Shown here piece after piece: positions 1-64,000 of a stretch of 64,000 nt of DNA. This DNA is from Pseudidiomarina planktonica (lineage in GTDB: Bacteria > Pseudomonadota > Gammaproteobacteria > Enterobacterales > Alteromonadaceae). A program made the translations under genes and the position numbers. The stretch lies in NCBI RefSeq assembly GCF_900177775.1, contig NZ_FXWH01000001.1:1-64000 (forward strand), given 5' to 3'. A model generated the notes under the pieces. It did no database searches, was not told where the DNA came from, and saw nothing but the letters and a program-made list of their open reading frames with translations. Position 1 is the first letter of the stretch. Each line of letters begins with the position of its first letter.

Positions 1-129
1 AACTCTTCAGTTTAAAGTGTTTAATCGACTCATTGAATCAATGACTTAATAAATCTTAATTTGTTAAGCACTTTTCCAATCAGTCAGGTGTATCCAGTCC
101 GTTAAACGGAAGGATACCTTTCAAGTATT

Positions 130-200
130 ACTTGCCTGAATCCGGTAAGTGCCCACACAGTTTGCTTGGCTTGATAAATTGTTAAAGAGCGTTGCTCGTT
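130..200 (-). other. rRNA leader with boxA antitermination signal
   Basis: On the minus strand the DNA after P2 reads GCTCTTTAACAA (190-179), a boxA-type NusB/S10 signal. It continues into the TTTATCAAGCC...TGTGTGGGCAC leader that precedes 16S rRNA in enteric-type rrn operons. The 16S gene itself is not in the window. In E. coli yrdA is likewise divergent from an rrn operon, which supports this reading. Confidence 0.75.
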
Positions 201-215
201 GTGAGCAGGAGGCGC

Positions 216-243
216 ATTCTACAGCCTCAGCGGTTTGTGTCAA
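216..243 (-). promoter_or_regulatory. rRNA operon promoter P2
   Basis: This second promoter has -35 TTGACA (243-238), a 16-bp spacer and -10 TAGAAT (221-216), followed by GCGCC. It lies about 100 bp downstream of P1, close to the P1-P2 distance in E. coli rrn operons. The A/T-rich DNA at about 246-270, just upstream, could act as an UP element. Confidence 0.75.
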
Positions 244-318
244 GCATTTCAAAGAAATTTCTTTTTCACTAAACCTATGCTTTTGGCGGCTTCGTGCCTT
301 GCCTTAAGCGTGGGGCGC

Positions 319-346
319 ATTTTAGAGATTTAACTCGCCCCGTCAA
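319..346 (-). promoter_or_regulatory. rRNA operon promoter P1
   Basis: Read on the minus strand, the -35 is TTGACG (346-341) and the -10 is TAAAAT (324-319), with a 16-bp spacer and a GC-rich discriminator starting GCGCCCC. The short spacer and GCGCC discriminator are typical of stringently controlled rrn P1 promoters. It fires leftwards, out of the window. Confidence 0.75.
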
Positions 347-540
347 GCGCCTTTTTCATGTTTTGAGGTGTTTTTTTATTGCTTGGTTAGTTTCTCTGCG
401 GTTGGTGTATAAAACCTCGACAGATCGCTTGTTTTCTACACTTCATCGTTCTTCGGCTAAGCTCTAGAGGATATTTTTGATGGCTTTTGCTAGTCTTAAG
501 CCATCTCCATTAACAAACTAGAAACATAAGTGGTGTAATC

Positions 541-1086
541 ATGGCTGACCTTCGTAGTTATCAGGGCGTAGAACCCCAATTGGGCGAACGGGTATATATA
601 GACAGAAGCGCGGTATTAGTAGGAAACATAGAAGTAGGGGATGAAAGCAGCGTATGGCCGCAAGTGGCCGCAAGGGGTGATGTGAACTTCATCCGTATTG
701 GAAAGCGCAGCAACATTCAGGACGGTTCTATTCTTCACGTAACCCGCCGTAGTGCGCAAAACCCACATGGTCATCCGCTGATTATTGGCGACGAAGTCAC
801 TGTCGGCCATAACGTAATGTTACATGGCTGCACTTTAGGTAATCGTATTCTGGTTGGCATGTCCGCCACTATTATGGACGACGTAGTAGTAGAAGATGAC
901 GTTATTATTGGCGCTGGCAGTGTGGTACCGCCAGGCAAGGTACTGGAAAGTGGCTACCTTTACGTAGGCAGCCCGGTTTCGCAAAAGCGTAAACTCAACT
1001 CCGCTGAACAAGCCTTCTTAACGCAATCGGCGCAGAACTATGTGGATTTGAAGGAAGACTATTTATTGGATGTTAGTAGCATCTAA
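541..1086 (+). CDS. yrdA: Gamma-carbonic anhydrase family protein YrdA
   Basis: This is a left-handed beta-helix protein of the gamma-carbonic anhydrase family, a soluble trimer that binds zinc between subunits. The hexapeptide repeats run from about residue 10 to 140. The three expected metal ligands are present as His66, His90 and His95 (SILHV and VGHNVMLHG), so the zinc site is intact. Bacterial YrdA proteins bind zinc but often show little carbonic anhydrase activity, so the substrate is unproven. At 181 residues it is of normal length. It is divergent from the rRNA promoters, as in E. coli, where yrdA borders an rrn operon. Confidence 0.9.
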   Translation: MADLRSYQGVEPQLGERVYIDRSAVLVGNIEVGDESSVWPQVAARGDVNFIRIGKRSNIQDGSILHVTRRSAQNPHGHPLIIGDEVTVGHNVMLHGCTLGNRILVGMSATIMDDVVVEDDVIIGAGSVVPPGKVLESGYLYVGSPVSQKRKLNSAEQAFLTQSAQNYVDLKEDYLLDVSSI

Positions 1087-1114
1087 GACAAATAGCGTGC
1101 TGTACGGCCTAAAA

Positions 1115-4100
1115 CTAGTGAAAATCGCGTGACTTGGGGGCAATACGATCAAGTGAATTGGTGATATCACTTAGTTTGGCCGCAATCACATGGGTTACTT
1201 CGCCGTCGGTTTCCAACACGCCAGTTACTTGTAACACCCGGGCGGTCAAATAGGCCGCTCTGAATTTCCGGGCAATAGCCAACCAGATAACCACATTGGC
1301 ATTACCGGTTTCGTCTTCCAGCGTTAAAAAAGTAACCCCACCACTGGTACCTGGCCGCTGCCGGCAAGTAACTATGCCCGCCAAATGCACTAATTGTTTA
1401 TGCCGACAGCCCGGTAGTTCAGCCGCGGTTTTACACCCCTTCAAGTGACCTTGCTCACGCAATAGCGCAAGCGGGTGACGGCGCAAGCTTACCCCCAGTG
1501 CCTGATAATCTTCGGCAATGTCACTGAGTTCATCGGGAGCTGGCAGTACTTCCTGCGACGCCACACCGCCGGCATCACCAAATAATGGCAACTGCGCTTC
1601 TTGTAATGCCAACGCCTGCCAGCGGGTTTGGTAACGGTGCCCGGCCAGCGCCGAAAGGGTATCTGCTGCTGCCAGTTTATCTAAATCAATGCCACTAATG
1701 CCGGTGCTCTTCAGTTGTTCTATGGAACTGAAGCCGGCAGCGGGTCGTTGTTCAAGGCAGTTTTGTAGTGCCGGCTTCGACAACCCCTTAATCAGCCGAA
1801 ATCCCAGCCGAATAAAAGCTTGCTGATTTTTGCTCAGCAACTGATGGTCCCAGCTGCTGTGCTGAATATCTACTGGCAACACCACCACTTGATGGCGGCG
1901 CGCATCCTGCACCAACTGCGACGCCGAATAGAACCCCATGGGCAAGCTGTTAAGTAGTGCGGTGTAAAATGCCGCCGGGTAATAGTATTTCACCCAGGCT
2001 GAAGCATAAGCCAGGTTGGCAAAGCTGGCCGAATGAGATTCAGGAAAGCCATACTCACCAAAACCACAAATTTGCCGGTAAATACGGCCAGCAAATTCAG
2101 CACTATAACCCCGTTCCAGCATACCCTCGGTTAAGCGGCGCTCAAATTGCTGTAACTCGCCGGTGCTACGCCAGGTGGCCATGGCGCGGCGCAACTGATC
2201 GGCTTCACCGCCGGAGAAACCAGCTGCAACCATGGCTAGCTTAATTACCTGCTCCTGAAAAATAGGCACGCCCAAGGTTCGCTGCAGCACCGAAGCAACT
2301 TCCTCGCTGGGGTACTCCACAGCTTCCAGTCCGCGCCGACGCTGTAAATAAGGATGCACCATGTCGCCCTGAATAGGGCCCGGCCGCACAATAGCAATTT
2401 GAATAACCAAGTCGTAAAAAGTTGCCGGCCTTAAGCGTGGCAACATACTCATTTGTGCACGTGACTCAATTTGAAACACCCCCACCGAGTCGGCGCGTTG
2501 CAGCATGCTATAAACCCGGCTGTCTTCGGTGGGAATATCTGCCAACGTCATCGGTTGCTGATGTACCTTCTGCATAAGTTGGAACATCTTATTTAACGCA
2601 GTCAGCATGCCCAGTGCCAGCACATCTACTTTGATTAAGCGCAGCTCTTCCAGATCGTCTTTGTCCCACTGAATAACCGTGCGCTCAGGCATGGCTGCAT
2701 TCTCGATGGGCACCAGCTCAGTGAGCGAACCGGCGGCAATCACAAAGCCACCAACATGTTGCGATAAGTGGCGGGGGAAGCCTTTGATTAAATCCACCAA
2801 CTGCAATAACCACTGGCCCTGTGCATGCGCCGCTAAGTCGGGCACCTGTGCCAGCAATTGCTGTTGCCAGCTTTCTTGCTGGTCCCGCTTATCTATTTTG
2901 GCCAGATAATGCGCCAGCGCTTGTTCAGTAAAACCTAATGCCTTGCCCACATCTTTTAACGCGCTGCGCAGCCGATACCGAATCACTGTTGCGGTAAGCG
3001 CCGCACGGTCACGCCCATATTGCTGATAAATATACTGAATCACTTCTTCGCGGCGCTCATGTTCAAAGTCCACATCTATATCTGGTGGTTCGTCCCGTTC
3101 AGCAGATATAAAGCGCTCAAATAACACATCAATTTGATCGGGGTTTACCGCAGTAATTTCCAGGCAGTAACAAACCACTGAGTTGGCCGCCGAGCCTCGG
3201 CCCTGATAAAGAATTCCGCGCTGCTTAGCAAACTGAACTAAATCGTGAATGGTCAGGAAGAAGTATTCGTAGTGCAATGACTCTATTAGCCCCAGCTCTT
3301 TATCTAGTTTCTGCTGTACGCCCGCAGTAATACCATTTGGAAAACGCTTTTTTGCACCAAGCAGGGTTAGCTGCCGCAAGTAGCCAATAGCGCTCATGCC
3401 AGCAGGAACTAGCTCGGCAGGATATTCGTAGCGCAGTTCGCTTAAACAAAACTGGCAGCGCGCGGCAATAACCTTGGTTTCGTTTAATAACGCTTTGGGA
3501 TAACAATGCTCCAGCGCACTCAGGCTACGTAAATGATATTCCCGGTTCGGTAGTAACTGCTCGGTGACCTTAGCCACTGGCTGCAACAAGCGAATAGCGG
3601 TTAATACGTCATGTAATGGCTGGCGTTCGGCATCATGCAGTTGCACATTACCGGCGGCCACTAAGGGCAAGCCAAGTTCCTGCTGATAGCCTTTAAAGCG
3701 TTGATAACAATCGCCATCAGAACTCTCATAGTGACGTTCATAGAGTAACCAGCAAGCATCAGGAAAAGCCTGCTTTAGTGCCTGCCCAAAACTTGCTGGG
3801 AAATTTTCCACCGGCGGCTGCCACAGTATCAGGCAAGCCTCACACCCTTGCAGAAAGTCGCTCGCCTGTACTTGATACGAGCCTTTTTTAGCGCGATTTC
3901 GGGCGCGCGTAATTAACCTGCAAAGCTGACCGTATGCCTGTCGGATAGGGGCCAGCACCACCAATACGCCCAGTTCAGGGTGATGAAATTCACTCCCAAT
4001 AATTAGTTTTAATGAGGTGTGCTTTGCCGCAGTGTAGGCTCGTACCACACCGGCAACCGAACATTCATCGGTAATAGCCAGCGCTTGATAGCCCAACTCA

Positions 4101-4186
4101 ATTGCACGCTGAACCAACTCGTGCGGATGTGAAGCCCCACGAAGGAAACTATAATTGGTTAAACAATGTAGTTCTGCGTATGCCAT
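1115..4186 (-). CDS. dnaE2: Error-prone DNA polymerase III alpha subunit DnaE2
   Basis: This is the translesion polymerase of the ImuA-ImuB-DnaE2 mutasome, which copies past damage during the SOS response. An N-terminal PHP domain starts MAYAELHCLTNYSFLRGAS. The polymerase active-site aspartates lie in PPDIDVDFE (around residue 370) and IKVDVLALG (around 520). An OB-fold sits near residues 900-980, and the protein ends in SRDFH, as many DnaE2 proteins do. At 1023 residues it is shorter than replicative DnaE, as usual for this family. It starts 12 nt after imuB and is the last gene of the LexA-controlled operon. Confidence 0.95.
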   Translation of the reverse strand: MAYAELHCLTNYSFLRGASHPHELVQRAIELGYQALAITDECSVAGVVRAYTAAKHTSLKLIIGSEFHHPELGVLVVLAPIRQAYGQLCRLITRARNRAKKGSYQVQASDFLQGCEACLILWQPPVENFPASFGQALKQAFPDACWLLYERHYESSDGDCYQRFKGYQQELGLPLVAAGNVQLHDAERQPLHDVLTAIRLLQPVAKVTEQLLPNREYHLRSLSALEHCYPKALLNETKVIAARCQFCLSELRYEYPAELVPAGMSAIGYLRQLTLLGAKKRFPNGITAGVQQKLDKELGLIESLHYEYFFLTIHDLVQFAKQRGILYQGRGSAANSVVCYCLEITAVNPDQIDVLFERFISAERDEPPDIDVDFEHERREEVIQYIYQQYGRDRAALTATVIRYRLRSALKDVGKALGFTEQALAHYLAKIDKRDQQESWQQQLLAQVPDLAAHAQGQWLLQLVDLIKGFPRHLSQHVGGFVIAAGSLTELVPIENAAMPERTVIQWDKDDLEELRLIKVDVLALGMLTALNKMFQLMQKVHQQPMTLADIPTEDSRVYSMLQRADSVGVFQIESRAQMSMLPRLRPATFYDLVIQIAIVRPGPIQGDMVHPYLQRRRGLEAVEYPSEEVASVLQRTLGVPIFQEQVIKLAMVAAGFSGGEADQLRRAMATWRSTGELQQFERRLTEGMLERGYSAEFAGRIYRQICGFGEYGFPESHSASFANLAYASAWVKYYYPAAFYTALLNSLPMGFYSASQLVQDARRHQVVVLPVDIQHSSWDHQLLSKNQQAFIRLGFRLIKGLSKPALQNCLEQRPAAGFSSIEQLKSTGISGIDLDKLAAADTLSALAGHRYQTRWQALALQEAQLPLFGDAGGVASQEVLPAPDELSDIAEDYQALGVSLRRHPLALLREQGHLKGCKTAAELPGCRHKQLVHLAGIVTCRQRPGTSGGVTFLTLEDETGNANVVIWLAIARKFRAAYLTARVLQVTGVLETDGEVTHVIAAKLSDITNSLDRIAPKSRDFH

Positions 4187-4198
4187 AACAGCCCGCTC

Positions 4199-5638
4199 CT
4201 ACCCAAACCAGCCATGCAGAAACCAACCGCGCTGATCTCTGAACAACCAGGCCTGCCTGGCATGCGCATCCAAACCAATATAGTAATCACGTTGCAGATG
4301 ATGGTTGTCCCACCAGCCGCTGTCGATACGCTCGGGACCCCATTGCCGGGTGAACTCATTAATAGCCACCGGTTCAGGTTCCGTTAACAACCACAGTGGT
4401 CGCACCCGCGATTTCACTGTCACTGTCGAAACCTTCTGACTAGCCCGAACCGACTGCTGCGCCCGATCTGGCCGTTGCTCGCTGGTCAGTCCCAGCCGGT
4501 ACACCGCGGTTTCACCCAGGCGCGCCTGTAAACGACTCAGCAATTCCGCTGGCGTCCAGCGCCCATGCTCAGTAGTTAGCATGTCTTGTGGCTCAGCGCG
4601 CAGCGGCCTTAGCCGGGTAACTTTCAGACTCAATTCCAGCGCCGGAGTTTGTAAGGGTTGCCGCTCCATATGTAACTGGCACAGGCTGAGCATATCGGCC
4701 TGCTGCCAACTGTCGTGCGCAAAGCGAATATGCAGCCGCGTGCATTCTTTATTGCGATGATGCGCATCAATGACTAACTCGCGGGTACAAAGCTGCCGTG
4801 CGCATAAAAAATCTTCCAGATTTTTCAGCATGCGCTTTAACACAAATACCAGCCGCGGCCAGTCGGAGGTTTCACTAAGCAAATCAACGCGCTGATAAAA
4901 ATAGGGCGGTGGACGATAATAATGTTGCGGCGCTTGCACCTGACCGCGCAGTGCCGCCAGATAGTGGCTCATAGGCTTACCGAAACGCTGACTTAACGAA
5001 CTAGCCGGAAGCGCCAGCAATGCGGCAACATGCTGAATACCAACCCCGGTCAGGCGCTTTTGCACCTCGGGCGCTAAGGTGGTTTTACTGAGCGGCAACT
5101 GACCTAACTGCGCCGTAACTAATTCAGCCTCGCCGGTGACTATGTTCACCCCCGCTTGCGCTAACAACTGCGCGGCTAACGGACTAAAACCACTGGCCAG
5201 TGAGGCCGTCAGCTGCCAGTGTTGCAGCCGTTGCTGTAACCGCTGCTGCAGTTGGGCTAACGACCCATACAACCGTTGTAAACTACGCACTTCAAACAAC
5301 AAACCTTGCGGCGGAAATAGAGCTATTTGCGCAATGTCCTGATAAAAAGCATGTGCCAACTGGCGTAACAGCTGTTGCTCCTGTAGCTCCTGATAAAGCC
5401 TGACTTCCAGCTCAGCGCATAAACTACGGGCCACCGCCAAACTCTGCCCGGGGTGTAACCCGGCCTGCTGCGCGGCGCTATTCAACTGCAGCAAACACTG
5501 GCGCTGCTGACACACCAATGCTTGTGGCTGTTGTTGCTGTGCCGGCGCCTGCAAAGTTAACTGAAAATCCAATAACAACTGCGGAGCATGCAAAAACAGC
5601 CACTTATTGCTTTGCCTGAGCGCATTACCAGGGGCCAT
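4199..5638 (-). CDS. imuB: Y-family polymerase-like mutasome protein ImuB
   Basis: ImuB is a catalytically inactive Y-family polymerase relative that links DnaE2 to the sliding clamp. The start at 5638 (MAPGNALRQSNKW) is preferred over an upstream in-frame start. It gives 479 residues, the usual family length, a 14-nt overlap with imuA, and a CAGGT ribosome site 8 nt before the ATG. The palm/finger region and a little-finger domain (about 230-340) are recognisable. The likely clamp-binding stretch near PQDMLTT is not a good match to the usual motif. The C-terminus (GWFLHGWFG) is typical of the family. Confidence 0.9.
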   Translation of the reverse strand: MAPGNALRQSNKWLFLHAPQLLLDFQLTLQAPAQQQQPQALVCQQRQCLLQLNSAAQQAGLHPGQSLAVARSLCAELEVRLYQELQEQQLLRQLAHAFYQDIAQIALFPPQGLLFEVRSLQRLYGSLAQLQQRLQQRLQHWQLTASLASGFSPLAAQLLAQAGVNIVTGEAELVTAQLGQLPLSKTTLAPEVQKRLTGVGIQHVAALLALPASSLSQRFGKPMSHYLAALRGQVQAPQHYYRPPPYFYQRVDLLSETSDWPRLVFVLKRMLKNLEDFLCARQLCTRELVIDAHHRNKECTRLHIRFAHDSWQQADMLSLCQLHMERQPLQTPALELSLKVTRLRPLRAEPQDMLTTEHGRWTPAELLSRLQARLGETAVYRLGLTSEQRPDRAQQSVRASQKVSTVTVKSRVRPLWLLTEPEPVAINEFTRQWGPERIDSGWWDNHHLQRDYYIGLDAHARQAWLFRDQRGWFLHGWFG

Positions 5639-6305
5639 GAACGACCTGCGCAGTGGCTTTCGCCAGGCGACGTTTTGGCAAGTGCCTATCAACCGCACAA
5701 GGAAAGGGAGGCAAAGGCCAGCCATAGCGACGTTTCAGCACATTAACAAAGAACCCTTTGGCGCTGCGCTCTAACAGTAAGCGATTGGTGTAAGCTCTGG
5801 CTTCTGTTTGGGACTGTTCGCTGGTGAACACAAACACAGTTACCTGATGCTGTTGCGCACACTGCTGAATAAGCCGGACTGCCGTTGCCGACAGACTAGC
5901 AAACCAAGCCAATACCACCGGCATACAGCCAGCCTGTAAACTTTGTTGTAACGCCCACAGCGCATCACGCTCGGTTTCGGTGCGAATCACATACTGCTGG
6001 GTTATATCCAGTTGCTGATGATGCCAGCCGGGTGCGTAGGGCTCTTGTGGTGGATTTAACCAGACGGTGCCCGTTACTTCCCGCAACAACGGCAGTAATA
6101 AGGCCAGCTCACCACTGTAATTCTGCGCCAGCTGTAACTCGTTTACACTACCGGCTAACCAACCTCCGCCCAGAGTTTTATCCAGCTCCGGGTAGCCCGT
6201 GCTTAAATAGCGCTGCGCGCTGTCTTCGAGCTGCTGCTGACCTTGCCAAACCAAACCTTTTGCCAACAACTCCTGAATCGGTTGCGCTGCAATTGTTGAT
6301 ACCAT
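5625..6305 (-). CDS. imuA: Mutasome protein ImuA (SulA/RecA-like)
   Basis: ImuA is the first gene of the imuA-imuB-dnaE2 SOS mutagenesis cassette. It is a 226-residue RecA-like protein thought to regulate RecA and assemble the mutasome. The GYPELDKTLGGGWLAGSVNEL stretch near residue 40 is the family's conserved opening. A complete Walker A motif is not evident, as in other ImuA proteins. The start has a strong GGAGG 8 nt upstream. A perfect LexA box lies about 35 bp before the ATG. The 3' end overlaps imuB by 14 nt, suggesting translational coupling. Confidence 0.88.
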   Translation of the reverse strand: MVSTIAAQPIQELLAKGLVWQGQQQLEDSAQRYLSTGYPELDKTLGGGWLAGSVNELQLAQNYSGELALLLPLLREVTGTVWLNPPQEPYAPGWHHQQLDITQQYVIRTETERDALWALQQSLQAGCMPVVLAWFASLSATAVRLIQQCAQQHQVTVFVFTSEQSQTEARAYTNRLLLERSAKGFFVNVLKRRYGWPLPPFPCAVDRHLPKRRLAKATAQVVHGPW

Positions 6306-6340
6306 GGCTGCACCTCCGCAAACCTAACGACCATAAAATA

Positions 6341-6356
6341 CTGTATATATATACAG
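6341..6356 (-). promoter_or_regulatory. LexA (SOS) box of imuA operon
   Basis: CTGTATATATATACAG matches the gammaproteobacterial LexA consensus CTGT(AT)4ACAG at every position and is a perfect palindrome. It lies about 35 bp before the imuA start. The divergent acyltransferase gene starts about 95 bp on the other side, so an effect on it is less likely. Confidence 0.92.
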
Positions 6357-6450
6357 CATAATGTAGGTGTTTATTTGCTCATATGCAAGCCTGTTAAGGT
6401 GCCCGGTTTCGGGTATTATATGCGCAGACCAACAAGAAAAAGGATGTCAC

Positions 6451-7371
6451 ATGCTGTCAGCACTACTTATGCCCTTCAAAGTACTCATTAATTTTTCATG
6501 GGGGGCGCTGGCAACCTTAATTGTTGGACTGGTGATTATTATTATCGGTTTATTCAAATTTCTTTTACCCTTTCCTGCTGCGCATCGCTGGCTGTCCAGT
6601 TTTGCCAACAACTGGTTCCGGTTGTGGGGCTATGCTATGTCCATGATGTTCCGCATCACCCAGCCGGTAACCTGGCATATTGAGGGCGACAGCCAACTGC
6701 ACCGCGACCGCTGGTATATGATTATTGCCAACCACCGCAGCTGGGTTGATATTCTGGTGCTCATGCATCTGGCTTGCCGCAACATGCCCATGCCGCGCTT
6801 TTTCCTAAAGCAGCAATTATTCTGGGTGCCGGTTATTGGGTTTGGTTGCTGGGCGCTGGATATGCCTTTTATGAAACGTTATTCAAAAGCGCAAATTGAG
6901 CGCAACCCGCACTTACAAGGGCGCGACATTGCCACCACGCAAAAGTCCTGTGAAAAGTTTCGTCATATTCCCACCACAGTCATTAATTTTTGCGAGGGCA
7001 CGCGTTTTACGCCAGCCAAACACCAGCAAAAACAAAGTAAATTTGAGCATTTGTTACCACCAAAGGCTGGCGGTACAGCCTTTACACTGCAAACCATGGG
7101 CCACCAGTTTGATGCCATTTTAGACATCACTATTGTTTACCCGGGTAGCGACAAACGCCCGGTTGTGTGGGATTTACTGCGTGGCGATTTACGCAATATT
7201 TATGTGGCCGTAGAGACGCTTCCGGTTGCCCCCGAACTGATTGGCGACTACTTTAATGATGACGCTTTCAGAGACAACTTCCAGCAATGGCTAAATAGCC
7301 GTTGGCAAAAGAAAGACCAGGTGATTGAACGCTTACAACGCCAAATTAAATCGGATCACGCCACTCGCTAG
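6451..7371 (+). CDS. yihG: PlsC-family acyltransferase (YihG-like)
   Basis: This inner-membrane acyltransferase of the 1-acylglycerol-3-phosphate acyltransferase family is expected to make phosphatidic acid or a related lipid. Motif I is NHRSWVD (residues 94-100). A FCEGTRFT motif near residue 183 corresponds to the FPEGTR acceptor-binding block. Two hydrophobic segments lie before residue 45. The ATG at 6451 is chosen because AAGGATG lies just upstream; the 306-residue product matches E. coli YihG in length. It stands alone, divergent from imuA and followed by ybdG. Confidence 0.85.
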   Translation: MLSALLMPFKVLINFSWGALATLIVGLVIIIIGLFKFLLPFPAAHRWLSSFANNWFRLWGYAMSMMFRITQPVTWHIEGDSQLHRDRWYMIIANHRSWVDILVLMHLACRNMPMPRFFLKQQLFWVPVIGFGCWALDMPFMKRYSKAQIERNPHLQGRDIATTQKSCEKFRHIPTTVINFCEGTRFTPAKHQQKQSKFEHLLPPKAGGTAFTLQTMGHQFDAILDITIVYPGSDKRPVVWDLLRGDLRNIYVAVETLPVAPELIGDYFNDDAFRDNFQQWLNSRWQKKDQVIERLQRQIKSDHATR

Positions 7372-7403
7372 CAGCTTTAACCAACAGGTAAAAAATTGAC
7401 ATT

Positions 7404-8621
7404 ATGATAGACAGAGCACAACTAAAAACCTGGCTAGAGCAGGCGGGCATTACCACAAACATGGATCTTGCAATGCTGGTATTTGGCATTTCGCTGCTGG
7501 TTTTAGTCAGCTACGCCATTTACTGGCTCAGTCGGTTATTGATTATTCGCGGTATTCACCGGTTACTGCGCCGTGCTCCCGACCGCTGGTATGAAGGCCT
7601 GGTGAACACCGGCATGTTCAAAAGCGTGGCTAACTTATTTCCGGTGGTATTTCTAAATCTGGCCGTGCCACAGGTATTCATAAACGACTACGAAAGCTGG
7701 CTGGAACCAGTAAAAACAGGTCTGAATATTTATCTAGTGTGGGCCATTGTGGGCATTGTCATGGCGCTGTCTAACGTTTTCGCCACGGTTTACGAGTACT
7801 CACCACGCTCACGCGAAATACCCATTACCGGCCCCGTACAAGTACTGAAACTGGTTACCGTGCTGATAGGGATCATTATATCCATTGCGGTGTTAATGGA
7901 TAAATCCCCCATGTACCTGCTCAGTGGTATTGGTGCTTTAACCGCTGTCATTATTTTAGTATTCCGCGACACCTTGATGGGTTTTGTGGCAGGTATTCAG
8001 CTGGCTTCGAATCGCATGGTTGCTATTGGCGACTGGATCGAAATGCCATCGCACCACGTTGATGGCACCGTGCAGGAAATAGGGCTCATTAGCGTAAAAG
8101 TAGAAAACTGGGATAAAACCGTGGTGTTTCTGCCCACTTACGCGTTAGTGCATCAGTCGTTTAAAAACTGGCAGGGTATGGTGTTAAATGAAGGCCGCCG
8201 CATGCGCCGTTCCATTCCGCTCGACACCGGCAGCATTTGTACACTTAACGAGGAAGAACTCGACGCTATTTGCCAGGAGCAAATGTCTACTTCCGCTAGT
8301 AAATGGCTGAAAAAGCATGAGCTTAGTACGCCACTTAGCAATGTGACTGCCTTTCGTTACGTGGCACTGGAGTATATTCAGAATCACCCGCAAGTAAAAA
8401 CCGAGTTCACCCATATGGTGCGCTTGTTAGAGCCAACTGCGGCAGGTTTGCCATTAGAAATTTATGCGTTCAGTAAAAACGTGGAGTGGGTGCCGTACGA
8501 GGGAATTCAGTCCGATATTCTTGAGCATTTGTACGCTTTGTTACCGGCCTTTAAACTGCGTAGCTTTCAGTATTTAAATCCGCCGTTGGACAAAGCCAAC
8601 GGCGGAGATAAAGCCGATTAG
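7404..8621 (+). CDS. ybdG: MscS-family mechanosensitive channel (YbdG-like)
   Basis: This inner-membrane small-conductance mechanosensitive channel protects against osmotic downshock. Several transmembrane segments occupy residues 20-185. The MscS pore/beta domain follows, with FRDTLMGFVAGIQLASN (188-203) and GDWIEMP. The soluble domain contains ENWDKTVVFLPTYALV and FKNWQGM...GRRMRRS, which are characteristic of the YbdG subfamily. At 405 residues it is near E. coli YbdG (415). Its 3' end overlaps the convergent dsbA stop by 3 nt and contains a strong hairpin. Confidence 0.85.
   Translation: MIDRAQLKTWLEQAGITTNMDLAMLVFGISLLVLVSYAIYWLSRLLIIRGIHRLLRRAPDRWYEGLVNTGMFKSVANLFPVVFLNLAVPQVFINDYESWLEPVKTGLNIYLVWAIVGIVMALSNVFATVYEYSPRSREIPITGPVQVLKLVTVLIGIIISIAVLMDKSPMYLLSGIGALTAVIILVFRDTLMGFVAGIQLASNRMVAIGDWIEMPSHHVDGTVQEIGLISVKVENWDKTVVFLPTYALVHQSFKNWQGMVLNEGRRMRRSIPLDTGSICTLNEEELDAICQEQMSTSASKWLKKHELSTPLSNVTAFRYVALEYIQNHPQVKTEFTHMVRLLEPTAAGLPLEIYAFSKNVEWVPYEGIQSDILEHLYALLPAFKLRSFQYLNPPLDKANGGDKAD
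8580..8605 (-). terminator. Hairpin inside the ybdG 3' end, possible dsbA terminator
   Basis: A 10-bp perfect stem (8580-8589 with 8596-8605) and a 6-nt loop lie within the last codons of ybdG. It sits 13-38 bp past the dsbA stop codon. Read on the minus strand it is followed by ATTTAAAT, only a weak U-tract, so intrinsic termination is plausible but not certain. Confidence 0.5.
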
Positions 8622-9238
8622 TCCTGTTTCAACAGGTAACCAGCTGCGGCAACAAAGTCACCAATAAAGTCGTTGCTGCCTTCAAAACCTGCAGGCAGCA
8701 AACGATATTTACCGTTTACAATAAAGGTTGGGGTGGCATTCACACCATACTTAGTTGCTTCACGGTCGTACTTATTAGCCATGCCGCGTACTGAGAAGCT
8801 CGCCATTGCTTTATCAAAATCGCTACCAGAAACGCCATTCACAACAAACACGTTGCGCAGGTCGTCTTTTGTTAAAAGCATACTTTGCTTGTTAAAGTTG
8901 TAGTCGAAAATTGCAGCGGTAACTTCATCTTCTTTTTTCAGCATTTTTGCTGCTGCATAAGCACGTGACATGGTCACGCCCATACCGCGCGGATCAATAA
9001 AAGAAACGTGCGCTTTTTCGAAGGCATCACCATGTTCAGCAGCCATTTGCTTAGCAATCGGCTCGAACCGGAAACAATGCACACAGTAAAACGAGAAGAA
9101 CTCTTTGATTTCGGGCTCAGCAGTTGCTTCATCGGCAATCACTTCGTAGTGCACGCCTTCTTTAAAATCCTGCGCCTGTACTGGCATCATGAACACTGCA
9201 AAAGCAGCACCAACTATTCCTAATAACCAAGTTTTCAT
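8618..9238 (-). CDS. dsbA: Thiol:disulfide interchange protein DsbA
   Basis: DsbA is the periplasmic oxidase that introduces disulfide bonds into exported proteins and is reoxidised by DsbB. A signal peptide ends near residue 22 (PVQA|QDF). The active site is CVHC (Cys52-Cys55), with a cis-proline loop at ATPTF near residue 174. The ATG at 9238 is preferred: AGGA lies 8 nt upstream, whereas the upstream ATG at 9247 touches its ribosome site. The 206-residue length is normal. It follows srkA, as in E. coli yihE-dsbA. A second DsbA is encoded at 39265-39888. Confidence 0.95.
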   Translation of the reverse strand: MKTWLLGIVGAAFAVFMMPVQAQDFKEGVHYEVIADEATAEPEIKEFFSFYCVHCFRFEPIAKQMAAEHGDAFEKAHVSFIDPRGMGVTMSRAYAAAKMLKKEDEVTAAIFDYNFNKQSMLLTKDDLRNVFVVNGVSGSDFDKAMASFSVRGMANKYDREATKYGVNATPTFIVNGKYRLLPAGFEGSNDFIGDFVAAAGYLLKQD

Positions 9239-9280
9239 TAACGTCATCCTATTTATTATTAATTAAGTGCTAATGCCCAA

Positions 9281-10270
9281 TTAAGGCATAAGTTTCAGAG
9301 GTTCCTCGGCCAATGCAGCCAGTTGCTCTTTCAGTGTTAAAATTTGTTGTTCCCAGTAACGCTGCTCTTCAAACCAGGGAAAAGCTCGACGAAATGCACT
9401 ATCATCCCAGCGCCGCGCTAACCACGCCATGTAGTGTATGATTCTAAAACCGCGTAAGGGTTCCACTAAAGCGACTTCGGCAGCATCAAATTCACAAAAT
9501 TCTTCGTAACCAGCCACCAAAGTGTCCAATTGTAGCCATTGCTGCTGACGGTCGCCGGACAGCATCATCCACAAGTCCTGAATAGCCGGGCCGGTTCTGG
9601 CGTCGTCGAAATCAACGAAGGTCAGCTTTTCATCGTACTGCAAAATATTGCCCAAATGGCAGTCACCATGCAACCTCTGTTGCTTGTAACGGCTTAAATC
9701 AGTGCCTTTTAACGCTTCTGCCAGCGGCTCCAGAATAGCGAAAAATGCCGTTCTGAGTGAATCCGGAATCAATTCCGATGCCTTTAGCGTTGCCACTGAC
9801 TCGGTCACAAAGCTTTGATAATTCAGCTCCGGGCGCTGCTTAAACTTGCCGGTTTTAGCTACCGCATGCAGACGACCAATCTGCCGTCCCAGACGTTCCA
9901 GTTGATCCAGCGAGTCCGCTTCGAAGGCACGTCCGCCAATACTCGGGAAAATACAAAACCAATAACCCTGATACTCATGCAAGGTTTGCTGCTGCCAAAT
10001 GCGAGGGGCCACTACCGGCACTTCGGCGTCATCAAGCTCAGCAGTAAAGGCGTGCTCTTCCAGTATTTGTTCCCGAGTCCAGCGCTGTGGGCGATAAAAC
10101 TTAGCCACATAGCGACGTTCGTCGTCAGCCTTAAACTGATACACACGGTTTTCGTAACTATTCAGCGCCAGTAACCCTGAAATAGGTGCACAATTAACGG
10201 ATTCTAACGCGGTTACGATCACATCTGGCGTCAGGCTTGAAAACGAGAAGTCAGCGCCGGATTCAGTCAT
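9281..10270 (-). CDS. srkA: Stress response serine/threonine kinase SrkA (YihE)
   Basis: This cytoplasmic kinase of the APH/choline-kinase fold is implicated in stress survival and control of toxin-mediated death in E. coli. The catalytic loop HGDCHLGN is near residue 200 and the metal-binding DFDDA near 220. An N-lobe lysine is in RYVAKFYRP. The 329-residue length is almost identical to E. coli SrkA (328). It lies 8 nt after ccoG and 42 nt before dsbA, so a ccoG-srkA-dsbA transcript is likely. Confidence 0.93.
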   Translation of the reverse strand: MTESGADFSFSSLTPDVIVTALESVNCAPISGLLALNSYENRVYQFKADDERRYVAKFYRPQRWTREQILEEHAFTAELDDAEVPVVAPRIWQQQTLHEYQGYWFCIFPSIGGRAFEADSLDQLERLGRQIGRLHAVAKTGKFKQRPELNYQSFVTESVATLKASELIPDSLRTAFFAILEPLAEALKGTDLSRYKQQRLHGDCHLGNILQYDEKLTFVDFDDARTGPAIQDLWMMLSGDRQQQWLQLDTLVAGYEEFCEFDAAEVALVEPLRGFRIIHYMAWLARRWDDSAFRRAFPWFEEQRYWEQQILTLKEQLAALAEEPLKLMP

Positions 10271-10278
10271 AGTTTGTA

Positions 10279-11694
10279 TTACTCATAGATAAAACTGGTT
10301 TGATGGCTTTGCTGCACAGTACCATCTGCACTAGTGACCTCAAAGGTAATATCTGTAACTCGCTCAGTTAACTCTTCCGGATTTACCGTGACAGTAACGG
10401 GCACAGTAGCAACCTCACCACCGCTTAACTGCAACTGGGTATCACCACGTAACTGCATGCCTTCTAAACCACTAACAGTGACGGTGAAGGTTTCAGAAAG
10501 TTGCGACTTATTCAGAATTTTTAAGGTGTACACGTTCGCCACCCAGCCGTCGTTATTAATGCTATACAGCTGATTACGGTCACGCAGAACGTCTACTTGC
10601 ATTGGCACCCGGGTAGCAATGTCCCACACCAACAGCGCGGTTATAGCTATCAGCGCCACAAAATAACCAACACTCTTGAAGCGTACTTTACGAGTGCGAC
10701 CACCTTCGAGGTTGCGTTCGGTGGTAAAACGAATCAGCCCTTTCGGATAATTCATTTTATCCATCACATCGTTACAGGCATCTACGCAGGCACCGCAGTT
10801 GATACACTCGTATTGCAGGCCGTTGCGAATGTCGATGCCGGTTGGGCACACCTGCACACACATGTTGCAGTCAATACAGTCACCCAAACCTTCCGCTTTG
10901 TGATCAAGTTTACGCGGTCGTGGTCCGCGCGGCTCACCACGGCCAACATCGTAGGAAACCGTGACCGTGTCTTTATCGAACATAGCCGACTGAAAACGTG
11001 CGTACGGGCATATGTGAGTACACATAATTTCCCGCATCCAACCGGCATTGCCGTAGGTGCAAAAAGTAAAAAACAGCACGCTGAATACAGCCCAGAAGCA
11101 GGCTTCAAAAGTGAAGAAGTTGATAAAGAGGTCGCCGATGTCGGTAAAGTAACCCACAAAAATCAGCGCGGTAAATAAAGAGACCAGCAGCCAGGCAGTA
11201 TGTTTTGCTGCTTTGCGCCAAAACTTGTCAAAATCCCAGCCCCGGCGATCCAGTGCGATACGTTTGTTGCGGCTACCTTCTATTTTTTTCTCGAACCACA
11301 TAAAAATGAAGGTCCAGGTAGTTTGCGGACACATAAAGCCGCACCATACCCGGCCATATAAGGTGGTGACAAAAAACAAAGCGAAAGCTGCAACTATGGA
11401 TATCCAGGCTAAAATGGTTAAGTCCTGCGGCCATAGCGTCATGCCGAAAATACGGAAGCGCTGCTCAGCAAGGTCTAATAGAACCGCCTGTTGGCCATTC
11501 ATTTCAAGCCATGGGATAGCAATAAAAAGTGCCAGCAGTAAAAATCCAAAGCCGCGCCGGAAATACTCCAGAGCACCTTTTACGTCGCGCACATAAATAC
11601 GACTACGCGGCGCATACTCATTGTTATGCTTGTCGTCATCCGGACGATGAATTTTTACCCGGTTTGCGGGGAGAACTTTAATTTCTTGTTCCAT
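10279..11694 (-). CDS. ccoG: Cytochrome c oxidase accessory protein CcoG (FixG/RdxA)
   Basis: CcoG is a polyferredoxin-like membrane protein needed for copper delivery to cbb3-type cytochrome oxidase. Transmembrane helices lie near residues 25-50, 75-95, 150-180 and 335-355. Two 4Fe-4S binding motifs, CIDCNMCVQVCP (about 270) and CINCGACVDACN (about 297), are intact. A C-terminal Ig-like IgA1 domain follows. The ATG at 11694 (MEQEIKVLP) is preferred, with AAGTGG upstream, giving 471 residues. No cco structural genes are in the window. Confidence 0.92.
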   Translation of the reverse strand: MEQEIKVLPANRVKIHRPDDDKHNNEYAPRSRIYVRDVKGALEYFRRGFGFLLLALFIAIPWLEMNGQQAVLLDLAEQRFRIFGMTLWPQDLTILAWISIVAAFALFFVTTLYGRVWCGFMCPQTTWTFIFMWFEKKIEGSRNKRIALDRRGWDFDKFWRKAAKHTAWLLVSLFTALIFVGYFTDIGDLFINFFTFEACFWAVFSVLFFTFCTYGNAGWMREIMCTHICPYARFQSAMFDKDTVTVSYDVGRGEPRGPRPRKLDHKAEGLGDCIDCNMCVQVCPTGIDIRNGLQYECINCGACVDACNDVMDKMNYPKGLIRFTTERNLEGGRTRKVRFKSVGYFVALIAITALLVWDIATRVPMQVDVLRDRNQLYSINNDGWVANVYTLKILNKSQLSETFTVTVSGLEGMQLRGDTQLQLSGGEVATVPVTVTVNPEELTERVTDITFEVTSADGTVQQSHQTSFIYE

Positions 11695-11806
11695 GACAAT
11701 ACCACTTACAGTGTCGAGCCCAAGTGCGGGCATTATACCCGATCAGGGCCCCTATGTGCGGTATTTATAGCCTTTTGAGCAGGAATTTACGCTGATCTAA
11801 AACAAG

Positions 11807-13078
11807 CTAATCATGGCTTTCGCCACGCTTACGTCCAAAATGTTTATCCGAACCCGCTACCGCTAATACAGAATCGAACATGACATTGGCGCCAGCGGTT
11901 ACATCGTGCCAATGCGACCATTCATCGGGCGCGTGGCTAACCCCATTAACCGATGGAATAAAGATTAACCCGGCATCAGTAATTTCCGTCATAAACTGGG
12001 TATCGTGACCAGCGCCACTAGGCATTCTGGTGTAGGTTAGATCCCGGTTCTTGGTTTGTGCTTCAATTAAGTCGGTTAGCTTTGCAGAGCAATGCTTTGG
12101 TTCCAGCCAACTAACCTGCTCATACTCGAACCTTAATCTATGTTTACGTGCAATGGCCGATAAAGTTCTGTGACACGCCTGCGCCAGTTCTTTCATAACC
12201 TCCTCGCTCATATCACGACCAACAATGGTAAAAATGGCTTCACCGGGTACGGTATGCGGGTGGCCAGGCTTTAAACTCACCTTGCCCACGGTAATACGGG
12301 TTTTGTCGGTACCATTTTCGGCAATAATACGCTCTATTTCATGGGCAAAATCCGCTAGTCCCATGAAGGCATCGCTGCGCATGTCCATAGGCGCCGTGCC
12401 GGCATGATCGGCCTTACCTTTCAGGTGCACTATCCATTTAAATACCCCGGAGATACCGTCCACCACACCAATTTGCAGATCTTTTTGGAATAACACCGGA
12501 CCTTGCTCAATATGCAGTTCAAAAAAGGCTTTTAATTGCTCCGGTTGCCACGCGGCTTCTAAGGCATCAAGTACATTCAGGCCATGCTCTGCCATAGCAT
12601 CTTTCAGATAAATGTTATCGGCGTCGTGAGCCGACAACAGCCAGTCGGGATTCAGGCTGCCGCTAATAGCCTGGGAACCCAGCATGCCACCGAACCGGCC
12701 TTCTTCTTCGGCCGTTGCCACACCCCACACCGGCGCATTTAGTTCTACGTTTTCTTCTTTCAGCCGCTGCACAATTTCAAACGCTGCCATAACGCCCAAA
12801 GCACCGTCAAAAATACCGCCAGCAGGAACCGTATCTATGTGTGAGCCCATAAGTACGGCAGGCTTATCTAGTTCACCAACACCAAAAAACACATTGCCGG
12901 CACCGTCCATATAATGCGCCAGCCCCTCTTGCTCTGCTTTTGCCATTAGCCATTTTCGGGACGCCATATCGGCCTGGCCAAAGCCCGGTCGATACACACC
13001 CCGATCTTCTTCATTAAAGCCAATATCAGCTAGTTCCAGTAGGTTTGCTTTTAAGCGTGGTCCATTAATACTCAGCAT
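11807..13078 (-). CDS. M20-family Zn-dependent amidase (hydantoinase/carbamoylase family)
   Basis: This cytosolic dinuclear zinc amidohydrolase belongs to the group of N-carbamoyl-L-amino-acid hydrolase, beta-ureidopropionase and allantoate amidohydrolase. Metal-binding motifs are visible in order: GSHIDTVPAGG, FDGALGV, AEEEGRFGG and ELHIEQGP, then a C-terminal SHAPDE. The SGAGHD block is also typical. Which amide it cleaves cannot be told from sequence. The start at 13078 has GGAGG 5 nt upstream, giving 423 residues. No pyrimidine or purine catabolism genes are adjacent. Confidence 0.85.
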   Translation of the reverse strand: MLSINGPRLKANLLELADIGFNEEDRGVYRPGFGQADMASRKWLMAKAEQEGLAHYMDGAGNVFFGVGELDKPAVLMGSHIDTVPAGGIFDGALGVMAAFEIVQRLKEENVELNAPVWGVATAEEEGRFGGMLGSQAISGSLNPDWLLSAHDADNIYLKDAMAEHGLNVLDALEAAWQPEQLKAFFELHIEQGPVLFQKDLQIGVVDGISGVFKWIVHLKGKADHAGTAPMDMRSDAFMGLADFAHEIERIIAENGTDKTRITVGKVSLKPGHPHTVPGEAIFTIVGRDMSEEVMKELAQACHRTLSAIARKHRLRFEYEQVSWLEPKHCSAKLTDLIEAQTKNRDLTYTRMPSGAGHDTQFMTEITDAGLIFIPSVNGVSHAPDEWSHWHDVTAGANVMFDSVLAVAGSDKHFGRKRGESHD

Positions 13079-13175
13079 TTTACCTCCGTTAAGCACACTC
13101 TTAAGCCGGCACCAAGTGGCCCGGTTTCAGTTAGTGCTTAGGTAAAGTGTAGGCGAGCTGAGCTATTTTGCAGGC

Positions 13176-13207
13176 AAAAAAAACCCGAATCTGAATCAGA
13201 TTCGGGT
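13176..13207 (-). terminator. Rho-independent terminator after ahpD
   Basis: A perfect inverted repeat (ACCCGAATCT, 13183-13192, pairing with 13198-13207) is followed on the minus strand by eight T's (13183-13176). It lies about 70 bp past the ahpD stop codon. Confidence 0.9.
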
Positions 13208-13274
13208 CAAAAATTGAAAAACAACCGTTTCTCAGGGAAGTCGGGGAGCAATTTAGCACCCATGCATGACACTG

Positions 13275-13802
13275 TTATGACAATGCACGCGCTACTTTTG
13301 CAGAATTCATGACTGCCGCTAATTTCACCGAAGCCTGAATTGCCTGGGCTGAAATACCGTGTTCTACCAGCGTCTTCACGTGAGCATCAATACACATACC
13401 ACAGCCGTTTAAGGCTGAAACTGCTAACGAATACAGTTCAAAATCAACTTTCTCTACGCCCGGGTTCGCCATACCATTCATCCGCAAACCCGCTGGCATT
13501 TTCGCAAACTGCTTGTCAGTTGAAAGGTGCACAAAACGGTAGTAAATGTTGTTCATTGCCATTAACGATGCTGCTAATTTGGCAGCGCCAATAACGTTCG
13601 TTTCTACTTTGCCTTCGGCTTCAGCTTCAACGGCATTGGTTAAGTCACTGTCATTCAGTGTGTAAGCCAGCGCCAGCGCAGTGCCGTAAAACTGAGTTGC
13701 GGTCATGCCAGAGGCATCCACGTTGCCGAATAAGCTCGACAAGTTCAGTTTGGTATCCTTGCCGTGATCACCTAAGTTCTGTTTGTAATCTGCAATAGTC
13801 AT
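13275..13802 (-). CDS. ahpD: AhpD-family alkylhydroperoxidase
   Basis: AhpD is a small thiol oxidoreductase that reduces oxidised AhpC and can itself reduce peroxides. The CxxC site is Cys134-Gly-Met-Cys137. The proton-relay residues Glu122 and His141 are at the spacing seen in M. tuberculosis AhpD. The start at 13802 (MTIADYKQNLG) has GGAGG 6 nt upstream and gives 175 residues, the usual length. It follows ahpC by 146 bp, but a terminator-like hairpin lies in that gap, so it may be made at a lower level than ahpC. Confidence 0.92.
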   Translation of the reverse strand: MTIADYKQNLGDHGKDTKLNLSSLFGNVDASGMTATQFYGTALALAYTLNDSDLTNAVEAEAEGKVETNVIGAAKLAASLMAMNNIYYRFVHLSTDKQFAKMPAGLRMNGMANPGVEKVDFELYSLAVSALNGCGMCIDAHVKTLVEHGISAQAIQASVKLAAVMNSAKVARALS

Positions 13803-13835
13803 TAAAAACCTCCAAAATACCGTTAAACCCAGCGT

Positions 13836-13874
13836 AAAAAAGTGCTGCACCGAATAAGTTGCAGTACAGCACTT
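13836..13874 (-). terminator. Terminator/attenuator hairpin between ahpC and ahpD
   Basis: On the minus strand AAGTGCTG (13874-13867) pairs with CAGCACTT (13847-13840), and five T's run through 13836. The hairpin ends about 33 nt before the ahpD start, which leaves little room for a separate promoter. ahpD is therefore probably fed by read-through from ahpC. Confidence 0.6.
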
Positions 13875-13921
13875 CAAGGGGGACATCACATTTGTGGGGA
13901 TGATGTCAGTGCTCGGCTTGC

Positions 13922-13945
13922 CTACTTATAAACCTTTATAAGTAG
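13922..13945. repeat. Perfect inverted repeat just after ahpC
   Basis: CTACTTATAAA and TTTATAAGTAG form an 11-bp perfect inverted repeat separated by CC. It starts 3 nt past the ahpC stop codon. It is AT-rich and has no U-tract, so a processing site, transcript-stabilising hairpin or protein site is as likely as termination. Confidence 0.5.
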
Positions 13946-13948
13946 TGA

Positions 13949-14494
13949 TTATAAAGTGTCGCCACCAACTGCGCGGTTACAAGGGCACAGCTCATCGGTT
14001 TGCAAACCATCTAAAATACGTAAGATTTCAGTTGGGTTACGACCTACGTTCAGGTTGTTCACTGATACGTGTTGAATCACGTTGTGCGGGTCCACCACGA
14101 AAGTGGCACGCAGGGCTACATTCTCAACTTTGTCACGCACACCTAAACCGTCGATTAAAGAACCTGAATCAGCAAAAGAATACTGGTTCAAACGGCTCAG
14201 GTCAGGGTGCTCACGGCGCCATGCCAGTTTCACGAATTCGTTGTCGGTGCTGCCGCCTAATACAATTGCATCACGATCAGCGAACTCTTCGTTCAGTTTC
14301 GCGAACTCAACAATTTCAGTTGGGCATACGAAGGTAAAATCTTTTGGATAGTAGAAAATGATTTTCCACTTACCTGCGAAGCTTTCATTGGTGATAGTTT
14401 CAAATGCGCTGTCACCATTTTCTTCTGGCAAGTTAAAGCCTGGCTTGGCCGCTACTACACTAAACTCTGGTAATTTATCGCCTACTGTCAACAT
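13949..14494 (-). CDS. ahpC: AhpC-type 2-Cys peroxiredoxin
   Basis: This cytosolic peroxiredoxin reduces H2O2, alkyl peroxides and possibly peroxynitrite. The peroxidatic Cys57 lies in TFVCPTE. The C-terminus carries a CPC pair (Cys170 and Cys172) instead of the single resolving cysteine of the E. coli enzyme. That three-cysteine layout is the one known from M. tuberculosis AhpC, which is reduced by AhpD rather than AhpF. An ahpD gene lies directly downstream here. At 181 residues the length is normal. GAGG lies 9 nt before the ATG. It is divergent from oxyR, so peroxide induction by OxyR is likely. Confidence 0.93.
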   Translation of the reverse strand: MLTVGDKLPEFSVVAAKPGFNLPEENGDSAFETITNESFAGKWKIIFYYPKDFTFVCPTEIVEFAKLNEEFADRDAIVLGGSTDNEFVKLAWRREHPDLSRLNQYSFADSGSLIDGLGVRDKVENVALRATFVVDPHNVIQHVSVNNLNVGRNPTEILRILDGLQTDELCPCNRAVGGDTL

Positions 14495-14626
14495 CGTTAA
14501 TTCCTCTTAATAAAGTGGTTATCTGTTAGCTCGAGACGAAGTGTATGCTCAGGGCTGAATTTGTTAAAACGAATAAAAGCAATTACACTAATCGGAAATA
14601 CAAATACAACACCGCAGAGGTTATCC

Positions 14627-15541
14627 ATGAGCAAGTTACCCAGTTTAAAAAACCTCAGTTACTTGCTGGCGCTACACGAACACCAGAACTTCAATCGCGC
14701 CGCCACCGCTAGTCACGTGAGCCAATCCACCTTAAGCAGTGGTATTCAGAACCTGGAAGAACAGCTTGGCTGCCAATTGATTGAGCGCGATCATAAGTCG
14801 TTTTTGTTTACCGGTATGGGTGAGCAGGTGGTGGCGCAAGCGCGCACTATTCTTACCTCAACCGAGGAGCTGCTTTATTTTGCCCAAAGTCAGGGCAAGG
14901 TTATGGAAGGTCCACTGCGCATGGGCTGTATTCCAACCATTGCGCCATTTTTAGTGGGTGACTTAAGCACTTATGTGCAACGGGAATACCCAAAACTAGA
15001 GCTCAATATTCGCGAAGACACCACGGTAACTTTGTTACAGGCCCTGAAAAATGGCGAGCTGGATGTATTGATTCTGGCCTTACCCGTAGATTTGCAGGGG
15101 AATCAGCACTGGATGCTGGGGCGTGACCCATTCAAATTAGTTATGCATGAAAAACTGGCGAGCAAAGTGAGTGAGCCGGTAGCCTACGAAAACTTACCGG
15201 ACCAAAGCATTTTTCTGCTGGAAAAAGAACACTGCCTGACCGGCCATGCGGTGGCGGCCTGCCAGCTAGCTGAATCAGAAAAAATAAATCCATTTACAGC
15301 AACCAGTCTGCACAGCTTGGTACAAATGGCGAACGCGCGCTTTGGCGCAACTTTCTTGCCGCAAATGGCGATTGACCGCGGTATTTTACAAGGTACATCG
15401 TTAGTGGCTTTGCAGCCTTCAGGACGGGAAGCTTCGCGGGAAATTGGAATGGTGTACCGGCCAACAACAAGTCGTCGTCAAACCTTTAGAAAATTGGCAG
15501 AAGCGGTTGCCCGCTTCTTACCAGAACCGACTTTGAATTAA
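14627..15541 (+). CDS. oxyR: Hydrogen-peroxide sensor regulator OxyR (LysR family)
   Basis: OxyR is a LysR-type activator that senses H2O2 by forming an intramolecular disulfide. The winged helix-turn-helix spans about residues 4-62 (AATASHVSQSTLSSGIQNLE). The sensing cysteines are Cys203 (EHCLTGH) and Cys212, nine residues apart as are Cys199 and Cys208 of E. coli OxyR. The ATG at 14627 follows GAGG by 7 nt and gives 304 residues. It is divergent from ahpC-ahpD, its classical target, across a 132-bp control region. Its end overlaps the next, convergent gene by 3 nt. Confidence 0.93.
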   Translation: MSKLPSLKNLSYLLALHEHQNFNRAATASHVSQSTLSSGIQNLEEQLGCQLIERDHKSFLFTGMGEQVVAQARTILTSTEELLYFAQSQGKVMEGPLRMGCIPTIAPFLVGDLSTYVQREYPKLELNIREDTTVTLLQALKNGELDVLILALPVDLQGNQHWMLGRDPFKLVMHEKLASKVSEPVAYENLPDQSIFLLEKEHCLTGHAVAACQLAESEKINPFTATSLHSLVQMANARFGATFLPQMAIDRGILQGTSLVALQPSGREASREIGMVYRPTTSRRQTFRKLAEAVARFLPEPTLN

Positions 15542-15966
15542 TTCGGGGTTGCAGTGCGCTGTTGTTTCAGTTCATGAGCAACAGCCGCTTCGTTGGTCAC
15601 ACGCATATTGCGTGTTTCAGCCGAATCTAAATCGACATCCTGACCCGTTTCAGCTGCAACTAACAGACGCACTTTTTGCATATCTAGTGGTTCGTCAGAC
15701 CTCACCACACGCATGCCATCGTCTTCGCCTTCCACGCTACCCGTGTTTGGCAAATAAATAGTGCCATTGTTGAAATCCACGGCAAAGGCAATAACGCCCG
15801 GTACCAGGAAGAACAACAAACCAATACCATTTAGAGCGGCAACACCGGTATCAATACGGCCGCTTACCTGACCTTTTCGCTCAGGATATAACAAGGTACC
15901 ACAAGCACTTAAGTGCCCGATGAGGGCAATGGCTGCAATAGCTTTTAACGGTTGTTTAATATTCAT
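15538..15966 (-). CDS. Conserved lipoprotein of unknown function
   Basis: This 142-residue predicted lipoprotein has a signal peptide ending in the lipobox LSAC (Cys22). It is followed by GTLLYPERKGQ, which I recognise as the opening of a widespread uncharacterised gammaproteobacterial family sometimes mislabelled as polynucleotide phosphorylase. A hydrophobic stretch (about 45-65, GLLFFLVPGVIAFAVDF) could be a second membrane segment. The C-terminal third is hydrophilic. The start at 15966 has AAGGG upstream; an upstream in-frame start would break the signal peptide. Function unknown. Confidence 0.75.
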   Translation of the reverse strand: MNIKQPLKAIAAIALIGHLSACGTLLYPERKGQVSGRIDTGVAALNGIGLLFFLVPGVIAFAVDFNNGTIYLPNTGSVEGEDDGMRVVRSDEPLDMQKVRLLVAAETGQDVDLDSAETRNMRVTNEAAVAHELKQQRTATPN

Positions 15967-16139
15967 AGAATTTCCCTTTTGATGACAGTCAGTGACAGTT
16001 CGCAGGGTTTTCACCTACACTAACAACATTAATTAGCATGGACCTATACTGCAGAAGGTCAAGGTATTACATCCAAATACTTTTTTATATCGTACACTGA
16101 ACACAGAATAGTCCGTCCACAACAACTTAAGAGGACATT

Positions 16140-17285
16140 ATGAAAACAAGCCTATTAGCGTTAAGTTTGAGTGCTTTGGTTGCAACGGCCGCCATGCCGG
16201 CACTGGCACAATCAGACACCATTGAAACCGAACGTCACGACGTGCAATTGCATACCATTACCGATGGTCTGGAAAACCCCTGGGGCATGACCTTCATCAG
16301 TAACACTGAAGTTCTGGTGACTGAACGCCCCGGACATTTACGCCGGGTATCGCTAGACGGCACCGTGAGTGAACCGCTAAGTGGTGTTCCCGCAGTAGAT
16401 GCACGCAATCAAGGTGGCCTGCTAGACGTGGCTGTAGATCCGGATTTCGCTAACAACAGCTATATTTACATCAGCTATGCAGAGCCAAATCCAGACAACG
16501 ATAAAGAAAACAGCACAGCGGTAGCTCGTGCCAAGCTTGACGGTAATGCATTAACCGATGTGGAAGTGATTTTTCAGCAGTATCCAAAATATGAAAGCAC
16601 GGGCCACTTTGGTTCTCGCTTAGTGTTTTCACCTGAAGGGCATTTGTACATTACCTTAGGTGATCGCCAAACACGTAAAGATGCTTCACAAGAGCTAGAC
16701 ACGCACATTGGCAAGACAGTACGCATTTGGCCTGACGGCAGCGTTCCTGAAGACAACCCTTTCGTGAATAAAGACGGTGCGTTACCGGAAATCTGGTCTT
16801 ACGGTAACCGTAACGTGCAAGGCGCTGCATTACACCCAGAAACGAAAGAGCTGTGGGCAAGTGAACATGGCCCGCGCGGTGGTGACGAAATCAACATCAT
16901 TAGAGCTGGCAACAACTATGGCTGGCCGGACGCTAGCTACGGCATTAACTATGACGGCAGCATTCTGACTGAGCACACGCACTTGGAAGGCGCTGAACAA
17001 CCGCATTACTACTGGGTTCCTTCTATTGCTACAGCCGGCATTATGTTCTACACCGGTGACAAGTTCCCCGAGTGGCAAGGTGATTTGTTTGTCGGTGCAC
17101 TGCGTGACCGCCACGTTGCCCGCCTGGACTTAGAAGGTGAGCGGGTAATGCACGAAGAAACCTTGTTAAAAGGTGACATTGAGCAACGCGTCCGCGCCAT
17201 TACTCAAGGCCCAGACGGTTACATTTACTTGCTAACGGATGACCCTGATGGTCGCTTGGTACAGGTGAAACCAGCCAATGATTAA
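16140..17285 (+). CDS. yliI: PQQ-dependent sugar dehydrogenase (YliI/Asd-like)
   Basis: This periplasmic aldose/sorbosone dehydrogenase-type beta-propeller oxidises sugars using pyrroloquinoline quinone. A signal peptide ends at PALA|QSD (near residue 24). The propeller carries family motifs including GLENPWGMTF, the GHFGSRL block with a likely catalytic His, and EHGPRGGDEIN. The length (381) is close to E. coli YliI (371). AGAGGAC precedes the ATG. The stop codon overlaps the start of the next gene, a PqqU-like receptor, so enzyme and cofactor importer are translationally coupled. No pqq biosynthesis genes are in the window. Confidence 0.88.
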   Translation: MKTSLLALSLSALVATAAMPALAQSDTIETERHDVQLHTITDGLENPWGMTFISNTEVLVTERPGHLRRVSLDGTVSEPLSGVPAVDARNQGGLLDVAVDPDFANNSYIYISYAEPNPDNDKENSTAVARAKLDGNALTDVEVIFQQYPKYESTGHFGSRLVFSPEGHLYITLGDRQTRKDASQELDTHIGKTVRIWPDGSVPEDNPFVNKDGALPEIWSYGNRNVQGAALHPETKELWASEHGPRGGDEINIIRAGNNYGWPDASYGINYDGSILTEHTHLEGAEQPHYYWVPSIATAGIMFYTGDKFPEWQGDLFVGALRDRHVARLDLEGERVMHEETLLKGDIEQRVRAITQGPDGYIYLLTDDPDGRLVQVKPAND

Positions 17286-19359
17286 GTTGTCTCTAAAACA
17301 GCCAGCACTGACCTTCGGTGCTGGCTTTTTCTTTTTCTGGGGTGGCAACTTTAGCGCCATGGCGCAACAACCGGATGTTTCCGATGGTGTTGACGAGCGC
17401 ATTGTAGTTACCGCCACACAAACTGAGCGTACCTGGTTTAGCACGCCTGCCAGTGTTAGCAATGTGAGCACTTCGGAGCAGCTTCCCGGCCTGCGTATTG
17501 ACGCCGCCGAGCTATTAGGTGGCATTGCCGGTTTGCAAGCCGATAGTCGCGCTAACTACGCGCAGGACACGCGCATTGTCATGCGCGGCTTCGGTGCCCG
17601 TTCGGCCTTTGGGGTTCGAGGAGTACTGCTAACCTTAGACGGCATTCCGTTGTCGATGCCCGATGGTCAGGCACAAACCTCCAGCATTCTGTTAGACGAA
17701 CCCGATAACGTTGAAGTTCTGCGTGGCCCGTTAGCCGCGCTATACGGCAACGGCGCCGGTGGTGTTATTGCATGGCGTAGCCGCATGCCCACGCAAAGCT
17801 CGGTAACGCTGGACACCATGGTGGCCGAGCACGATACCAACCGCGCGTTATTGCAGGGTAGCTGGGTTGATTCCAGCCAAACGCATGCGCTGGAGCTTAC
17901 CGCAGCGCGATTCCGTACCGACGGACCTCGAGCGCACAACAGTGCTGAACGCGACCAGCTCGCCTTGCGCTGGCATTATCAAGTACTGGATAACACCAGA
18001 CTGGTGCTGCGCTTAGACGAAAACGATGCGCCTTTATTACAAGATCCGGGCGCACTAACCCCAGCAGACTGGCGCGAAGATCCTGACCAAACCTTTGGTG
18101 GCGCTACCACCTTCAACACGCGCAAACGTATTTTGCACCGGCAAGCATCGCTGTCATTGCAAAACGACAGCGCCAGCCCCTGGTATGTGAACGCCTGGCG
18201 GGGAGAGCGTGAAGTGGAGCAGTATCTACCGTTTCCGGGTAGTGCCCCAACCAGCTCAGGTGCGGTGATTGATTTGGCGCGGGAGTTCTCCGGTATCAAT
18301 GCGCAATATACGCAACCGGTACTCGAGAATGTGGATGTGTCCGTTGGCGCTGAACTGGAAAAGCAAACCGACACCCGACGCGGTTATGTGAACGATTTCG
18401 GTGAACGCGGTGAATTACGCCGTGATGAAGTAGGTCGGGTGGAAACCTTTGATGGTTACGCACTGGCCGACTGGCAGGTTGCCCGCGACTGGAACCTGAT
18501 TGCCGGGGTACGCTACAGCGACTTGTCGTTTGCCGTTGACGACAATTACATTACCGCAGCCAGCCCGGACGATAGCGGTGAACGCACCGATAATGCCTTG
18601 GCGTGGTCTTTTGCCGCAAATCACAATTTAACCGACGATGTGACTGTTTTCGCTGCATATGGTCGCAGTTTCGCTGCACCAACCTTAACCGAAATGGCCT
18701 ATCGCAATGAAGGCAGCGGCTTAAATACCGCCTTAGCACCTAGCTTTAACCGACAAAGCGAGCTGGGCCTGAAATGGCGCATGAATGCCAGCGATCAACT
18801 GTCGGTAAGCGCCTTCCATATTGACACTAAAGACACCTTATTAGTGGACCAATCAAACGACGGCCGCACCACCTATCGCAATGCTGGTGAAACCACCAGA
18901 TACGGGGTTGAACTTGAAGCGCAGTGGGCATTAACCGAATCTGTGAGCAGCCGTTTTTCAGCGCACTTTCTAGACGCCAGCTTTGGTGATGATCAGCCAG
19001 CAGCGGTTGCCGGTCGCAGAATTCCTGGCATTGCTGAACGCAGCGCGTTTTGGAAGCTTGACTGGCAGTTACCGGTGCAGTTACCGCTAACGTTGAGTTT
19101 GGTAACCGATTATCGCAGTGATATTGCCGCCACTGACAGCAATGACGTGATTGCACCGGGTAGAACCGTGTTTCATGCCGCTTTAGCCGGGCAATTCAAC
19201 ACGCCGCAATGGCGTATTGAACCCTGGTTGCGAGTGGACAACCTAACCGACAAACAATACGTTGGTGCGGTGGTTGTGAATCAGGGCAGTGGACGCGCAT
19301 TTGAACCTGCGCCGGGCATTACAGCCAGCGCAGGCATTGAATTCAAACGCATGTGGTAA
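17278..19359 (+). CDS. pqqU: TonB-dependent receptor, PqqU (YncD)-like PQQ importer
   Basis: This outer-membrane 22-strand receptor has a signal peptide (cleavage near AMA|QQP), a TonB box (ERIVVTAT, about 41-48), a plug domain (about 55-165) and a C-terminal barrel. Many stretches resemble E. coli YncD/PqqU as I recall it: NYAQD followed by RGFG, MPDGQ, GERGELRRDE, DGRTTYRNAG, and RVDN...KQYVG near the end. PqqU imports PQQ across the outer membrane. The overlap with the upstream PQQ enzyme gene (ATGATTAA) strongly supports that substrate. The length (693) matches PqqU (about 700). Confidence 0.8.
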   Translation: MIKLSLKQPALTFGAGFFFFWGGNFSAMAQQPDVSDGVDERIVVTATQTERTWFSTPASVSNVSTSEQLPGLRIDAAELLGGIAGLQADSRANYAQDTRIVMRGFGARSAFGVRGVLLTLDGIPLSMPDGQAQTSSILLDEPDNVEVLRGPLAALYGNGAGGVIAWRSRMPTQSSVTLDTMVAEHDTNRALLQGSWVDSSQTHALELTAARFRTDGPRAHNSAERDQLALRWHYQVLDNTRLVLRLDENDAPLLQDPGALTPADWREDPDQTFGGATTFNTRKRILHRQASLSLQNDSASPWYVNAWRGEREVEQYLPFPGSAPTSSGAVIDLAREFSGINAQYTQPVLENVDVSVGAELEKQTDTRRGYVNDFGERGELRRDEVGRVETFDGYALADWQVARDWNLIAGVRYSDLSFAVDDNYITAASPDDSGERTDNALAWSFAANHNLTDDVTVFAAYGRSFAAPTLTEMAYRNEGSGLNTALAPSFNRQSELGLKWRMNASDQLSVSAFHIDTKDTLLVDQSNDGRTTYRNAGETTRYGVELEAQWALTESVSSRFSAHFLDASFGDDQPAAVAGRRIPGIAERSAFWKLDWQLPVQLPLTLSLVTDYRSDIAATDSNDVIAPGRTVFHAALAGQFNTPQWRIEPWLRVDNLTDKQYVGAVVVNQGSGRAFEPAPGITASAGIEFKRMW

Positions 19360-19366
19360 CGCAGGT

Positions 19367-20467
19367 TTAGCCACCTTGCTCGTAAAGCACTTCAGCAGCT
19401 TGTTGAATGGTATCTTTCAACTGCTGCTGTTGGCTTTGCATAGCGAAATGGAATTCGCTTAATTGCGCGGCGCTGCTGGTAGCCATGGGTAGGGTGATTA
19501 AGTGCGGTTGGTTCCGCCACACCGCCAACTGCTGTTGCAACGTGTTGTGCACCGCCACCGCAAGGGCCAACTGAGCACCATTACTAACTTCACGTAATTG
19601 CGCATCAACCGACAAGGTTAACAACGCGTCTGCAGCATCTTCGGTCACACTCAAACCTAACTCATTAATAGCCTGAGCCAGATGACTTTGAACAGCACTG
19701 AATTCTCTTGGCAATGGTTCAATATAAACCACCGGGTCGCCAAGCAAATCAAACAACTGCTCCAACTCGGTTAGTAGCGGCTCGGCCTGAACCTGCACCA
19801 GCAAGGTTACCTGAAAACCGTTATCGGCGAGAGGCTGCTCACCCAAATACGAAAATTCCTGCACCACACCACTGCTTCGCAAGCGGCGCGAACGCAATAC
19901 GCGGCTGGGAACTTTGGCAGCCATATCGGCACTAAAATTATCTTCAATAACAGCACCAGCAACCATTTGCACAGCGCGCGACAAGGCGTCATATTCGGCC
20001 GCCTGCCGCGCCGTTAAACCTTGCTCTTCATCAGCCCACCCTTCACCGACTACGGTTACTGCTGCCACTGCTTCATCGTCCCAAACCACATCGCCAAGGG
20101 CTTGGGATTCTTGATAGCTGAGCAACTGATCAGTGTCTACCTGATAGCTTACGCAGGTGTCGTTACCCTGCAACTGGCCGCTCAACTCATTCGGAGCGAA
20201 TTCACCAGCTTTGGCTGCGCTTGCTGCAGCATTACGTTGCTGTGCAGAAATGGCCAAGGCTTCACCAGGCAGCGCCTGAATCTGTTCGGCTAACTTACGG
20301 TTGGCCAGAGTTGTTGCCGCATCAATGGCCGAAGCGCCACGGCCATAGGCGCAAGCTTCCGCCGTAAGCAGCTGGCTGGCCGGCTCCTGAGCAACACCCG
20401 CACAACTCAACACACTAGTTAAGCAGGCGGTCATACTAACCAGCTGTAACTTACGGCTTATTTTCAT
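19367..20467 (-). CDS. Exported protein of unknown function, LPP20/FlgT-N-like
   Basis: This 366-residue secreted protein is the last gene of a four-gene envelope operon. A signal peptide precedes GVA|QEP. Two internal regions look like LPP20/FlgT-N-type domains: Ala-rich helices with cysteines near residues 38 and 105, and the GEGWADEEQGLTARQAAEYDALSRAV stretch near 140-165. The C-terminal half is Gln-rich and helical. It starts inside the stop of the upstream gene (ATGA overlap), so the two are translationally coupled. No catalytic motif is visible. A structural or assembly role in the envelope is a guess. Confidence 0.65.
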   Translation of the reverse strand: MKISRKLQLVSMTACLTSVLSCAGVAQEPASQLLTAEACAYGRGASAIDAATTLANRKLAEQIQALPGEALAISAQQRNAAASAAKAGEFAPNELSGQLQGNDTCVSYQVDTDQLLSYQESQALGDVVWDDEAVAAVTVVGEGWADEEQGLTARQAAEYDALSRAVQMVAGAVIEDNFSADMAAKVPSRVLRSRRLRSSGVVQEFSYLGEQPLADNGFQVTLLVQVQAEPLLTELEQLFDLLGDPVVYIEPLPREFSAVQSHLAQAINELGLSVTEDAADALLTLSVDAQLREVSNGAQLALAVAVHNTLQQQLAVWRNQPHLITLPMATSSAAQLSEFHFAMQSQQQQLKDTIQQAAEVLYEQGG

Positions 20468-21603
20468 AAGCGCGAATCCAGATAAGATTCAGGTGCACCC
20501 ACGCTTACTGCGAACAAACGCCGCTCGGAGGCCGGACGATAAATGGCATTGTTGGCAGCACTGCGCACTTCACGCGCTCGCTGGCTTTGCTTCCAACGCA
20601 CTATGCGGCCATTGGCCGAGGTGCTGGAAGGGTTCACTTCTGCAACACCAATAGGCTCAACAAACCCGGCTTCATACTCAAAAATAATCATGGTTTCGTT
20701 CGGTAGCACGCCTGCATTCTGACCTCTGTCTAAGGTGATTTGATCGCCCCGCACACCTAGTACCTGACCCGTAGCCGGCATTTCGCTTAACAACCGCGAA
20801 ATCAAAATATCGAACCCACGTGAGGCCATGTCATTAAATACCGATTGCACACTTTGCGGGTCGTCATACTGATAGCCCGAGTAATAGCGTCCACTTACTT
20901 CCACGAATACCAGATCGTTTTTGTCCCACACGTCGTCACCGCGCACACGAATTTTGCCAATATTCGGCTGTGGTAATTTCACCATAGTGTAAGGGTCAAT
21001 AACGCTGGACGTGATTTCCAATGCGTACTGCATAACACCGTTGTACTCCGCATAAAAGCGATCCGCGGTTTTCAATGTGTCCAGCTTCAACACGAACTCA
21101 GGTTGCGCGATACCGCGCTGCGCCCGTTGCTCGGCAACTGCCGCTGCACCCTGTTGCTCAATTTGCTTTGCCAATTCAGCGTTTACGGTCGTTTCGTCCT
21201 GAGTCACAACTTGAAAGCGATTCACCCCAGCAACCTGGTTTTCAAACATCAGCAGCAGTTTCTGATTATCCAGGCCAGCGCGTTTGGCCATTTCGGCATC
21301 AGCGCCCTGATAGTCGTTACCGTCGAAATAAACCCGTATCAGGGGCTTTTTCAACGGACAGCCTGCAGCTTCGTTGCGACCATCAAAGGTGCACAGTTCT
21401 AACCCTTGAGTGTCGAAATATGCCGGTACGGCAATGTCGCGATCGGCAAAATCATAAGCTGACTTACCGCCTTCCACAGTAGAGGCGGCGCGGTCGCTGT
21501 TACGTGATATCTTTTGTTCCGGTGGGTGCTTTACGCTAACGCCAGAAGCACAGCCGTTTAAAATCAGCAGGCTTAATGCGATACCGCTGTAGAGGTTCTT
21601 CAT
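20464..21603 (-). CDS. Lipoprotein with FlgT-C-like C-terminal domain
   Basis: This 379-residue predicted lipoprotein has the lipobox ILNGC (Cys18). The central part (about 65-250) resembles the TolB/CsgG-like nucleotide-fold domains seen in FlgT and related envelope proteins. The C-terminal 80 residues (TGQVLGVRGDQITLDRG...GVLPNETMIIFEY) have the feel of the FlgT C-terminal SH3-like domain. AAAGGA precedes the ATG. It overlaps the next gene by 4 nt and follows the small lipoprotein gene by 44 nt. No flagellar genes are nearby, so a flagellar role is not implied. Confidence 0.65.
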   Translation of the reverse strand: MKNLYSGIALSLLILNGCASGVSVKHPPEQKISRNSDRAASTVEGGKSAYDFADRDIAVPAYFDTQGLELCTFDGRNEAAGCPLKKPLIRVYFDGNDYQGADAEMAKRAGLDNQKLLLMFENQVAGVNRFQVVTQDETTVNAELAKQIEQQGAAAVAEQRAQRGIAQPEFVLKLDTLKTADRFYAEYNGVMQYALEITSSVIDPYTMVKLPQPNIGKIRVRGDDVWDKNDLVFVEVSGRYYSGYQYDDPQSVQSVFNDMASRGFDILISRLLSEMPATGQVLGVRGDQITLDRGQNAGVLPNETMIIFEYEAGFVEPIGVAEVNPSSTSANGRIVRWKQSQRAREVRSAANNAIYRPASERRLFAVSVGAPESYLDSRL

Positions 21604-21647
21604 GCCATTGTCCTTTCGCGTAACTGCTGGTAAATAAATGCCGGTGC

Positions 21648-22346
21648 TTAATTGCTGGCGTTCGAAGCCGTTTTCAGACCTTGCAGGTTCTGCAGTTGCT
21701 GAACAAGTTTCTCGTTGTGTTCAATGTACTCGTTGGCGTAGCCAATGTAATCCAATTGCGCTTTGGCGCGATCATAAACCTCACCAAACTGGCCAATTTT
21801 CGTAAGCATCATCATGCCTTCGTCTTCCAACAACGCAGCTAAGTCAATTTGCGACAGGTCATACAATCGAACCGCTTGCATAGTCAGCTTGGTGGCCAAC
21901 GCCAAATTACTGGAAAATATAGCGTCGTTGGCACTTTCATAGCGTTGCAGACTAGGAAGAATTTTTTGATCTTCAGATTCAGCTTCTGCATCAAAGGCCA
22001 TAGCTGCCGCTAATAACTCGTCGTCAGACTTGCCGTCGTTGGCATTTAAAAACGACTGTACGTCTATGTGTTCTTCCTGAATGGCGCGATACTGCTCCAT
22101 TAACTCGTACTGATTCACAAAGAGATCGTTAATGGGCATGGTGAAAGTATCAATGGTGGTCGAAAACGGTTGATGCTCAAAACCTATAGCTTCCATGTCG
22201 GTGCGTAACGATAGCTCCCGCTCGGTTAAATCCATTACCGCAATTTCTTCGTTACTTAACCGCGCCATGCTGTCTTCGCCAGTGGCCATACAGCCGCTTA
22301 GGGTTAGCATTAAACCCGCGGTAAGAATAAATGTTGCTGCTTTCAT
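21648..22346 (-). CDS. Small alpha-helical lipoprotein of unknown function
   Basis: This 232-residue predicted lipoprotein has a perfect lipobox LSGC (Cys19). The mature part is acidic and almost entirely helical, with possible coiled coil near residues 75-110 and 195-225. No enzymatic motif is seen. AAGGAA lies 11 nt before the ATG. It is the second gene of the four-gene operon, between the LPP20-like exported protein and the FlgT-C-like lipoprotein. It probably acts with them at the outer or inner membrane face. Confidence 0.65.
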   Translation of the reverse strand: MKAATFILTAGLMLTLSGCMATGEDSMARLSNEEIAVMDLTERELSLRTDMEAIGFEHQPFSTTIDTFTMPINDLFVNQYELMEQYRAIQEEHIDVQSFLNANDGKSDDELLAAAMAFDAEAESEDQKILPSLQRYESANDAIFSSNLALATKLTMQAVRLYDLSQIDLAALLEDEGMMMLTKIGQFGEVYDRAKAQLDYIGYANEYIEHNEKLVQQLQNLQGLKTASNASN

Positions 22347-22361
22347 CTTGCTTAATTCCTT

Positions 22362-23336
22362 TTAAATAAAACTGATTATTGGCAGTTGTTGGAGCTGCTG
22401 TTGAATATCCTCCTCCGCCGCTGCCTGACTGCTACCGTAACCAACCAGTATAATTTGCGAACTTAACGCCGGTTGCGTGAAGTCATTATTGAGATACCAG
22501 CGAAGATTCAACCGCAGTTGTTTAAGCTGCTGACGGTCAACCTCAACGTTGGCTTGCTTACCACCCCGAAACTGACCAGAAATGACTAACTGCCACTGCT
22601 CGGGTTTCGAACCGGAAGGTGTACTGGAAGAATTGTTACTTACCGAAGAAGTGCTAAAACCGTGTGCATTCAGCCGCGCGGCTATGTCACCACCAAATTC
22701 ATTCAATGAAGGCGGTGCCTGCCAGGAAAAATCTATGTTCTGCGCCACTCTGGCAAGCTCGTTCTGTTGGCTTGAACGCAACGCAGAAACACGTTCGGCA
22801 AGCTCGTTTGATAAGCTGCGTAACACTGGCAGGTAGTGTTCAATAGTAGTGAATTCTTGCAACGCCTGCATCAGCATGAGTGCTTCAATAAGTTGATTTT
22901 TTGCCGAGGGGGGTGTGGTTAACGCCTTTACAGAAGCCTCTTCAAGAGCCGTGGCCAAGCTGCTGGCAGGCACCTGAATTTGAACATAATAGCGTTGCTG
23001 GCGTTGTTCCGACTTTAATACCTCTACATTTTGTAGCGGTAAACTGTCGGTATTTACAATGGTGGTTCCGGCAACGTAGGTTTGGCTGGCTTGATTGGTT
23101 TCATAGTAACCGGTTGCGGTTTTACGGCTCACTTCAGCATAGAGCATGCTGACCAGGCTGCCGAGAGCATCTTGTCGGGCTGACTCCAGCGTCGCCCCGG
23201 TACCCACAGAAGTAAGTTGCGGCGCGCTGTTGGAAGACGGATCGCCCGGCTGCGAATACCAGTCGGGCGCCGTTTGCGCGCAGGCAATACAGCTAAGTGC
23301 CGCGCACAAAATGAAGAATAAGAAACGTTTTGTCAT
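22362..23336 (-). CDS. LPP20-family exported protein
   Basis: This 324-residue exported protein is the first gene of the operon. Its signal peptide probably ends at ACA|QTAPDWY. The APDWYSQPG...SVGTGATLESARQDALGSL block (about 24-70) is the classic LPP20/FlgT-N pattern of a domain found in Helicobacter Lpp20 and flagellar FlgT. The second half is Gln/Ser-rich and may form another alpha/beta domain near residues 225-320. GGAA lies upstream of the ATG. It heads a run of four genes with 15-44 nt gaps or overlaps. Confidence 0.7.
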   Translation of the reverse strand: MTKRFLFFILCAALSCIACAQTAPDWYSQPGDPSSNSAPQLTSVGTGATLESARQDALGSLVSMLYAEVSRKTATGYYETNQASQTYVAGTTIVNTDSLPLQNVEVLKSEQRQQRYYVQIQVPASSLATALEEASVKALTTPPSAKNQLIEALMLMQALQEFTTIEHYLPVLRSLSNELAERVSALRSSQQNELARVAQNIDFSWQAPPSLNEFGGDIAARLNAHGFSTSSVSNNSSSTPSGSKPEQWQLVISGQFRGGKQANVEVDRQQLKQLRLNLRWYLNNDFTQPALSSQIILVGYGSSQAAAEEDIQQQLQQLPIISFI

Positions 23337-23400
23337 GGTCTAATTCCGTCTAGATCAGAAAAAACCTTAACACAAAATTTACGTTTCTCAACTAAAAAAA

Positions 23401-24087
23401 TTAACCCATAGCGCGCAGCAATTCCAGCATCTGCACGGCCGTTGCTTCAGACGACGCAGGGTTCTGTCCGGTAATCAACATACCGTCCTGAATCACATGC
23501 GATTCCCAGTCGTCTTTCTTACGATAATGGCCACCGGCTTTTATTAGCGCATCTTCCAGTAAAAAGGGCACCACATCGGTTAAGCCAACGGCTTCTTCTT
23601 CGCTGTTGCTGAAGCCTGTTACGGTACGGCCCTGCACTAGCGGATCGCCACCAGCACTCTTGGCGCCCAGCAACACCGCAGGGGCGTGACAAACAGCAGC
23701 CACAGGCTTGCCCTGAGCCCAGAAGCTTTCAATTAAATATTGGGATTTTTTATCGAAGGTTAAATCCCATAACGGACCGTGGCCACCCGGATAAAAAATG
23801 CCGTCGAAGTCAGTCGTACTAACATCGTTTAGCGGCACCGTTTCACTCAGCTTTTTCAAGGTAACTTCGTCGTTATAAAAGCGCTTGGTTGCATCCGTTT
23901 GGGCATCGCTTTGTTCGGAGTTCGGATCAATCGGCGGCTGGCCACCAGCCGGAGATGCCAATACCACCTCAATGCCGGCATCGATAAAGGTATAATAAGG
24001 TGCGGCAAATTCTTCTACCCAAAAGCCGGTTTTATTACCCGTATCGCCAAGTTTGTCGTGCGAGGTTAGTACCATCAAAATTTTCAT
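23401..24087 (-). CDS. DJ-1/PfpI-family protein (Hsp31-like, class I glutamine amidotransferase fold)
   Basis: This cytosolic protein belongs to the DJ-1/PfpI superfamily, in the branch containing Hsp31-type glyoxalase III/deglycase and chaperone proteins. The nucleophile elbow is AVCHAPA, with Cys133-His134. An acidic residue at Glu25 or Glu26 (WVEEFAAPY) and the PGGHG loop complete the usual pocket. The length (228) is typical. It stands between two unrelated minus-strand transcription units with its own ribosome site. Glyoxalase activity is a family inference. Confidence 0.82.
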   Translation of the reverse strand: MKILMVLTSHDKLGDTGNKTGFWVEEFAAPYYTFIDAGIEVVLASPAGGQPPIDPNSEQSDAQTDATKRFYNDEVTLKKLSETVPLNDVSTTDFDGIFYPGGHGPLWDLTFDKKSQYLIESFWAQGKPVAAVCHAPAVLLGAKSAGGDPLVQGRTVTGFSNSEEEAVGLTDVVPFLLEDALIKAGGHYRKKDDWESHVIQDGMLITGQNPASSEATAVQMLELLRAMG

Positions 24088-24146
24088 CGTGTCGCGTCCT
24101 TAGGTTGCTTACATGTGATTCTCAGTAGCCTACGCAGGCAGTAAGG

Positions 24147-25538
24147 CTATTGATCACCTTCCTGCGCCAGCCAACGATATAAAGTGCGTCGCGTTACGCC
24201 CAGAATCTCAGCGGCGCGGCGCTTATTTCCTTGAGTAAAGTCCATGACCCGTTGCACATGTTGTTGTTGAAGATCCTGCATACTCGGTAAGTCATCATCA
24301 GCACCTCTCTCAACTGCCAATTCTGAATCCACCACTGCCGGAGCGTCGAAGCTTTGAATACGCTCCGGTAAGTGTGAAGCTTGAATAACCTCCCCATCAC
24401 AGAAAGTATAGGCTCGCTCAATAGCATTTTGTAGTTCCCGCACATTGCCTGGGAAAGTATATTGATAAAGCGTATCCAAAGCCTCAGCGCTGATGCTGCG
24501 AACAGGCTTCGGCTGCTTTTGCTGTAAATCGCTTAAAAAGAAATTTGCGAGTAGCTCTAAGTCATCACCGCGTTGGCGTAATCTGGGCACTTGCAAACTG
24601 AAGGTTTCCAGCCGATAGAATAAGTCAGCTCGAAACTCATCGTTGGCAATCTTCTGCTCTAAATTCTGATGGGTTGCCGCAATAATTCTTACATCCACCC
24701 GAATTTCTTGGTCACTACCAACCGGGCGCATGGTGCCTTCCTGCAATACCCGCAGCAGTTTGGCCTGCAAGGCCAGCGGCATTTCACCAATCTCATCCAG
24801 CAGTAAGGTACCGCCGTCGGCTTCTTTTAACAGCCCAGCCCGGGATTTCTGAGCGCCAGTGAAAGCTCCTGCGGCATGTCCAAAAAATTCACTCTCAAGC
24901 AAATCGGCCGGAATACCGGCACAGTTTACCGCTAGAAAAGGTTGGTCTTTACGGGCACTTTGTTGATGCAGTGCTTTTGCCACCAGTTCTTTACCAGTAC
25001 CACTTTCACCCAGAATAAGGACGCTGCCGTCGGCACCAGCTATTTGTTCAATCTGCTGAAATAACATGCGCATGGCACGGCTTTGACCAACAATCCCAAA
25101 GGGCGTTTGCTGGCGTTGCTGCCGGTACGCAGACACTTCTTCGCGTAATGCCCGGTGCTCCAGCAACCGCTCAACGCTTAGCAGCAAATGTTCCAAGTCC
25201 AGTGGTTTGGTCAGGAAGTCATCGGCACCGTGCTTCAGAGCATCTACCGCCTGGCTTACAGTACCGAAGGCGGTAATGAGTAGTATTGAAGGCCTGATTT
25301 TGCGTTGCTGTAACTGTTCTAAGAGCTGCATACCACTCATACCAGGCAGGCGAATATCGCTAATAACCAAATCCGGTTGGTTACCCGTTAGGCTAGCTAA
25401 AAAATCTTCCGAGCTGCCGTAACTGCTAACCTGATAGCCGTTGCTTTCCAGTTCTTCGTACAGCAATTCGCGTAAACCCGGATCGTCTTCAACAATCGCC
25501 AGTTGATAGTTTTGATTCTGCGTCATAGTTCTGCTCAT
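24147..25538 (-). CDS. NtrC-family sigma-54-dependent response regulator
   Basis: This is a transcriptional activator of sigma-54 promoters. The receiver domain has Glu17, Asp18, Asp19 and phospho-acceptor Asp61. The AAA+ domain carries Walker A GESGTGKE (177-184) and the sigma-54-contacting loop GAFTGA (224-229). A Fis-type helix-turn-helix ends the protein ([19 protein letters not shown]). The start at 25538 overlaps the kinase stop in an ATGA and has GGAG 7 nt upstream. A sigma-54 promoter is visible at 27149-27163, just beyond the partner kinase gene, so the DUF4168 gene is a likely target. Confidence 0.92.
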
Positions 25539-27079
25539 GAGTTACTCCAGCTGTTATTAGCGGAGTTACCCGAATTGATATTACAAGGTAGTAAAATAGA
25601 CACTTCACACCCGCCGTCGGGATGATTCGCTAACTGCAAGGTGCCGCCATGGTCACTAATCACATACTGCACAATAGCCAAACCCAGCCCGGTGCCTTCG
25701 CCTTGCTCTTTGGTGGTAACAAACGGCGTGGTGAGAGGTTGATTCGAGCTTTCGGTTGGCAGCCCCTTGCCGTCATCACGAATAGTGATTAACACCTGGT
25801 TCTGTTGCTGCGTCCACGCAATTTGTACCTGACTGGTTGCTGCCTGTAACGCATTTCGCATCACATTAACCAAGGCTAATTCCAGCCGCTGCACATCACC
25901 CGCCACATGGAAGTCCTGCGCCGGTGGCACTAGCTTCAGCTCAGGCCCATTCGCTTGCTGTTCATAGGAAACACTCTCGCGAGCCTGCTCGATAAGTTCA
26001 CCGGTCAGAACCTGCTCGTGCACCGCCACCGGCGTGCGTGAAAACGCCAGTAACTGTCGCACCATTCGGGTTAAGCGCTGCACCTGGCCACGCACCGCCT
26101 GCAGTTGGCGCTGACTGTCGGCATCATCGTGCTTTTTGAGTAGCCGCTGTGCGCGTCCATCTATTACCGTTAAGGGCGCACCCAGTTCATGCGCAACACC
26201 ACTGGCAACCTGTCCAATGGCCGCCATTTTCTCTTGCTCGCGCAGCTGTTTTAATAAGTCAATTTCATGCTCCCGGCGCTGCAGAATTTCCCGCTCAGCC
26301 GCGGCAATGCTGTCGAGCATGCCGTTTAAACCGCGCGCAAATTCCTGCAATTCAGCAGGCCCTGACGCTTGCGCCCGGTGTTGCCTGTCGCCCTGGGCAA
26401 CCTTGCGCATGCTATTTACCAATAGCTCAATATGTCGACCAACCGCCCGGTAGTGCCCGAAAATCAGAATGCATACCGTGGCGATAGCCAGTACGCCCCA
26501 GCTTAGCCAGGCTAGTCGCGCCAGTTGATCAACTGAACGCTCAAAATCACTCGCGCGGCGGGTTATCTGAATGAGGCCGTTAATTTGTCCGCCACGGTCT
26601 ATTACCGGAAGAAATCGCGAGTACACATCACGCCCTTCTACCGACCGAAAGCTGTCCTGCTCGCGGCCGGTACTAACTACTTGCTCGGCTAATACGCTTT
26701 CGGTTAAATCCGATTCCGTAATACCGGCTGAGGCCACTTGATTGCCTTCAGTGTCATAAACCGAAGCGCCATACACCTGCCCTATAGTGAACACCGAATC
26801 CAGATTCGCCCGCACCGCTTCCATGTTGTCTGCGGCCAGCGCTTCGCTAATGGGTAAGCGAATAGCCCGACCCACCAATTCAAGGTCACTCTCTAACCGA
26901 TCAGTTACCAGGTCGTTGGCGAACTGCAAACCAAAGCGGATCACCAGCCCTGACAACACCAACATGGGAATAACCACATACAGCAGCAAAGTTCGCTGTA
27001 ATCCGGATAGTCGCCAACGGCTATGTTTGGATACTTTTGACACATGTGTCTCCATTTGGGGTGTGACATTAGTATACAC
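25535..27079 (-). CDS. Sensor histidine kinase partnered with NtrC-type regulator
   Basis: This inner-membrane sensor kinase has TM1 (about 29-47), a 140-residue periplasmic sensor domain, TM2 (188-207) and a HAMP segment. HisKA carries phospho-His297 (VAHELGAPL), and the HATPase has N-box NVMRNALQA, G1 DDGKGLP and G2 EGTGLGLAI. The signal is unknown. The start is uncertain: a GTG at 27079 gives 514 residues, and an ATG at 27055 gives 506; neither has a good ribosome site. It is co-transcribed with the downstream regulator and is divergent from the DUF4168 gene. Confidence 0.9.
   Translation of the reverse strand: MYTNVTPQMETHVSKVSKHSRWRLSGLQRTLLLYVVIPMLVLSGLVIRFGLQFANDLVTDRLESDLELVGRAIRLPISEALAADNMEAVRANLDSVFTIGQVYGASVYDTEGNQVASAGITESDLTESVLAEQVVSTGREQDSFRSVEGRDVYSRFLPVIDRGGQINGLIQITRRASDFERSVDQLARLAWLSWGVLAIATVCILIFGHYRAVGRHIELLVNSMRKVAQGDRQHRAQASGPAELQEFARGLNGMLDSIAAAEREILQRREHEIDLLKQLREQEKMAAIGQVASGVAHELGAPLTVIDGRAQRLLKKHDDADSQRQLQAVRGQVQRLTRMVRQLLAFSRTPVAVHEQVLTGELIEQARESVSYEQQANGPELKLVPPAQDFHVAGDVQRLELALVNVMRNALQAATSQVQIAWTQQQNQVLITIRDDGKGLPTESSNQPLTTPFVTTKEQGEGTGLGLAIVQYVISDHGGTLQLANHPDGGCEVSILLPCNINSGNSANNSWSNS
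27039..27050. promoter_or_regulatory. 12-bp palindrome, candidate enhancer for the NtrC-type regulator
   Basis: GACACATGTGTC is a perfect palindrome about 100 bp upstream of the sigma-54 -24 element, a normal distance for an NtrC-type enhancer. It lies within the start region of the divergent kinase gene. Only one clear copy was seen. Confidence 0.35.
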
Positions 27080-27148
27080 AGGCTAAGTCCAAAAATCACC
27101 GACACACAAAAAGCTTTTAATTTCAGTTATTTATAATTTTTAAAAAGT

Positions 27149-27163
27149 TGGCACAGCATTCGC
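27149..27163 (+). promoter_or_regulatory. Sigma-54 (RpoN) promoter of DUF4168 gene
   Basis: TGGCACAGCATTCGC matches the -24/-12 consensus TGGCACG-N4-TTGC: the GG and GC dinucleotides are at correct spacing and only two consensus positions differ. It lies 49 bp before the downstream gene start and next to an NtrC-family regulator gene. Confidence 0.7.
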
Positions 27164-27212
27164 AACAGTGTGAGCGTCTTAAATTTAAATAGAGAAAAAC
27201 AAGGAGCACATG

Positions 27213-27596
27213 ATGCGCAAGACACTATTAGCAATGACTATCGCAGCTTTCGGTATGGGTTCAACTGCAGCTATTGCTGCGCCAGCACCGCAACAAGCTC
27301 AGCAAGCACAAATGCAGCAAGGACAGGACGTTCAGGTAATTTCTGATGCCATGCTGGAAAAGTTTGCCGATGCGATGAGCGAAGTGCGCAACATCAGCAA
27401 CAAGTACGCTGAAGAATTCCAATCAGCAGAAGACGCTGAACAAGCACAATCTATTCAGCAGCAAGCACAGCAAGAAATGGTTGAAGCGGTAAACGATTCA
27501 GGCTTAAGCCCTGAAGAGTACAACACCATTGTTCAGCGTGTGCAGCAAGACGAAGAGCTTCGCGCTCGTCTGGAAACCTTCACTGACGCTGAATAA
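27213..27596 (+). CDS. DUF4168 exported protein
   Basis: This 127-residue secreted protein of unknown function has a signal peptide ending near AIAA|PAP (residue 23). A Gln-rich segment (about 27-42) is followed by a four-helix-like DUF4168 domain. No catalytic residues are evident. The second of two adjacent ATGs (27213) is chosen because AAGGAG is 6 nt upstream of it but only 3 nt from the first. It has its own sigma-54 promoter and a strong terminator, so it is a single-gene unit likely switched by the adjacent two-component system. Confidence 0.82.
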   Translation: MRKTLLAMTIAAFGMGSTAAIAAPAPQQAQQAQMQQGQDVQVISDAMLEKFADAMSEVRNISNKYAEEFQSAEDAEQAQSIQQQAQQEMVEAVNDSGLSPEEYNTIVQRVQQDEELRARLETFTDAE

Positions 27597-27626
27597 ATAA
27601 CTACTGCTGAATAAGCAGGATAGTAT

Positions 27627-27658
27627 AAAAGCGGCTCTCAATTGAGAGCCGCTTTTTT
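27627..27658 (+). terminator. Rho-independent terminator after DUF4168 gene
   Basis: AGCGGCTCTCAATTGAGAGCCGCT (27630-27653) is a perfect palindrome forming a GC-rich stem, followed by a run of six T's. Four A's on the left side could allow some termination in the other direction. Confidence 0.93.
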
Positions 27659-27715
27659 GTTTGGGCTGCACCCATGCACCATGTACACTGAAAACCATCG
27701 TATCTACTGGAATAC

Positions 27716-28210
27716 ATGGTTATGCCCGACTTTGACAAAGTAAGTCCGAAGTATCCCAATTATCTGCGTAGCCTGGCCTGGTTAAATACCCTGGGTATTA
27801 TTATTGCGCTAGGCGTTGTCAGCCATTTCGCCTCGCAGCTGTCCTTAACTATGGCTGCGGCTACAGGCGGGTTCGTAGTACTCATAACTCTGGTGTTGCA
27901 CTTTTGGTGGTTACCACGGCGCTATGAGCTAACCGGCTATTGCGTTGACGAAAATCAGTTACAGCTGCGCAAAGGCGCACTATGGCGTACTCGTCAGGCC
28001 GCAGCCATGAATAGAATTCAGCACTCCGAAGTATCGCAAGGGCCCATTGAGCGAGCCTTTGGATTGTCCAGACTCATTGTGTACACCGCTGGTGGCGCCG
28101 GTGCTGACATCAGTATTCCCGGCCTGGCTGATAGCAAAGCCGAGCAACTGAAGGCGCTGGTACTGCATCAAATCATGACTGAACAGCCAGCAGACCAAAG
28201 CCATGACTGA
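27716..28210 (+). CDS. ydbS: PH domain membrane protein, YdbS-like
   Basis: This 164-residue inner-membrane protein has two transmembrane helices (about 20-62) followed by a bacterial PH-like domain (bPH2/DUF304, about 72-155) with the typical LRKGALWRTRQ...MNRIQH block. It forms a pair with the following gene, overlapping it by 8 nt, as ydbS and ydbT do in many bacteria. Its biochemical role is unknown; a membrane-surface or envelope-stress role is family-level inference. A second ATG at 27722 is possible. Confidence 0.8.
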   Translation: MVMPDFDKVSPKYPNYLRSLAWLNTLGIIIALGVVSHFASQLSLTMAAATGGFVVLITLVLHFWWLPRRYELTGYCVDENQLQLRKGALWRTRQAAAMNRIQHSEVSQGPIERAFGLSRLIVYTAGGAGADISIPGLADSKAEQLKALVLHQIMTEQPADQSHD

Positions 28211-29696
28211 GAATTCGAACCAGCAATGGCAGCACCTGCCATTATTTGCGTTGCTGTTTTTCTTTGGCCGGGCGCTATATCAACTTATTCGTAATGCCAT
28301 GAATATGGCGCCAGCACTGGCCGGCGCGTTAGTGTTCAGCGAAACCGTGCGAGCCTGGGCCTTTACCCTGGTGCCGGTAGCCATAGTACTTATAGTTATT
28401 GTGGGTGGCGCTTTGCACTATTGGTACTTTCGCTACTGCGTAGGCGAGCAAACCATTTATATTCGCCAGGGTGTATTTAACCGGGTACAGCTGGCGCTTG
28501 AATACCCTCGCATTCAGCAAGCCGAAATTGATCAGCCATTTTATTTTCGTCCGTTTAACCTGGCCATTCTGACCCTGGATAGCGCCGGCTCTTCTGCTAA
28601 CGAAGTGAAGCTGGCTGGACTGCCCATTGCCACAGCTACCGCAATGAAGCACGACATGTTGCAAGCCCGGCGTGCTGAGCAGAACTTAACCGGAACAGAA
28701 ACGGTCGACGCTTCTGCGGAAGCATCGATGAGCAGCAACATTCTGCTTGAACTTAAAACGCCCGTGCATGAGGTTCTTAAGTTTGGGGTAATGGACAGCC
28801 GCACACTGCTATCCATTCCATTTATTATTGCGCTGCTATTCCAATTTGACCGGTCCATTGGCGTTATTCAGGAATGGGTAATCACAGTAACTGACCAACT
28901 AAGCTCCTATGTGGTTAGCTCCTGGTTATGGGTAGTTCTTGCGGTGGCTGCTATAGCGCTGGTGCTAGTGGGCTCCATGGGATTTGCGTTAGTGCGCTTC
29001 TTTGGCTTTAAGCTCACTGTAGATGACGAAAAATATCAGGCCGAAAGCGGTTTAGTAAGCAAACGCAGCCTGACCATTCGGCAGGAAAAATTACAACTGG
29101 TGCGCATTAAACAAAATTTCGCGGCGCGCTGGCTGAATCGTTTCAGCATACTGATTAAACAATTACAGCCACGAGCCACTGCGGGTGGGGTTAGCAGTTT
29201 TACCATACCGGTGCTATCAGCGACACAGCGAACCCAGTTAACCGATATATTCTCCCTGACCCAGGCCAACTGGCAGCGCGTAAACCCTGCCAGCGTAGTA
29301 CTGCCAACGCTATTCTGGCTGGCGGTGTTACTAACCATAGCCGGATTTAGCGTAACCGACACTCTGCCCAAAGCAATAACTATGGTTGCTATTGGCATAG
29401 CTATACCGCTGATTAGTTGGCGCCGTTGGTATTGCTTTGGATTGCACTGGGACAGCCAATGGCTGGCTGTGCGCACCGGTTTTATTGGTGCCCGACAAAG
29501 CTGGTATCCCGTACATAAACTGCAAAAAGTAACCCTGAGCGAACCGCCCTGGTTACGCTGGTTTGGCATGGCTTCGGTAACTGTTTATACCGCAGCGGGT
29601 GCAGAGCAAGTCAGTTGGTTGAAAAAATCGCAGGCAGAGCAGGTACAGCGGGATATTATAACTGCAGTAAGCAGCCATCGCGGCAGTTGGATGTAA
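28203..29696 (+). CDS. ydbT: PH domain membrane protein, YdbT-like
   Basis: This 497-residue inner-membrane protein has three bacterial PH-like domains separated by paired transmembrane helices. TM pairs lie near residues 12-30 with 50-70, 195-215 with 238-262, and 365-405. The PH domains are near 75-150, 270-345 and 415-490. It is the partner of the preceding YdbS-like protein. The pair is widespread, but its function is not established. It ends 11 bp from the convergent CDF transporter gene. Confidence 0.8.
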   Translation: MTENSNQQWQHLPLFALLFFFGRALYQLIRNAMNMAPALAGALVFSETVRAWAFTLVPVAIVLIVIVGGALHYWYFRYCVGEQTIYIRQGVFNRVQLALEYPRIQQAEIDQPFYFRPFNLAILTLDSAGSSANEVKLAGLPIATATAMKHDMLQARRAEQNLTGTETVDASAEASMSSNILLELKTPVHEVLKFGVMDSRTLLSIPFIIALLFQFDRSIGVIQEWVITVTDQLSSYVVSSWLWVVLAVAAIALVLVGSMGFALVRFFGFKLTVDDEKYQAESGLVSKRSLTIRQEKLQLVRIKQNFAARWLNRFSILIKQLQPRATAGGVSSFTIPVLSATQRTQLTDIFSLTQANWQRVNPASVVLPTLFWLAVLLTIAGFSVTDTLPKAITMVAIGIAIPLISWRRWYCFGLHWDSQWLAVRTGFIGARQSWYPVHKLQKVTLSEPPWLRWFGMASVTVYTAAGAEQVSWLKKSQAEQVQRDIITAVSSHRGSWM

Positions 29697-29707
29697 CGCT
29701 CAATACA

Positions 29708-30613
29708 TTAAGCCGGTGGACAATGCTCATCGCGGCATTGCTCTACCGGAGCTTCCAGCTCAATAGTGGTATGCGCCAGTGAAAATGGCGCCAGCACCTC
29801 AGCCACTTTGGCTTTTAGGTCACGCCGTTGTGGTGCATCAAGATCGTCAGCTAACACCAGGTGCGCAGTCAGTACATGACTCTCGCCATCCAACGACCAC
29901 AAATGCAAGTGATGAACACTTTGAACTGCAGGCAGTTCCTGCAAACTGACCGAAATATTCTGGTACAACTCAGCATCGGGCGTGGCCTGCACGAACAGCT
30001 TCACCGTAGTAACCAGATAACGCGCCACGTTCACCAGAATAAACAGGGTAAACGCAATTGAAAGCAGGGGATCTAACCAGGGCCAGTCAACAAACATCAG
30101 AATGACGCCAACCATAAATACCGCCACCCAACCCATCACGTCTTCCAGCAAATGCCAGTTCAGTACTTTCTCGTTTAACGTTTTACCACGGCTTAACCGA
30201 AACGCGGCGTAGCCATTTACCGCAATACCAACTACTGCCATAACCAGCATACCTTCAGCCATGGGCATTTCTGGTTCCCACAGGCGTGGAATGGCCATGC
30301 TCATAATCCAGACAGACCCGGTGATGAGCACCACTGCATTAATGAGGGCGCCAACCAGTGACAAACGCTGGTAGCCATAAGTAAAAGTGGAGGTTGCGTC
30401 TTTTTGGCCGAGCTTGTTCAACAGCCAGGCCATCCCCAGCGACAGGCTGTCGCCGAGATCATGCACAGCATCGGCCAGAATCGCCGTACTGTTAGTTAAA
30501 ATGCCGCCAATAAATTCAACGACCGTAAAGGCCAGGTTTAGAAAAAACGCCCAGCCAATACGGGTTGAAGCAGTTTCGTTCGGGTGTTCGTTATGATGAT
30601 GGTGCGCGTGCAT
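29708..30613 (-). CDS. Cation diffusion facilitator (CDF) metal transporter
   Basis: This inner-membrane divalent metal/proton antiporter of the CzcD/ZitB type is expected to export Zn or a similar metal. Six transmembrane helices are visible. The transport site is His51 and Asp55 in TM2 with His154 and Asp158 in TM5, a pattern usual for zinc. The N-terminus is His-rich (MHAHHHHNEH) and the C-terminus ends in a Cys-containing tail (CRDEHC), both possible metal ligands. A cytoplasmic metallochaperone-like domain covers about 210-290. It starts 5 nt after the HvfA-like gene, so the two are almost certainly co-transcribed. Confidence 0.88.
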   Translation of the reverse strand: MHAHHHHNEHPNETASTRIGWAFFLNLAFTVVEFIGGILTNSTAILADAVHDLGDSLSLGMAWLLNKLGQKDATSTFTYGYQRLSLVGALINAVVLITGSVWIMSMAIPRLWEPEMPMAEGMLVMAVVGIAVNGYAAFRLSRGKTLNEKVLNWHLLEDVMGWVAVFMVGVILMFVDWPWLDPLLSIAFTLFILVNVARYLVTTVKLFVQATPDAELYQNISVSLQELPAVQSVHHLHLWSLDGESHVLTAHLVLADDLDAPQRRDLKAKVAEVLAPFSLAHTTIELEAPVEQCRDEHCPPA

Positions 30614-30618
30614 TCAGC

Positions 30619-31062
30619 TTAAGCTGCGCCGCACTTACCTTCGCCACATTTCCCTTCACCACACTTGCCTTCACCACATTTGCCTTCTTCAGCCTTTTCT
30701 TCAGCTTTCTCTTTCATTTCTTCGCGCTTCATTTCGCCGCCGCATTTGCCTTCACCGCATTTCCCTTCGCCACACTTGCCTTCCTCAGCTTTCTCTTCGG
30801 CTTTTTCTTTGGCTTCTTTGCGCTTCATTTCACCGCCGCACTTGCCTTCGCCACATTTACCTTCTTCGGCTTTCTCTTCTTTACTTTTTTCAGATTTGTT
30901 TTTTTCTCCGCCACAATTACCTTCGGCAATGCGCGAAACTTCATAACCTTGCTTTAACTCATTAAAGCCAAATGGATTTGCTTCTGCAGCAGTGGCAGTA
31001 AGCGCGGTAGTTAGTGCCAGCGCTGATCCAACAGCAAGAGAAGTAGATGTTCTGTTTTTCAT
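30619..31062 (-). CDS. HvfA-like Cys-rich RiPP metallophore precursor
   Basis: This 147-residue exported precursor has a signal peptide (about 1-26) followed by NPFGFNELKQGYEV, the leader-like block I recognise from the HvfA family. The core holds ten cysteines: one EGNCG (Cys50) and nine EGKCG units in clusters of two, three and four, joined by Lys/Glu-rich linkers. HvfA peptides are modified at EGKCG cysteines by an MNIO (DUF692) enzyme with a DUF2063 partner and bind copper. Neither enzyme gene is adjacent. GAGGAA precedes the ATG. A metal transporter gene follows after 5 nt. Metal binding is inferred from the family. Confidence 0.8.
   Translation of the reverse strand: MKNRTSTSLAVGSALALTTALTATAAEANPFGFNELKQGYEVSRIAEGNCGGEKNKSEKSKEEKAEEGKCGEGKCGGEMKRKEAKEKAEEKAEEGKCGEGKCGEGKCGGEMKREEMKEKAEEKAEEGKCGEGKCGEGKCGEGKCGAA
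30625..30880 (-). repeat. EGKCG-encoding tandem repeats
   Basis: 15-bp units encoding Glu-Gly-Lys-Cys-Gly recur in blocks of four, three and two within the HvfA-like gene. The intervening linkers (residues 77-94 and 109-126) are near copies of each other. The layout suggests growth by duplication and may be length-variable between strains. Confidence 0.85.
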
Positions 31063-31152
31063 AACGGGTTCCTCAGAGTAGATCTTAGTTTTATCAATTA
31101 ATGGTACTGCGTTTAAACAGTCTATTATTCATCTTTAAGAGTGGCTTATGTT

Positions 31153-31182
31153 TTGACATCTTACAAAAAAATAATGTAAATA
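31153..31182 (+). promoter_or_regulatory. Sigma-70-type promoter of the c-di-GMP gene
   Basis: TTGACA (31153-31158), an 18-bp spacer and TAAATA (31177-31182) lie about 80 bp before the start codon at 31262. The surrounding 200-bp gap also has to hold the promoter of the divergent HvfA-like gene. Confidence 0.45.
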
Positions 31183-31261
31183 GTTTAGCACGGTGTAAAT
31201 GACTACGTTAGTAGTGCGCTGATCTGCTATAACTAAGGTGTTGTAGCAAAATAACCGAGTA

Positions 31262-33904
31262 ATGAAGCGTCTTAACGTAAAAGGGTTCTTTTTGCCAAAT
31301 TACAAACATTGCCGCAGTAACCAAGCGAACCGAGCATTTTTATGTTTCGGCAGTTATTTTGTTGCCTTGCTATTGTTGCTTGCCCCCATTTCCGCTATTG
31401 CTCAAAGTGACCCACAGTTGCTTCGCGTTGGCGTTTATCATAACCCTCCGAAGCTATTACTAAGCGACGAAGGACAACCCGGCGGCATTTTGGGTGAATT
31501 GCTACAACATATTGCCGAGCAGGAAAATTGGCGGCTGGAAGTAACACCCTGCACCTGGGACCAGTGCCTGGAATTATTAGATAGCGGTCAAATTGATATT
31601 ATGCCCGACGTGGCTTACTCCGAATCTCGCAACCAACGCTTTAACTTTCATAAAACACCAGCCTTACTCAGTTGGTCGCAGCTGTATCATCACGGCCGCA
31701 CGCCATTAGTAAGCCTGCTGGATTTAAAAGACAAACGCATTGCAGTGCTTAGCAGCTCAATACAGCAAGAATACCTGCATAACATGGTGCAAAGTTTCGA
31801 CCTGTCAGTTAATTGGTACCCAGTAGATACTATGGCGGAAGGATTTAGCGCCGTGTTGGACGGGCGAGCTGACGCCGTTGCAGCCGACCATTTTTATGGC
31901 AACGTACAAGCATACAAGCAAGGCCTTTACGCCTCGCCGATTATGTTTCAACCGGCCAAAATCTACTACGCCACAGCCGATTTTCGCCATGGCGGAACCC
32001 TGCAGATTATTGATGACTACCTGAACCACTGGCAAGGCGACCACAACTCCGTTTACCACCAAATAATACGCAAATGGAGCCTGCCCGAGCAAACCGCGTT
32101 ACTACCCGGCTGGGTGCAGTGGAGTGTTTTTGCGCTGGCCATTGCCTTAGTTATTGCGCTAAGCCTGAACCTGCTATTACGTCGTCAAATTGACGAAAAA
32201 ACCCGTTACCTGAAAGCCAGCGAAAAACGCCTGAACACTATTTTAAACAGCGTTGAGGCCTTTATTTACATTAAAGGTAACGACTTAACCTACCAGTACG
32301 CTAACCGCAAAACCTGTGAGTTGCTGGGCGTTACTGCCGAAGAACTTGTGGGCAAGTCCGACCGCGACTTTTTTGATGAACAAACCGCGCAAATGATTGA
32401 GCGTAACGACCGCCTAGTAGTTGACGAAGGGAAGCGCCTTTCTGAAGAAGAAATAAATGTGCTCGCCAAAACTGGCGAAAAACGAGTGTTCCTGTCGGTT
32501 AAGATTCCGTTGCGCGATGGTAATAACAACAACTATGCCTTGTGTGGTATTTCCACAGATATTACCGAACACCAACAAATTCAGGACGAGCTGCATCATT
32601 TGGCGTTTTACGATTCGCTAACCGGTCTGGCCAACCGCAGACAACTGCTCGAACACATGAAGCATGCCCTTGCCAGTGGTGAAAGAACCGGCTTCGAAGG
32701 CGCCGTGCTCATGATTGATTTAGACGGCTTTAAAGTGTTCAACGATACCGTTGGCCATGAACAGGGCGACCGTTTGCTGCAAAAAGTATCCCAGCGTATT
32801 TCTTCAAGCCTACGAAGCACAGATACCGCCGGGCGCTTAGGTGCCGACGACTTTATGGTGATTTTGGAAGACTTGAGTCCTGATTACGAACAGGCAATTA
32901 TTGATGCGCGCGATTTTGCGATGAATTTACTGCGTGATTTAGCCCAACCTTATCAGTTGGACACCTTAACTCATGTCACCTCGGCAACCATTGGTATTAC
33001 GATGTTCTCGGACACCAAAACCAATGTGGAAGGGCTGCTGAAGAGTGCCGATTTAGCACTTGCTGATGCCAAAGCTTCAGGCCGCGGCACCATGCGCTTT
33101 TTCAATCCGCGCATGCAACAACGGATTTCGCGTCGTATTCATATCGAATCAGCCTTGCGTGAAGCGCTGGAAAGCGATCAATTAGAATTGCATTTGCAGC
33201 CGCAGGTAACCCAGCAGGGCAAGGTGATTGGCATGGAGGCGCTGCTGCGCTGGCATGATGCCGACCTTGGCCAAATGTCACCGGGTGAGTTTATTCCCAT
33301 TGCAGAAAGTAGTGGCCTGATTATACCGCTGGGCGAATGGGTGCTGCAGCGTGCCTGTAGCTTGCTGTCCGAATGGCAGCAGCTGCCGCATATGAAAGAT
33401 CTAACTCTGGCGGTGAATATTAGCCCGAAGCAGTTCCGTCATCCGAAGTTTGTACCGCACATTCTGCATTGCATTCGGCAGGCGAACATTTTGCCCGAGA
33501 AGCTGGAGCTGGAAGTAACCGAGAGCATGCTGATTGATGACATGGCTGGCACCATTTCGCGCATGAATCAGTTACGTGAACGCGGCATACGCTTTGCGCT
33601 GGACGACTTTGGAACCGGCTATGCGTCACTCAGCCACCTGAAACTATTGCCGCTGTACCAGTTAAAAATAGACCAGTCGTTTGTGAAAGAAATAACCACC
33701 GAGAAGAACGACGAAGCCATAGTACAAACCATTATTGCGCTGGGTGGCAGCCTTGGTTTAGAGGTGCTGGCCGAAGGCGTGGAAACCGAAGCACAAATGG
33801 AAAAACTAAAAGCCCTGGGCGTAAACCATTTTCAGGGCTACTACTTCGGCTACCCACAACCTGCCGACCACTGGTTGCAGGAACTGGAAAACACTCAGAG
33901 CTAG
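31262..33904 (+). CDS. Periplasmic-sensor PAS-GGDEF-EAL c-di-GMP protein
   Basis: This 880-residue inner-membrane protein controls cyclic di-GMP. A signal/TM segment (about 28-48) leads to a periplasmic SBP_bac_3 amino-acid-binding-like domain (54-265), TM2 (286-306), PAS (325-440), GGDEF (455-615) and EAL (630-875). The GGDEF motif is altered to GADDF (near 526), though an RxxD inhibitory site (RSTD) is kept. The EAL domain looks active: EALLRW, NISPKQF, EVTES, DDFGTG, the IDQSF lysine and AEGVET are all present. A phosphodiesterase is the more likely net activity. The ribosome site is weak. Confidence 0.9.
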   Translation: MKRLNVKGFFLPNYKHCRSNQANRAFLCFGSYFVALLLLLAPISAIAQSDPQLLRVGVYHNPPKLLLSDEGQPGGILGELLQHIAEQENWRLEVTPCTWDQCLELLDSGQIDIMPDVAYSESRNQRFNFHKTPALLSWSQLYHHGRTPLVSLLDLKDKRIAVLSSSIQQEYLHNMVQSFDLSVNWYPVDTMAEGFSAVLDGRADAVAADHFYGNVQAYKQGLYASPIMFQPAKIYYATADFRHGGTLQIIDDYLNHWQGDHNSVYHQIIRKWSLPEQTALLPGWVQWSVFALAIALVIALSLNLLLRRQIDEKTRYLKASEKRLNTILNSVEAFIYIKGNDLTYQYANRKTCELLGVTAEELVGKSDRDFFDEQTAQMIERNDRLVVDEGKRLSEEEINVLAKTGEKRVFLSVKIPLRDGNNNNYALCGISTDITEHQQIQDELHHLAFYDSLTGLANRRQLLEHMKHALASGERTGFEGAVLMIDLDGFKVFNDTVGHEQGDRLLQKVSQRISSSLRSTDTAGRLGADDFMVILEDLSPDYEQAIIDARDFAMNLLRDLAQPYQLDTLTHVTSATIGITMFSDTKTNVEGLLKSADLALADAKASGRGTMRFFNPRMQQRISRRIHIESALREALESDQLELHLQPQVTQQGKVIGMEALLRWHDADLGQMSPGEFIPIAESSGLIIPLGEWVLQRACSLLSEWQQLPHMKDLTLAVNISPKQFRHPKFVPHILHCIRQANILPEKLELEVTESMLIDDMAGTISRMNQLRERGIRFALDDFGTGYASLSHLKLLPLYQLKIDQSFVKEITTEKNDEAIVQTIIALGGSLGLEVLAEGVETEAQMEKLKALGVNHFQGYYFGYPQPADHWLQELENTQS

Positions 33905-33906
33905 GC

Positions 33907-34380
33907 TTATTTTTTCGCTGGCTTTTCCGACACGTAAATATGAATCTGCCCTTCAATAACTACCTTGCCGTCGGCACGGAACGCCTGCACCTGCACAGGT
34001 ACATCACCCACTTGCCACAGCTCAGGGTCTAAGGTAGCAACCACCCGAATGTCGCTGTCGGCTTTGGCGGTGTAGTTCACCGTCATGGCCTTAGGTATCC
34101 AGCGTAGGTGTTTCGGTATCGAAGCTTCAGCCAAGGCACCCATCGCCATTTCCAGACCGTTACACAGCGCAATAGCATGCACAGTGCCAATATGATTCTG
34201 CACCGCTTTGCGCTTTTTAAAAGTTAGCTCGCAGTAGTTTGGACGAAGCTCAGTTATCAGCGGCTTAATGGTTTTAAAGTAGGGTGCCTTTTGGGCAAAC
34301 ATCATAGAAAACAGCTTCCGCCCGAACGGTAGCTTCAAGGTCTTGTGATACATTTTTAATAAGTAGTTTTGTTCGCTCAT
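33907..34380 (-). CDS. DUF4442 hotdog-fold protein
   Basis: This 157-residue cytosolic protein of the DUF4442 family has a hotdog fold related to acyl-CoA thioesterases. The HIGTVHAIALCNGLEMAMG stretch near residues 62-80 corresponds to the central hotdog helix. Thioesterase activity is plausible but unproven for the family. It is convergent with the preceding c-di-GMP gene, with a 2-bp gap, and divergent from yjdM. Confidence 0.78.
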   Translation of the reverse strand: MSEQNYLLKMYHKTLKLPFGRKLFSMMFAQKAPYFKTIKPLITELRPNYCELTFKKRKAVQNHIGTVHAIALCNGLEMAMGALAEASIPKHLRWIPKAMTVNYTAKADSDIRVVATLDPELWQVGDVPVQVQAFRADGKVVIEGQIHIYVSEKPAKK

Positions 34381-34518
34381 AGCCTGCTCACTTTTGCGCT
34401 AAGGTGTTGTTCATCTGGTTTTAGTGTACCCCTTTTGCGCGATAAGTAGTGGGGTAATACGCCCAATTCCCCTATAATTAAAGCATCTAACCGCGTTCAC
34501 TTTCAGCAGGAATTAATA

Positions 34519-34857
34519 ATGAGCCTTCCGGCCTGCCCCAAATGTAGTTCTGAATATGCCTACCAGGACGGTAGCTTACTGATTTGCCCCGAGTGCGCCC
34601 ATGAGTGGTCACCCAATGAACCTGAAGACACAGGCACAACCGGTAAAGTATACCGCGACGCCGGTGGCAATGAATTACAGGACGGTGATACCGTTACCGT
34701 AATGAAAGACTTAAAAGTGAAAGGCTCCTCACTGGTAGTTAAAATTGGCACCAAAGTGAAGAACATTCGCCTGATAGACGGCGACCATGACATTGATTGC
34801 AAAATTGATGGCATTGGCCCCATGAAACTGAAATCTGAATTCGTTAAAAAGGCCTGA
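34519..34857 (+). CDS. yjdM: Zinc-ribbon alkylphosphonate-type protein YjdM (PhnA)
   Basis: This 112-residue cytosolic protein has an N-terminal zinc ribbon (CPKC at about 7-10, CPEC at about 26-29) and a C-terminal SH3-like PhnA domain. It matches E. coli YjdM (111 residues) closely in layout. Despite its old name it is not part of phosphonate breakdown, and its role is unknown. A -10-like TATAAT lies at 34473-34478 upstream. It is followed after 10 nt by the ChaC-like gene, so the two are probably co-transcribed. Confidence 0.88.
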
Positions 34858-34867
34858 TCGATAAGCT

Positions 34868-35437
34868 ATGTCGCACAACACCATCGAGCTAAACAAACAA
34901 CGCCAACCGCTGGACCATTTGGAATCAGTATGGCTGTTTGGTTATGGCTCACTTATTTATAAAGCCGACTTCCCGTATTTGCAGCGCAAGCCCGCCTGCA
35001 TTTGGGGCTGGCAGCGACGCTTCTGGCAAGGCTCACACGACCACCGCGGCACGCCCGAAGCACCTGGCCGCGTTGCTACCCTGGTTGAAGTACCAGGCGC
35101 ACGCTGCGCCGGCATGGCCTACGAAGTAACTCCCGAAGTATTTGATCATCTGGACCATCGCGAAAAGAACGGCTACCTGCGCGTATTCACTGAGCTGGAA
35201 TGGCTTGATGCCGAGGGTAATGCTGAGGGTTTAGTGTACATGGCCAGCGCCGACAATGAAGCCTATTTAGGCCCCGCCAGCGAAGCCGACATAGCCACCC
35301 ACATTGCGCGCAGCGAAGGCCCAAGCGGCCCAAACAGTGAGTACTTACTTAAGTTAGCCGAAGCACTGCGCGAACTGGACGAGCACGACGACCACGTGTT
35401 TGCTATTGAGCGGGAATTGCTGAAGCAGCTGGAGTAG
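34868..35437 (+). CDS. chaC: ChaC-like gamma-glutamylcyclotransferase
   Basis: This cytosolic enzyme is expected to split glutathione into 5-oxoproline and Cys-Gly. The substrate loop is FGYGSLIYK (near residue 22). The WGWQRRFWQGSHDHRGTPEAPGR region is typical of the ChaC branch. The catalytic Glu is in LDHREKNGY (near 99). The length of 189 fits the group. It sits 10 nt after yjdM. Confidence 0.87.
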   Translation: MSHNTIELNKQRQPLDHLESVWLFGYGSLIYKADFPYLQRKPACIWGWQRRFWQGSHDHRGTPEAPGRVATLVEVPGARCAGMAYEVTPEVFDHLDHREKNGYLRVFTELEWLDAEGNAEGLVYMASADNEAYLGPASEADIATHIARSEGPSGPNSEYLLKLAEALRELDEHDDHVFAIERELLKQLE

Positions 35438-35447
35438 CTGAAGTGGC

Positions 35448-35984
35448 CTAAAAGCTTGAACCAGGCTGCTTTAAAAATTCAATTTCTTCCGCAGTAGACT
35501 GCCGGCCCAGCACTTCATTTCGGTGCGGGTAGCGCCCAAACTTATCAATAATAACCTTGTGCTTAAGCTCGAAGTCATAATTGGTCTGCCGGGTGTATTC
35601 CTTAAATAGCGGTACTGCCTGCTCATGAATCACAACCGACTCGCTGTGCATATAAGGCAATAATAGAAAGGCGCGTTGTTGTTGCGGTAACTGCTTGTGC
35701 ACGCCCCCAGCCACAGCTTCCTGCGCCAGCACCAATGCCATGGGGTCTTGCGCAAATGACTCGGGTTGGTCGCGATAGATATTGCGCGAAAACTGATCCA
35801 GCACAATAATTTCAGCTAAACGCCCGGCAGGCGTTTCACGCCAGCCAAACAGCTCACCATGCTGAGCCTGCTTTAACGCATCATGAAAGCGGGTTTTAAT
35901 TTCCGCATCAAGGTCGGCGCCCTTGCGCCACCACATTTCGGGTTCAAGCTCTTCAAACCAAAAATCCAGAACTTGCTGATACAT
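35448..35984 (-). CDS. DUF924 family protein
   Basis: This 178-residue cytosolic helical protein of the DUF924 (TPR-like) family has the diagnostic opening VLDFWFEE...WWRKGADLD and the IIVLDQFSRNIYR motif near residue 58. Function is unknown; the fold is TPR-like. The start at 35984 (MYQQVLDFW) is preferred over an upstream ATG because GGAG lies 7 nt before it. The gene lies 57 nt downstream of the chemotaxis receptor on the same strand. Confidence 0.82.
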   Translation of the reverse strand: MYQQVLDFWFEELEPEMWWRKGADLDAEIKTRFHDALKQAQHGELFGWRETPAGRLAEIIVLDQFSRNIYRDQPESFAQDPMALVLAQEAVAGGVHKQLPQQQRAFLLLPYMHSESVVIHEQAVPLFKEYTRQTNYDFELKHKVIIDKFGRYPHRNEVLGRQSTAEEIEFLKQPGSSF

Positions 35985-36041
35985 GGGTTGCTCCTGCTCA
36001 TTAGTAAACGATTCGCAGTCATTGACCATATGGGTTTCGAG

Positions 36042-37451
36042 TTAGTCTTCTTCGAATGCTTCAACCAGTGAGCGGAACTCGCGCAATCGAGTTTTGATTG
36101 CTTTGACCTCACCTTCGGTATTGCGGGTCAGTCTATTGGCATCGCGGACATTGTCATTGATTGAAACCATATTCTCTTTAACTTCTGTTACTGCGGTCGT
36201 GTGCTCTTCTGCCGCTACCGCAATTTGTGTCATGCGGTCGTTTATTCCGGCAACAGCCTCAGTCACTTCAAACATCTGCTGTTCGGACTTTTTTCCTAAT
36301 TCGCCACACTCTTCGGCTAGGTCACGCTGCTCAAACATTTTGTCCCGCCAACTTTTCATCGACTGAGTCATTTGATTAACCGTTTCCTCGATTTCATCAA
36401 CGGCCTGTTGAGTCTTTTGCGACAAGGCTCGCACTTCATCGGCAACCACAGAAAACCCACGCCCGTACTCTCCGGCTCTGGCGCTCTCTATGGCGGCATT
36501 CAATGCCAGCAAGTTAGTTTGTTCTGCTATAGCATCAATTTTTTGACTTACTTCTTTTACCGAGTCGGCATTTTTAGATAATTCTTCTGTTTGCCGCGCA
36601 CTTTCGCTAACCACTTCAACTAAAGTAGTAATTCGTTTGCTACTATCGGCAATAAATTGGGCCGCATTCCGTGTTTGTTTGCTCACTTCGCCACAGGCGC
36701 CGGATGAATCATTCGCATTGCGTGCAATATCATCAACCGTTTGCCCCATCTCCTCCATTGATGTAGCTATTTGCTCAATGTCTTCGACAGTTTGCTCAAT
36801 AGCATCAGCAGTCTTAGATGCATTTCCAGCGGTGGAATTAACAGAATCGTTGAGAACTTTATTACCTTCACCCAGTCGAATGGTTAAGGCCATAAGCGAT
36901 GAATCGCGTAACGCCAACTCGTACATTGCTTTACCGATAAGCGAGCTGTTTCCGAAAATTTGATGTTGGGTTTTGGCTGTTGCACCATCTGTTTCGGCTA
37001 GTTCCTTCGCCCACGCACGCGCCTGACGTTGGCGCCTTAACCAGCTCGTCAACATATTCAACAACGAAGTACTTTTCTTGTAAACACGTTTGGCTGCCTC
37101 TTCGTGTTTGGGTCCCGCTTGATGCATTAGCCATTGGCTTCCAGTAACTTTTCCGCCTCGGAAAATTGAACGCACCAGCACATCAAACCAAACGGTTCCT
37201 CTATTCGGCACAATAAACGGAATAATGCCGCGCCAGGGTACTTCACGCTTTAACGAGAGATTGAGTTCTTTTAGGACTTTATCGGGGAGAGTGCTAGTAT
37301 CAAGAATTGATCTAAGCGATTGTTTTAATAGTGAATCTTTTTCTTTGTTCATGAGCCCCTGAATATTCTCGGGACAGGAAGACAGCTGCATGTTTTCATT
37401 AAGACTGAAAACAAATATTGTATCTGCGTCCCAAGAAAAATGATGATTCAT
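36042..37451 (-). CDS. Soluble PAS-type methyl-accepting chemotaxis protein
   Basis: This 469-residue chemoreceptor has a PAS-like N-terminal domain (about 5-110), a basic linker (about 122-150) and a long signalling coiled coil. The CheA/CheW-contacting tip is intact ([33 protein letters not shown], about 310-345). No transmembrane helix is visible, so it should sense a cytoplasmic cue, as do Aer-2-like or other cytoplasmic receptors. It has no C-terminal CheR-tethering pentapeptide. No che genes are nearby. Confidence 0.88.
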
Positions 37452-37695
37452 GATAGTGACCCTTCAACCTTTTTATCTCTGTTGGTATCGCTTCATCATA
37501 TTTCACTCAGATGTTTTTTCAACGAAATCATATGAATACTGCACACCACTCATATTCATATGTAAAAAACTGTCGCCCTCTGATGCTGAAGAATAGGCTG
37601 ATATCCAACGATTCACAGAAGATCGAGGCGTTGAACACAGCCAATGCCGCGCATTAAACGGAACGGCAGGGGCAAATGCCATGCAAGCTAGCTTT

Positions 37696-38442
37696 CTATC
37701 TGTTGTTAAAGAATACAGCGATATCCTGCAGGCTACTTTGATACGCGACCATAGCATGATCATATAAAAAGTTGCCGAAGCTAATTCGGTTAATATAACG
37801 GGAGTAGGGCGCAGTATCGGCGTAATTCGCGGCCGTACACAGCACATTTAAAGGTAGTGACGAAAGTGCCTTTACGGCTTTTGCCTGTTCCAGCGGCAAC
37901 AGTGGAATGAAAATCCCGTCGGCACCGCTGTTCTCATAGGCTACAACCCGTTTCGCGGTTTCAACTTCTGCGTTGGCGATGCCAGCAATATAAGTATCAG
38001 TACGAACATTCAGGAATATGTCCAGTTGCCGTCGTTTTAACTGATCCTTAATGCAGTGCAGCGTCGCTGAAAATTCGGTGATACTACCTAAAACGCGGGT
38101 GCCACTGCGAACCGTGCTGTCTTCAATATTAATGCCCTGCACGCCAGCGCCAGCCAGCTCAACCACAAACTCGGCAATCTCCATTGGGCTGGAAAAGTAG
38201 CCGTCTTCAATGTCTACTGATAAAGGAACACGAACATGTTTGAGAATAGCCTGCGCTAAACTAAGCACCTGTGCGGGATGCAAGTTACCGCCATCAGGCA
38301 CGCCATGACTACTTGAAATAGCAGCACTGGAAGTACCCAGGGCCTTAAAGCCTTGCTGCTCAGCAAGTATGGCTGACTGACAGTCCCAAACATTGGCAAG
38401 AACCAGCGGCTGGCGCTGATGATGAAGTGATTTAAATGTCAT
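37696..38442 (-). CDS. Isocitrate lyase/PEP mutase-family enzyme
   Basis: This 248-residue cytosolic TIM-barrel protein belongs to the PEP mutase/isocitrate lyase superfamily. LANVWDCQSA (near 16-25), GTSSAAISSSHGVPDGG (36-52) and the Mg-binding SVDIEDGY (near 75) are typical. The Cys-bearing KKCGH loop of true isocitrate lyase is absent, so a carboxy-vinyl-phosphonate or oxaloacetate-type activity is possible, but the substrate is open. GAGGA precedes the ATG. Confidence 0.82.
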   Translation of the reverse strand: MTFKSLHHQRQPLVLANVWDCQSAILAEQQGFKALGTSSAAISSSHGVPDGGNLHPAQVLSLAQAILKHVRVPLSVDIEDGYFSSPMEIAEFVVELAGAGVQGINIEDSTVRSGTRVLGSITEFSATLHCIKDQLKRRQLDIFLNVRTDTYIAGIANAEVETAKRVVAYENSGADGIFIPLLPLEQAKAVKALSSLPLNVLCTAANYADTAPYSRYINRISFGNFLYDHAMVAYQSSLQDIAVFFNNR

Positions 38443-38491
38443 TTGGTTATCCTCGAAGTTACGAGGAGCTAACCTATAGAAAACGTAAGAG

Positions 38492-38534
38492 CACAGCCAA
38501 CCGAAAAATCGGTGCGTATTTTGGGTTGGCTGTG
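38492..38534 (-). repeat. Inverted repeat CACAGCCAACC/GGTTGGCTGTG
   Basis: An 11-bp perfect stem (38492-38502 with 38524-38534) encloses a 21-nt loop and lies between the barrel-protein stop and the PEP-mutase gene. A shorter hairpin (38500-38513) overlaps the left arm. There is no clear U-tract. It could terminate the barrel-protein transcript. The same 11-mer occurs again at 39245-39255. Confidence 0.5.
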
Positions 38535-38543
38535 GGTTATTAC

Positions 38544-39086
38544 TTAAAACTTATAGCCGATAGATAAACCGATCGTTTGGGTCGTGTCTGCGCTTACAAC
38601 CTCACCGTTTGAACCATCATGCCAACTATAGTCAATATTCAAATTGATATTTCGCGTAAGCTCATAAGCAACACCTGCCCGAAGCATGAAGCCAAAAAAC
38701 CTAATGTCGGACCACCGGTCGGGGGTGGTAAAATCCACGTCAGCATAAACAAGCCCCGTGTCACCAAACACAGACCATTCATTACCAAACGTATGCTGGG
38801 TACCAACAAAAATTTCGTACCCTTTGCTTAGGCCACCACTTAATTCAGAATCATCCGAGTCATTAATTCCACTTAAAATGCGCGCACCAACTGAAAAATT
38901 ATCTTTAAAGTGATAGCGACCAGTAAGGGTTAATGCTGTTGAATCAAGAGTCCGATTCCCATTAGCCAACCGGAAGTCAGCACGATGCTGAGCAACGCCA
39001 ACGCCAAACTCTGCATTTGCGACAGCAGTGTTAGCCTGAAACAGCAGCAACATGCTGCTAGCTGCAAGAATATTCCTTTTTATCAT
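38544..39086 (-). CDS. Outer-membrane beta-barrel protein
   Basis: This 180-residue exported protein has a signal peptide ending near VANA|EFG. Alternating amphipathic strands follow, and the terminal aromatic (IGYKF) is typical of BAM-inserted barrels. The size suggests an eight-stranded OmpX/OmpW-like barrel. Function is not evident. It lies between the second dsbA gene and the PEP-mutase-family gene in a less conserved part of the window. Confidence 0.75.
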   Translation of the reverse strand: MIKRNILAASSMLLLFQANTAVANAEFGVGVAQHRADFRLANGNRTLDSTALTLTGRYHFKDNFSVGARILSGINDSDDSELSGGLSKGYEIFVGTQHTFGNEWSVFGDTGLVYADVDFTTPDRWSDIRFFGFMLRAGVAYELTRNINLNIDYSWHDGSNGEVVSADTTQTIGLSIGYKF

Positions 39087-39160
39087 TTTAATTCCCTAAT
39101 GGTGATGTCCGCAGTCGGCAAGATCTAAACAGTAATGATGAAATAGCAGGCTTTGATAGC

Positions 39161-39185
39161 TTCACTTTGTGTCGGCCAAAGTGAA
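39161..39185. repeat. Inverted repeat upstream of the barrel gene
   Basis: TTCACTTTG and CAAAGTGAA form a 9-bp perfect inverted repeat with a 7-nt loop, between the dsbA paralogue stop and the barrel-gene start. It could be an operator or a hairpin; nothing decides between them. Confidence 0.35.
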
Positions 39186-39244
39186 ACTATGATCAAAAAC
39201 TAGAGTGGATGTTAATTTATTGTATATTTAAGTCAAGTCTATTT

Positions 39245-39255
39245 GGTTGGCTGTG
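39245..39255. repeat. Third copy of GGTTGGCTGTG
   Basis: The same 11-mer is at 38524-38534 (direct) and 38492-38502 (inverted). This copy lies 10 nt past the second dsbA stop, whereas the 38524 copy lies 10 nt past the barrel-gene stop, so both sit in equivalent 3' positions. Confidence 0.5.
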
Positions 39256-39264
39256 GACTTTTAA

Positions 39265-39888
39265 TTACTTGTTTAAAAGATATTTGGTTAGCGCTACAAA
39301 TGATTGAGCGAAGTCTTCGCTTTCCTTCAAACTCATGGGATCCATTTTATATTTACCATTCACAATGAAGGTTGGCGTTGCTCTAACTTTGTACTTATCA
39401 GTTTGACGTTCCCACTGATTCATCGTGGCTTTAATACTGAAGCTATCGATTCCGCTATCGTATTGATCACCAGTAACACCATTCAAAATGAATACACTTC
39501 GAATGTCTTCACGAGTTGTCAGCATCATCTTTTTGTCAAAGTTATAAGAAAATAGCGCTGAGCTAATCTTATCTTCAACCCCAAGCTTCTTTGCTAAAAC
39601 AAAAGCTTTGGTCATCTCAATGCCAGCATCTGGGCCGGGAGCAACGGAAGGCATATGAACCTTGCTAAAACTATCACCAAACTCCTTATCAAGAAGATCA
39701 GCAATCACTTCAAACCGATAACAATGAACACAATAGAAAGAAAAAAATTCAGTTACTCCTTTGTCATCAGCATCGCTCGACTCAGAGATAACTTCGTAAT
39801 GCACGCCCTCCTGAAAGGATTCCGCATAGGCATTGTGTCCACCCAAAATAAACAGGGTTAGTGCTAACAAAAGCGCTTTTAATTTCAT
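39265..39888 (-). CDS. DsbA paralogue (second thiol:disulfide oxidase)
   Basis: This 207-residue periplasmic DsbA-family protein has a signal peptide (about 1-22), the CVHC active site (Cys53-Cys56) and ATPTF as the cis-proline loop. It is clearly related to the dsbA product at 8618-9238, with shared blocks such as EFFSFYCVHC and EGVHYEVI, but is diverged. GGAG lies 7 nt before the ATG. No partner DsbB is nearby; it may serve a specialised substrate. The more AT-rich DNA around it suggests acquisition or a relaxed duplicate. Confidence 0.9.
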   Translation of the reverse strand: MKLKALLLALTLFILGGHNAYAESFQEGVHYEVISESSDADDKGVTEFFSFYCVHCYRFEVIADLLDKEFGDSFSKVHMPSVAPGPDAGIEMTKAFVLAKKLGVEDKISSALFSYNFDKKMMLTTREDIRSVFILNGVTGDQYDSGIDSFSIKATMNQWERQTDKYKVRATPTFIVNGKYKMDPMSLKESEDFAQSFVALTKYLLNK

Positions 39889-40017
39889 AATTTACTCCAG
39901 CAGATCAGTTACTCGGTTTATACATTAATCACAAAAACTTAACAAATAAGATTAAACCTATACAATACAAATTGTGGTGCCTCTTGGAGTGACGGAGTTC
40001 TGATCTGGTGTGGTTAA

Positions 40018-40203
40018 ATTATCTATTATCAATACAAGCATGATTGTGAAAACAGGCTAGAAAATACCAGGCAACTATTACGTTATGTGCAAAAGCAAAT
40101 CAGCGGATTGCCTCAGCTGAAAGTGGATAACGGTAGTTTCAAGCCAAGCCTCAATACCATTAGTTCAAGGGGCCCATGGTGGAAGGATGATTCTGATGAC
40201 TGA
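40018..40203 (+). pseudogene. Possible 3' fragment of a broken gene
   Basis: A 61-codon open frame without a start codon runs from just after an in-frame TAA (40015-40017) to TGA (40201-40203). Its product looks protein-like (NRLENTRQLLRYVQKQISG, then a SRGPWWKDD tail) rather than random. No homologue is recognised. This is the only structure seen in the 369-bp gap between the second dsbA and the next ORF. Confidence 0.35.
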
Positions 40204-40257
40204 AACAAGCGAAGTACTCTGGAGCTTCGCGGCTAACAATAACTGGAATCTAATGGC

Positions 40258-40584
40258 ATGAGAAAGATTACCCTTTTAATTCTCGTTGGCATTCTAGTGA
40301 TATTTTCGATTTTCATTTTCCTCATGGTTGATGACAACACGGTTATTGTTTCAGTAGAGAAAGACCTCTTTGAACACGGTAACTGGACAATATCAATGTG
40401 CGGTAACTCATACGATATGCCGGAGCGAATTTGGAGCCGTAAAATAGAGTGTGAGGGAACACTTAGCATACAAAGTATGTCGCTTCACTCAGAGCACGTA
40501 TACATAACATCAGGTTCTGATATTTATTATGTAGGCGTGTATTCCAGTGGAAACGAAATCAAAAATGAAGTGTTTAGAAAGTAA
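40258..40584 (+). CDS. Hypothetical membrane-anchored small protein
   Basis: This 108-residue protein has one N-terminal transmembrane helix (about 4-24) and a short extracytoplasmic domain with two cysteines (near 50 and 64). No family is recognised. A TGGA lies 11 nt before the ATG. The next ORF starts 4 nt after its stop, suggesting a small operon. The DNA is AT-rich compared with the flanking core genes. Confidence 0.5.
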   Translation: MRKITLLILVGILVIFSIFIFLMVDDNTVIVSVEKDLFEHGNWTISMCGNSYDMPERIWSRKIECEGTLSIQSMSLHSEHVYITSGSDIYYVGVYSSGNEIKNEVFRK

Positions 40585-40588
40585 AACT

Positions 40589-40849
40589 ATGAACAACCAT
40601 CATATAGATGAAAAGATCATCCAGCGAGATGGGCCATTTGTTGAGTTCAAACAAGACACCAGTGTGGTCAGCGTAAAATTAGCGTCGGGCGAAGAATATC
40701 CGCAGATACTTCTGCTATACCCTAATAAAATTATCGGAATGAAAGGAGCAGCTAAGCTTTCTTTCTACCCTTCACTGGTAACGCGTATTACCGACGGAGA
40801 AGTTACATGGATAAATCAATACTGTGAGTTTGTCCTAGTCCCTAACTAG
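40589..40849 (+). CDS. Hypothetical small protein
   Basis: This 86-residue soluble protein of predicted alpha/beta character (VVSVKLASGEEYPQILLLYP) has no recognised family. The start at 40589 (MNNHHIDEK) is preferred because it follows the previous stop by 4 nt; a longer frame would overlap that gene by 38 nt. It is probably co-transcribed with both neighbours. Confidence 0.5.
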   Translation: MNNHHIDEKIIQRDGPFVEFKQDTSVVSVKLASGEEYPQILLLYPNKIIGMKGAAKLSFYPSLVTRITDGEVTWINQYCEFVLVPN

Positions 40850-40893
40850 TTAATTTAGTTTAATAGAGAGTGTAAAAATATCGGAGAATCACA

Positions 40894-41136
40894 ATGTTAT
40901 TGTTGATAGTCCATATCTCTGTCGTAGCCCTGATAGCACTGGTATTTATTAAATCCAAAGTGTGGATACCTATGCTTGTGACCTTAATTCTATCCTTTAT
41001 TTATTTTAGGTGGATGGTCAGTACGAGCGAACCACATGGCCTTTTAGGAGTAGTTTTTCTTATTTGGCCGCCCATTTATACTTTGTTGAGCGGAGTTCTT
41101 TGGTTTCTATTTAAAAGGATAAGGTTGATGTTTTAG
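40894..41136 (+). CDS. Small three-helix membrane protein
   Basis: This 80-residue protein is made almost wholly of three hydrophobic helices (about 2-19, 22-42 and 49-74) with a basic end (FKRIRLMF). GGAG lies 7 nt before the ATG. No family is recognised. It is the last of three small unknown ORFs ending 158 bp from the convergent glmS stop. Confidence 0.5.
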   Translation: MLLLIVHISVVALIALVFIKSKVWIPMLVTLILSFIYFRWMVSTSEPHGLLGVVFLIWPPIYTLLSGVLWFLFKRIRLMF

Positions 41137-41257
41137 AGAGTATTAACAGCTTGTTGTTTTAGCTGAAATCCATGGTCAAGATTTTCTCTAACTCCGACCA
41201 TAGAAATTAAATGTGGTAATTATTTAATTACTGCAATGTATTATTTAAGAACTTTAA

Positions 41258-41287
41258 TGTGCGCCCACAACACTCCGCAGGCGCACA
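41258..41287 (-). terminator. Hairpin after glmS, possible terminator
   Basis: GGCGCACA (41280-41287) pairs with TGTGCGCC (41258-41265) around a 14-nt loop, starting 7 nt past the glmS stop. It is followed on the minus strand by TTAAAG, a weak U-tract. This is also the position of the Tn7 attachment site in other bacteria. Confidence 0.45.
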
Positions 41288-41294
41288 CCAATCT

Positions 41295-43127
41295 TTATTC
41301 CACAGTCACCGATTTCGCCAGGTTACGTGGCTGATCCACGTCGGTGCCTTTAATAATGGCCACAAAGTAGCTCAGTAGTTGCAGCGGCAGGGTGTAAACC
41401 ACCGGGGCGATAATAGGATCGCAGTGGGTTACGTTAATAACGCGCATGGTGCTGTCGCCTTTGAAGTGGGCGTCTTTGTCGGCAAACACGTACATGATGC
41501 CACCACGAGCGCGTACTTCTTCCACGTTCGACTTCAGCTTTTCCAGCAGTTCGTTGTTAGGCGCTACTACTATTACCGGCATTTCGGCGTCAATGAGCGC
41601 CAGTGGGCCGTGTTTGAGTTCACCAGCAGCATAGGCTTCGGCGTGAATGTAAGAAATCTCTTTCAGCTTCAGCGCGCCTTCCATTGCTATTGGGTATTGC
41701 GAGCCACGACCTAAGAACAAGCTGTGGTGTTTGTCGGCAAACTCAGGTGCTAAGGCTTCAATTTCGTCGCTCAGCAACAGGGCTTCTTCTAAACGTGCTG
41801 GCAATGATTTCAATGCGCTAACCACGGCTTTGCGTTGTGATTCTTCCATGCCACGACGTTCGCCAATAGCCAGCACCAGCATTAATAAACCAACTAGCTG
41901 GGTGGTGAAGGCTTTGGTTGAGGCCACGCCAATTTCGGTGCCGGCACGGGTCATAAAGGACAGATCGGATTCGCGCACCATGGACGAGGTAGCCACGTTA
42001 CAAATGGTTAGGCTGCCACGGTAGCCCAGCTCTTTCGATAAGCGCAGGGCGGCCAGAGTGTCGGCGGTTTCACCAGACTGGGAAATGGTCACCAGCAGGC
42101 TGTTCGGGTGCACGTACGATTTGCGATAGCGAAACTCAGACGCAATTTCCACATTACAGGAAACACCGGCCAGTGATTCCAGCCAGTAGCGCGCCACCAT
42201 GCCGGAGTGGTAGCTGGTACCACAAGCCACAATCTGCACGTGCTCAATGTCTTTCAATAATTCGTCGGAACCTGCACCAAAGGCTTTCGAGCTTACGCCT
42301 TCGCTGGTTAAGCGGTCTTCTAATGCATTACGCACAGCGGTTGGCTGCTCGTGAATTTCTTTCAGCATAAAGTGGCGGTAGTCGCCTTTGCCGCCGGCAT
42401 CGTAGTTGCCGTCAGACTCAACCACCTTGCGCTCTACCAGCGCACCGGTGTGGTCGTATACTTTCACGCTGGTGCGGGTAATGTCAGCCACATCACCCTC
42501 TTCCAGATACATAAACTTGCGGGTTACTGGCAACAAGGCCAGTTGATCAGACGCCACAAAGTTTTCGCCAATGCCCAGGCCAATAACCAGCGGGCTACCA
42601 GAGCGCGCCACAATTAAGCGGCCCGGTTCATTGGTGTCCATAACTACGGTGCCATAGGCACCATCCAGCTGATTCGCAGCAGACTGAACAGCTTTCAGTA
42701 AGTCCTGATGCTTACGCTGCTCAGCATGAATTAAATGACAAATCACTTCGGTATCGGTTTGCGAGTTGAACTCATAACCCTGGCCGCGCAGTTCTTCACG
42801 CAATGGGTCGTGGTTTTCAATAATACCGTTATGAACTACGGCAATGGTGCCGGAGGAAATGTGTGGGTGCGCATTGGCTTCGGTTACGCCGCCATGAGTA
42901 GCCCAACGGGTGTGGGCAATGCCGCTTTTACCGTTTAATGGGGTTTCGTCCAGCGCATCTTGCAAGGCCTGTACTTTACCGGTGCGGCGCAGGCTCATAA
43001 ATTCGTTATTGTCACCCATTACCGCTAAGCCGGCAGAGTCGTAGCCGCGATATTCCAGCCGCTTTAAGCCTTCCATCAGAATGCCACTGATGCGTCGCTC
43101 AGACGTTGCTCCAACAATTCCACACAT
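41295..43127 (-). CDS. glmS: Glucosamine-6-phosphate synthase GlmS
   Basis: GlmS makes glucosamine-6-phosphate from fructose-6-phosphate and glutamine, the first step to UDP-GlcNAc for peptidoglycan and LPS. The N-terminal glutaminase domain begins MCGIVG, so Cys2 becomes the N-terminal nucleophile. That fixes the start at 43127, rather than an upstream in-frame codon, and gives 610 residues (E. coli 609). Two SIS domains follow (about 290-590), and the protein ends [11 protein letters not shown], the segment encoded by the conserved Tn7 target. It follows glmU by 2 nt; AAGGA lies inside the glmU end. Confidence 0.97.
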
Positions 43128-43129
43128 AG

Positions 43130-44500
43130 TTATTCTTGTCCTTTTTTCTGTGGCCGCTGCCAACCACTAATATTGCGTTGCTTACCGCGAGCAACTCCTA
43201 ATTCTTCGTCTTCAACATTCTTGGCAATGGTTGAGCCAGCGCCAACAGTTGCGTTCTTACCAATTCGTACCGGTGCTACCAGCGAGGTGTTCGAGCCAAT
43301 AAAGGCGCCGTCGCCAATTTCGGTAAGGTGTTTGTTCACACCATCGTAATTGCAGGTAATGGTACCAGCACCAATGTTTACGCCTGCGCCAATTTCGGCA
43401 TCACCAATGTAACTCAAATGGCTGGCTTTACTGCCCACACCTAACCGAGACTTCTTAATTTCAACAAAGTTGCCTACCTGAGCTTCATTATTTAATTCAG
43501 CACCCGGGCGCAGGCGTACAAATGGGCCTACCTGGCAGTTCTCGCCAAGGCTTGCCTGCTCAATAACCGAGTTGGCTTTTACGCGGGAATTAGCGCCGAT
43601 TTTGCAGTTCCGCAAAACGCAGTTGGGTTCAATAACCACACCATTGCCAAGTTCAACGTCGCCTTCAAATACCACGTTCACGTCAATGGTGACTTCTTCG
43701 CCACAATGAACCTTACCACGCACATCAATGCGGGCCGGGTCCATCAGGGTGGCACCGTTTAGCATCAGGGTTTCGGCCTGACGCAACTGATAAGCGCGCT
43801 CCAGGGCAGCCAGTTGAACGCGATTATTCGCGCCTTCCACTTCGCTTACCTGCAGCGGCTGCGCCGAACGAATGTCGACACCTTCACCAGCGGCCATAGC
43901 GACTATGTCGGTTAAGTAGTACTCGCCCTGCACGTTGTCGTTCGACAGCTGCCCCAGCCAGCGTTTTAAGGCGCCACCGCTGGCTACCAGCATGCCGGTG
44001 TTCACTTCGGTGATACGGTGCTGCTCAGGCGTTGCGTCTTTGTGTTCAACAATGCCGGTAACAACGCCATTGGAATCACGAATAATGCGGCCGTAGCCAG
44101 TTGGATCGGCCAGAGTAACGGTAAGTAAGGCTAAATCGGTTTTCGCCGCTTCAACCAGCAGGTCTTTTAAGGTTTCAACACGAGTAAGTGGTACGTCACC
44201 ATACAGGATCAGAACTTTGTCCTGGTCTTCCAGAAACTCGCTAACTTGTTGTACGGCATGGCCGGTACCCAGTTGCTCGCGTTGCTCTACCCAATGCAGC
44301 GCTGGGTCTTGCAGGCGTTGCTGTAGTAACTCGCCACCGTGGCCATAAATTAAGTGTACCGCTTTTGGGTTTAACTCAGCTGCTGTATCCAGCACGTGCT
44401 GCACCATAGGTTTATGGGCAACCGGGTGCAATACCTTTGGCAGGGCAGAACGCATACGGGTGCCTTTTCCTGCTGCCAGAACCACTACTCGTAATGTCAT
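43130..44500 (-). CDS. glmU: Bifunctional UDP-GlcNAc pyrophosphorylase/GlcN-1-P acetyltransferase GlmU
   Basis: GlmU makes UDP-GlcNAc from glucosamine-1-phosphate. The N-terminal nucleotidyltransferase domain has [19 protein letters not shown]. The C-terminal left-handed beta-helix (about 250-440) carries the acetyltransferase, including the NFVEIKKS and [11 protein letters not shown] blocks. The ATG at 44500 ([11 protein letters not shown]) gives 456 residues, identical in length to E. coli GlmU. The glmU-glmS order downstream of the atp operon is classical. Confidence 0.97.
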
Positions 44501-44614
44501 GAATCCGTCCATTGCATTGTTGGCGGCAGGAAGCCCTGCTTGCGCCACCACTAATATAAGTGAATGGGGCTATTCTAGCGCCTTATTGCCCTATTTTCAG
44601 GCAAAATTTAAAGC

Positions 44615-44650
44615 AAAAAAAGACCTGCCGAACGAATTCAGGCAGGCCTT
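44615..44650 (-). terminator. Terminator of the atp operon
   Basis: On the minus strand AAGGCCTGCC (44650-44641) pairs with GGCAGGTCTT (44629-44620), with one G-U pair, followed by seven T's (44621-44615). It lies 25 bp past the atpC stop and before glmU. Confidence 0.88.
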
Positions 44651-44675
44651 TTCAGTTTTTTACGATTACGTGCGC

Positions 44676-45092
44676 TTATTTCCGCAGTTTGCGAATAACC
44701 TGTAATTGCGCCATTGCCCGTGCCAGTTCGGCTGCGGCTTCGGCGTAACTCAGATCCGAGCTGGAATCGCTAATGGCTTGTTCTGCACGTTGTTGTGCAG
44801 CAACTGCCTGTTGCTCGTCCAGTTCGTCACCACGTACTGCAACATCTGCAAGCACCGTGACGTTATTCGGCTGCACTTCCAGCACACCACCGGCTACGTA
44901 GATGATGTCTTCACCACCTTCCGCTTTAACCAACCGCACCATACCTGGTTTTAGCTGGGTTAACAGCGGTGCGTGACCTGGGTAAATACCCAGCTCACCT
45001 TCGCTTCCGGTTACTTGCACGGTTTCAACGGCACCCGAGAAAATTTTCTCTTCGGCGCTGACCACGTCAAGCTGTACAGTTTTTGCCGCCAT
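44676..45092 (-). CDS. atpC: ATP synthase epsilon subunit
   Basis: This is the epsilon subunit of the F1 central stalk, which couples rotation and inhibits ATP hydrolysis. An N-terminal beta-sandwich ([17 protein letters not shown] near residue 30-46) is followed by a C-terminal helical hairpin. The length of 138 equals the E. coli subunit. It is the last gene of the atpIBEFHAGDC operon. Confidence 0.96.
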
Positions 45093-45108
45093 CTAAACCT
45101 CCCGGTTC

Positions 45109-46533
<1,425 letters not shown>

Positions 46534-47400
46534 TTATACCGCTTCGGCGCCGGAAACAATTTCCGAAATTTCCTGTGTAATCGCTGCCTGACGTGCTTTG
46601 TTATACACCAGTTGCAGCTGATCAATAAGGTCCTCAGCATTGTCGGTTGCAGATTTCATCGCAACCATGCGTGCTGCCTGTTCGCTCGCAATGTTATCAA
46701 CCACACCTTGGTATACCTGTGCTTCAACGAAGCGACGTATTAGGGTATCCAAAATTGGTTGAGGATTCGGCTCATACAAGTAGTCCCAGCTACCTGTTTG
46801 AACTTCATCGCTTTCATCGGCTTTCGGCAACGGTAACAACTGACTAATTGTTGGCTCTTGCTTCATGGTGTTCACAAACTTGTTGTACACCACGAACAAG
46901 CGGTCAATTTTGCCTTCATCAAAGGCATCCAACATCACTTGAACCGTACCTAAAACATCGTTGATACCTGGCTTATCGCCAATACCTGATGTTTGTGCCA
47001 GCAAACGGCCGCCAAAGCGTTTAAAGAAACCGGTTGCCTTGTTGCCAATGGCTGCAAAGTCGACTTCTTTACCTTCATCACGCAATTTCTTCGCGTGCAA
47101 AACCACAGCTTTAAATTCGTTGGTGTTCAAGCCACCACACAAGCCGCGGTCGGTAGAAACGACAATGTAACCAACGCGCTTAACTTCACGCTCATCCATA
47201 TACGGATGACGATATTCCAAGTTACCGCGTGCAACATGGCCAATCACATTGCGAATGCTGTCGGCATACGGACGCGTCGCCGCCATCCGTTCCTGCGCCT
47301 TTTTCATTTTGGACGCAGCAACCATTTCCATTGCGCTGGTGATCTTCTGAGTATTATTAATACTCCCGATCTTGGTTTTTATCTCTTTACCGCCGGCCAT
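46534..47400 (-). CDS. atpG: ATP synthase gamma subunit
   Basis: This is the central rotor shaft of F1. The N-terminal helix begins [19 protein letters not shown] and the C-terminal helix contains [16 protein letters not shown], both diagnostic. The length of 288 matches E. coli AtpG (287). Confidence 0.97.
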
Positions 47401-47457
47401 GACTAATCTCCTGTTAACTCAACGACAAATGGTCACCCGTAGGGGCGACCACCTTAC

Positions 47458-48999
<1,542 letters not shown>

Positions 49000-49013
49000 G
49001 CTCAAGTCCCCAA

Positions 49014-49547
49014 TTAGGATTGCAGTGCGTGGGCAAGGCGATTCAACTTGCCGCGCACAGTACCGTCAATTACGGTGTCACCGGCTTTGATCATCAATCC
49101 ACTGACGATACCGGCGTCAACACTGCAATTCAGCTTAACTTTGCGTGAAAAACGTTGTTCCAACGTTTTTGCCAGATTGTCCTGCTGTTTCTTCGTCAAT
49201 TTGGTTGCTGAGGTTACATCCACAGCAACTTCCTTTTCGTGCTCAGAGCGAAGTTCGCCATAGAGCTTTTCAACTGCAGGCAAAGCTTTCAAGCGGCCAT
49301 TTTCAGCCATGAGACGAACAAGATTCTGGGCTTTCTCGTCCAGTTGTTCACCACAAACACTTATGAAAACTTCGGTTTTCTTATCCAGCGTTTCAGCGCT
49401 ATTTAAAAACGCACCCATGCTGGCGTCCTCTGCTACTGCAGCGGCAAACACCAGCATTTCGTGCCATTTTTCGACGGCGCCATGTTCTAATGCAAAATCA
49501 AAAGCTGCTTTTGCATAGGGGCGAGCAACCGTAGTCAATTCTGACAT
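49014..49547 (-). CDS. atpH: ATP synthase delta subunit
   Basis: This peripheral-stalk subunit joins F1 to the b dimer. The opening [20 protein letters not shown] is nearly the E. coli start and fixes the ATG at 49547 (177 residues, as in E. coli). AAGGGG lies 9 nt upstream; a GTG 6 nt earlier is too close to it. Confidence 0.96.
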
Positions 49548-49565
49548 TTGCACAAACCCCTTTCG

Positions 49566-50036
49566 TTAAAGTTCAGCGACCAGTTTTTCAACGATGTCGC
49601 TATGAGCGTCTTTATCAATCTCACGCCCAATAATTTTTTCTGCACCAGCGACTGCAAGAACAGCAACCTGCTTACGCAGTTCTTCACGAACGCGGTTCCG
49701 TTCTGCTTCGATTTCAGTGTGACCAGAAGCAACGACTTTTTCGCGTTCTTCATGGCCACGCTGAGTTTCTTCCTCAACGATTTTAGCAGCGCGTTTTTTC
49801 GCCTGCTCGATGAGTTCAGCAGCTTCAGCTTTCGCTTCGTTCAGCTCTTCGGCAATTTTCGACTGAGCAAGTTCAAGGTCTTTCTCGGCGCGTTCGCCAG
49901 CCGCCAGGCCATCAGCAATTTTCTGCTGACGCTCTTCGATCACTCGAATTAGCGGTGGCCATACGAACTTCATGCAAAACAGCACGAAGACGATAAACGC
50001 AATCGTTTGACCTATTAGGGTAGCGTTGATACTCAC
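49566..50036 (-). CDS. atpF: ATP synthase b subunit
   Basis: This is the peripheral stalk b subunit. One N-terminal transmembrane helix (about 5-25) is followed by a long charged coiled coil. The length of 156 is identical to E. coli. It starts with GTG after a strong AAAGGAGG. Confidence 0.96.
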
Positions 50037-50074
50037 AACGGACCTCCTTTACGTTGGTGACCGTGGTATCTCGA

Positions 50075-50350
<276 letters not shown>

Positions 50351-50382
50351 TTAAAGTAAAAAATAAAAAGTAAAATTAAAAA

Positions 50383-51237
<855 letters not shown>

Positions 51238-51624
51238 TTACGTTGATTTTAAAAATAAAACCGGTGCTAGCCATTGTACCGCCAGCGCCACAATAAACCC
51301 GGCGAACACGGCTCCTTTAGGAAGCCCGCTCAAGCCAAGAATTGCGGCCAGAATAATTGTCATCAGCACCATTTTCAGTGCTTCGCCCGCAAAAAAGCTT
51401 TTCACTATTTGCTGAGCTGAGCGCGCGCCGCTATAAGCGAAAGCGCGCCATGCGAATACTGCTGTGGGAATAATAATAGCTAACCCACCAGCAATAACGC
51501 CTAATCCGTGCAGCAAGGATAAACCTAAACTAACCCCGACAGCCACCAGCATCACTATGCCGGTTTGGGTTAGTAACAGGCGTTTGGCCAGCGTTTTACC
51601 TGTTGAATTCAGTGCTGTAACCAA
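51238..51624 (-). CDS. atpI: ATP synthase protein I
   Basis: This 128-residue protein with four transmembrane helices is encoded at the head of the atp operon. It is thought to help c-ring assembly and Mg2+ handling. Its position directly before atpB and its hydrophobic profile make the call firm although the sequence is poorly conserved. Confidence 0.85.
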   Translation of the reverse strand: MVTALNSTGKTLAKRLLLTQTGIVMLVAVGVSLGLSLLHGLGVIAGGLAIIIPTAVFAWRAFAYSGARSAQQIVKSFFAGEALKMVLMTIILAAILGLSGLPKGAVFAGFIVALAVQWLAPVLFLKST

Positions 51625-51655
51625 GCCAGAAATACCCCCGCAAAAAACTCGCGTA

Positions 51656-51683
51656 AGTATAAAGATCTATGTTGGAATTGCAA
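51656..51683 (-). promoter_or_regulatory. Candidate atp operon promoter
   Basis: On the minus strand TTGCAA (51683-51678), a 16-bp spacer and TATACT (51661-51656) lie about 35 bp before atpI. An imperfect inverted repeat at 51713-51741 lies upstream of it and could be a protein-binding site or the parB 3' hairpin. Confidence 0.5.
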
Positions 51684-51767
51684 CCACAATTGACTTCCAG
51701 GCTACGATCTACAAGCACTTAACAATTGGTTAACAGTGCTTAACTACTGACACCAAAGGGCTTTTGC

Positions 51768-52658
51768 CTAGTCTTTGATGTGCGCCAGAATGCCATCTAA
51801 TTCATCCAGGCTGCTGTAACTAATAACCAATTTACCCTGACCTTTACGGCCATGATTAATGGCAACAGCAGCACCTAAGCGTTCGGTTAAATCTTTTTCC
51901 AGGCGCTCTATGTCAGCGTCTGGTTTTTGCGCCGGAGTTTTCTTACCCGGTTCCAGCACCCGACGAACCAATTTTTCAGCTTCGCGAACCGTCATGCCTT
52001 TGGCTGCAATAATACGGCCGGCGTCGCTTTGCGCGTCGCCCTGCAATGCCAATAATAGCTTCGCATGGCCTAGCTCAATGTCGCCGCGCTCTAATAAGGT
52101 TTTAACTTCCGCCTCAAGATTATTCAGGCGTAACAGGTTGGTAATGGTTGCGCGTGATTTACCTACGGCTTCGGCCACTTCCTGGTGGGTCAGCTGAAAC
52201 TCGTCCAGCAACCGTTGCAGGGCATTGGCTTCTTCCATGGAGTTTAAGTCTTCACGCTGAATATTTTCAATCAGTGCAATAGCAACGGCCGCTTCATCAG
52301 GCACGTCTTTGATTAAACAGGGAACCATTTCCAGCCGCGCCATTTGCGCTGCACGCCAGCGTCGTTCACCGGCAATAATTTCATAGCTGTCAGGACCTAC
52401 CGGACGAACCACTATCGGCTGAATAATACCTTGTGATTTAATCGAAGAAGCTAAGTCTTCCAGCGCTTCCGGAGACATGTCTTTACGCGGCTGGTACTTG
52501 CCCGGGCGCAACCATTCAATGGGTAATTTCTGCAGCTCGCCTTTACTGCTTTCCTGCTGAGCAACTTCATCCGCTACGTTGGTGCGGTTTTGCGCGTTGT
52601 TACTGTTGGTTAGTAACGCGTCCAGGCCGCGTCCAAGTCCTCGTTTTTTTGCCGACAT
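51768..52658 (-). CDS. parB: Chromosome partitioning protein ParB
   Basis: ParB is a CTP-dependent DNA clamp that loads at parS near the origin and works with ParA in chromosome segregation. It has the N-terminal GLGRGLDALL tail, the CTP-binding ERRWRAAQ box (near 112), and a helix-turn-helix (LTHQEVAEAVGKSRATITNLLRL, about 155-178). The length is 296. A parS site was not noticed in the window. Confidence 0.95.
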   Translation of the reverse strand: MSAKKRGLGRGLDALLTNSNNAQNRTNVADEVAQQESSKGELQKLPIEWLRPGKYQPRKDMSPEALEDLASSIKSQGIIQPIVVRPVGPDSYEIIAGERRWRAAQMARLEMVPCLIKDVPDEAAVAIALIENIQREDLNSMEEANALQRLLDEFQLTHQEVAEAVGKSRATITNLLRLNNLEAEVKTLLERGDIELGHAKLLLALQGDAQSDAGRIIAAKGMTVREAEKLVRRVLEPGKKTPAQKPDADIERLEKDLTERLGAAVAINHGRKGQGKLVISYSSLDELDGILAHIKD

Positions 52659-52695
52659 AAGCGCTTGGTTCCTTGTTTGCTCAGTTTTTTTCTAG

Positions 52696-53493
52696 TTAAG
52701 CTTCTGTTGTTTCGCTGTCTTTTTGTAATTGTTCGGCGCGGCGAATTAATTCACCGGCCAGTGCCAGGTAAGCCTTGGCACCGGTAGAGGTTTTATCATA
52801 ATACATGGCTGGTGCGCCGAAGCTTGGTGCTTCTGCCAGGCGTACATTGCGTGGAATTACGGTGCGATACACTTTGTCACCAAAGTGCGCTTTCAACTGC
52901 TCGGAAACATCATTAGCTAGACGATTCCGCGGATCGTACATAGTACGCAAAATACCTTCGATGCTTAAACTTGGATTTACCACATCGGCCAGGCGGTTAA
53001 TGGTGTCCATTAACGCGGTTAAGCCTTCCAGTGCGTAATACTCACACTGCATGGGTACCAGAATAGAATCGGCGGCAGCCATGGCATTCACGGTTAACAT
53101 GTTCAATGACGGCGGGCAGTCGATAAAAATAAAATCGTAATTATCAGCAACAGGCTTCAGTGCGTTACGTAACCTCAATTCCCGCGCAAATACTTCCATT
53201 AATTTAATTTCAGCGGCGGTGACATCGGCATTGGCGGCAATTAGGTGATATTTGCCATTGGTGTCGGTAACTATCACTTCTTTGGCCGGGGTTTCGTCTA
53301 CCAGCAGCTCGTATACGGTATTTTCAACTTCGTATTTGTCCACACCGCTACCCATAGTGGCGTTGCCCTGTGGGTCTAAATCAATCAACAAGACTTTTCT
53401 GCGCGTTGCAGCCATGGAAGCTGCAAGGTTAACCGCGGTGGTGGTTTTGCCCACGCCGCCTTTTTGGTTCGCAATTGCAATTATTTTTGCCAC
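52696..53493 (-). CDS. parA: Chromosome partitioning ATPase ParA
   Basis: This Walker-type partition ATPase has the deviant Walker A KGGVGKTT (residues 10-17), and LIDLDPQGNAT and FIDCPPSLN. It starts with GTG 5 nt after rsmG, with AGAGG upstream. The length is 265. The rsmG-parA-parB order next to the origin is conserved in many bacteria. Confidence 0.96.
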   Translation of the reverse strand: MAKIIAIANQKGGVGKTTTAVNLAASMAATRRKVLLIDLDPQGNATMGSGVDKYEVENTVYELLVDETPAKEVIVTDTNGKYHLIAANADVTAAEIKLMEVFARELRLRNALKPVADNYDFIFIDCPPSLNMLTVNAMAAADSILVPMQCEYYALEGLTALMDTINRLADVVNPSLSIEGILRTMYDPRNRLANDVSEQLKAHFGDKVYRTVIPRNVRLAEAPSFGAPAMYYDKTSTGAKAYLALAGELIRRAEQLQKDSETTEA

Positions 53494-53498
53494 GGTTA

Positions 53499-54161
53499 TT
53501 AACCTCTTGTTGTAATTATTACCAGGTGACGTTCACCTTCAACACCCGGAACCTGCAATTTATGAACGCTCTCAAGCTCAGTAAAATCAGGAAGCTCAGC
53601 CAGTTCATCGGTGGGATGTACACCTTTCAATGCTAAAAATTTACCATGCGCGGCAGGTAAATGCGCGCACCAACTGAGCATATCACTAAGCGACGCAAAG
53701 GCTCTACTAATCACACCATCAAATTGCTGCTCAGGTTGGTAATCTTCCACCCGGGCCTGTACTGCCGTGACATTGGTTATTTTCAGCTCATGACAAACCT
53801 GACGAATAAACCGAATGCGCTTCCCTAAACTATCCAGCAGCACAAATTCTTTGTCGGGCTCCACAATGGCCAGCGGTAGCCCTGGTAAACCCGGGCCGGT
53901 ACCCACATCAATAAAGCGTTTACCCTGCAAATGCGGACGAATAACCAGGCTATCGATTAAATGCTTACTGAGCATTTGCTCCGGCACGCGTACTGATGTC
54001 AGGTTATAGGCTCGGTTCCATTTATCAAGCAAACTTACTAAAGTTAGTAATTGCTCACTTTGCTTGTCAGTAATACTGATATTGGCTTGTTGTAATAACG
54101 ACGGCCATTTTTTTGCCCAGCTACTTGCTGCTATATTCGTTGCAGTATTGGTTGAAGTCAC
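53499..54161 (-). CDS. rsmG: 16S rRNA m7G527 methyltransferase RsmG
   Basis: RsmG methylates G527 of 16S rRNA; its loss gives low-level streptomycin resistance in E. coli. The SAM-binding motif is [16 protein letters not shown] (near residue 82). It starts with GTG 8 nt after mnmG, with AGGA upstream. The length is 220 residues (E. coli 207). Confidence 0.96.
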
Positions 54162-54169
54162 AACTTTTC

Positions 54170-56080
54170 CTAAGCGCTTTTGCGCAACAGTCCTTGTTTT
54201 TTCAGGTGTACCAGTAGCATGGAAATAGCAGCTGGAGTAATACCTGAAATTCGCGCAGCTTTGCCAACGGTTTCTGGCTGATGCTGGTTTAATTTGGCAA
54301 TGACTTCATTCGACAAACCGTTAATAGACGCATAATCGAAGGTTGCTGGCAGCAAGGTATTCTCATGGCGTAACTGTCTGGCAATTTCATCATGCTGACG
54401 AGTAATGTAACCCGCATATTTGGTTTGTATTTCAACCTGTTCAGCGGCTTGTGCGTCATCCAGACCCGGACCTATTTCTTCAATAGCCACCAAATCTTTG
54501 TACGTAATTTCCGGACGGCGCAATAATTCTTCGGCGTTCACTTCGCGTGAAATTGGTTTTTTCACCAACTTGTTAATGGCATCAGCTGCGGCATGGTTTG
54601 GATACAACCAGGTTCCGCGCAATCGCTTTTGCTCACTTTCAATAGCTTCCATTTTTGCCTGGAAACGGGCCCAGCGAGCGTCATCAACCAAACCTAATTT
54701 ACGGCCTTGTTCGGTTAAGCGAATGTCGGCGTTGTCTTCACGCAACAATAAGCGGTATTCGGCACGCGAGGTAAACATGCGGTAGGGTTCTTTGGTACCC
54801 AATGTGGACAGATCGTCAATGAGCACGCCCATATAGGCCTGATCCCGGCGTGGCGCCCAAGAATCCTTACCCTGAACCTGCAAGGCGGCGTTTAAACCGG
54901 CTACCAGACCCTGGGCACCGGCTTCTTCATAGCCGGTAGTACCGTTGATTTGACCGGCAAAGAACAAGCCATGAATGTATTTGGTTTCCAAAGATTGTTT
55001 TAAATCACGTGGATCGAAAAAGTCATACTCGATGGCGTAACCAGGACGCGTGATATGCGCATTTTCAAAGCCTTTGATTGAACGCACTAACTCAACTTGC
55101 ACATCAAATGGCAAACTGGTGGAAATACCGTTTGGATATACCTCGTGGGTGGTTAAGCCTTCTGGCTCAACGAAAATCTGATGCGAGTTTTTGTCTGCAA
55201 AACGAATCACTTTATCTTCAATCGACGGACAATAGCGCGGCCCAACACCTTCAATAATGCCGGAATACATGGGTGAGCGATCTAAACCGCTTTTAATAAT
55301 GTCGTGTGTGCGTTCGTTGGTATGAGTGATATAGCAAGGCACCTGGCGTGGATGATCACTACCGTCACCCATAAACGAAAATATTGGGGTTGGCTGATCG
55401 CCCGGTTGTTCCTGCATCACACTAAAATCAATGGTTTTGGCATCAACACGTGGTGGAGTACCTGTTTTTAAGCGATCTACCCGAACTGGCAGTTCACGTA
55501 AACGTTTTGCCAGGTTATTTGCAGGAGGATCGCCAGCACGACCGCCTTGGTAGTTTTCTAAGCCAATGTGAATTTGTCCGCCAAGGAAAGTACCTACGGT
55601 TAGTACGACGGTTTTAGCAGAGAACTTCAGTCCCATTTGGGTAACTACACCAACCACGCGATCTTGTTCAACAATGAGATCGTCACAAGCTTGTTGAAAC
55701 AAACTCAGGTTTGGTTGGTTTTCCAGAGTTTCGCGAATAGCTGCCCGATAAAGCTGGCGATCGGCTTGTGCGCGAGTTGCCCGTACGGCTGGCCCTTTTG
55801 ATGAATTAAGCGTACGGAACTGAATACCGGCGCGATCGGCTGCTATAGCCATAGCACCACCAAGCGCATCAATTTCTTTTACTAAGTGGCCTTTACCAAT
55901 ACCACCAATAGCGGGGTTACAGGACATTTGGCCTAAGGTTTCAATGTTATGTGTTAGCAATAACGTAGAACTACCCATACGGGCAGCTGCTAAGGCTGCT
56001 TCTGTGCCTGCATGACCACCACCTATAACGATAACGTCAAAGTGTTGATGGTAGGTGTTGTTGCCTGTACTGCTGGACAT
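54170..56080 (-). CDS. mnmG: tRNA uridine 5-carboxymethylaminomethyl modification enzyme MnmG
   Basis: MnmG (GidA) is the FAD subunit of the MnmE-MnmG complex that modifies U34 of several tRNAs. The FAD-binding [19 protein letters not shown] is near residues 18-36. The conserved [22 protein letters not shown] and the cysteine block [13 protein letters not shown] are present. The length is 636 (E. coli 629). It is the gene that flanks oriC on the left. Confidence 0.97.
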
Positions 56081-56179
56081 ATATTGAATACCTGTTGTTT
56101 CTAATTACGCGTGGTTACGCAGAGTGAAGCGTAAGCGCGAAGAGCTAGTTCGGATGTGATTCATGAACCGGTTATTTTA

Positions 56180-56500
56180 ACGCGAATTCACTGAAAGAAA
56201 AATGGTTAAATTTTAAACGGGGTGTAAAACTTCCCTGAGAGGATCTTAAAAGTATTTAAATGATCTTGTTTTGATCTTTTACTATGCCTACTACTAGGAT
56301 CGAGTTTCCTGTTGATAAGCGATCAAAGCTGTTCATTTTAAAGGATCTTTTTGATCATGAAAGCTGTGATCAGATGACGATCTTAACTGCTTACATCATG
56401 TGGGTAACTATAGTGATTATCCACAGGTATGGTTATCAACAGACTTATTTGGTGCATATAAACAGGTCTTAACCAGGCTTATACTTCTTTTATACACAAA
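56180..56500. other. Chromosomal replication origin oriC
   Basis: The 409-bp gap between mnmG and mioC, the E. coli oriC location, holds nine GATC sites within 141 bp (56242-56382). It also has four DnaA boxes: TTATCAACA at 56310-56318 (minus), TTATCCACA at 56417-56425, TTATCAACA at 56433-56441 and TTATACACA at 56490-56498. The AT-rich left part (56242-56285) carries GATCTT repeats like the E. coli 13-mers of the unwinding element. Nearby genes to the left all run away from it. An ORF at 56284-56472 is a chance frame. Confidence 0.92.
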
Positions 56501-56942
56501 TATTGATGAATTTTTGTACCCATATTGGTGTTAATTGCTCCGGGTCGTCTTCCATCATGTCTATTTCCAGACGATCTAATAGTCGCATGGCGGCCGCATC
56601 ATTCAGTCGTTGGTCTAAATCACGACCCGCTGCACAATAAGTATCGTAGCAGGACTCACCAATGGCTATTACCGCATACTTTAAGCCTGACAACTGCGGT
56701 GGGCGGTGTTCCAGTTGCTCCGCAAAATCGAGCATGCTGTCACCGTAATCACCGGCACCATGGCTGGCTACCAGGCATAACCAGATGCGCTCAGGCCCGG
56801 CTTGTTCAGTCAGTGCATCAAAGTCAGGTTCGTAATGCATTTCGGTAGTTAGGCCGGCTTGTTGCAATTGTTCCTGCACCTGATCGGCTAAATACTCGGT
56901 ATTCCCTGAGGTAGTGCCAACTAAAATGTCGATGCGACTCAT
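56490..56942 (-). CDS. mioC: Flavodoxin-like protein MioC
   Basis: This 150-residue cytosolic flavoprotein of the MioC branch is of E. coli MioC size (147). The FMN phosphate loop is GTTSGNTEYLA (near residues 9-19). SHGAGDYGDS and IGESCYDTYC are the other flavin-binding loops. E. coli MioC has been linked to biotin synthase, but its role is unsettled. It reads towards oriC; its stop codon overlaps a DnaA box, so its transcription could pass into the origin. Confidence 0.9.
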   Translation of the reverse strand: MSRIDILVGTTSGNTEYLADQVQEQLQQAGLTTEMHYEPDFDALTEQAGPERIWLCLVASHGAGDYGDSMLDFAEQLEHRPPQLSGLKYAVIAIGESCYDTYCAAGRDLDQRLNDAAAMRLLDRLEIDMMEDDPEQLTPIWVQKFINICV

Positions 56943-56987
56943 AGTGTTTCGTTCCTAAGTTCGGTTCGTGCCTGTTAACGGTTATTG

Positions 56988-58448
56988 TTAACGAATAACG
57001 GCCAGAGTTTGATACTCGTCAATGGCAAATTGGTCTGTCATACCGCTGATAAAATCCTGAATTAAACGACAGCGGTAATATAACTCGTGATGGTCATCGT
57101 TTTTCGGTTGTTGCAGATAGGCGGCGATATGCTTTGCTGGAAGTCGTTTCGCTAAACGCATTGGCAAAATCATATGTTTTGCAGTGCCGCCTAATACAGA
57201 GGCAAAGTCAGAGCTGCTTAGTTTCAGCAATGGAGCGTAAAAATTAAGTAAGCCGTGAATAATCTGATAGCCCTGTAGTTCCAGAGTTTCTACTTCAGGA
57301 TGATTAAATACGTGCTCAAAAGCGACTTCTTTCAGGGTACTAATAACCCTTTGATACACGCTACCGTCCTCTAATAAGGCTCTGTCTAAGGTTCCGTGAA
57401 ATACCGCTTCCATGTTCTCAGCACACTGGCTGGCTGCATGCTCAACTAACGGGTGAATAAGTGCGACACGCAGTGCTATGAAATACTGTCCAACCGGGTC
57501 AACAGGTTCACTGTCGGCTGCCTTGTTGGCCTGATCAATCAAACTTGCAAATGTCACCTTGTTGCCGTTATGAGTACGAATGGTATTGGTTGCAGATGAC
57601 GGTAAATTTGCGCTGATATGCTCAAATTGTTGTTTCAATAGCTGGGTTAACTGAGAAAGATCCAGAATATTTTTCTCTACCGCATCTTCAATATCGGCCA
57701 GGCAGTAAGAAATATCGTCGGCGGCTTCCATGATATAAGCCAGTGGGTGTCGGCAACCGGGTTGTATATCCAGTGCTTGCTGTAAATCACCAATTAGCTT
57801 TTGCTCAGAGTAATAATAGCCAGGCTTTTTCGCCCGGTAACAATCATCTCGCTTGGGTTCATAAGCCGGCCGGGTATATTTCATTAATCCGGCGGTTTGG
57901 CTATAGGTAAGATTCAGGCGCAGCAGAGTGGCGGTGAGGCGGATGGCCTGAGCGTTGCCTTCAAAGTGAATTAAATCTTGTTGCAGCAGGTCATGATGCT
58001 GGTAGCTGTTATCAAGATGACCGAATAGTTCGTTAATATTCTGCGCAAACCAGTTCTGAATTGCGGCTTCGCCAAAATGACCAAAGGGTGGGTTGCCAAT
58101 GTCGTGCATTAAACAGGACATTTCTACCAGGGTTTCAAGCGCTTGTTCGTAAGGTGGCTCCAGGCCTAGTTTGGCAACATCCGGGCCTAGTTTTTGAATC
58201 AGGGTACGAACAATAAAGCGGCCGGTTTGTTGCACTTCCAGCGAATGGGTTAAGCGGCTGCGCACGGCAGCGTTTCGTTCCAGCGGAAACACCTGGGTTT
58301 TCTGTTGCAGGCGGCGTACGGCGGCAGACTGAATAATACGGCCACGGTCACTTTCAAAAGCTCGCAAAATAGCATCCGGCGTTTCGCTTGGTGCCGCAGA
58401 GCCTGACGGGCGTTGAGTGGTAATCTTACGTTTAAAATTAATAGTCAT
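56988..58448 (-). CDS. dgt: Deoxyguanosinetriphosphate triphosphohydrolase (dGTPase)
   Basis: This HD-domain dNTP triphosphohydrolase splits dGTP into deoxyguanosine and triphosphate and influences dNTP pools and phage defence. HD motifs are HSLEVQQTG, CLMHDIGNPPFGHFGE and a later EAADDISYCLADIED. The ATG at 58448 (MTINFKRK) is chosen for the AAGG 6 nt upstream, giving 487 residues (E. coli 505); a longer frame adds an unlikely N-terminus. It lies upstream of mioC on the same strand, 45 bp apart. Confidence 0.9.
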   Translation of the reverse strand: MTINFKRKITTQRPSGSAAPSETPDAILRAFESDRGRIIQSAAVRRLQQKTQVFPLERNAAVRSRLTHSLEVQQTGRFIVRTLIQKLGPDVAKLGLEPPYEQALETLVEMSCLMHDIGNPPFGHFGEAAIQNWFAQNINELFGHLDNSYQHHDLLQQDLIHFEGNAQAIRLTATLLRLNLTYSQTAGLMKYTRPAYEPKRDDCYRAKKPGYYYSEQKLIGDLQQALDIQPGCRHPLAYIMEAADDISYCLADIEDAVEKNILDLSQLTQLLKQQFEHISANLPSSATNTIRTHNGNKVTFASLIDQANKAADSEPVDPVGQYFIALRVALIHPLVEHAASQCAENMEAVFHGTLDRALLEDGSVYQRVISTLKEVAFEHVFNHPEVETLELQGYQIIHGLLNFYAPLLKLSSSDFASVLGGTAKHMILPMRLAKRLPAKHIAAYLQQPKNDDHHELYYRCRLIQDFISGMTDQFAIDEYQTLAVIR

Positions 58449-58663
58449 ACGCGGCCTTGTGAATACTTTACGGATAGAAACCAAGCTTTCTGAAATTACA
58501 TTGTAAGTGAAGTAAACCATAAACAAAGCAGTGGCGGCTATTATGGTATTAATTAACGACTAACGGAGTTATTTTTACGGCCAGCGAAGCTAGCCCTGTG
58601 GGGGGCATGCTGATACCCTAACGAAATAATAAAAACTATTTAATAATCGTTTAGGGCCCTCAC

Positions 58664-61102
58664 ATGATCCAGATAAAGAACTCTGGCTTAACTGCCAGCC
58701 TGATTCTATTGGTAAGTTTGACCTTGCCGGTAAGCGCGGCAATTAAGCAAACGAAAGTAGATTTTGAAGACAAATTTCGTCAATTAGATGAAGTGTTACC
58801 AACGCCGAATGTTTACCGCAATGCAGCGGGCGAACCAGGCACCCAATACTGGCAGCAACAGGCCGACTACGACATTAAAGTGCGTTTAGACGAAGACAAG
58901 CGCCGTATTGAAGCCTCGCAAACCATTACTTATACCAATAATTCGCCCTATACCCTGCGCTACCTTTGGGTGCAGCTGGACCAAAACATTTTCCGTAGCG
59001 ATTCAATGGCCGAAATGACGTCCACCTTTGAGTCGTCGCAGGAAACCAATTTAGGCGGTATTGATAAGCCAGCGCGCTTGAGTTTGAACCAGTTACGTCG
59101 CCAGCAGTTTATGCAGGACAACGAGCTGGGTTACGACATTAGCCGGTTAGAGGCTACCAATGGCCAAGAACTGAAGTTCACCTTAGTTGGCACCAACTTG
59201 CGCATTGATTTGCCGCAGCCATTAGAAGCTGGTGAGCAAATGTCATTTGCCATTGATTTTGCTTTTAACATGGTTGAAGAAGACGCCATGGGCGCCCGTA
59301 ATGGTTATGAGCATTTCCCAGATGACGCCCGCGAAGGCGGTAATGACATCTTCTTGCTGGCGCAGTGGTTCCCACGCATGGTGTCGTACAGCGACTATGA
59401 AGCCTGGCATAACAAAGAATTCTTAGGCCGCGGTGAGTTCGCACTGGAATTTGGCGATTACAGTGTCGAAATTAACGTACCTGCTGATCATATAGTGTCC
59501 TCTACCGGTGTGTTGTATAACCCGGATGAAGTGTTAACCAACACGCAGAGGAAACGTTTGGAAGAGTCCGAAACCGCCGACCGTCCAGTATTTGTGGTAA
59601 CGCCGGAAGAAGCCCTGGAAAACGAAAAGGCTGGTACTTCTGAGCGTAAAACCTGGCATTTTAAAGCTGAGAACGTTCGTGACTTCGCCTGGGCATCATC
59701 ACGCAAGTTTATTTGGGACGCGAAAGGCTACCAGCAAGGTGGTTCAGTGCAACCACTGGTTATGGCCATGTCGTTCTACCCGAAAGAAGGTGGCGAGCTG
59801 TGGGAGAAATACTCCACTGAATCTGTGATTCACACTATGGAAGTTTACTCGCGCTTCTCGTTTGATTATCCGTACCCTACCGCACAGTCAGTGAATGGCC
59901 CGGTGGGCGGTATGGAATATCCAATGATTACCTTCAATGGCCCTCGTACTGAATTGCAGGACGATGGCAGCCGAACTTATTCGTTAGCGGAAAAACGCTT
60001 CCTTATTGGTGTGGTGATTCATGAAATTGGCCACATTTATTTCCCAATGATTGTGAATTCTGATGAGCGTCAGTGGACCTGGATGGACGAAGGCCTGAAC
60101 AGCTTCTTAGACGGCGTTGCCGGTCGCGAATGGGATCCGAATATTCCGTGGGGCGTAGAAGCGCGCCACATTATTGATTACATGAAGTCACAGCAACAAG
60201 TGCCAATTATGACGCAGTCAGACAGCGTGTTGCGGTTAGGTCCGAATGCCTACACCAAACCTGCTGCTGCATTGAATATTCTGCGTGAAGTGATTCTTGG
60301 CCGTGACTTGTTTGATTTTGCATTCAAAGAGTACGCCCGCCGCTGGATGTTTAAGCGACCTACACCGTCAGACTTTTTCCGCACTATGGAAGAAGCCTCC
60401 GGGGTTGATTTAGATTGGTTCTGGCGCGGCTGGTTCTACAGTACTGACCACGTTGATATTTCCGTTGACCGGGTTTATGAATTACAGCTTGATACCAAAG
60501 ATCCGGACATTGACTGGGAACGTCGTCGTCAGGAACAAGCGGATAAGCCGGTGTCTTACCATGTGCGCCGTAACGAGCAGGAAGGTCGTAAAACCTGGGT
60601 TGAGTTAAATCCGGACGTGACTGACTTCCACGACGAAAATGATCGTTTTACGGTAACCAACAAGCAACGCAACGAATATCAGAGTTTCCTGGACAAATTA
60701 GAGCCATGGGAACGTCGGGTATTTGAGCGTGCGGTTGAAGAAGACAAAAACTACTATGTATTAGATTTCAGCAACAAAGGCGGTTTAGTGATGCCTATAT
60801 TGCTGCAATTAACTTACGCCGACGGTACTACGGAAGACATGTACATTGCTGCCGAGATTTGGCGTCGTAACGCCAAGCAGGTGAGCAAGCTGGTTGTTAC
60901 CGACAAGCAGGTAGTAAGTGTTGCAGTGGATCCGAACTGGGAAACTGCTGACGTAGATACGGCTAATAACTACTATCCGCGTAAGATTATTCGCTCGCGT
61001 ATTGAAGCTTATAAATACAAGCGTGACCTTGATCACGTGTCGCGTGATGTGATGCAAGACGCGAAAGCGGAGCTTAAAACTGACGAAGAGAACAACGACT
61101 AA
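58664..61102 (+). CDS. Exported M1-family metallopeptidase
   Basis: This 812-residue exported zinc peptidase of the gluzincin/M1 class has a signal peptide ending near VSAA|IKQ (residue 26). An N-terminal beta-saddle domain is followed by the catalytic domain with GGMEYP, HEIGH (near 452) and, 19 residues on, the third ligand Glu in WMDEGLNSF. The C-terminal 220 residues carry no recognised motif. The stop codon overlaps the start of the next gene (TAATG). Substrate unknown; an aminopeptidase role is family inference. Confidence 0.88.
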   Translation: MIQIKNSGLTASLILLVSLTLPVSAAIKQTKVDFEDKFRQLDEVLPTPNVYRNAAGEPGTQYWQQQADYDIKVRLDEDKRRIEASQTITYTNNSPYTLRYLWVQLDQNIFRSDSMAEMTSTFESSQETNLGGIDKPARLSLNQLRRQQFMQDNELGYDISRLEATNGQELKFTLVGTNLRIDLPQPLEAGEQMSFAIDFAFNMVEEDAMGARNGYEHFPDDAREGGNDIFLLAQWFPRMVSYSDYEAWHNKEFLGRGEFALEFGDYSVEINVPADHIVSSTGVLYNPDEVLTNTQRKRLEESETADRPVFVVTPEEALENEKAGTSERKTWHFKAENVRDFAWASSRKFIWDAKGYQQGGSVQPLVMAMSFYPKEGGELWEKYSTESVIHTMEVYSRFSFDYPYPTAQSVNGPVGGMEYPMITFNGPRTELQDDGSRTYSLAEKRFLIGVVIHEIGHIYFPMIVNSDERQWTWMDEGLNSFLDGVAGREWDPNIPWGVEARHIIDYMKSQQQVPIMTQSDSVLRLGPNAYTKPAAALNILREVILGRDLFDFAFKEYARRWMFKRPTPSDFFRTMEEASGVDLDWFWRGWFYSTDHVDISVDRVYELQLDTKDPDIDWERRRQEQADKPVSYHVRRNEQEGRKTWVELNPDVTDFHDENDRFTVTNKQRNEYQSFLDKLEPWERRVFERAVEEDKNYYVLDFSNKGGLVMPILLQLTYADGTTEDMYIAAEIWRRNAKQVSKLVVTDKQVVSVAVDPNWETADVDTANNYYPRKIIRSRIEAYKYKRDLDHVSRDVMQDAKAELKTDEENND

Positions 61103-61617
61103 TGCGCCTGATCGTTAGTTTGATTGCAGTGCTGACGCTGTCGTTGCTGGTGAACGCCAGCGCGGCAGCACATCAATTAAAAACCGCTATTACTACGGTA
61201 TTGTTTAATGAGCGTACGGAAAATATAGAAGTGATGCATCGCTTCTATTTGCACGACGCCGAGCATGCGCTTGCACAAGTGGTTGAAGGTGGTGCGGATT
61301 TACATGCCAGTGAAGCCTCGCAACAGGCTTTTAGCGAGTATGTGTTAAAGCACTTTGCAATGACGGATCTGGATGAGCAACCGCTGGAATTGTCCACGGT
61401 TGGTTATCAAATTGATGGGCCACACTTTTGGGTTTATCAGGAAACGCCAATTCCGGCGCAACTGAAAGGCTTAAGCATGCGCTATAGTGCGCTGCAGGAA
61501 GTGTGGGCGGATCAGGAAAACATGGTGAATATAGAAGGTAAGGGCGCTATCCAAACCTTGTTGTTTACTAGCGATGACACCTGGTTAACCGTGTATTTCG
61601 AAGACAAACAGCCCTAA
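61102..61617 (+). CDS. DUF6702 exported protein
   Basis: This 171-residue exported protein has a signal peptide ending near ASAAA|HQL. The mature HQLKTAITTVLFNERTENIEVMHRFYLHD region matches the DUF6702 pattern (the start HxxxxxxTxxxxN of small periplasmic proteins). Its function is unknown. It overlaps the metallopeptidase gene by one base, so the two are co-translated; an accessory or lipobox-free partner role is a guess. Confidence 0.78.
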   Translation: MRLIVSLIAVLTLSLLVNASAAAHQLKTAITTVLFNERTENIEVMHRFYLHDAEHALAQVVEGGADLHASEASQQAFSEYVLKHFAMTDLDEQPLELSTVGYQIDGPHFWVYQETPIPAQLKGLSMRYSALQEVWADQENMVNIEGKGAIQTLLFTSDDTWLTVYFEDKQP

Positions 61618-61934
61618 TCGGGGCTGTTACCTCCACAATTCCAGCATATTTCGTAACTTCCCGGCTGGGTTTCACCGCAATTCTGGCAATACCATTCTCG
61701 TTCGGCATTCTGCTCGTAATTTTGAATCACGCTGCGCGCTTGCTTGTCGTGTTGGGGAGCAACAGCTATAGCGGTTTCCAGGGCATTGGCAGGCAGTTCG
61801 CCAATGGCGCCGGTAGACGAGTTCGTTTTGACCCCGGCTGACAGGCCCTGACTTCGTAGTAAACCAGCCACAAGTTCTGCTTCAACCGGGTTCGCAGCAT
61901 GGTATACGGTAATCCAGTCGGATTCTGGCTGCAT
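61614..61934 (-). CDS. DUF2007 protein with C-terminal zinc ribbon
   Basis: This 106-residue cytosolic protein has an N-terminal DUF2007 domain (WITVYHAANPVEAELVAGLL, about residues 6-25), a putative signal-transducing fold. A C-terminal zinc ribbon (CQNCG...CWNCG, about 82-102) is fused to it. The ATG at 61934 follows GAGGAG; upstream in-frame starts run into the cyclase gene. It ends by overlapping the convergent DUF6702 stop. It is downstream of the diguanylate cyclase. Confidence 0.8.
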   Translation of the reverse strand: MQPESDWITVYHAANPVEAELVAGLLRSQGLSAGVKTNSSTGAIGELPANALETAIAVAPQHDKQARSVIQNYEQNAEREWYCQNCGETQPGSYEICWNCGGNSPD

Positions 61935-61956
61935 GTTGACTCCTCGGTTGTGATGA

Positions 61957-63423
61957 TTAGTCGTCTTCGGCTGAACAAATGCGATTACGACCGGACTTTT
62001 TCGCTTGATAAAGCGCTTTGTCGGCGCGGTCAAAACAGCTTTCTATAGGTTCACCAGGCTGCACCTGCGCAATGCCGAAACTGCAAGTCAGCTGCGGCTG
62101 ATACGAGAACTTGTACTCTTGGAGTGCATTGTTGATGCGTTCACATAGCTTGCGCGCATCAGCAGCGTTAGAGTGGGCACAAACTATCACAAACTCTTCA
62201 CCACCCCAACGCGCCAAAATATCAGATTCGCGAGTTTGCTCTTGTAGCAACTGCGCAAATTCAATCAAAACTTTGTCGCCGGCGCTATGCCCGAAGGTGT
62301 CGTTAATACGCTTAAAGAAATCTATGTCGATGATGATTAAGCTAGTGTCGCTGTCGTGCGCATGCTCGCGCTGATCGCTATTATGGCGCACCATCATTTG
62401 TTGCAGAAACGAACGGTTGTGCAAAGTGGTTAGCGGGTCATGCTGAGATAAAAATTCAAGCTTGTCGACCGTTTGCTCAAGCTTTTCACGGAGCTGTTCC
62501 AGCTGGCTGTTGCTGGCGCTAAGCTTGCGGTTGTACCGATAACTCATGCACGACCACCAGGTAAGCAGCAAAATAACGGCAAGGGCGGCGAAGCCAAGTT
62601 GCCAAATCAACTCATGGTTGGTGTCGTCAATCACTGAAATATTATTCCAGCGCTGAAATATTTGCAGGTGTTGCTCTTCATCTATTTGCGCCAAGGCCGC
62701 GTTGATAGTCGGTAGCAGGTGTTCACTGCCTGTACTAACCGCCATGCGTAGCTCGTCTTCCGGGCGCATCCAGCCGGAAATCTTGAGGTTATTCAGCTTC
62801 TGCCTCTGAATGTAAGCATTCACCGAATAAAGCGAGCCAATAAATAAGTCAGCATCGCCTTCGGCAACCGCAATAAGGCCTTCATGCTCATTTCGTACCG
62901 GCAGTACATTGGTATTTGGGTGGTACTCGCGCACGTATTCCATTAACCGGTATTCGGTAGGAATAGCCACGATACGTTGGCCTATGTTTTCGAAGCCTTG
63001 CAAGAATGGCTGTTCGCGCTGCGACACCAACACATTGGGAGAACGGAAATAGACATTGCTGAAAGTAAGATACTTCTCGCGTTTGTCAGTTTTGTTCAGC
63101 ATCGGCGTAAACTGACACCGGCGCTCTTCCAGAAACCGCAACGATTGTTGCCAGGATCTGGTGGGAATAAGTTTGAAGGTGAGGCCGCTTTGGGCGCTTA
63201 TTAACGCCATGTAATCTGCCGACAAGCCAGTGTGCTTGCCGTCCCGAATAGCTTCATAGGGCATCCAGTTAGGATCGACACAATAGCTGATGGGTTCGGA
63301 ATTACTGCGTTGCAGGTTGTCTTGTTGGGCGTGCGCTGTGGTTATGCCGCCCAAAAGCAAATAGCTGGCACTAATCAGCATGGCCGTAACGCGACGCAAT
63401 AGGCTTGATGTGAAGGCAGTCAT
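61957..63423 (-). CDS. Diguanylate cyclase with periplasmic SBP_bac_3 sensor
   Basis: This 488-residue inner-membrane cyclase has a signal peptide (about 1-33) and a periplasmic amino-acid-binding-like domain (SBP_bac_3, about 45-265). One transmembrane helix (near 275-297), a short coiled coil and a GGDEF domain follow. The active site is GGEEF (near 406), preceded by an RxxD inhibitory site (RESD). Both look intact, so it should make c-di-GMP with product feedback. The ATG at 63423 is preferred over an upstream TTG. It is followed on the same strand by the DUF2007 gene. Confidence 0.9.
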   Translation of the reverse strand: MTAFTSSLLRRVTAMLISASYLLLGGITTAHAQQDNLQRSNSEPISYCVDPNWMPYEAIRDGKHTGLSADYMALISAQSGLTFKLIPTRSWQQSLRFLEERRCQFTPMLNKTDKREKYLTFSNVYFRSPNVLVSQREQPFLQGFENIGQRIVAIPTEYRLMEYVREYHPNTNVLPVRNEHEGLIAVAEGDADLFIGSLYSVNAYIQRQKLNNLKISGWMRPEDELRMAVSTGSEHLLPTINAALAQIDEEQHLQIFQRWNNISVIDDTNHELIWQLGFAALAVILLLTWWSCMSYRYNRKLSASNSQLEQLREKLEQTVDKLEFLSQHDPLTTLHNRSFLQQMMVRHNSDQREHAHDSDTSLIIIDIDFFKRINDTFGHSAGDKVLIEFAQLLQEQTRESDILARWGGEEFVIVCAHSNAADARKLCERINNALQEYKFSYQPQLTCSFGIAQVQPGEPIESCFDRADKALYQAKKSGRNRICSAEDD

Positions 63424-63598
63424 AACTGGCTCGCTTACACTTGTATGCAATCAGAATAGGGGAGTAAATGCCGAATGGAAAGAAATTTATCAGCAAAATC
63501 AGAGCACTTGTATTGCCTGTTGGAGGTTCGTTGCTACACTCTCTGAATAAGACAGGCGGTTATTTTAAGCATTGCCTGAATGCACGTGGAGAAAAACA

Positions 63599-64000
63599 AT
63601 GAAAAATCACGCATTTGAAATTCGCTGGGGCATCATTTTTACCGTAGCAACTTTATTGTGGATGTTGCTGGAGCGCTTAGTTGGCCTGCACACCATTTAT
63701 ATTGATGAACACCTGATTTACACCAACTTCTTCGCCATTGTGGCTGTTGCCATTTATGTATTTGCGTTGCGAGCTAAGCGTGATCATCAGCTAAGCGGCA
63801 TTATGAATTTTAAAGAGGGGTTTGTTTGTGGTGTGAAGATTACTGTTGTGGTTGCGATTTTGTCGCCGCTTGCGCAGTGGATTACGCACAACGTTATTAC
63901 GCCGGATTACTTTGCCAATGCAGCGGCCTTAGCCGTACAAACAGAGAATATGACGCAGGCCCAGGCCGAAAACTACTTCTCGCTTTCCAGCTATTACATG
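63599..64000 (+). CDS. DUF4199 membrane protein, partial
   Basis: The first 134 codons of a gene run off the window end. GGAG lies upstream of the ATG at 63599. Hydrophobic helices are visible near residues 9-28, 42-60 and 80-100. The sequence matches the DUF4199 family, small membrane proteins of unknown function, common in Bacteroidota and marine gammaproteobacteria. The 3' end is not seen. Confidence 0.72.
   Translation, partial: MKNHAFEIRWGIIFTVATLLWMLLERLVGLHTIYIDEHLIYTNFFAIVAVAIYVFALRAKRDHQLSGIMNFKEGFVCGVKITVVVAILSPLAQWITHNVITPDYFANAAALAVQTENMTQAQAENYFSLSSYYM

Follow-up and report, generated by a model that had tools for sequence, protein, structure and literature searches.

How does the gene for a captophorin precursor come to stand beside that of a metal exporter, with no modification enzyme adjoining, and where are the enzymes that would act on its product? 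This question is raised by a gene pair in the window analyzed here, a stretch of 64,000 nucleotides that opens contig C5 of the source genome (G000; 2.57 Mb, 99.6% complete). An hvfA-like precursor gene (30619..31062, minus strand) is followed on the same strand by the gene for an exporter of the cation diffusion facilitator (CDF) family (29708..30613, minus strand), with a gap of 5 nt from the hvfA stop to the CDF start (30614..30618). A preliminary description of this DNA had given these coordinates and these families, and both are confirmed (HvfA-type precursor by NF050137; CDF by TIGR01297 and PF01545). It is considered likely that the pair belongs to a split captophorin system of the oxazolin/HvfA type, in which hvfA, probably relocated, has moved to the CDF gene, while HvfB and HvfC were left behind and modify the precursor in trans.

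The precursor comprises 147 amino acids. A Sec-type signal peptide read by eye (residues 1–28; 30979..31062, minus strand) precedes a leader block, NPFGFNELKQGYEV (30937..30978, minus strand), which by sequence comparison resembles the NPF...GYQ block of congeneric precursors. The core (30622..30924, minus strand) consists of repeats of about 96 nt with charged linkers, and motif reading assigns its ten cysteines to nine EGKCG units and one EGNCG unit; the cysteine count given earlier holds, but one unit departs from the EGKCG form then ascribed to all. With the NCBIfam model NF050137 (KCGExKCG domain), the precursor reaches 47.9 bits (cut-off 19.5, E 7.4e-13); with the HvfA equivalog NF050188, it reaches 48.5 bits, below the cut-off of 95; and a Pfam search at E 0.001 matches zero families. 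Because the NF050188 cut-off is exceeded in just 2 of the 146 genomes searched, this model is regarded as narrow, and the claim made here is therefore membership of the EGKCG class rather than identity with the HvfA equivalog. A genome-wide search finds one copy of the gene and no second. HvfA is a probable copper-binding peptide.

The downstream gene encodes a predicted zinc-type exporter of 301 amino acids and is the sole PF01545 match in the genome. It scores 192 bits with TIGR01297, 130.7 bits with PF01545 (Cation_efflux, cut-off 26.6), and 30.1 bits with PF16916 (ZT_dimer, cut-off 26.7). Among solved proteins, ZnT8 is its best sequence match (E 6.8e-24); the 12 solved matches also take in SLC30A10, a Ca/Mn antiporter, and a CzcD domain. 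Judged by their E-values, the family assignments of both precursor and CDF are beyond chance. The HDLGD and HLLED sequences are taken to be the HxxxD sites of TM2 and TM5, as in zinc-type members; CDFs bearing such sites are known as zinc-type exporters. The HxxxD sites, the His-rich N-terminus, and the ZT_dimer domain are shared with ZitB/CzcD/ZnT-like exporters, from which the present CDF differs in its pairing with an HvfA gene and in its score with the ZitB equivalog (150 bits, below the cut-off of 408). The His-rich N-terminus and CR tail occur in all 29 congener CDF ORFs compared, and the only peculiarity seen in the G000 protein is one extra C-terminal cysteine; like tails in 29 of 29 congener ORFs rule out their being an adaptation to HvfA.

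The preliminary description found no modification enzymes, which is correct for the locus but not for the genome. A profile search of the whole genome recovers one DUF692 match (331 bits) and one DUF2063 match, in slightly overlapping ORFs on the same contig about 1.77 Mb from the window, and a genome free of such enzymes is thereby ruled out. The former is an HvfB-family MNIO maturase (402 bits, NCBIfam cut-off 360), and the latter is an HvfC (244 bits, NCBIfam cut-off 142). HvfA, the MNIO, HvfC, and the CDF are each single-copy in G000. Over residues 13–274, the alignment of HvfB with the solved protein 3BWW falls into two stretches and covers LDVNN and DTHG, which are taken to hold the counterparts of N175, D242, and H244, residues described as needed for the activity of Haemophilus HvfB (PMC13419390). 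In the HvfB tree, G000 falls in the clade of the genus (support 100/100, against nine outgroup rows), its position within that clade being unsettled. Its branch (0.64) is among the longest of the genus and is exceeded only by that of G015 (0.82); given this length, the G000 HvfB could be drifting.

What the enzymes act upon is narrowed by the lack of competing substrates. The 700 nt upstream of the G000 hvfB match contain no EGKCG-type ORF, nor is one found among the small Cys-rich ORFs in the surrounding 19 kb, and a genome search finds no DUF2282. A second precursor, near hvfBC or elsewhere in G000, is thus ruled out, as is a DUF2282 protein as alternative HvfBC substrate. The pair of enzyme genes sought in the preliminary description exists, but no other precursor copy accompanies it. 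Since the enzyme pair and the precursor each occur once in the genome, modification in trans offers the simplest account, and of the two options left standing earlier, enzymes acting in trans or an unmodified peptide, the former now appears favored. Modification from another locus has been proposed for bufferin precursors encoded away from MNIO genes (Antoine et al., PMC12452194).

The latter option would make the relocated HvfA an unmodified, plain-thiol periplasmic buffer fed by the CDF, with HvfBC a leftover or serving another substrate. NF050188 matches occur in 77 of 146 genomes, the source genome included, and nine of these 77 (G028, G033, G037, G051, G058, G062, G065, G076, and G081) harbor neither DUF692 nor DUF2063. 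The three precursors examined among them (L025, L026, and L030) retain many EGKCG units, such that HvfA seems to persist without the enzymes in some members of the family; unmodified precursors are also raised by Antoine et al. (PMC12452194). For G000, however, this option is improbable. The genome keeps HvfBC above the cut-offs, searches for another EGKCG precursor or for DUF2282 find none, and the HvfA of G000 keeps the genus-type NPF..GY leader, from which the enzyme-free copies read differ.

The former position of hvfA is revealed by the congeners. In a genus sample of 26 genomes, including G000, an MNIO match is present in 22 of the others and absent from G010, G021, and G025. In all 22, hvfB is directly preceded by an EGKCG precursor, which ends about 20 nt or less from the start of the hvfB match; the count includes G001 and G016, in which only the 3′ end of the precursor is present at a contig edge, and the precursors of G024 and G001 were missed by tblastn and found by motif reading. 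The usual order is TPR-hvfA-hvfB-hvfC. By tblastn, hvfC and a response regulator lie downstream in 22 of 22 congeners, the TPR gene lies upstream in 20 (the other two being contig-edge cases), and apt lies downstream in 18, no copy being found beside the locus in G001, G007, G014, and G016. The name TPR follows Pfam, while response regulator, apt, EAL-type, bPH2-like, and Dus are names assigned by eye. The response regulator that follows hvfC in these 22 genomes and in G000 is CheY-like (L002 6313-7315; L094-L115). Of note, G025, which lacks MNIO and DUF2063 by HMM, contains a 61-aa match to HvfC (39% identity, E 3e-4; L135 67-249, minus strand), either a remnant or chance.

G000 retains TPR, hvfB, hvfC, the response regulator, and apt in the congeneric order without hvfA. 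A terminator-like hairpin follows the TPR gene, one of two such sites in the region against 2.8 expected. At the old locus, where congeners show the end of hvfA, hvfB carries its own GGAG and ATG, which also speaks against the idea that hvfA, being a tandem repeat, was misplaced during assembly. Such an artefact is very improbable, as the whole gene, signal peptide included, lies inside a 1.83-Mb contig, and the longest repeat array row is only 223 nt. The relocation may have been a direct transposition, or hvfA may first have been duplicated and its original copy then lost. The old hvfA gap and the new site have no 10-mer in common; a single 12-base direct match between the old and new regions lies beside the EAL-type gene and may be fortuitous.

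The site now occupied by hvfA is a neighborhood largely shared within the genus. A convergent gene for a bPH2-like membrane protein (28203..29696, plus strand) neighbors the CDF gene here and in five congeners, and a divergent GGDEF/EAL-like sensor gene (31262..33904, plus strand) lies beyond hvfA; both were identified by eye. In G014, G001, G009, G024, and G025, a CDF gene with a product 66–70% identical is convergent to the same bPH2-like gene, and hvfA is absent. The EAL-type gene, inverted in G000, is co-directional with the CDF in G014, G001, G009, and G024. In G014 and G001, its end lies about 10 nt upstream of the CDF, and a divergent ORF of 350–357 aa separates the two in G009 and G024. 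In G025, a divergent 359-aa ORF lies upstream of the CDF, and no EAL-type match is found in the 18 kb covered. In G000, hvfA stands between the inverted EAL-type gene and the CDF. Because these congeners have the CDF locus without hvfA, the gene is best seen as an addition to an otherwise shared neighborhood, in a slot of variable content.

The preliminary description had suggested looking for the same gene pair in related genomes, and none of the other HvfA and CDF loci examined shows it. Among the 76 other HvfA-positive genomes, 22 carry an HvfA copy without an adjacent MNIO when coordinates are compared by eye; G103 and G075 have theirs at contig ends, where adjacency cannot be judged, and G143 also carries a normal copy. 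The flanks of HvfA (about 1.5–3 kb, shorter at contig ends) were searched for the CDF by tblastn (E 0.001) in 69 other genomes, namely 59 of the 76, with all 22 just mentioned, and ten unreported by the HMM (eight congeners, G129, and G142); the remaining 17 of the 76 have an MNIO adjacent by coordinates and lie outside this test. No CDF match is found in any of the 69, and the G000 locus is positive. Likewise, no HvfA match is found at the 29 CDF rows examined of the 39 from other genomes of the genus (10 rows outside).

When 84,980 species are scanned with a pattern that joins an EGKCG end to a subsequent His-rich start, two matches are obtained, neither of which is a pair. The pattern is restrictive, demanding a GGC codon, an ATG no more than 30 nt away, and three His codons in about the next 30 nt; the scan possibly omits G000 or its near relatives, making this a partial negative. 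The ORFs listed for one match (L130) include none that is HvfA- or CDF-like by eye, and this match is attributed to chance; the other (L131) is followed directly by HvfB- and HvfC-like ORFs, with no CDF in the part listed. Within the limits of the flank, CDF-row, and pattern-scan searches, a conserved HvfA–CDF pairing is ruled out. Given its absence near HvfA in the 69 genomes and from the restrictive scan, the pairing looks lineage-specific.

These results bear on whether the adjacency has any functional meaning. It may be accidental, with hvfA inserted in a variable slot, modified in trans, and without functional link to the exporter; this account is compatible with both relocation and trans modification and denies only the coupling. 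The slot upstream of the CDF indeed differs between congeners (G014/G001, G009/G024, and G025), the pairing is unseen at the other HvfA and CDF loci examined, and the sites and tail type of the CDF match those of the 29 congener ORFs. On the other hand, the 5-nt same-strand spacing makes co-transcription of hvfA and the CDF gene likely, and both genes are metal-related, each being the sole member of its family found in the genome. On balance, accidental adjacency is given an even chance.

Control elements were also considered. A weak promoter-like pair upstream of hvfA (TTTACA-17-CATTAT; 31171..31199, minus strand) is not above chance, with one found against a mean of 1.9 in shuffles, and no above-chance promoter-like site is found there. 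A perfect 9-bp inverted repeat with a 3-base spacer lies immediately upstream of hvfB (G000:C5:1798164-1798184; L141). This palindrome occurs once genome-wide with three mismatches allowed, ruling out its being an operator common to the hvfBC and hvfA–CDF loci, and no other control element shared by the two loci was found.

The following course is proposed for the split system. The hvfA gene is missing from its place in the TPR-hvfA-hvfB-hvfC order of congeners and stands instead upstream of a CDF gene whose surroundings congeners share, with which it makes up a two-gene unit. Most likely, HvfB and HvfC from the old locus act in trans in the cytoplasm and oxidize the cysteines in the EGKCG units of HvfA to 5-thiooxazoles. 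The modified peptide would be exported by Sec and serve in the periplasm as a chelator of soft metals, mainly copper. Its gene is probably co-transcribed with that of an exporter moving zinc-type cations into the same compartment, where the co-expressed HvfA could buffer the exported metal. Such buffering is weakened by the CDF being ordinary for the genus, by the pairing being seen nowhere else, and by the absence of a shared control element; the functional link to zinc is the weakest part of the proposal. Recruitment of hvfA from a biosynthetic operon into a zinc-exporter operon, such that a thiooxazole peptide made in trans buffers or accepts CDF-exported cations, is a tentative and rather unlikely extension. 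If true, it would extend captophorins from copper to zinc-type metals.

The precursor and enzyme class and the separation of precursors from MNIO genes are known already; a CDF partner for an HvfA-type precursor, which the preliminary description believed to be undescribed, fits as new within the literature searched. A DUF2063-type enzyme is reportedly part of the Microbulbifer mmr cluster. HvfBC-type pairs are described as converting EGKCG cysteines to 5-thiooxazoles whose products bind copper (PMC13097082, PMC13419390), with about 4 Da lost per repeat in fontiphorin (PMC13097082). The Haemophilus influenzae hvf/oxazolin operon (HvfA, HvfB, HvfC, and HvfX; PMC13419390), as described, shares with the present system EGKCG repeats, an HvfB-type MNIO, an HvfC-type partner, and, as judged by eye for G000, a signal peptide; here, in contrast, about 1.77 Mb separates precursor and enzymes, and the precursor gene has a CDF gene as its partner. 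Fontiphorin FonABC (PMC13097082) and Microbulbifer mmrABC (PMC12538549) have the same type of precursor and an MNIO, and FonABC also a DUF2063-type enzyme. Both are described as contiguous clusters, whereas the G000 precursor lies apart from its enzymes. The main texts of these two papers do not mention transporter, efflux, zinc, or cation. The stand-alone Buf_EGKCG/oxazolin precursor genes (PMC12452194) are likewise apart from MNIO genes, but here the congeners reveal the ancestral position and the gap left; the text of that paper does not mention CDF, cation diffusion, or cation efflux. No paper joining DUF692 with a cation diffusion facilitator was found in a search of mostly open literature, covering main texts without supplements.

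The new pairing is thus an unusual rearrangement, not a new kind of system. Its value lies in a clean natural split, in which precursor, MNIO, partner, and CDF each occur once in the genome and 22 congeners show the usual order. The split locus permits a simple test of trans modification for a Sec-exported RiPP precursor. It also makes a case for asking whether the metal range of captophorins goes beyond copper, a question left by PMC13097082.

Further observations concern copies of the two genes elsewhere. Within the flanks covered, a Dus-like gene (tRNA-dihydrouridine synthase, by eye) accompanies 16 of the 22 HvfA copies without an adjacent MNIO (L006, L008, L012, L026, L028, L030, L116, L117, L120, L122-L125, and L127-L129) and is divergent to hvfA in those examined. 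The response regulator and apt also trail some orphan hvfA copies without hvfBC (L026, L028, and L030). In several congeners, highly similar CDF copies adjoin an RND-type ORF (CzcA-like, by eye; L069, L071-L073, L075-L078, L080, L088, and L089); these copies, some of them close to recombinase- or transposase-like ORFs, look like a mobile metal-resistance island.
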